Part shown: piece after piece, positions 1 to 22,409 of the stretch
Layout: each line of letters starts with the position of its first letter
Position numbering within the stretch: the first letter of the stretch is position 1
From: a virus
Reading direction: 5' to 3' (one strand)
IMG/VR virus record: IMGVR_UViG_3300028829_002476
Coordinates: 1-22,409 of that record
DNA: 22,409 nt
Made by a program: the position numbers and the translations under genes
Notes under the pieces: model-generated
Told to the model about the DNA's origin: nothing
What the model saw: the letters and a program-made list of their open reading frames with translations, nothing else
The model's database searches: none

Positions 1-719
1 CTTGGTCAATGCCGACAGCACTGTATTTGGCGCTCGACCGTACTGGGTCTTCCGTAGGCCCGGCCTCTGCCTCGTTTTCAACGCTTGGCGGCAGTTTTGA
101 TGAGCCACGCTGGCATGACTGGTCTACTGGAACAGTGACGCATAGCAGTTCGGGTACTGCCGATCAGCAGAATGCGCGGGTAAGAGCGGGAGTTATCAAT
201 GGGTCCGCAGAGACCTATGGAGGCTATCAACGCTGTCGGCTGGTCTATGACGCTGCAAGCAACGGCTCGGCCTCCTTGTCCTACTCGATCACCCGCGACG
301 ATGGTCTCTGGGACAACACTGCTGCCCGCAACAGCAACTGGGACAGCACCAACAGTCGTCGCCAGAACACGGGCAAAACTGAGCTACGCAAGTGGACCGA
401 CCGCGTTGAGTTTCCCATCGCAGGCAACAGCTACCCAGTCGTCGGTGCTGCGTCCACGCCGCCCTATGGCTCAGGCGTAGGTTACCGGACAATCGATAGC
501 TGGTCTGTGCTGACAGGGTCGGGAGTTATCAACGGAAGCTACAGTCCAACGTCAGGGGAACACTACGGCACGATTACAGGCTGGGGCATCTTTGACGCTG
601 AGACCCCACAGACCGGCAACCTTTTATTCCGTGGAACATTCGGCAGCGACATCACGGCAACTGACGCCAAAGATGTTATTCGCATACCCGCATCAGATAT
701 CGCCTTAGTGGCCGCATAG
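1..719 (+). CDS. Tail-fibre-like virion protein, possibly 5'-truncated
   Basis: The reading frame is open to the left edge. The first ATG is at position 9, giving 236 residues, but only 'cttggtca' precedes it and no purine-rich ribosome site is visible, so the true start may lie outside the window. The protein is rich in Gly, Ser, Thr and aromatic residues, with no signal peptide, as expected of a beta-rich virion protein. Near the C-terminus (about residues 190-236) the stretch GWGIFDAETPQTGNLLFRG is followed by a DVIRIPASDIAL segment. This resembles a short domain seen at the end of many phage tail-fibre or structural proteins ('IFDA..GGNLL' type). It sits directly before the adhesin gene at 730 and is probably co-transcribed with it. 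The fibre role is inferred from the motif and position; the receptor is unknown. Confidence 0.6.
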   Translation, partial: WSMPTALYLALDRTGSSVGPASASFSTLGGSFDEPRWHDWSTGTVTHSSSGTADQQNARVRAGVINGSAETYGGYQRCRLVYDAASNGSASLSYSITRDDGLWDNTAARNSNWDSTNSRRQNTGKTELRKWTDRVEFPIAGNSYPVVGAASTPPYGSGVGYRTIDSWSVLTGSGVINGSYSPTSGEHYGTITGWGIFDAETPQTGNLLFRGTFGSDITATDAKDVIRIPASDIALVAA

Positions 720-729
720 GATAACGAAA

Positions 730-2544
730 ATGAAACTTGTAAATCGTGCGAAAATGACAATTACGGCGGTGGCAACCAGCGGCACAGGTACGCTGACCCT
801 TGGCGCGGCAAGTGCTGGCGGGTTTAGCACGTTTGCCGATGCTGGCGTGGCAAATGGCGAAACTGTGCGGTACACAATTGAAGGTCCGGGCGACCTTTTT
901 GAAATTGGTGCTGGCGTATATACGGCCAGCGGAACAACTTTAAGTCGTTCCCCTAGCGAGAGCAGCAACAGTAACAATGCCATCACTGCTACTACAGATA
1001 GTGTTGTGTTTTTGACCGCCGCCGCCGCCGATATCGGCCCAGTTGTCCACTCAACTGTGACTAGCTTGCTGGCGCAGACCGGCATGGTCGCTGGTGATAT
1101 GGCGCTTATTGAGGCCAACAAAAATCTAATGATGTATACATCTAGCGGTTGGTGGCTGGTTGGCACTTTAACAAACGCAAGCCCCGGCGCAATCAGTGGC
1201 GCATCCTCTACATACAGCTTTTCCCAATCGGGCACACCTATCGTTCTCACACTATCCGCAACTGATCCAGAGGGGTTGAGCATAACGTGGTCATCTGCCG
1301 TGACAACTGGGTCACTTGGCAGCACCGCAACTCTTTCACAAAATTCAAACGTGTTTACTTTGACTCCCTCGACCGATTCCGCACACTCTGGCGTGTTTTC
1401 TGTTACGTTTTCTGCAAGCGATGGAAACACTGCAAGCTCAGTCGTTAGTCAATTTACGCTCGCATTCGTTCCCGCAAATATAAGCGTAACGGAGGCTGGC
1501 ACAGCAAACTACCAGCAATTTGGAGAGTCCGTTGCGAGCAGCGACACACATTTTGCGGTCGGTGTGCCACGCGGGAATGTAGGCGCAACTTCAGCGACCC
1601 AAAACGCTGGAAATATCTATTTAAGAACAATCGATGGCACCGCGGTCGCGGGGTTTGACCCTTTGCTGCCGCTTGATCAAACAAATGCTTTTTACGGCCA
1701 AGGTGTCGCACTTTCTGATACACATCTTGCAGTGGGTGGCGGAACTGCAGGCCAAGTAAAACTATACAGTTTGACGTCAACCACGCCAATCTTTACTAAA
1801 AGCGATGTCCCTTATTTTGGCACCAAAGTTAATTTATCTCCGGACGGAAATTATTTAGCGGTGGCGAATTGGGGCTATAGCTCAAACACAGGCAGAGTTT
1901 ATGTCTACGCGGCGAAAACCTTTACAGATTCGGGCGGTACAAGCCGCACGCAGGGCGATTTAATTCACACTTTTACAGGAGCTAGTGGGAGTAGATTCGG
2001 GTGGTCAATAGCGACGTCCGACACTCGGCTTTTGATCGGCGCGACCGCCGACGGAAGTTACGGCAAGGGGTATCTCTACAATCTGTCGGATGGCTCACAG
2101 GTCAACTCAGGTGTTTGGCCGTTGGCGGGAGTGTCGCCAGCGACAAGTTTCGGATGGAGTGTCGCACTGAGCAGCGATTATGCGTCAATCTCTGACAATC
2201 GATCCGGCGGTGCACTAACAATTGTCAGGTTGTCAGATAACAGCCAACTCAGACAGCACACCGCGACCGGAAATAGTACTGCAATTATTGGCAATTATGT
2301 TTACAGCGGTGATTCAGGATACGACAGCGGTGGGCTGACCAACAACGGTCGTTTGCGTGCATTTAATCTAACCGATGGGGTAGAGTACACGTTGACCAAC
2401 CACTGGCCCAGTGTTGGCACGCAAACGGAAGATAATCTCGGTTTCTCTATTTGTGGGCGAGGCGGTACGCTGATTGCGGGTGCCCAGAAGCACGTTCCTA
2501 GTGGCTACACAAGCCACGTTGGCAAAGTGCAGGTCTATAAATAA
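730..2544 (+). CDS. Tail adhesin with Ig-like domain and seven-bladed FG-GAP-type propeller
   Basis: 604 residues. AGGA lies 8 bases before the ATG. Residues 1-105 form a virion-attachment-type module (MKLVNRAKMTITA start, SNSNNAI motif) homologous to the start of the gene at 2598. Residues about 160-247 look like a bacterial Ig/cadherin-like domain (DPEGLSITW ... FSVTFSASDGNTAS). Residues about 255-604 hold seven repeats of roughly 45-60 residues, each with an FG.S[VI]...SD..[LF]A[VI]G-like strand followed by G.[VI]Y[LV]Y; examples are FGESVASSDTHFAVGVP and RFGWSIATSDTRLLIGA. This is the pattern of integrin-alpha/FG-GAP beta-propellers. I infer a receptor-binding tail protein, with the propeller at the distal, host-facing end. 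No catalytic residues are apparent. Confidence 0.72.
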   Translation: MKLVNRAKMTITAVATSGTGTLTLGAASAGGFSTFADAGVANGETVRYTIEGPGDLFEIGAGVYTASGTTLSRSPSESSNSNNAITATTDSVVFLTAAAADIGPVVHSTVTSLLAQTGMVAGDMALIEANKNLMMYTSSGWWLVGTLTNASPGAISGASSTYSFSQSGTPIVLTLSATDPEGLSITWSSAVTTGSLGSTATLSQNSNVFTLTPSTDSAHSGVFSVTFSASDGNTASSVVSQFTLAFVPANISVTEAGTANYQQFGESVASSDTHFAVGVPRGNVGATSATQNAGNIYLRTIDGTAVAGFDPLLPLDQTNAFYGQGVALSDTHLAVGGGTAGQVKLYSLTSTTPIFTKSDVPYFGTKVNLSPDGNYLAVANWGYSSNTGRVYVYAAKTFTDSGGTSRTQGDLIHTFTGASGSRFGWSIATSDTRLLIGATADGSYGKGYLYNLSDGSQVNSGVWPLAGVSPATSFGWSVALSSDYASISDNRSGGALTIVRLSDNSQLRQHTATGNSTAIIGNYVYSGDSGYDSGGLTNNGRLRAFNLTDGVEYTLTNHWPSVGTQTEDNLGFSICGRGGTLIAGAQKHVPSGYTSHVGKVQVYK

Positions 2545-2579
2545 TGCTGGGATTTGCACCCCTCGCTGCGCACGTATGA
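2544..2579 (+). pseudogene. Vestigial 12-codon ORF matching the start of the gene at 3890
   Basis: An ATG overlaps the stop of the preceding gene (TAATG) and opens a frame reading MLGFAPLAAHV before TGA. The gene at 3890 begins MLGFSPLVAGPL, also just after a fibre gene that shares the same N-terminal module. The match of sequence and context suggests this is the decayed 5' end of a second copy of the Ala/Thr-rich repeat gene, left when the fibre cassette was duplicated and rearranged. The match is short, about eight of eleven residues, so common descent is an inference. It could instead be a tiny leader peptide or chance. Confidence 0.4.
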
Positions 2580-2597
2580 TGGAAAGGATGACAACTA

Positions 2598-3884
2598 ATG
2601 ACTAAATTTGCCAACAGGGCCAAAATGTCAATCTCCAGCACCGGCACGGGCAATGTCACGCTAAACGCGGCAGTTGCAGGGTACAGAACCTTTGCAGCTT
2701 CAGGTATAGTCGATACGGATGTAATCAGGTACATAATCGAAGATGGCACGGCGTGGGAGATCGGAACTGGCCTGATGTCATCGTCGGCAACTGTGATGGC
2801 TAGGACCGTCGAGGAAAGCAGCAATTCAAACAATGCGCTGGACCTGACATCCTCTGCAAAAGTGCTGATCGGTATTACCGCACAAGATTTCGAGGCCAAC
2901 CCAGCCCCGCGATGGACCACGACGCCAGCCACATCAATTGATCTGGCAACCGATGGCTCAACAGCCGTGACGCTGACAGGCGTTGCAGTCGATGAGAACT
3001 TTCCCGTCCGGTACTCGTGGGATGGCTTTTCGGGGTCCACGATTTTCGATGCCTCGTCCTTGCCACCACAACTGGCCTCAGCCCCAGTTATTAACCAATC
3101 AACTGGCGTCACGTCTTTGGTCGGGTCATCGACAAGCAGCAATGCTGGCACATATTATCACAGATCCCGCGCAACTGACGGCATAAACACGACCACTCAA
3201 ACGACAGAGGTCAAATTGCAGTTTATCCCAACGAGCGGGATGACGGGGTGGTACGACGCTGCGACCAGCACTATAGGCACGTCAGGCGGTCAACCCACGA
3301 TTAGTGACGTTTCTGGAAATAACAACAACGTGGGCCTTGGCGCAAATTCTCCAGTCTACAGCGCAACGGGCTTTGCATCCAAGCCTTCTTTGTACTCCGG
3401 AACAGGAGGTGGTTACATTGATTTCGATGATGCAGATTATTCTGGCGGCTCTGGAGTTGGGTCGATGTATCTAATTATGTCAAACGAATACACCAACGAT
3501 TTCCAAGCTGGTTATATAAACAACGCCCTTCTTTGGCAATTGCGAAATCACGGGGCATCGTCGCTCAGTGCGATGAGCTTCTCAAACTCACATACAACCA
3601 ATGCGGTGCTGCGTGTTAATAAAACTGACGTTCCAAACCCAACCGCTGCAGGCTCCAACCCAGCATATGATACTTTAATCGACAGCTACACTGATCGGCT
3701 GCATTCCATTGGAATTACAAATGTCGATTTTGGCGTTAGTGGGGTGCGTGTGTTCGGCGGCAGCAGTCTAGCCGCTGTCGGCCATTTCAGAGCAATCTTG
3801 TTCTACAACCGAAACCTATCCAACGCTGAAATGGATCAGCTACACAACTACTACAAGAATATCTATGGCACGGATATGGCCTAA
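2598..3884 (+). CDS. Tail adhesin with Ig-like and LamG/concanavalin-like C-terminus
   Basis: 428 residues, with AAGGA 9 bases before the ATG. Residues 1-100 are clearly homologous to the start of the 730 gene: NRAKM, TFA, RY.IE, WEIG/FEIG and ESSNSNNA line up in order. Residues about 104-210 look like an Ig-like beta-sandwich spacer (PAPRWTTTPATSIDLATDG ... NAGTYYHRSRATDG). Residues about 213-425 begin SGMTGWYDAAT and contain DVSGNNNNVGLG, GYIDFDDADYSG and a closing FYNRNLSNAEMDQLHNYY. That arrangement is typical of LamG/concanavalin-type lectin domains in phage and bacterial surface proteins. I infer a carbohydrate-binding tail protein that attaches through the same virion site as the 730 product. 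Whether both are present on one particle cannot be read from sequence. Confidence 0.7.
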   Translation: MTKFANRAKMSISSTGTGNVTLNAAVAGYRTFAASGIVDTDVIRYIIEDGTAWEIGTGLMSSSATVMARTVEESSNSNNALDLTSSAKVLIGITAQDFEANPAPRWTTTPATSIDLATDGSTAVTLTGVAVDENFPVRYSWDGFSGSTIFDASSLPPQLASAPVINQSTGVTSLVGSSTSSNAGTYYHRSRATDGINTTTQTTEVKLQFIPTSGMTGWYDAATSTIGTSGGQPTISDVSGNNNNVGLGANSPVYSATGFASKPSLYSGTGGGYIDFDDADYSGGSGVGSMYLIMSNEYTNDFQAGYINNALLWQLRNHGASSLSAMSFSNSHTTNAVLRVNKTDVPNPTAAGSNPAYDTLIDSYTDRLHSIGITNVDFGVSGVRVFGGSSLAAVGHFRAILFYNRNLSNAEMDQLHNYYKNIYGTDMA

Positions 3885-3889
3885 CTGAT

Positions 3890-5332
3890 ATGCTTGGATT
3901 TAGCCCACTCGTCGCAGGACCGCTTGCAAGTTTACCCTCAGCGACTACAGCCGCGCCAGCTTATATTGTTGACACTCTGCCGCTTGGCGCGTCTGCCTTG
4001 GGCGATGCTGGCGCGACAATCACACAAGTTGTTGCGGCTACAGACGCCACTATTAGCGCGTCTATTGCCGTCACCGCCACGGCATCCGCTGGCCTAATAC
4101 GCCCAGCCGCTGCGACCGCCGCAACCGCCGTCACGGCAACCGCAAGCGCGGATCGGGTACGCACCGTTGATCCAGCCGCGCCAGCGGCTGTCGCAGTCAC
4201 AGGTACTGCCGTTGCCGGTTCAATCCAATACCCGATTTTAGCCGATGTTAATATTGTCGCCACAGCATCAACACCAACGCCAACCCGCCAGCGCAGTACA
4301 ACAGCCACCGCTGCGACAACCGTCACCGCAACAGCCATAGCAATGGCAATCCGCTATGGCGCAATATCAGCGTCAACCGCCGTCACCGCCTCAAATACGA
4401 TACTGCCCGATCCGCTTAATTATGCTAATAAATTGCTGCTCACTGGCGCGATACCGGCTGCAAATCGCACGGCGTCTGTTGCGACCGCCAGCGTCGGCCC
4501 AGCCGCTATAAAATACGTCTCAGCGACTGCCGGCGTAGGGGCGACAGCCGCAGTCACGGCAAGCAGATTGCGCTCGGTTGAGGCATTAGCGGCAGTGGTC
4601 ATTGCCGGGACCGCCACGGTTGCCGGAGACTCGATAAACACATCAGCCACGGTCAGCGTCGCCGTCACTGCAAGCGCCGTTTGTCAAAAATTACGCCCAA
4701 CTAGCGCCGCTGCGACCATATCGGCAGCCACGTCTGGCAGCGCAGCGCGTTTGCGCCAATGCGCGGCCACGGCGAATACAAGCGTAAACTCTACAGTCAC
4801 ACCGTTTGCCGTTCGCGTAACAGGTGCAACTGCCACCGCTGAGATTGCGGCCACAGCGGCACCGCGCGCAATCTTTGCCGGCGCTGCAAGTGCAGCAACG
4901 TCGGGCACGGCCAGCGCCACTCCACGGCGCGTACGACCTACCACTGCGTCGGCAAGTCTGGCCGCCACGGCGACGGGTGCCGCAGTCAGGCTGCGCCAGG
5001 TTAATGCCAGCGCGGCAATGGCCGCAACGGCTGCCGCCACAGCTTTCCGCATTTGCAACGGCGAGGCGCAAATTGCAGGGACCGCCACCGTCACCGGCGC
5101 GGCCAATATGTTATATGCTGGAGCGGCGAATATCGCGCCGGCGGCATCAACCAGCGCAATTGGCGGAACAAATGTTGATAGCTCGGCAACGTTGCAGGCT
5201 AATGCGTCAATGACAGCAACCGGGTCATATCTGTGGACCCAAGTTTCTGCCGTGTCTGACGCTGACATCTGGGCCCCGCAATCCGGCGGCAATGTTGAGA
5301 CGCCGGCGGGCATATGGCAAACTGCCGCATAA
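3890..5332 (+). CDS. Ala/Thr-rich repeat fibre protein
   Basis: 480 residues starting MLGFSPLVAGPLASLP, five bases after the previous stop. Almost the whole protein is a degenerate repeat of about 20 residues, near 18-19 copies, each with an alternating small/beta-branched strand such as AVTATASA or ISAATSGSA followed by a basic turn such as RLRQ or RVRP. Regular spacing and alternation suggest a beta-solenoid or long trimeric shaft. The C-terminus (about 445-480) is different, with DADIWAPQSGGNVETPAGIW, possibly a cap or trimerisation tip. Alanine codons are so dense that long spurious frames appear on the opposite strand. It lies between two fibre genes, so a tail-fibre shaft or decoration protein is the best guess. 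No enzyme motif is visible. Confidence 0.62.
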   Translation: MLGFSPLVAGPLASLPSATTAAPAYIVDTLPLGASALGDAGATITQVVAATDATISASIAVTATASAGLIRPAAATAATAVTATASADRVRTVDPAAPAAVAVTGTAVAGSIQYPILADVNIVATASTPTPTRQRSTTATAATTVTATAIAMAIRYGAISASTAVTASNTILPDPLNYANKLLLTGAIPAANRTASVATASVGPAAIKYVSATAGVGATAAVTASRLRSVEALAAVVIAGTATVAGDSINTSATVSVAVTASAVCQKLRPTSAAATISAATSGSAARLRQCAATANTSVNSTVTPFAVRVTGATATAEIAATAAPRAIFAGAASAATSGTASATPRRVRPTTASASLAATATGAAVRLRQVNASAAMAATAAATAFRICNGEAQIAGTATVTGAANMLYAGAANIAPAASTSAIGGTNVDSSATLQANASMTATGSYLWTQVSAVSDADIWAPQSGGNVETPAGIWQTAA

Positions 5333-5347
5333 ATTGAGGTAAAAAAA

Positions 5348-6286
5348 ATGGCCGATACGAACACAACAAATTACAGCTTGGTCAAGCCAGAGGTTGGAGC
5401 CAGTGAAAACTCTTGGGGCACCAAACTTAACGCCGATTTGGACAGCATTGACTCGATTTTAGGCGGCGGTACGGCAATCACCGGCATTGACATAAATTCT
5501 GGCACAATCGACGGCGCGGTAATCGGTGGGGCTACGCCTGCCGCAATAACGGGCACAACGCTAACAGGTTCAACAAGTTTGACCTCGCCGGTCATCCAAA
5601 CGGCGGAAATTAAGTTTAGTGACGGCGACGCAGCAATGACGATTGCAAACGGTGGGGCCGTGACGTTTAGCGTTGCGCCCAGCTTCCCCGACAACACCGT
5701 ACAAACGGCAGACGTCCAGGACAACGCTATAACGCTGGCAAAATTAACAGGCTTAACGCGCGGCAGTATTATCTATGGCGATGCAAACGGCGACCCGACA
5801 GCTTTGCCAGCAGGCACAGGCGTACTTACTGGCGACGGCACTGACATAAGTTGGGGGGCACAGGTGCCGACCCTGACGCGCGGTCAAATCATCTACTGCA
5901 ATTCCAGCGGCAATACTGTTGCGCTTGCACCCGGAACGGCTGGGCAGGTCTTGCAGAGTGATGGCACTGATCTTACGTGGACGACCATATCCGCTGGTGT
6001 GGGCGACGGTCAGCAATGGTATGATATGACGAGTAGTCGCAGCGTTGGCACAAGTTACCAGAACACCACAGGCCGAGCCATCATGGTGTCTGTCGCCACA
6101 ACGATTAGCACAGAGGTGTTTCTGCAGGTCAGTACCAACGGCTCGTCGTGGATCAACGTTGGTACTTTGGGCAGCCACGGAGGCATCAACGACACTAATG
6201 CATCTCAAGCGATTGTGCCAGACAATCACTATTACAAGGCAACTGGTGGGGTCTTAACACATGGCTGCTGGGCAGAGTTGAGATAG
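5348..6286 (+). CDS. Tail fibre protein with canonical N-terminal attachment motif
   Basis: 312 residues. GAGGT lies 7 bases before the ATG. The N-terminus [28 protein letters not shown] is a widespread start of phage tail-fibre proteins, thought to mediate assembly on the virion. Residues about 45-125 are Gly/Thr-rich, with repeated [13 protein letters not shown]-type strands. Residues about 135-210 contain two tandem copies of a 'LTRG.IIY....G....LA.GT.GQVL..DGTD..W' unit, a repeat common in fibre shafts. The C-terminal part (from about residue 218, [12 protein letters not shown]) reads like a small beta-sandwich tip with [15 protein letters not shown]. It is the last gene before a terminator and promoter gap and probably ends the fibre transcription unit. 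Confidence 0.72.
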
Positions 6287-6333
6287 CATGTTTTTGCCGA
6301 TCAAAATAGCGCAGGCTCCCCAAACAGCATCAC

Positions 6334-6362
6334 ATGGCCCACTAAGCCATAGCCGCTTTTTT
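6334..6362 (+). terminator. Weak intrinsic terminator after the fibre genes
   Basis: A 5-bp stem (ATGGC at 6334-6338, GCCAT at 6346-6350) with a 7-base loop is followed, after six bases, by a run of six T (6357-6362). The stem is short and the T run is not directly adjacent, so efficiency is doubtful. Its position between the last fibre gene and the promoter of the next module supports the call. Confidence 0.35.
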
Positions 6363-6389
6363 GGCATTGCCTACAACATGTGGTAATAT
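6361..6389 (+). promoter_or_regulatory. Sigma70-like promoter for the tail/ejection module
   Basis: TTGGCA (6361-6366, 5 of 6 matches to the -35 consensus), a 17-base spacer and TAATAT (6384-6389, 4 of 6), preceded by TG at the extended -10 position (6381-6382). Predicted transcription start is near 6396, about 23 bases before the ATG at 6419. The -10 is only a fair match; the gap position and spacing are the stronger support. Confidence 0.48.
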
Positions 6390-6414
6390 TTTCGCGTCTG
6401 TAACAACATGTTGT
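6373..6414 (+). promoter_or_regulatory. Pair of 12-bp dyad sites, 30 bp apart (operator candidate)
   Basis: ACAACATGTGGT (6373-6384) and ACAACATGTTGT (6403-6414) differ at one base. The second is a perfect palindrome. Their starts are exactly 30 bp apart, close to three helical turns, so a dimer could bind both on one DNA face. The first overlaps the putative -10 region and the second covers the expected 5' leader just before the ATG at 6419. A related pair with the same spacing precedes the gene at 15778. The binding protein is unknown; the stand-alone winged-helix gene at 21083 is one candidate, purely by inference. Confidence 0.5.
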
Positions 6415-6418
6415 GCCT

Positions 6419-7900
6419 ATGGCTTTAATTGACATTAATATACCGCCTGGCGTCTATCGTAACGGGACAGATCTGCAGAGCGTAGGCCGTTGGCGCGACA
6501 CTAATCTGGTGCGCTGGGTTGACGGCACAATGCGGCCGCTCGGCGGGTGGCGCACTCGATCTGACACCGCTGCCGCCGCCAAAGTGCGCGGCATGATGGC
6601 ATGGGCGGACAATAGTACGGACCAACGCATTGCGATAGGCACATACAACAAATTATACGTGTATAATCTGCTGGGCGCTCAATCAGATATTACCCCGGCG
6701 GGTTTATCCGCAGGCCGCGAGGATGCGGCGGCGACAACCGGCTACGGCGGTGGTCTGTATGGACAAGAATTTTACGGCACACCCCGCCTAGAATCAACAC
6801 GAATTGAGCCGGCGACAAGCTGGGCGCTGCAGCCGTGGGGCGAATACCTCGTTGCGTGCAATCGTGATGACGGCAAGATTTACGAATGGCAGCTTAACGC
6901 AAGTGCAGTGGCCGCTGTGTTAAGCAACGCCCCAACTAACAATCAAAGTATTGTTGTGACTGAGGAACGCTTTTTATTGGCACTCGGCGCAGGCGGCAAC
7001 AGCCGCAAAGTGCAGTGGTGTGACCGCGAGAATAATACAGTTTGGTCGCCAAGCGCGACAAACGAGGCGGGCGATTTAACGCTGCAGACCACCGGCAAAA
7101 TTATGGCCGGCGTTCGCGCGCAGGGCCAGACGTTAATCCTTACAAGCACAGATGCCCATAGTGCAACATATTTGGGGCCGCCTTACGTTTTTGGCATAGA
7201 CCAGGTTGGCACGAGCTGCGGTCTGGCCGCGCATTTGGCTTATGCCAGCGTTGATGCTGGCGTGTTCTGGATGGGGTTAAATTCGTTTTACGCATTCACT
7301 GGGAATAACGTGCAAGAGCTGCCCTGCGACGTGGCGGATTATGTGTTTAGCGATATTAACCGCGCACAAATCAGCAAGACATTTGCCATGCCGCTGCAGG
7401 GGTTTGGCGAAATATTTTGGTTTTACCCGTCAGCGTCTAGCACCGAAAATGATAGATATGTTGTCTATAATTACGTTGAGAATACTTGGTATATTGGCCA
7501 GATCGCCCGGACTGCCGGGGCTGACGCCGGCGCATTTGCGCTGCCAATGATGTGCGACCCGGCAGATAAAAAAATATACGAGCATGAGATAAGTTTTGCG
7601 TACAGCGGACTGACGCCGTTTGCCGAAACTGGCCCGATTATGCTGGGGTCCGGCGAGAACGTCGCCAGCGTTACCGAAATGCTGCCCGACGAGAAAACGC
7701 AAGGCGACGTCACGGCCACGTTTAAAACGCGCTTCGCGCCGAATGGTACAGAGCGCTCGTATGGCCCCTACAGTATGAGCAACCCGACAAGCCTGCGGTT
7801 TACTGGCCGTCAAATGCGGATGCGCCTGACCGGCGCGCGTCTGGCTGATTGGCGCGTTGGCATCAACCGGCTGGACGTTGTTGCTGGGGGTCGCCGTTAA
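6419..7900 (+). CDS. Tail nozzle/hub protein, P22 gp10-like (T7 gp12 analogue)
   Basis: 493 residues from ATG 6419. A GTG two codons upstream (6413) is also in frame, and neither start has a clear Shine-Dalgarno. The N-terminus, with NGTDLQSVGRWRDTNLVRW and a G(T)MRPLGGW turn, is typical of short-tailed phage structural proteins. The chain then shows propeller-like strands (RIAIGTYNKLYVYNL, YLVACNRDDGKIYEWQL, FLLALGAGGNSRKVQW). The middle (QTLILTSTDAHSATYLG ... FWMGLNSFYAFTG) and the end (LRFTGRQMRMRLTGA..ADWRVGI) resemble the layout of the P22 tail hub gp10 (472 aa). That protein forms the nozzle below the portal/adaptor and docks the fibres. Being first in the tail/ejection module fits. The P22/T7 parallel comes from recall of layout, not from an alignment. 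Confidence 0.62.
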   Translation: MALIDINIPPGVYRNGTDLQSVGRWRDTNLVRWVDGTMRPLGGWRTRSDTAAAAKVRGMMAWADNSTDQRIAIGTYNKLYVYNLLGAQSDITPAGLSAGREDAAATTGYGGGLYGQEFYGTPRLESTRIEPATSWALQPWGEYLVACNRDDGKIYEWQLNASAVAAVLSNAPTNNQSIVVTEERFLLALGAGGNSRKVQWCDRENNTVWSPSATNEAGDLTLQTTGKIMAGVRAQGQTLILTSTDAHSATYLGPPYVFGIDQVGTSCGLAAHLAYASVDAGVFWMGLNSFYAFTGNNVQELPCDVADYVFSDINRAQISKTFAMPLQGFGEIFWFYPSASSTENDRYVVYNYVENTWYIGQIARTAGADAGAFALPMMCDPADKKIYEHEISFAYSGLTPFAETGPIMLGSGENVASVTEMLPDEKTQGDVTATFKTRFAPNGTERSYGPYSMSNPTSLRFTGRQMRMRLTGARLADWRVGINRLDVVAGGRR

Positions 7901-8256
7901 TGGAACAGTATCGCGTTCCGCAACCCTACGGATCTGATTGGCGCATTTGGGCCAACCGTGTGACTGCGTTTTTAATCCAAAACAAGTCAAATCTGGTGCA
8001 ACAAACGGGCAACGAAAGCGCCAAGGATGACGGCATTATGATGTGGTCGCGCGCTGGTTATCCCGTCGTTTCGGCGGGTGACGCATTCCGCGAGATAATC
8101 ATTAAGCGCGCCGTTCCAACGTCGAGCGTTGGCGCTGCCGGCGATACCGCTGGCATGGTGGCCGTCAGCGCAACCCATATTTACGTCTGCACAGCGGCGT
8201 ACGACAGTTCGACGAATATTTGGTCGCGCGCCGCGCTAACTGGGGGTGCTTGGTGA
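7900..8256 (+). CDS. Small conserved-looking virion-module protein, function unknown
   Basis: 118 residues. The ATG overlaps the previous stop (TAATG at 7898-7902), so translation is probably coupled to the nozzle gene; an upstream in-frame start at 7849 would overlap that gene by about 50 bases and is less likely. The N-terminal half (YGSDWRIWANRVTAFLIQNK) looks helical. The C-terminal half carries VAVSATHIYVCTAAYDSSTNIWSR, a strand-rich segment seen in phage fibre and tail accessory proteins where a short W-containing strand pair ends the chain. I do not recognise a named family. Position between the nozzle gene and the gp13-like gene suggests a tail-tip or assembly accessory role. Confidence 0.6.
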   Translation: MEQYRVPQPYGSDWRIWANRVTAFLIQNKSNLVQQTGNESAKDDGIMMWSRAGYPVVSAGDAFREIIIKRAVPTSSVGAAGDTAGMVAVSATHIYVCTAAYDSSTNIWSRAALTGGAW

Positions 8257-8612
8257 AAGACGAGCTGGAGCGCTGCAAACCTTGGATTGAGGCCGCCTTG
8301 CAATACAGCGGCGGCACGCACGATTGGATTGACGTGTGCGAGGGTATTTACAAGGGCACCATGCAGCTTTGGCCGGCGAAAGATTCGTGCTTGGTGACTG
8401 AGCTTATCACCTATCCGCGCACAAAGGTGTGCAACGTGTTTTTGGGCGGTGGCACACTTGATGAAATCATGGGCATGCACCCCGACGTTGTGCAGTGGGC
8501 GCAATACCAAGGCTGCAGTGCGTTAACAATGACAGGCCGATTTGGCTGGAAAAAACCACTGGCGAAACACGGCTGGAGGCCGCTTCACCAAAGTTATGTA
8601 AAGGAAATATAA
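8253..8612 (+). CDS. GNAT-fold-like protein, possible T7 gp13 counterpart
   Basis: 119 residues. The likely start is GTG at 8253, which overlaps the previous stop (GTGA) and has a GGGGGT ribosome site 5 bases upstream. No ATG is available nearby. The sequence has strands TMQLWPAKDSCLVTELITYP and KVCNVFLGGGTLDEIM, a helix DVVQWAQYQGCSALTM, then GRFGWKKPLAKHGW. The order of strand, helix and a closing '.W...L...GW' resembles the acceptor end of GNAT acetyltransferases. T7 gp13 (internal virion protein A) is a GNAT-like protein in the same place, after the tail tube genes and before the ejection proteins. No convincing acetyl-CoA loop (R/QxxGxG/A) is visible, so it may be structural rather than enzymatic. 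Confidence 0.5.
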   Translation: MKDELERCKPWIEAALQYSGGTHDWIDVCEGIYKGTMQLWPAKDSCLVTELITYPRTKVCNVFLGGGTLDEIMGMHPDVVQWAQYQGCSALTMTGRFGWKKPLAKHGWRPLHQSYVKEI

Positions 8613-8613
8613 G

Positions 8614-9570
8614 ATGAGTGGTGGCAAGGGCGGCACTGAAACGCAAGAAACGACAATACCAGAGTATATTAATCATTACGCGCAACAAAATTTACACCGC
8701 GCGGCAGAAGTGGCGCAGCTTGGCTACCAACCATATTATGGCCCAGATGTGGCGGCGCTAACGCCGCTGCAGGAAACGGCGATGGAAAACAACGCCAGCG
8801 CTGCTAATGCGTTTGGCATGGCGGTGCCGAAGCAAAACAGCTTAATGGACGCGCCAACCGAGTACGCCAATGGCGTGCGGGGCTATTCCTCTCAGCCTAT
8901 TTATCAAGATGCGGTTGACGCTTACACTGAGGCTAACCCAGATCAGGCCGCGCAATATAACGCGCTATTTGGCAATACGGTTGAAGCTTACAGCCCCCCT
9001 GCCCCAGCCATACAATACGCTGGGCCGGCCACCTCGGCGGGCGGTGGTGGCGACGAGACTATGCAGGACGATAGCTGGCCAACGCCTTATCAGTTTAATC
9101 AGCCGTTGAACGCAATTCCAGAGTTGGGGCCGGTCAATATCGACCCCGCCGGCAACGTGATAACCCGCGCGTTAAACATTGGCGATGGCCGCGAGGGTCA
9201 CGGCTCACCCGGTGACGGCACAGTGCTATGCACTGCGTATTGCAATCTCGGCTATTTGCCAGACGAGATTTGGACGCTGGACCGCGGGTACGGCGAAAAA
9301 CTGACAAGATCCTGCCCGGAACTATTGGACGGATACCGCCTGTGGGCGTCGCCAATCGCGCGCTTTATCCAGCGCAACGGCATTTTAAGCAAGGCGTTGC
9401 GGGCAATGCTTTGGCCGATTGTCAGAGCGTGGGCAGAGCAAATGGCGCACGAAATGCGCCCCAAAAAACACGCCGGAAATCTATTCGGCAAATTCATCAT
9501 GGCGATTGGTGAGCCTTTATGTCTGGCAATAGGCAAGACGTTCATCAAACGAAAAGCGGAGACAGTATAA
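8614..9570 (+). CDS. Internal virion / DNA-ejection module protein
   Basis: 318 residues. AAGGA lies 8 bases before the ATG. Residues 1-70 (MSGGKGGTETQET, LGYQPYYGPDVAALTPLQETAM) match the style of short N-termini found on phage ejection proteins. The middle (about 75-190) is low-complexity, rich in Ala, Pro, Gly, Asn and Gln. Residues about 200-310 form a distinct domain: VLCTAYCNLGYLPDEIW, LDRGYGEKL, then a W-rich helical part (YRLWASPIARFIQ, AWAEQMAHEM) and GNLFGKFIMAIGEPLC. I have seen this CTA..LGYLP..+W..M...G type domain at the end of other phage virion proteins, but no function is known to me. It corresponds in position to T7 gp14. Confidence 0.55.
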   Translation: MSGGKGGTETQETTIPEYINHYAQQNLHRAAEVAQLGYQPYYGPDVAALTPLQETAMENNASAANAFGMAVPKQNSLMDAPTEYANGVRGYSSQPIYQDAVDAYTEANPDQAAQYNALFGNTVEAYSPPAPAIQYAGPATSAGGGGDETMQDDSWPTPYQFNQPLNAIPELGPVNIDPAGNVITRALNIGDGREGHGSPGDGTVLCTAYCNLGYLPDEIWTLDRGYGEKLTRSCPELLDGYRLWASPIARFIQRNGILSKALRAMLWPIVRAWAEQMAHEMRPKKHAGNLFGKFIMAIGEPLCLAIGKTFIKRKAETV

Positions 9571-10337
9571 TGGCAGCTCCAGGCGGATACGGCGGCGGAC
9601 AGCCAACGTTGGCAAACAATGGCACGGGCACAGCTCCGGCGGGCCTTGGTAAAGGCGGCGTTGGCGGCCAACCATTTAACGTAAATCAAGCGGCATCCGG
9701 CGCATTGCAAGGCGCAATGGGCACGACTGCGCAAGGCATGCAGTACCAGCCAATACAAGCGGCTAATCTTATGGGGTCGTATCAAAATCCATACGAGCAG
9801 CAAGTTGTTGACCGCACAATGCGCGACCTTGGCACAGCGCAAGCGCAATCGCTAAACCAGCTCGACGCGCAAGCCAGCGCGGCCAACGCCTTTGGCGGAT
9901 CGAGGCACGGCATTGAGGGCGCAGAAACGCGCGGACTGTACGCGCAAAAAGCAATTGACGCCGTCGGCGGCTTGCGAAATCAAGGCTTTAACACGGCGCT
10001 CGGTGCCGCTCAGTTTGATGTGGGTAACCGCAATAACGCAATGGCGACACGCCTTGGCGCGGCTAATCAAATGGCGGGTTTGGGCGGCCAAGCGTTTAAC
10101 ATTGGTCAGGCAATCCAGACCAACCAAATGCGCGACGGCATGATGCGGCAAGGCTTGCAGCAAGCTCTGATTGACGCGGCGAAAGAGCGCTACGCGGGAT
10201 ACACCGGCGCGCCAATGGTAAGCCTCGGCGCAATGAATAGCGCGCTCGGCATTACGCCGGCACCCACAAGCACCACGACGAGCCGCAATCCTGGCCTGTT
10301 TGATTTGTTGAGCGTTGGGGCAATGATGGCGTTATGA
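9570..10337 (+). CDS. Gly/Ala/Gln-rich internal virion protein
   Basis: 255 residues from ATG 9570, which overlaps the previous stop (TAATG); GGAGA lies 8 bases upstream and decides this start over the in-frame ATG at 9519. The first 60 residues are Gly-rich and probably disordered. The central part (about 65-215) is helical and rich in Ala, Gln and Asn, with ANLMGSYQNPYEQQVVDRTM, AQASAANAFGGSRHGIEGAE and repeated GLGGQAFN/GFNTALGAAQFD segments. ANAFGGSRHG is a recurring motif in the small ejection proteins of short-tailed phages. The likely role is in the ejectosome that crosses the cell envelope with the neighbouring products. The exact family was not recognised. Confidence 0.55.
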   Translation: MAAPGGYGGGQPTLANNGTGTAPAGLGKGGVGGQPFNVNQAASGALQGAMGTTAQGMQYQPIQAANLMGSYQNPYEQQVVDRTMRDLGTAQAQSLNQLDAQASAANAFGGSRHGIEGAETRGLYAQKAIDAVGGLRNQGFNTALGAAQFDVGNRNNAMATRLGAANQMAGLGGQAFNIGQAIQTNQMRDGMMRQGLQQALIDAAKERYAGYTGAPMVSLGAMNSALGITPAPTSTTTSRNPGLFDLLSVGAMMAL

Positions 10338-11722
10338 GGCCCGATTTCGACATAATCAAGCGGGATATTTTTCGCGGCGAAAGCGGCGGCGATTACAACG
10401 CGCTGTTCAACTATCAGAACCGCCCCGGCGGCCTGTTTGACGATGTTAAAATTACCGACATGTCGGTAGACGCTGCGCTGGACTTTGCGCAGCCCAGATC
10501 CGGCTATGGCAACTATGTTAAAATGGCCAACCCAGAAGGCGAATATGCCACGCCGATGGGCGCTTATCAGGTGGTTGGCAACACGTTAAAAATGGCCAAG
10601 CGCGGCCTTGGGCTGCGCGGCGACGAGCTAATGACGCCAGCACTGCAGGACCGCATTGGCCGCTATATTTACGACAAGCAAGGCACCGGCGCGTGGGCCG
10701 GATACAAAGGGCCAGCCTATGGCCCAGCAAACGCAAAACAGGAGGCCGCCCCGATGCTGCCAGCACAACAGCAAGGGCCGCGCGGCCTACTTGAGCAATT
10801 CGGCTTGCAGAAAATGCAACCCGGTGCCGCCGGCGAAACGGGGCAAAAGTTTTACCAGCGCGACAGTTTTAAAGACGCGGCGGGCCGCATGGCGTTGGCG
10901 TTCAACTCGCTGCGATTAAACCCTGACCCCAATCTGGCGGGCATGGTGGCCGACGTGCGCAACCAGCGCACCGAGAAAAACGCGCGGAATAAAACGGTGG
11001 AATATCTGCGCGCCAACGGAATGAGCCAATACGCCGACATGATTGAGGCGGGCCAACTGCAGGCGAGCGCTGTGTTGGGCGCGATTATGCAGAAAAGCAT
11101 GGCTGGCACTGACTCCAGCAAGACGCAAAAACTAATTATGGACGCGCGGAAAGAATTTACCTCCTTGCCGGGGGTTAAAAAGTTTTCGGATGTGGCGTTT
11201 TCTTACTCAAGGCTTGGAGCCTCTTCAAGCGACCCATCCGCCGCTGGCGATTTGGCAATGATATTTAATTTTATGAAAATGCTTGATCCTGGGGCAAGCG
11301 TTATGGAGGGCGACGTCGCCAATGCACAAAATGCCGGTGGCGTTAGCGACAGAATACGCAGCACGTATAACAGCATTTTGAACGGCAAGCGACTTTCGGA
11401 TACGCAGCGCGCAGACTTTGTGACAAGAGGCACGAAACTATATCAAAGCGCGCAGTCACAATATCAATCAATTGCAGATCAATATGGCGGATTTGCACAA
11501 AACGCCGGATTGGACCCCGGTCAGGTCATTCCTGACTTTAGTTATTCTGGCGGTGAAATCGCAATCCCAGAAGTCACAGACGGGAGCAGCGATATTCCGC
11601 CAATGCCAACTGGCGACACTGTTAATGGCCAGCCCATGACGCAAGCACAATGGGAAAGTCTTTGGAGCAGAGCGTCTGGCGAGGACAAAGAGCATTTTAG
11701 ACAAAACGGAAGGTTGCCTTAG
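10334..11722 (+). CDS. Virion-associated lytic-transglycosylase-like / ejection protein
   Basis: 462 residues. ATG overlaps the previous stop (ATGA). Residues about 7-125 look like a lysozyme/SLT-type domain: IFRGESGGDYNALFNYQNR with Glu16 as the candidate catalytic acid, PMGAYQVVGNTL (residues 74-85, matching the 'GxxQ' second motif), and a closing ALQDRIGRYIYDKQGTGAWAGYKG. The remainder (about 135-462) is helical, rich in Ala, Gln and Asn, ending in a Pro/Gly-rich tail with DIPPMPTGDTVNGQPMTQAQW. Such virion muramidases open the peptidoglycan locally during DNA entry, as T7 gp16 does. It sits between two other ejection-type genes, which supports a role in entry rather than lysis. Activity is inferred from motifs. 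Confidence 0.66.
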   Translation: MRPDFDIIKRDIFRGESGGDYNALFNYQNRPGGLFDDVKITDMSVDAALDFAQPRSGYGNYVKMANPEGEYATPMGAYQVVGNTLKMAKRGLGLRGDELMTPALQDRIGRYIYDKQGTGAWAGYKGPAYGPANAKQEAAPMLPAQQQGPRGLLEQFGLQKMQPGAAGETGQKFYQRDSFKDAAGRMALAFNSLRLNPDPNLAGMVADVRNQRTEKNARNKTVEYLRANGMSQYADMIEAGQLQASAVLGAIMQKSMAGTDSSKTQKLIMDARKEFTSLPGVKKFSDVAFSYSRLGASSSDPSAAGDLAMIFNFMKMLDPGASVMEGDVANAQNAGGVSDRIRSTYNSILNGKRLSDTQRADFVTRGTKLYQSAQSQYQSIADQYGGFAQNAGLDPGQVIPDFSYSGGEIAIPEVTDGSSDIPPMPTGDTVNGQPMTQAQWESLWSRASGEDKEHFRQNGRLP

Positions 11723-13576
11723 ATGGCTGATTACACTGAAAGGTTTAATGCTGAAGTGCCAAAACAGCGCGTCAGGGCTATGGCGCAAGGGCTATCATTT
11801 GGCGGGGCTGACGAGATTGAAGCGCGCGCCACGTCATTATTAACAGGCCGTCCATATGACGAGGTATTGGCCGAAATACGCGAAAAGTTAAAAGCATACC
11901 AAAAGGCCGAGCCAATTAAGTCGGCGCTATACGAGGGCGGCGGCGCAATTTTGCCTGCACTAGCGGCAGCACCATTTACCGGCGGCGGTTCTATCCCCGC
12001 AACGGCTTTGCGCATGGGTTTACTCGGCGCTGCCGAGGGCGGCGCTTATGCGTTTGGCACTGGCGAAGGCGGCGCAAAAGAACGCCTGTCACGGGTGCCA
12101 GGTGGCGCAGCGGTTGGCGGCGTTTCCGGCGTTGTTGGCGGAAAGGTGGCGCAAGCCGGCGTATCGGCGGTTGAGGCGTTGGTTGACGCAACCCGCAGAA
12201 TAGTAGGCCGGCGAGGGTCTAGCATTGTAGAAAATGAAATACAGAGGCTTGCAGAGCAAACGGGTCGCACCGTTGATGAAATTGCGCAAGACATATTTGA
12301 CGGCAAAATCCTTGCGGAAAACCAGACAATACGCGCAGCCGTAAAGGCTATTCGCGGCAAGGGTGGACCGGCGGCGGGTATTATTACTGGCGCGCTAAAG
12401 CGCCGGCCAGAGCAAACGCGCGGCGAGGCAATGGGCGCACTACAGCGCAATCTGACTGAGGGCGGCCAAGGCGCACCTATACTTGCAGAGCGCAGGGCGT
12501 CGGAGATTTTGACCAAGAAAGCCGAAAACCAAGCATACGAGCCGTTTAAAACGCAACCCGTATCACCAACGGTTTTTGCAGAGCTGGCCGGTACGCTGCA
12601 AAAAGTGCCAAAAGCGGGCGCGGAATTGTTAGAGCAATTTCAAGCGCGCACCGGCACAAAGCCTCTGTTTAGAGAGGTTGATGGTGAGGTCCAATTTGCC
12701 AGACTGCCGACAGTAGAAGAGGCAGAGCAAGTGCGCCGCGCAGTCGGAAATCGCGCATCAAGCCTATACCGAGGCGGGCAAGGCGGTGCCGGTGAAGCCG
12801 TTAACGACGTGCAGGAAAATTTACGCAACGTGCTGGACTTTGAGGTTCCCGAATTAATGACGGCACGGGCGCAGGCTAAGGCAGTGCGCGATGAGCGAGA
12901 TTCGTTTACGGCGGGTCGCAAGGCACTGCAGGGCGACGTTTACGAGCGCATGGAAGAGCTGGGCGATTTGGCAGCGGACCCTAACAAGCTGGCTGCGTAT
13001 CGCACCGGGTTTTTATCGTTATTGCAAGGCCGCGCCGCAACAAATGCGCGGGCCAGTATGATGCGCAATCTTGCCAATCCAGAATCAAAAGAAAACATGA
13101 TTTTGCGGGCGTTGGTGCCAGAGGATAAAATTGACGCGGTTATTAAGCGCTTAGAGACTGCAACAGACAGTCAAAACACAGCGGACGTTGTTTTAAAAAA
13201 CACGCAAACCGCCGAAACAATGATGGCCGGAAAGCGCGAGGGGTCAGGTTTGTCAGCGGTTGATATGCTAGGCGTTGCGCGCGGGGAAATCGGCTCAATT
13301 ATGCAGGTCGGCAGTAAGTTTGCAGATATGTTTGCGCGCGAATTAAGCGACGCAGACCGCGCACGCGTTGCGCGCATTCTTGTGTCAGAAAACCCTGATT
13401 TGGTTCGGCGGGCGCTGCAAGATGACGGTGGCGTTGCAGCACTGCAAGATTGGATCTCACGAAACAAAGGGCGGGTAACGCGTGGCGCATCTCGCGCATC
13501 AACAGTCACGGCTGCAGGGCCGGCGGGTGATTATTCAGCGCCATTAACTCAAGGTCTATTAAGCGGGCCACGGTAA
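11723..13576 (+). CDS. Large DNA-ejection protein (internal virion)
   Basis: 617 residues. The ATG follows the preceding TAG directly, and GGAAGG lies 8 bases before it. The start, with MAQGLSFGGADEIEA, RATSLLTGRPYDEVLAEIR and a helical AYQKAEPIKSALYEGGG, is a layout I recognise from large virion/ejection proteins of short-tailed phages. Residues about 70-150 are a Gly/Ala-rich hydrophobic stretch (ILPALAAAPFTGGG, VGGVSGVVGGKVAQAG) that could insert into membrane. The rest (150-617) is mainly charged helix with many Arg, Glu, Gln and Ala, suited to a long coiled tube. It lies next to the portal gene. Role: passage of DNA across the envelope. No enzymatic motif was found. Confidence 0.6.
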   Translation: MADYTERFNAEVPKQRVRAMAQGLSFGGADEIEARATSLLTGRPYDEVLAEIREKLKAYQKAEPIKSALYEGGGAILPALAAAPFTGGGSIPATALRMGLLGAAEGGAYAFGTGEGGAKERLSRVPGGAAVGGVSGVVGGKVAQAGVSAVEALVDATRRIVGRRGSSIVENEIQRLAEQTGRTVDEIAQDIFDGKILAENQTIRAAVKAIRGKGGPAAGIITGALKRRPEQTRGEAMGALQRNLTEGGQGAPILAERRASEILTKKAENQAYEPFKTQPVSPTVFAELAGTLQKVPKAGAELLEQFQARTGTKPLFREVDGEVQFARLPTVEEAEQVRRAVGNRASSLYRGGQGGAGEAVNDVQENLRNVLDFEVPELMTARAQAKAVRDERDSFTAGRKALQGDVYERMEELGDLAADPNKLAAYRTGFLSLLQGRAATNARASMMRNLANPESKENMILRALVPEDKIDAVIKRLETATDSQNTADVVLKNTQTAETMMAGKREGSGLSAVDMLGVARGEIGSIMQVGSKFADMFARELSDADRARVARILVSENPDLVRRALQDDGGVAALQDWISRNKGRVTRGASRASTVTAAGPAGDYSAPLTQGLLSGPR

Positions 13577-13585
13577 GGACACGAC

Positions 13586-15691
13586 ATGCAAACAGAACCA
13601 AAGACCCGCGAGCAAATAGAGGCAATCGTTCAAAACGCCGTTGAAGAGGCGGTTGAATTTGTCGAGGCAGAGCTGCGCGACGAGCGCATAAAGGCACAGC
13701 ATTACTACGATGGGCAGGTCTATATCGGCCACGAGGATGGCCGCAGCAAGGTCGTGGCCACCAAAGTGCGCGACGTGGTGCGAGCGGTTAAACCCAGCCT
13801 CATGCGGGTCTTTTTAAGCACGTCACGCCCGGTGGAATACGTGCCGCGCCGGCCCGACCAGACTGCACACGCAGAGCAGGCAACGGCCTTTATGCACCAC
13901 GAATTTGAGCGGCTAAACGGGCATAAGATTTTGGGCGATGCTTTTCACGATGCACTGGTAAAAAAACAGGGCATCATTAAGGCATATTACAAGAATTATC
14001 CGCACGCCGAGATATACACGTACACTGATTTAAACGACGATGAATTGACCATGCTGGCCAGCGAGGACGGCGTGGAAATCATTGAGCAAACCACCGAAAT
14101 GACAGCCGCCATTGATGAGATGGGCATGCAGGTTGAAGCGCCGGTGCATGCGGTGAAACTCAGCCGGCAATCAACGCGCGGCGAGCTGTGCGTTGAGTCG
14201 GTCCCACCAGAAGAATTTTTCGTCAACGATACGGCTAGATCGTTGTCTGATGCGTATATCGTCGCGCACCGTACGGAAATGCGTATGGGCGACGTGCTGG
14301 CGATGGGGTTTGACCCAGAGCAAGTGATGGATCTGGACAGCTTTGATAATGGCGTTAACGGCGATGAAGAGGAAGACTTTGCGCGCACCGGCTACAGTAA
14401 CTCCAGTAGTGCCGAGGACGCTGACGCTGATGAAATGAAGCCGGTGACAATCACCGAGGCCTACATGCGTCTCAGCATCGACACCGACACGCCGGTACTG
14501 CACAAGTTTGTGCTGGGCGGCACGTCATACACCTTGCTGGACTTTGAGCCGTGCGATGAGCTGCCTTTTGCCAAGCTAGAAATTGATCCAGAGCCGCACG
14601 CATTTTTCGGGCGCAGCTTGGCCGAGATCGTAATGAACGACCAAGATGCGGCAACAAGCGTGTTGCGTGGCATTCTTGATAACGTTGCTATGGTTAACAA
14701 CCCGCGCATTGCTATTACCCCCGGCGTAAACGTGGACGATTTGTTAAACTCGGAAATTGGCTCAGTGGTGCGTATGCAGCAAATGGGTCAGGCGCAAGAG
14801 CTGACAACGCCATTCGTGGCGGGCCAAACGCTGTCCGCGCTCACCTATCTGGACGGGTTGGTCGAGCAGAAAACCGGCGTGACGCAAAATATGGCGCTTA
14901 ACCCGGACGCCATGCAAAGCACTGCCGCCGCTGGCATTAGCGCAACGGTTGAGGCTGCCGCTGCGCAAGTTGAAATGTACACGCGCAACCTGGCATCTGG
15001 AGTGAAAGATCTGTTCGGCATTATGCTGCGTCTAATGATTAAGAATTGCGACGAAGAGCAAATGATGCGAATTTCTGGAGGGTTCCAGAAGGTGGACCCC
15101 CGCGTTTGGGACAGCACGATGGACATACAAGTAAACGTCGGCCTCGGCACTGGACGCGAGAAAGAAAAACAAGCGGCGCTGCAACAAGCGTTGCAGATGC
15201 AGACGATGGTTTATCAACAGTACGGCCCTCAGAATGGCCTAGTCAGCCTGACCAACATACGCAACACATTGGCCGACGCTCTGGCTGCGTCAGGCGTGAG
15301 GAATGCTGATCGGTATTTCGCGCCCATCACTGAAGAGATTGAGCAACAGATGTTGCAAATGCAGCAACAAGCCCAAGCCCAGCAAGGCCAGCAAGATCCC
15401 AACGCGGCGTTCCTGCAGGCAGAACAAATGAAAGCGCAAGCCAAGATGCAGGGCGACATGGCAAGACTGCAGCTAGACGGCCAAAAAGCAATGGCCGAGG
15501 AACAGCGCAAACGGCAAGAAATGGCTATGCAGGACGATTTGCGCAGGGATCAAATGGCGCAAGACTTGCTGGTTGATGCAGCGCAAACATATGGAAAATA
15601 TGGCACTGCAGTGGACGTGGCGCGGGTCAAAGCGGAGCAAGATAAGCTGCGCACACTGACCGGCGTGGCGCAAGGCCAACAACGCCAATAA
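13586..15691 (+). CDS. Portal protein
   Basis: 701 residues, close to the P22 portal (725). AAGGA lies 6 bases before the ATG. The N-terminus (residues 25-110: AELRDERIKAQHYYDGQ, VVATKVRDVVRAVKPSLMRVF, STSRPVEYVPRRPDQ) is typical of P22-type portals: an acidic helix, then the 'V.+.V....P.L...F' segment. The central clip and wing parts follow. The segment FGRSLAEIVMNDQDAATSVL (about 345-365) and the NPRIAI.PGVN strand are common portal features. The C-terminal 110 residues are Gln-rich helix (EQQMLQMQQQAQAQQGQQD and onward), matching the barrel/crown that some podovirus portals extend into the capsid. The portal is the dodecameric DNA entry ring and docks terminase and the tail adaptor. Scaffold and capsid genes follow directly. 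Confidence 0.88.
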   Translation: MQTEPKTREQIEAIVQNAVEEAVEFVEAELRDERIKAQHYYDGQVYIGHEDGRSKVVATKVRDVVRAVKPSLMRVFLSTSRPVEYVPRRPDQTAHAEQATAFMHHEFERLNGHKILGDAFHDALVKKQGIIKAYYKNYPHAEIYTYTDLNDDELTMLASEDGVEIIEQTTEMTAAIDEMGMQVEAPVHAVKLSRQSTRGELCVESVPPEEFFVNDTARSLSDAYIVAHRTEMRMGDVLAMGFDPEQVMDLDSFDNGVNGDEEEDFARTGYSNSSSAEDADADEMKPVTITEAYMRLSIDTDTPVLHKFVLGGTSYTLLDFEPCDELPFAKLEIDPEPHAFFGRSLAEIVMNDQDAATSVLRGILDNVAMVNNPRIAITPGVNVDDLLNSEIGSVVRMQQMGQAQELTTPFVAGQTLSALTYLDGLVEQKTGVTQNMALNPDAMQSTAAAGISATVEAAAAQVEMYTRNLASGVKDLFGIMLRLMIKNCDEEQMMRISGGFQKVDPRVWDSTMDIQVNVGLGTGREKEKQAALQQALQMQTMVYQQYGPQNGLVSLTNIRNTLADALAASGVRNADRYFAPITEEIEQQMLQMQQQAQAQQGQQDPNAAFLQAEQMKAQAKMQGDMARLQLDGQKAMAEEQRKRQEMAMQDDLRRDQMAQDLLVDAAQTYGKYGTAVDVARVKAEQDKLRTLTGVAQGQQRQ

Positions 15692-15693
15692 AT

Positions 15694-15735
15694 CAACATA
15701 TAGTGTTCAGCGTCTAATTTTTACTACATATAGTA
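15694..15735 (+). promoter_or_regulatory. Second pair of dyad-like sites, 30 bp apart
   Basis: TCAACATATAGT (15693-15704) and ACTACATATAGT (15723-15734) agree at 10 of 12 bases and start exactly 30 bp apart, the same spacing as the pair before the 6419 gene. In the second copy TACTA and TAGTA form inverted arms around CATA. Consensus over all four copies is roughly CwACATrTnGT. Each copy also contains TATAGT, a near -10 element, so this pair could be promoter elements instead of operators. Confidence 0.42.
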
Positions 15736-15748
15736 TTTCTGTTAAAAT
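15720..15748 (+). promoter_or_regulatory. Possible extended -10 promoter for the capsid module
   Basis: TTTACT (15720-15725, 4 of 6 matches to the -35 consensus), a 17-base spacer and TAAAAT (15743-15748) with TG at the extended position (15740-15741). It would start transcription near 15755, within the hairpin before the 15778 gene. Moderate to weak; the two upstream TATAGT copies are alternative -10 elements. Confidence 0.35.
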
Positions 15749-15774
15749 CCCGGCGAAGCGATTTGCCGGGATTT
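15745..15774 (+). terminator. Perfect 10-bp hairpin: terminator and/or ribosome-site cover
   Basis: AAATCCCGGC (15745-15754) pairs perfectly with GCCGGGATTT (15765-15774) around a 10-base loop. The 3' arm contains GGGA, the best ribosome site for the ATG at 15778, six bases away. The hairpin could end portal transcripts (a short ATTT follows the GC core) and, in read-through messages, hide the ribosome site. Transcripts starting inside it (near 15755) would escape folding. Which role is real is inference. Confidence 0.55.
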
Positions 15775-15777
15775 CCT

Positions 15778-16020
15778 ATGTCAACCGACGTCAAAATTAA
15801 AGCGGAAGATGCTAAACGTCTGAAATTAGACACAGCTTTCCTCCAATTTATGAACGACGTGCGCGACGCACAAATCCAGACATTCCGCTCCAGCACTGCC
15901 GAGCAAATCGAGCAGCGCGAAAACGCGCACGCAATCCTGCGAGCGCTGGATCTGGTTGAGGCGCAACTCGACGCGGCGATTGTCGCAGAGACGCTGAAAA
16001 GCCGCAGAAAAAACAGGTAA
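15778..16020 (+). CDS. Small helical protein between portal and scaffold
   Basis: 80 residues from ATG 15778, with GGGA 6 bases upstream inside a hairpin. An in-frame TTG at 15763 would start inside the hairpin and is less likely. The sequence is almost all helix and strongly charged: KIKAEDAKRLKLDTAFLQFM, then IQTFRSSTAEQIEQRENAHA, with a second helix LRALDLVEAQLDAAIVAETL and a basic tail KSRRKNR. No Cys and no membrane segment. Small genes in this place in other podoviruses are often of unknown function; a capsid-assembly or scaffold helper role is plausible. Family not recognised. Confidence 0.66.
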   Translation: MSTDVKIKAEDAKRLKLDTAFLQFMNDVRDAQIQTFRSSTAEQIEQRENAHAILRALDLVEAQLDAAIVAETLKSRRKNR

Positions 16021-16026
16021 GCACCG

Positions 16027-17007
16027 ATGCAATCGACTGACCTTGATGCTCTTGCCGAGCAACTCATACAAGAGCCAGACATAACGTCTGAAGAAGACAA
16101 TCCGAGCGAAGCCGTAGAGGCTCAATCAGAGGCAACTGATGAAGATCAGACCGAGATTGAGACTGACATAGCCGAGGGCGAGGATGAGCCTGTCGAGGCG
16201 TCCAGCGACGAGGTCGATGACGATGACCTGGATGACGAAGAAATTGATGATTACGAGCCGGTAGATGCTGAGGAAACCACAAAGCTACACCCCGTCAAAG
16301 TAGACGGCAAAGATGAGCAGTGGACACTGGATCAGTTAAAACAATCTGCAGCAGGCCAGGGTTACATCAACCGCAGAATGCAGGAAATTGCGCACGCTGA
16401 AAAACAGTACAACGAGCAATTCCAAGCACTGCAACAAGAGCGACAGCAAGCTCTTGAGGCGTTTAAACAGATACAAAACGGACTTGCACCACCCGCGCCA
16501 CCTCGAATTGACTTTGAGGCAGACCCCATTGGGGCGATGCACGAAGAGCGAGAGTATAACAAGGCAAAGGCAGAATATGACGAGAAACTGCAGCAAGTGC
16601 AGCACCTTCAGCGTCAACAATCTGAGCAGCAAGATGTACAAAGCCAGCAATACATAGCAGCGCAGGTTGAAATCCTGCGTGAAAGATTGCCGGAATTGAT
16701 TGGCCCCGACTCTGAGGCCAAGCGCGCAGCATTAGTCCAAGCTGGCGTCGATTATTACGGGTTCGCCCCGGAAGAAGTCGCCGCCGTTAAGGACGCTCGG
16801 CACGTTCAAGTTTTGAACGATGCCAAAAAATGGCGCGAGCTGCAAACCCGTAAAAAAGAACGCAAGGCCAAGGCTAACGCCGTGCCGCCCGTTCGCGCTG
16901 GCGCAAAACGCCGCCCAGAAACTGCTGAAAATTCCGCACGCAAAAAAGCGCGAGAGCGCTTTGCAAAATCTGGCCGCATTGAAGATGCGGTGAATTTGTT
17001 ACTCTAA
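16027..17007 (+). CDS. Capsid scaffolding protein
   Basis: 326 residues, starting six bases after the previous stop, with AGG about 9 bases upstream. Layout is typical of a podovirus scaffold: residues 1-90 very acidic (runs such as DEVDDDDLDDEEIDDYEP), then VDGKDEQWTLDQLKQ, a Gln-rich coiled-coil from about 115-215 (EKQYNEQFQALQQERQQALE, EKLQQVQHLQRQQSEQQD), and a basic C-terminus (KKERKAKANA, ARKKARERFAKSGR) with helix EDAVNLLL at the end. In P22 and relatives the basic C-terminal helix binds the coat protein and the scaffold leaves or is lost on maturation. The capsid gene follows after 12 bases. Sequence is too divergent to name a closer family. Confidence 0.8.
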   Translation: MQSTDLDALAEQLIQEPDITSEEDNPSEAVEAQSEATDEDQTEIETDIAEGEDEPVEASSDEVDDDDLDDEEIDDYEPVDAEETTKLHPVKVDGKDEQWTLDQLKQSAAGQGYINRRMQEIAHAEKQYNEQFQALQQERQQALEAFKQIQNGLAPPAPPRIDFEADPIGAMHEEREYNKAKAEYDEKLQQVQHLQRQQSEQQDVQSQQYIAAQVEILRERLPELIGPDSEAKRAALVQAGVDYYGFAPEEVAAVKDARHVQVLNDAKKWRELQTRKKERKAKANAVPPVRAGAKRRPETAENSARKKARERFAKSGRIEDAVNLLL

Positions 17008-17019
17008 AGGAACAACGAT

Positions 17020-17979
17020 ATGGCACAACCGGCCAACACCTTTGACAGCTATGATTCTGTCAACTCCATCCGTGAAGACATCATGGACGATGTGGTGATG
17101 ATTTCACCAGAAGATACGCCTTTTTACAGCGCTACGAAAAAAGTCACTGCCAGCAATACAAACGTTGAGCATATGACTGATACACTTCGCTCATCTGGTG
17201 CAAATGCTCATGTTGAAGGCGATGCAACCGCCGGATCAGCGCGTGTTGCAAGCGTAAGACTGTCCAATCAAACACAGATTTTCAAAGATTCGGTTGTCGT
17301 TCCAGACACCGATATTGGTCTGGACCGGGTCGGCAAGCGCAAGCAACTGGCGCTACAAACGCTAAAAATAGCGGCCGAGCAAAAGCTTGACATAGAACTT
17401 TCGTTATTTGCAAACAACGCCAAGGTTGCGGGAAACGCCACAACAGCGCGCGAGCTTGCCGGCATACCAGCTTGGTTGAAAACCAACGTCAATTTTCAAA
17501 GCGGAAATAGCGGCGCAAACCCAACCGGCGACGGCACGGATGCGCGGACTGACGATGGTACGCCAACAGCGTTTAGCCAAGCTAAATTTGACGCTGTAAT
17601 GCAGTCTATGTGGGAAGAGGGCGGCAAGCCTAACACCTGCTATTTGTCTGCATTTCAGATGAACAAAGCGCTGGCGTTCACTGGCAATAACAACCAGCGC
17701 GCCAACGTAACTGGCGCAGATGAGCGTGTTATCAATTCATTAGCGATTTATCTGACTCCTTGGGGACAGGTCAAATTTCAACCCTCACGGGAGAATCGCT
17801 CGCGTGACGTGTTCATCATGCAGGACGATATGTGGAACGTTGCTGTGCTGCGTCCAACCAAGTCAACCGCGTTGGCGAAAACCGGCGATAACACACAACG
17901 CCAAGTTGTGACGGAATTGACGCTAATCTGTAAAAATGAAAAAGCGTCTGGTGCAATTTACGACAACACCACAAGCTAA
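17020..17979 (+). CDS. Major capsid protein, SU10-like (DUF5309 type)
   Basis: 319 residues. AAGGA lies 8 bases before the ATG. The order of motifs matches the SU10-like HK97-fold capsid family: a DIMDDVVMISPEDTPFYSA start, TNVEHMTDTLRSSGANAHVEG, VRLSNQTQIFKDSVVV, then a long helix (RKQLALQTLKIAAEQKLDIE). The A-domain follows, with FSQAKFDAVMQSMWEEGG, and then LAIYLTPWGQVKFQPSRENR, and the P-domain strand TELTLICKNEKASGAIYD closes the chain. The usual 'TPF.S' and 'N..VEG' landmarks are present. The protein builds the icosahedral shell from hexamers and pentamers. A G+C-rich hairpin follows the stop. No obvious protease or delta domain is encoded, so shaping relies on the separate scaffold. 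Confidence 0.88.
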   Translation: MAQPANTFDSYDSVNSIREDIMDDVVMISPEDTPFYSATKKVTASNTNVEHMTDTLRSSGANAHVEGDATAGSARVASVRLSNQTQIFKDSVVVPDTDIGLDRVGKRKQLALQTLKIAAEQKLDIELSLFANNAKVAGNATTARELAGIPAWLKTNVNFQSGNSGANPTGDGTDARTDDGTPTAFSQAKFDAVMQSMWEEGGKPNTCYLSAFQMNKALAFTGNNNQRANVTGADERVINSLAIYLTPWGQVKFQPSRENRSRDVFIMQDDMWNVAVLRPTKSTALAKTGDNTQRQVVTELTLICKNEKASGAIYDNTTS

Positions 17980-17986
17980 AAACAAC

Positions 17987-18013
17987 CGGGGGCGTGGCAT
18001 AGCTGCGCCCCCG
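17987..18013 (+). terminator. GC-rich hairpin after the capsid gene
   Basis: CGGGGGCG (17987-17994) pairs perfectly with CGCCCCCG (18006-18013) around an 11-base loop, seven bases past the capsid stop. No T run follows, so it is not a classical intrinsic terminator. It may protect the 3' end of the capsid message or reduce read-through into the small genes downstream. Confidence 0.45.
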
Positions 18014-18038
18014 ATTTACAACGACCAGAGGTATACAC

Positions 18039-18245
18039 ATGCTTAAGCGGCTGCGCGTAAGACGCATCAAAGTGATTTGCAGCAAGGGCCGCATTGAGCG
18101 CGGTGACGAGGTCATACTGACCAACGACGAGTATAATTCAATCATCGCCATGTCGCCCGACGCATTCGACGTGCTGGGCGATGTTGCGGCGGAAGCCCCG
18201 AAAAAAACAACACGGAAAAAGCCAAATGTTAAGCTCGCGCATTGA
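18039..18245 (+). CDS. Small basic protein after capsid gene, unknown
   Basis: 68 residues. AGAGGT lies 6 bases before the ATG, a good ribosome site. The N-terminal half looks like a small beta fold: LRVRRIKVICSKGRIERGDEVIL, followed by a helix TNDEYNSIIAMSPDAF. The C-terminal 15 residues are Lys/Arg-rich (PKKTTRKKPNVKL) and could bind nucleic acid or an acidic partner such as the scaffold. Similar short 'binding strand plus basic tail' proteins follow capsid genes in many phages and may be head-completion or decoration proteins. Its end overlaps the upstream region of the next gene. Family not recognised. Confidence 0.6.
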   Translation: MLKRLRVRRIKVICSKGRIERGDEVILTNDEYNSIIAMSPDAFDVLGDVAAEAPKKTTRKKPNVKLAH

Positions 18246-18273
18246 CCAGAAAATCACGTTCGAGGGTGACGAT

Positions 18274-18522
18274 ATGGTCATCAAGAACACCTATGATGCT
18301 ACGGCGGCGCTGCAAGACGCTGCGTATGCACGCGAGAACAGCCAGAATACGCTTGGCTCGGATTATAAGCACGTCGGAAACATCGACGCGAGCATGGTCA
18401 CAAACTGGCTGAAACAGGCCGGTAAAACTTGGGCCGACACTGACGCTGTCGAAGAGGTTATTAAGCGCAACCTGCAGAATGGCGAGTTTGCCAAATTCCG
18501 CGTTTGGGACGGCAAGTGGTGA
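18274..18522 (+). CDS. Small head/neck-region protein, unknown
   Basis: 82 residues from ATG 18274, which has GAGG 8 bases upstream. An alternative ATG at 18226 adds 16 residues and overlaps the previous gene but has only a weak GGA. Sequence: MVIKNTYDATAALQDAAYAR, a polar stretch with GSDYKHVGNIDASMVTNWLK, then helix DAVEEVIKRNLQNGEFAKF and an aromatic end (RVWDGKW). It looks like a compact helical protein without Cys or membrane segment. It sits between the capsid and the membrane-protein genes. A neck or head-completion role fits the position, but that is a guess. Confidence 0.55.
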   Translation: MVIKNTYDATAALQDAAYARENSQNTLGSDYKHVGNIDASMVTNWLKQAGKTWADTDAVEEVIKRNLQNGEFAKFRVWDGKW

Positions 18523-18758
18523 TGGAGGCCGCAACGTTGTGGACCGTCTGCCTGACCGCCGGCCTTGGCTTGGTGAGTTGGATACTGCGCACAGCGTGGC
18601 ACGAGCTAAACCGCCAAAATATATTGCTTAATCGCACCCGCGAAGAGCTGGCGAAAGAATACACCACCAAGGCTGAAAGCCGCGCAGATATGTCTCGCGT
18701 GATTGACCGCCTTGAGGCGCTGGACGCCAAACTAGACCGCATTATAGAACGGAAATGA
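18522..18758 (+). CDS. Single-pass membrane protein with coiled coil, lysis-region
   Basis: 78 residues. ATG overlaps the previous stop (TGATG). One N-terminal membrane segment (about residues 5-23, LWTVCLTAGLGLVSWIL) is followed by a charged helix with heptad-like spacing (ELNRQNILLNRTREELAKEY, RVIDRLEALDAKLDRIIERK). This topology is shared by XhlA-type lysis proteins and Rz-type inner-membrane spanins. It is short for a spanin and no partner lipoprotein with an LxxC box was found overlapping it. It is placed ahead of the holin and muramidase genes. I call it a lysis-associated membrane protein without a firm family. Confidence 0.55.
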   Translation: MEAATLWTVCLTAGLGLVSWILRTAWHELNRQNILLNRTREELAKEYTTKAESRADMSRVIDRLEALDAKLDRIIERK

Positions 18759-18759
18759 T

Positions 18760-19242
18760 ATGCCCGTCATCGAGGCAGCCGTTGCAATATCCACCGCCGT
18801 CAGCGCGTTTAAAACGCTGAAATCTGCCGTTTCGGCGGGCAAGGAATTGGGTGAGTGCGCGTCTACCTTGGGGTCTTGGGCCGGCGCAATTGCGGATCTT
18901 CAATATTGCAATAAACGCGCGCAAAAACCCAGCGTATTTAAAACGTTCGCCGGATCTGCAGAGCAAGAGGCGGCAGAGTCGTTTGCAAATATGAAGCGCG
19001 TCCAAGCCATGCAGAAAGAGCTGCATTTGCTGATTGGCTGGCGCTACGGCCCCAAGGGCCTTCAGGAATATCTAGACATGACGCGCCAGATTAAAGCGCA
19101 GCGTCAGGCCACGGTTATACGCAAAGAGGAAATCAAGCAAAGCATCATCAACGCCACGGTCGGCATTCTCGCCGGGCTGGTCGGCATTGGGCTGATTATT
19201 GGGCTGGTTTACGCGCTGCTGTGGAAGGATGGCCAGATATGA
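18760..19242 (+). CDS. Tail-anchored membrane protein, unknown, lysis region
   Basis: 160 residues, start one base after the previous stop. Residues 1-120 are helical and rich in Ala, Lys, Glu and Gln (SAFKTLKSAVSAGKELGECA, STLGSWAGAIADLQYC, SAEQEAAESFANMKRVQAMQ). There is an LLIGWRYGPKGLQEYL segment at about 90-105. Residues about 132-154 form one membrane helix (VGILAGLVGIGLIIGLVYALL), leaving a short C-terminal end. This resembles a group of uncharacterised proteins from marine phages with 'WAGA..DL' and 'W.YGP..' motifs. I know no function for them. Its position among membrane proteins suggests a role at the inner membrane, perhaps in lysis control or superinfection exclusion; neither is shown. 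Confidence 0.55.
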   Translation: MPVIEAAVAISTAVSAFKTLKSAVSAGKELGECASTLGSWAGAIADLQYCNKRAQKPSVFKTFAGSAEQEAAESFANMKRVQAMQKELHLLIGWRYGPKGLQEYLDMTRQIKAQRQATVIRKEEIKQSIINATVGILAGLVGIGLIIGLVYALLWKDGQI

Positions 19243-19493
19243 TTTTGGCGGCAACCGTGGCGCTCGCTGGGCTGGCAAACCCGGAATATGTGACGTGCAA
19301 ATTAGCCAAGCGCATCACCGTGTATGGTGAAAAGATTTGCCTATATGTGCACGCGAACCAAGGCACAACGCTGCATTACCCAACCCTAAAATGGAGCGAA
19401 TGTCCGTCCACCTTTCAATGCAAATACAACCCTAAGAGCAAGGGACGAACGCTCAAAGACACAATGGACAGCCTAAAGGAGCAATTCGAATGA
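19239..19493 (+). CDS. Small four-cysteine protein with hydrophobic N-terminus
   Basis: 84 residues. ATG overlaps the previous stop (ATGA). The first 15 residues are hydrophobic (MILAATVALAGLA) and could act as a weak signal or anchor, although the usual positive charge at the start is missing. Four Cys follow at residues 20, 34, 55 and 61, which could form two disulfides if the protein reaches the periplasm. The rest is polar, basic and probably beta-rich (KRITVYGEKICLYVHANQG, then STFQCKYNPKSKGR). The next gene overlaps by ATGA. Tight coupling to two membrane-protein genes suggests an envelope role during late infection. No family recognised. Confidence 0.5.
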   Translation: MILAATVALAGLANPEYVTCKLAKRITVYGEKICLYVHANQGTTLHYPTLKWSECPSTFQCKYNPKSKGRTLKDTMDSLKEQFE

Positions 19494-19690
19494 CAATCGC
19501 AATGGAACGAATTTTGGCGTGGAAGATTTTGCCACGCGTTTTAATGGCCGTTATGGCCGTTATGTATTGCCGGGTTTTAGAGTGGGGAATGTCGCTGGAC
19601 GATTTATCTACACAACAAAGCGCAATGATTAGCGTCTGTTCTGGCGCAATGACAGGGACGATAGCCGTGTGGCTGTCGCACGAGAAATGA
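19490..19690 (+). CDS. Two-TM small membrane protein, holin-like
   Basis: 66 residues. ATGA overlap with the previous gene; AAAGGAG lies about 9 bases before the ATG. Two hydrophobic helices are visible, at about 13-31 (ILPRVLMAVMAVMYCRVLEW) and 45-62 (AMISVCSGAMTGTIAVWL), joined by an acidic loop and ending HEK. Size and topology fit class II holins, but many phage small membrane proteins look the same. The next gene encodes a second holin-type protein and then the muramidase, so a holin, antiholin or pinholin pair is possible. Confidence 0.6.
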   Translation: MTIAMERILAWKILPRVLMAVMAVMYCRVLEWGMSLDDLSTQQSAMISVCSGAMTGTIAVWLSHEK

Positions 19691-20076
19691 TCGGCGCGTT
19701 GATCGGGCCGCTCACCCAACTTGCCGGCACTTGGCTGCAGGGCAAGGTTGAAACCAAGGCCGCAGAAACAAAGATCAAAGTCAGCCAGGCAGAAGCCAAG
19801 TCGCAGATATTAATGTCTCAAGCGCAGAGTGAGAGCAATTGGGAAAAGATTATGGCCGAGGGGTCAAAATCGTCAATCAAAGATGAATATATCGTTTTGC
19901 TGATGTCAATACCCATGATTTTATGCTTCACCGGCGAGAAAGGTCAGAAGATCGTTTTTGACGGGTTTGAGGCATTAAGCCAAGCACCGGATTGGTTTAT
20001 CTACACTTGGGGATGCGTTGTGGCTGCGTCGTTCGGAATCCGAGGCGCAACCCAATATTTCGGCAATCGAAAATGA
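19687..20076 (+). CDS. Holin of the GTA 3TM type
   Basis: 129 residues. ATGA overlap with the previous gene. It starts MIGALIGPLTQLAGTWLQGK, then a charged helix (KAAETKIKVSQAEAKSQILM), a SNWEKIMAEGSKSSIKDEY stretch, and two membrane helices at about 66-82 (YIVLLMSIPMILCF) and 102-120 (DWFIYTWGCVVAASFGIRG). The W-x-x-x-MAxxS...KDEY...P.I and the PDWF.Y.WG..VAASFG..  end match what I recall of the GTA_holin_3TM family (three-helix holins first noted in gene-transfer agents). The first N-terminal segment is the third, weaker helix. It forms the inner-membrane hole that lets the muramidase encoded next reach peptidoglycan. Confidence 0.7.
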   Translation: MIGALIGPLTQLAGTWLQGKVETKAAETKIKVSQAEAKSQILMSQAQSESNWEKIMAEGSKSSIKDEYIVLLMSIPMILCFTGEKGQKIVFDGFEALSQAPDWFIYTWGCVVAASFGIRGATQYFGNRK

Positions 20077-20702
20077 CCGCCGCCGTTCTGGAATTTCCAC
20101 AACTCAGCGAAATTGACCGGCAGTTCATCGAGCTGGAGCGGCAGCGCGACGTCATACGCGCACAGTATAAATTAATTATGGAGCTAAAAAAAATGAGCAG
20201 TTGGGACACGATGTTTGAGTGGATAATCAAGCACGAGGGCGACACGTTCGTAAATCACCCGGATGACCCAGGCGGGGCAACGATGCTCGGCGTGACGATT
20301 AAAACGTGGTCAGACTGGGTTGGGCGCGAGGCCACAATTGACGAGATGAAAGCGCTGACAAAGGATGACGTCAAACCGCTCTACAAAAAATGGTATCACG
20401 AAAAGGTAAATGCGCAGGATCTGCCGGTCGGCGTTGATTGGTGCGTGGTCGATATTGGCGTAAACTCTGGCCCAAGCCGCGCCAAGAAAATGCTGCAGAA
20501 ATGCGTGGGCGTCAAACAGGACGGCGCAGTCGGACCTCAAACGTTGGCCGCCGTGGCTGCGCTTGATCCAGAGGAAATTGTTGAGCGCTTGTGTGACGAG
20601 CGCGCCAGATTTTATCGCAGCTTAAACAAAGAAATGTTTATTAAAGGTTGGCTGCGACGCAACAAAGAGGTCAAAGAGCAGGCACTGGGGTTGATGGCTT
20701 AA
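20073..20702 (+). CDS. Endolysin: GH108-type N-acetylmuramidase with PG-binding-3 domain
   Basis: 209 residues from ATG 20073 (ATGA overlap with the holin). A second in-frame start at 20193 has GGAG nine bases upstream and gives 169 residues. Residues 1-40 are a charged helix absent from typical family members. The catalytic domain begins near residue 45: FEWIIKHEGD with Glu55 as the predicted catalytic acid and NHPDDPGGATMLGVT at 61-75, the family signature (usually EGG...DPGG.T..G.T). The C-terminal part (about 121-165), DIGVNSGPSRAKKMLQ and GVKQDGAVGPQTLAA, matches the peptidoglycan-binding domain of this family. No signal peptide or SAR segment, so export should depend on the holin. Confidence 0.85.
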   Translation: MTAAVLEFPQLSEIDRQFIELERQRDVIRAQYKLIMELKKMSSWDTMFEWIIKHEGDTFVNHPDDPGGATMLGVTIKTWSDWVGREATIDEMKALTKDDVKPLYKKWYHEKVNAQDLPVGVDWCVVDIGVNSGPSRAKKMLQKCVGVKQDGAVGPQTLAAVAALDPEEIVERLCDERARFYRSLNKEMFIKGWLRRNKEVKEQALGLMA

Positions 20703-20703
20703 A

Positions 20704-21078
20704 ATGCACCACTCGCACCACACTGGTAGGGCCGGTGAATTTCTGGTGCAGTCAGTGCTAGAACATCAATACAACCTCGTCACGCAGCGGGTTGACGTTG
20801 ACGGGGTTGACCTGTGGTTGGAGTTGCCAAGCAAGTTTATCACTGTGCAAGTTAAAGCGGCGCGCGCCGTTGATAAAAGTAAGCGGTATTCTTTCTCGTT
20901 CAGCAAGAGCGAAATCACGGCTGCGGTGTATTGTTACGTCGCGCTGGATGTTGGATTGTTTTTAATGGACGAGCCGCCGCGAAAGGGGCAAGTGACAAAG
21001 AAAATTCCGGCGTTAAAATTTACAAAAGAAAATATGCACGACACAATAAAAAAGGCGCTCAATGTTGAGCGCCTTTAG
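20704..21078 (+). CDS. PD-(D/E)XK-like nuclease
   Basis: 124 residues, start one base after the previous stop (TAAaATG). The N-terminal half has the order of an endonuclease core: helix GRAGEFLVQSVLEHQ with Glu12, strand NLVTQRVD, then GVDLWLEL with Asp36 and strand KFITVQVKAA with Gln49-x-Lys51. This is a PD-(D/E)XK layout with Q in place of the third acidic residue, as in some Hjc-like and other small nucleases. The remainder (SFSFSKSEITAAVYCYVAL, then GLFLMDEPPRKGQ) is a mixed beta region. Possible roles are Holliday-junction resolution, end processing or packaging. Its last codons (ALNVERL) lie within a strong hairpin. It is the last rightward gene in the window. Confidence 0.62.
   Translation: MHHSHHTGRAGEFLVQSVLEHQYNLVTQRVDVDGVDLWLELPSKFITVQVKAARAVDKSKRYSFSFSKSEITAAVYCYVALDVGLFLMDEPPRKGQVTKKIPALKFTKENMHDTIKKALNVERL
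21051..21076 (-). terminator. Strong intrinsic terminator between convergent genes
   Basis: AAAGGCGCTCAA (21051-21062) pairs perfectly with TTGAGCGCCTTT (21065-21076). On the - strand the GC stem is followed by TTTTTTATT, a classical terminator for the leftward genes. On the + strand only three T follow, yet the hairpin may also stop the rightward transcript. It overlaps the last codons of the nuclease gene. Confidence 0.85.
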
Positions 21079-21082
21079 TTGG

Positions 21083-21331
21083 CTACGGGGCAACCCGCCA
21101 GTACGTGACGTTCAGTTCCCAATCTTCAACCAGCCAGCCTTTGCGGATTAACGATTGCAAAACCTTATGTGACGAGCTGACCGACTTGCGTTGCTTCATC
21201 ATTTGCTCGCCGTCAATTTTACCTAAGCAAATTTCACGCAATGATGGGCACCGGCCAAGCTCTTGCCAATGGTCCCGCACAAAGCAGAACATCTCGTGCT
21301 GAGTGCGGGTCAGTGGGCTGCGCTCTTTCAA
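21083..21331 (-). CDS. Stand-alone LexA-type winged-helix protein
   Basis: 82 residues. The likely start is TTG at 21331, which overlaps the stop of the upstream gene (TTGA) with AGGG 7 bases before it. A longer frame from 21442 would be antisense-free but overlaps the upstream gene by more than 100 bases. Residues 7-34 (LTRTQHEMFCFVRDHWQELG, then RCPSLREI) match the first helices of the LexA DNA-binding domain, and SSSHKVLQSLIRKGWLVE fits its recognition and wing region. The LexA serine-protease half is absent, so it is not a self-cleaving repressor. It probably binds DNA as a small regulator. Leftward operon, ending at the terminator at 21051-21076. Confidence 0.66.
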   Translation of the reverse strand: MKERSPLTRTQHEMFCFVRDHWQELGRCPSLREICLGKIDGEQMMKQRKSVSSSHKVLQSLIRKGWLVEDWELNVTYWRVAP

Positions 21332-21567
21332 TGCACTGCCCTTTCGATGTGTAAATCCTCGCCAACGAGCTTGTACGTAACGCCGCCAGTTTGCATTTCG
21401 GTAATGCCGATGGTTCGCATCCCCTCGGCAAGCAAATCGCACAGCTCTTCGCGAGTGCTAAACCAGCGCTCGCATTGCTGCATTGCCTCGGTGATGTTTT
21501 CTGCGACATCATCCAGCTTGTTTTTGATTTCGGCGTCGGTCGGAAAATCAATCACATTATCGCTCAT
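21328..21567 (-). CDS. Small acidic helical protein, unknown
   Basis: 79 residues from ATG 21567 (MSDNVIDFPTDAEIKNKL). An in-frame start at 21636 exists but would overlap the upstream gene; the ATGA overlap at 21564-21567 and AAGGGG about 10 bases before the ATG support the shorter form. The first 45 residues are acidic helix (DDVAENITEAMQQCERWFST), followed by LCDLLAEGMRTIGITEMQTG and a short strand pair (GVTYKLVGEDLHIERAV). The overall size and charge suggest an adaptor or inhibitor protein. It overlaps the downstream winged-helix gene by four bases, so the two are probably made together. No family recognised. Confidence 0.62.
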   Translation of the reverse strand: MSDNVIDFPTDAEIKNKLDDVAENITEAMQQCERWFSTREELCDLLAEGMRTIGITEMQTGGVTYKLVGEDLHIERAVH

Positions 21568-21773
21568 TGGCTTGCCCCTTGCATCAAGGGTAAAATCCAA
21601 AGCATCGCGCCTGTAGCGATGAAAATTGACAGGCAAGCCAGCGTGTCCTGACAGAACAGTTTAATCTGTTCAATCTGTCTCCGCTGTTTTTCTGTTAAGT
21701 CTGTACATACTAACGAGATACTTATTATGCGAATCCGATTTCCAGACTGCCGCGTAACATTTTGATCTAACAT
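21564..21773 (-). CDS. Small single-pass membrane protein, unknown
   Basis: 69 residues from ATG 21773, preceded by AAGGAAGAG at a good distance; an in-frame start at 21809 lacks this. The first 45 residues are polar and basic (MLDQNVTRQSGNRIRIISIS, TEKQRRQIEQIKLF). One membrane helix lies at about 47-64 (TLACLSIFIATGAMLWILPL), and the C-terminal end is short. The stop overlaps the next gene (ATGA). It belongs to the same leftward operon as the winged-helix gene. Small membrane proteins in early phage operons often affect host entry or exclusion, but nothing here shows that. Confidence 0.58.
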   Translation of the reverse strand: MLDQNVTRQSGNRIRIISISLVCTDLTEKQRRQIEQIKLFCQDTLACLSIFIATGAMLWILPLMQGASQ

Positions 21774-21808
21774 AACTCTTCCTTGTTTTTGACTTTTTAC
21801 ACTTACCA

Positions 21809-21828
21809 AACGGGTGCCTCTACCCGTC
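21809..21828 (-). terminator. Weak hairpin at the end of the 22224 gene
   Basis: ACGGGT (21810-21815) pairs with ACCCGT (21822-21827) around a six-base loop. On the - strand transcript the stem extends to nine pairs with one G-U. It spans the stop codon of the gene above. No T run follows, so it is at most a partial terminator or attenuator between that gene and the one starting at 21773. Confidence 0.3.
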
Positions 21829-22224
21829 TGACCGCTTGTTTGGACGTTGCAGAGGCTCGTCTAGGTCCTCGCGCGCTTGCAGGGCGTCCAGCCCGTTTTC
21901 GTCCACATAATAGGTCCGACCATTGGTATGACCCATCTGCGCCGCACCTCGTTCGCGCGGATCTTTCGGCAACATACGCCCGAAATCCCAATTCATAAAT
22001 GAGATCTGTTGTTGAGCGTATACCGCTTTGTCGTGACCGAGCAACTCATTTGATTGACTGATGCGCTCGATCTTGTCTGCGTATTCCCGCAGGATTGCGG
22101 GGATTTTGCGGACGTGGTCAGGATGCCAGCATTGGATATCAACGCGCTTGCGAAAACTCATAAGACCCTGGCGCATCTTGAGGACGGTTGGGTTGACTGT
22201 AGCTTTGTTGCGCGTCTTTCGCAT
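21820..22224 (-). CDS. Early-operon protein, unknown
   Basis: 134 residues. It has the best ribosome site in the leftward operon (AAGGAGG about 8 bases before ATG 22224), and the ATG overlaps the stop of the gene above (TAATG). The N-terminus is very basic (MRKTRNKATVNPTVLKMRQG, FRKRVDIQCWHPDHVRKIPA) and then a helix (ILREYADKIERISQSNELLG). The strand-helix-helix order at about 25-58 is faintly like ribbon-helix-helix DNA-binding proteins, but this is weak. The C-terminal half is polar (QQQISFMNWDFGRMLPKDPR, GRTYYVDENGLDALQAREDL). I do not recognise a family. Strong expression is suggested by the ribosome site. Confidence 0.68.
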   Translation of the reverse strand: MRKTRNKATVNPTVLKMRQGLMSFRKRVDIQCWHPDHVRKIPAILREYADKIERISQSNELLGHDKAVYAQQQISFMNWDFGRMLPKDPRERGAAQMGHTNGRTYYVDENGLDALQAREDLDEPLQRPNKRSDG

Positions 22225-22409
22225 TATCTGGCCTCCTTAGTATCATCCTGCAACACAACGGGCGAATCAGTCAATGACAACTGAGTTACCATTTTTGCCC
22301 GTATTTCGCGGTAGTTTATTAGATTTTGAGACTTTTTTGACAACTGGCTTGTCAAAAGGTCATGGACCTGCATTGCGCTATGATGCACGTAATCAATTAA
22401 TTTTGGCCC
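22224..22409 (-). CDS. Partial leftward ORF, cut by the right edge
   Basis: A - strand frame runs open from the right edge to TAA at 22224-22226, overlapping the next ATG (TAATG). An internal ATG at 22373 would give 49 residues (MQVHDLLTSQLSKKSQNLIN and onward); without it the frame continues upstream through KLIDYVHHSA. The composition is that of an ordinary soluble helical protein, with charged residues and no stop over 186 bases. The tight junction with the following gene supports a real coding region. Function unknown; true start and length lie outside the window. Confidence 0.5.
   Translation of the reverse strand, partial: GPKLIDYVHHSAMQVHDLLTSQLSKKSQNLINYREIRAKMVTQLSLTDSPVVLQDDTKEAR

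Follow-up and report, generated by a model that had tools for sequence, protein, structure and literature searches.

Two late modules of a virus genome fragment are each preceded by a pair of short dyads, and the question raised by this locus is which regulator such pairs would serve when the genes behind them build the virion. The fragment is a 22.4-kb IMG/VR virus record, and the whole of it is referred to as the window. An earlier note had described 12-bp dyads of similar core, paired at 30 bp, in the gaps before the two modules; this was confirmed and both pairs were located, along with the features below.

Dyad pairs at the nozzle and capsid modules

6361..6389, + strand: predicted sigma-70 promoter of the nozzle module, TTGGCA-17-TAATAT
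6373..6384, + strand: NrdR-type box 1 of the nozzle promoter, ACAACATGTGGT (extended 16-bp box 6371-6386)
6403..6414, + strand: NrdR-type box 2 of the nozzle promoter, ACAACATGTTGT, perfectly palindromic and 30 bp from box 1
6419..7900, + strand: nozzle or virion structural gene (phrog_3287), following the first pair
15693..15704, + strand: NrdR-type box 1 of the capsid-module promoter, TCAACATATAGT
15720..15748, + strand: predicted sigma-70 promoter of the capsid module, TTTACT-17-TAAAAT
15723..15734, + strand: NrdR-type box 2 of the capsid-module promoter, ACTACATATAGT
15745..15774, + strand: strong hairpin where the capsid transcript is predicted to start (dG -22.4 kcal/mol, z -4.55)
15778..17979, + strand: capsid module following the second pair, comprising an 80-aa protein, the scaffold (phrog_3927) and the major capsid protein (phrog_1328)

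The start-to-start distance was 30 bp in both pairs (ACAACATGTGGT/ACAACATGTTGT and TCAACATATAGT/ACTACATATAGT), which equals a 14-bp spacer between 16-bp boxes. The pairs were located in non-coding gaps between predicted genes (6287-6418 and 15692-15777), the former gap assuming that the nozzle gene starts at the ATG at 6419, and the second nozzle dyad ended five bases 5' of this codon. Box 1 of the nozzle pair occupied the end of the predicted promoter spacer and abutted the -10 element, and box 2 of the capsid pair overlapped the predicted -35 element and spacer. The window also encoded a portal (phrog_1216). A hairpin of different sequence was seen by eye at the position of the capsid hairpin in one relative (G002).

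A search of the whole window found the nozzle and capsid dyad pairs and no others, and a control with the pattern reversed gave 0 pairs. Scored with a matrix of bacterial NrdR-type sites, the window pairs reached 29.6 and 30.7, and the best pair in 20 windows shuffled by a Markov model scored 10.2 on average and 20.3 at most with the same matrix. Since only 4 of the 289 alphaproteobacterial genomes scanned had the exact pair pattern (spacer 18-20), two pairs in 22 kb are not a matter of chance, an origin ruled out by the shuffles, this base rate and the controls with reversed motif and 25-bp spacing.

Likeness to bacterial NrdR boxes

Nearly all bacteria have NrdR, a repressor that responds to how much DNA precursor is available. 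It binds two 16-bp palindromes, in each of which a C and a G must stand nine bases apart (PMC9110341), and the box pairs bound are separated by 14-17 bp (PMC12051234). Binding and repression occur with ATP plus dATP while ATP alone gives no binding (PMC9110341, PMC12176259). The boxes at RNR genes overlap promoters (PMC9110341), and those of E. coli are 15 bp apart with a central AT and overlap the RNA polymerase site (PMC12176259).

The window pairs fitted two palindromic boxes with the core aCwAyATrTwGt, as judged by matrix score, a core shared with E. coli. The same 12-bp core was found in pairs 31 bp apart upstream of nrdA, nrdH and nrdD of E. coli K-12. The C and G stood nine bases apart in all four window boxes, as NrdR boxes need (PMC9110341), the 14-bp spacer falls inside the 14-17 bp range (PMC12051234), and both pairs lay over predicted promoters, corresponding to the overlap with the RNA polymerase site. 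The window sites therefore resemble the boxes of E. coli nrdAB, nrdHIEF and nrdDG and of Streptomyces nrdRJ in core, two-fold symmetry, C/G distance, AT centre, three-turn spacing and promoter overlap (PMC9110341, PMC12176259, PMC12051234), and differ in their start-to-start spacing of 30 bp as against 31 bp in the bacterial boxes. Two further features count against the NrdR reading, as the RNR boxes listed had the CATG centre seen in window boxes less often than ATAT, and the position of the box relative to the promoter differed between the nozzle and capsid promoters.

Bacterial genomes were scanned with the motif pair independently, giving at least 118 stretches. An RNR gene was detected, with E. 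coli queries alone, in 66 of 118 stretches among the matches listed, mostly right beside the pair and usually downstream of it, and some of the remaining stretches adjoined class II RNR, NRDD or NrdR genes. The exact pattern occurred once in the 4.8 Mb of Roseibium, near a class II RNR gene. In one alphaproteobacterial stretch (L535) an ORF for a 1193-aa class II RNR was preceded by the two 12-mers of the capsid pair, TCAACATATAGT as box 1 and the reverse complement of ACTACATATAGT as box 2, standing 33 bp apart, and ACAACATGTTGT was located upstream of another alphaproteobacterial class II RNR ORF (L541). The strict search pattern is often not matched exactly by the RNR boxes of alphaproteobacteria.

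NrdR has been described as RNR-specific with topA of P. aeruginosa as a known exception (PMC4409342). No RNR was found among the window genes tested, and the genes downstream of the pairs were the nozzle gene and the capsid module, which is not the classical placement in the RNR regulon. Because of these downstream genes the sites were classed as NrdR-type operators and not as members of the RNR regulon. Bacterial NrdR boxes control nucleotide synthesis whereas the window pairs precede virion modules and those of its relatives also packaging genes.

Conservation in related phages

The nearest cultured phage by capsid protein was Octadecabacter Antarctic DB virus 2 (OctaDB2, 61% identical), so an alphaproteobacterial host is probable. 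A DNA-level search of cultured phages with the window gave no match, and a search of genome contigs with the major capsid protein found no relative and hence no prophage host. Among alphaproteobacteria at large, 33 of the 41 sampled had an NrdR.

Both pairs were fully conserved in close relatives. Across nine of these the block from the TTGGCA -35 element through both dyads to the nozzle ATG was nearly invariant, and the DNA just 5' of it was variable at most positions. Nozzle relatives at about 70% identity carried a promoter-like element in the same place and lacked the dyads. The capsid-gap pair was found in three relatives with portals about 70% identical (G002, L128 and L163), where the 12-mers had changed and the 30-bp spacing was kept.

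The earlier note had further suggested that more copies might be found in the rest of the genome, and further copies were found at other late-module boundaries of related phages. In G001 (33.9 kb) the large terminase gene was closely followed by a weaker pair and preceded, in the non-coding gap upstream of it, by a triple cluster of sites, and G002 (39.5 kb) had a pair before a 779-aa gene that follows the terminase region. Candidate NrdR-type sites, recognised by sequence, thus recur at late-module boundaries in the clade, including terminase and tail in two nearly whole relatives. No pair was found in DB virus 2 or in the more distant relatives G003 and G004. Recombinase or integrase genes were present in G001 (L113:10286-11603) and G002 (L115:9452-10510), which suggests that both are temperate phages.

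Similar pairs in other viruses

Scans of IMG/VR returned at least 119 stretches with pairs at 30 bp and at least 120 at 31 bp, and the completed control scans of viral contigs returned 11 with the reversed motif and 30 with 25-bp spacing, the latter mostly from one repeat family. A viral repeat family (L478-L506) featured long palindromes like TAGACTACACTATATATAGTGTAGTCTA beside a second NrdR-like dyad at 25 bp. With the simple ORF calling used in the viral and bacterial surveys the pairs were mostly intergenic, 22 of 244 being inside a called ORF and 41 of 207 unique viral pairs inside any long stop-free frame among the matches listed. Two NrdR-type pairs were located back to back at L177:7793-7896, between two divergently oriented ORFs (540 aa and 686 aa) that had no Pfam match.

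Among the matches listed an RNR gene was present in only 5 of 235 viral loci, and since no tested window gene was an RNR either, the sites differ from ordinary NrdR targets. Among 90 proteins neighbouring the listed viral pairs, the recurrent families were portal, large terminase, head-tail adaptor, HNH and primase, and RNR occurred once. Unrelated portal types and a large terminase adjoined such pairs, and portal or terminase genes were often downstream. A high-scoring pair was absent from the stretches read of MT835537, MT836094, Dulem virus 39, Eggerthella phage EL753P1 and Enterococcus phage phiFL1A, all of them cultured or annotated and related to the NrdR-linked portal phages.

The spacer between the boxes contained TTGAC in 24 of 161 unique viral cases among the matches listed, compared with 4.0 expected and a shuffled maximum of 10. 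A -10-like hexamer followed 16-18 bp after TTGAC in 13 of these 24 cases, so that the promoter spacer is taken up by one of the boxes, as at the nozzle promoter of the window. In nine loci (L164, L173, L174, L197, L205, L206, L214, L222 and L237) the spacer contained GCGAAAATACGTTCC or a close variant. Spacers of this type recall the Gram-positive LexA box and make joint control by SOS and NrdR possible.

Host NrdR as the candidate regulator

We consider each window pair to be an NrdR-type operator, two boxes separated by three helical turns and overlapping the sigma-70 promoter of a late operon, with host NrdR as the probable regulator (probability about 0.68). Direct support is given by the sites, their spacing and conservation, their placement over predicted promoters and the likeness of the motif to bacterial NrdR boxes. 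That host NrdR binds the sites, that binding represses and that repression is coupled to replication is what we infer. While dATP is plentiful, host NrdR loaded with ATP and dATP would occupy both boxes and bend the DNA, and RNA polymerase would be excluded and the late operons kept silent. Once dATP falls, most likely during replication of the phage genome, NrdR would leave, and the nozzle and capsid operons and, in relatives, the terminase and tail operons would switch on together.

The main rival is that replicating phage DNA acts as a decoy that titrates NrdR off the host RNR genes and so yields more dNTPs, effects on phage promoters being secondary. It draws on the same evidence for the identity of the boxes, and phages need dNTPs; a search of G001, G002, G006 and OctaDB2, which represent the clade and its neighbours, also gave no NrdR Zn-ribbon domain, a result by which an NrdR encoded by the phage was rejected. 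Decoy sites need not lie on core promoters, however, yet the window pairs overlap predicted promoters, the pairs of relatives stay at module boundaries, and two to four pairs per genome would make a small sponge; we regard titration as unlikely to be the main function.

The earlier note had offered two readings, a phage regulator binding as paired dimers or an unusual class of phage promoter. Its paired, phased candidate sites for two coupled dimers were upheld, but the phage origin of the regulator is probably wrong because motif and spacing match host NrdR boxes and many unrelated phages share the sites. The candidate for such a regulator, with the NrdR likeness due to convergence, would be the small product of 21083-21442 (- strand), which has a weak LexA-type DNA-binding domain of the winged-helix kind. 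Its homologues were found in the dyad carriers (the window, G001, G002 and L163) and not in the dyad-less OctaDB2, G003 and G004, but the genes neighbouring it have the same distribution in the clade. Only 1 of 235 viral loci among the matches listed held a relative of this product, itself a clade member, and the exact window 12-mers precede bacterial RNR genes, which makes a regulator of this kind quite improbable. The promoter-class reading is probably wrong as well, since the overlapped promoters look, by prediction, like ordinary sigma-70 promoters. The dyads are embedded in promoter-like sequence and could be part of a phage-specific promoter or other structural DNA feature that involves no repressor. 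The relatives at about 70% identity, though, have the promoter-like element in front of the nozzle gene but no dyads, by which a repressor-free promoter class is disfavoured, and promoter activity requires no second dyad at a distance of three turns; this reading we judge very improbable.

In the late promoters governed by Ogr of phage P2 and delta of P4 one short dyad type stands before several late operons. Ogr and delta are activators of phage origin whose upstream sites have a fixed position, and unlike these the window sites overlap promoters, as repressor sites do. A parallel for the use of a host protein is Bacillus phage GIL01, whose lysogenic promoter is repressed by host LexA (PMC4551915). 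As there, a host stress or metabolite repressor would here act as the phage switch. LexA senses DNA damage while the NrdR proposed here would respond to the dATP/ATP pool through sites on several late operons.

Nothing relevant on NrdR in phage infection was found in the open-access papers searched. In our estimation the chances are even that several unrelated phage lineages have independently placed NrdR-box pairs on portal, terminase and capsid promoters, so that late expression is gated by the host dATP/ATP sensor and follows replication, and NrdR would then be a widespread switch exploited by phages and not a repressor of RNR only. If NrdR boxes do gate phage late operons, a nucleotide-pool sensor would join the phage developmental clock and offer a simple account of how late transcription is tied to DNA replication in some phages. 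The phage may thus time the building of its particles by the nucleotide sensor of its host.
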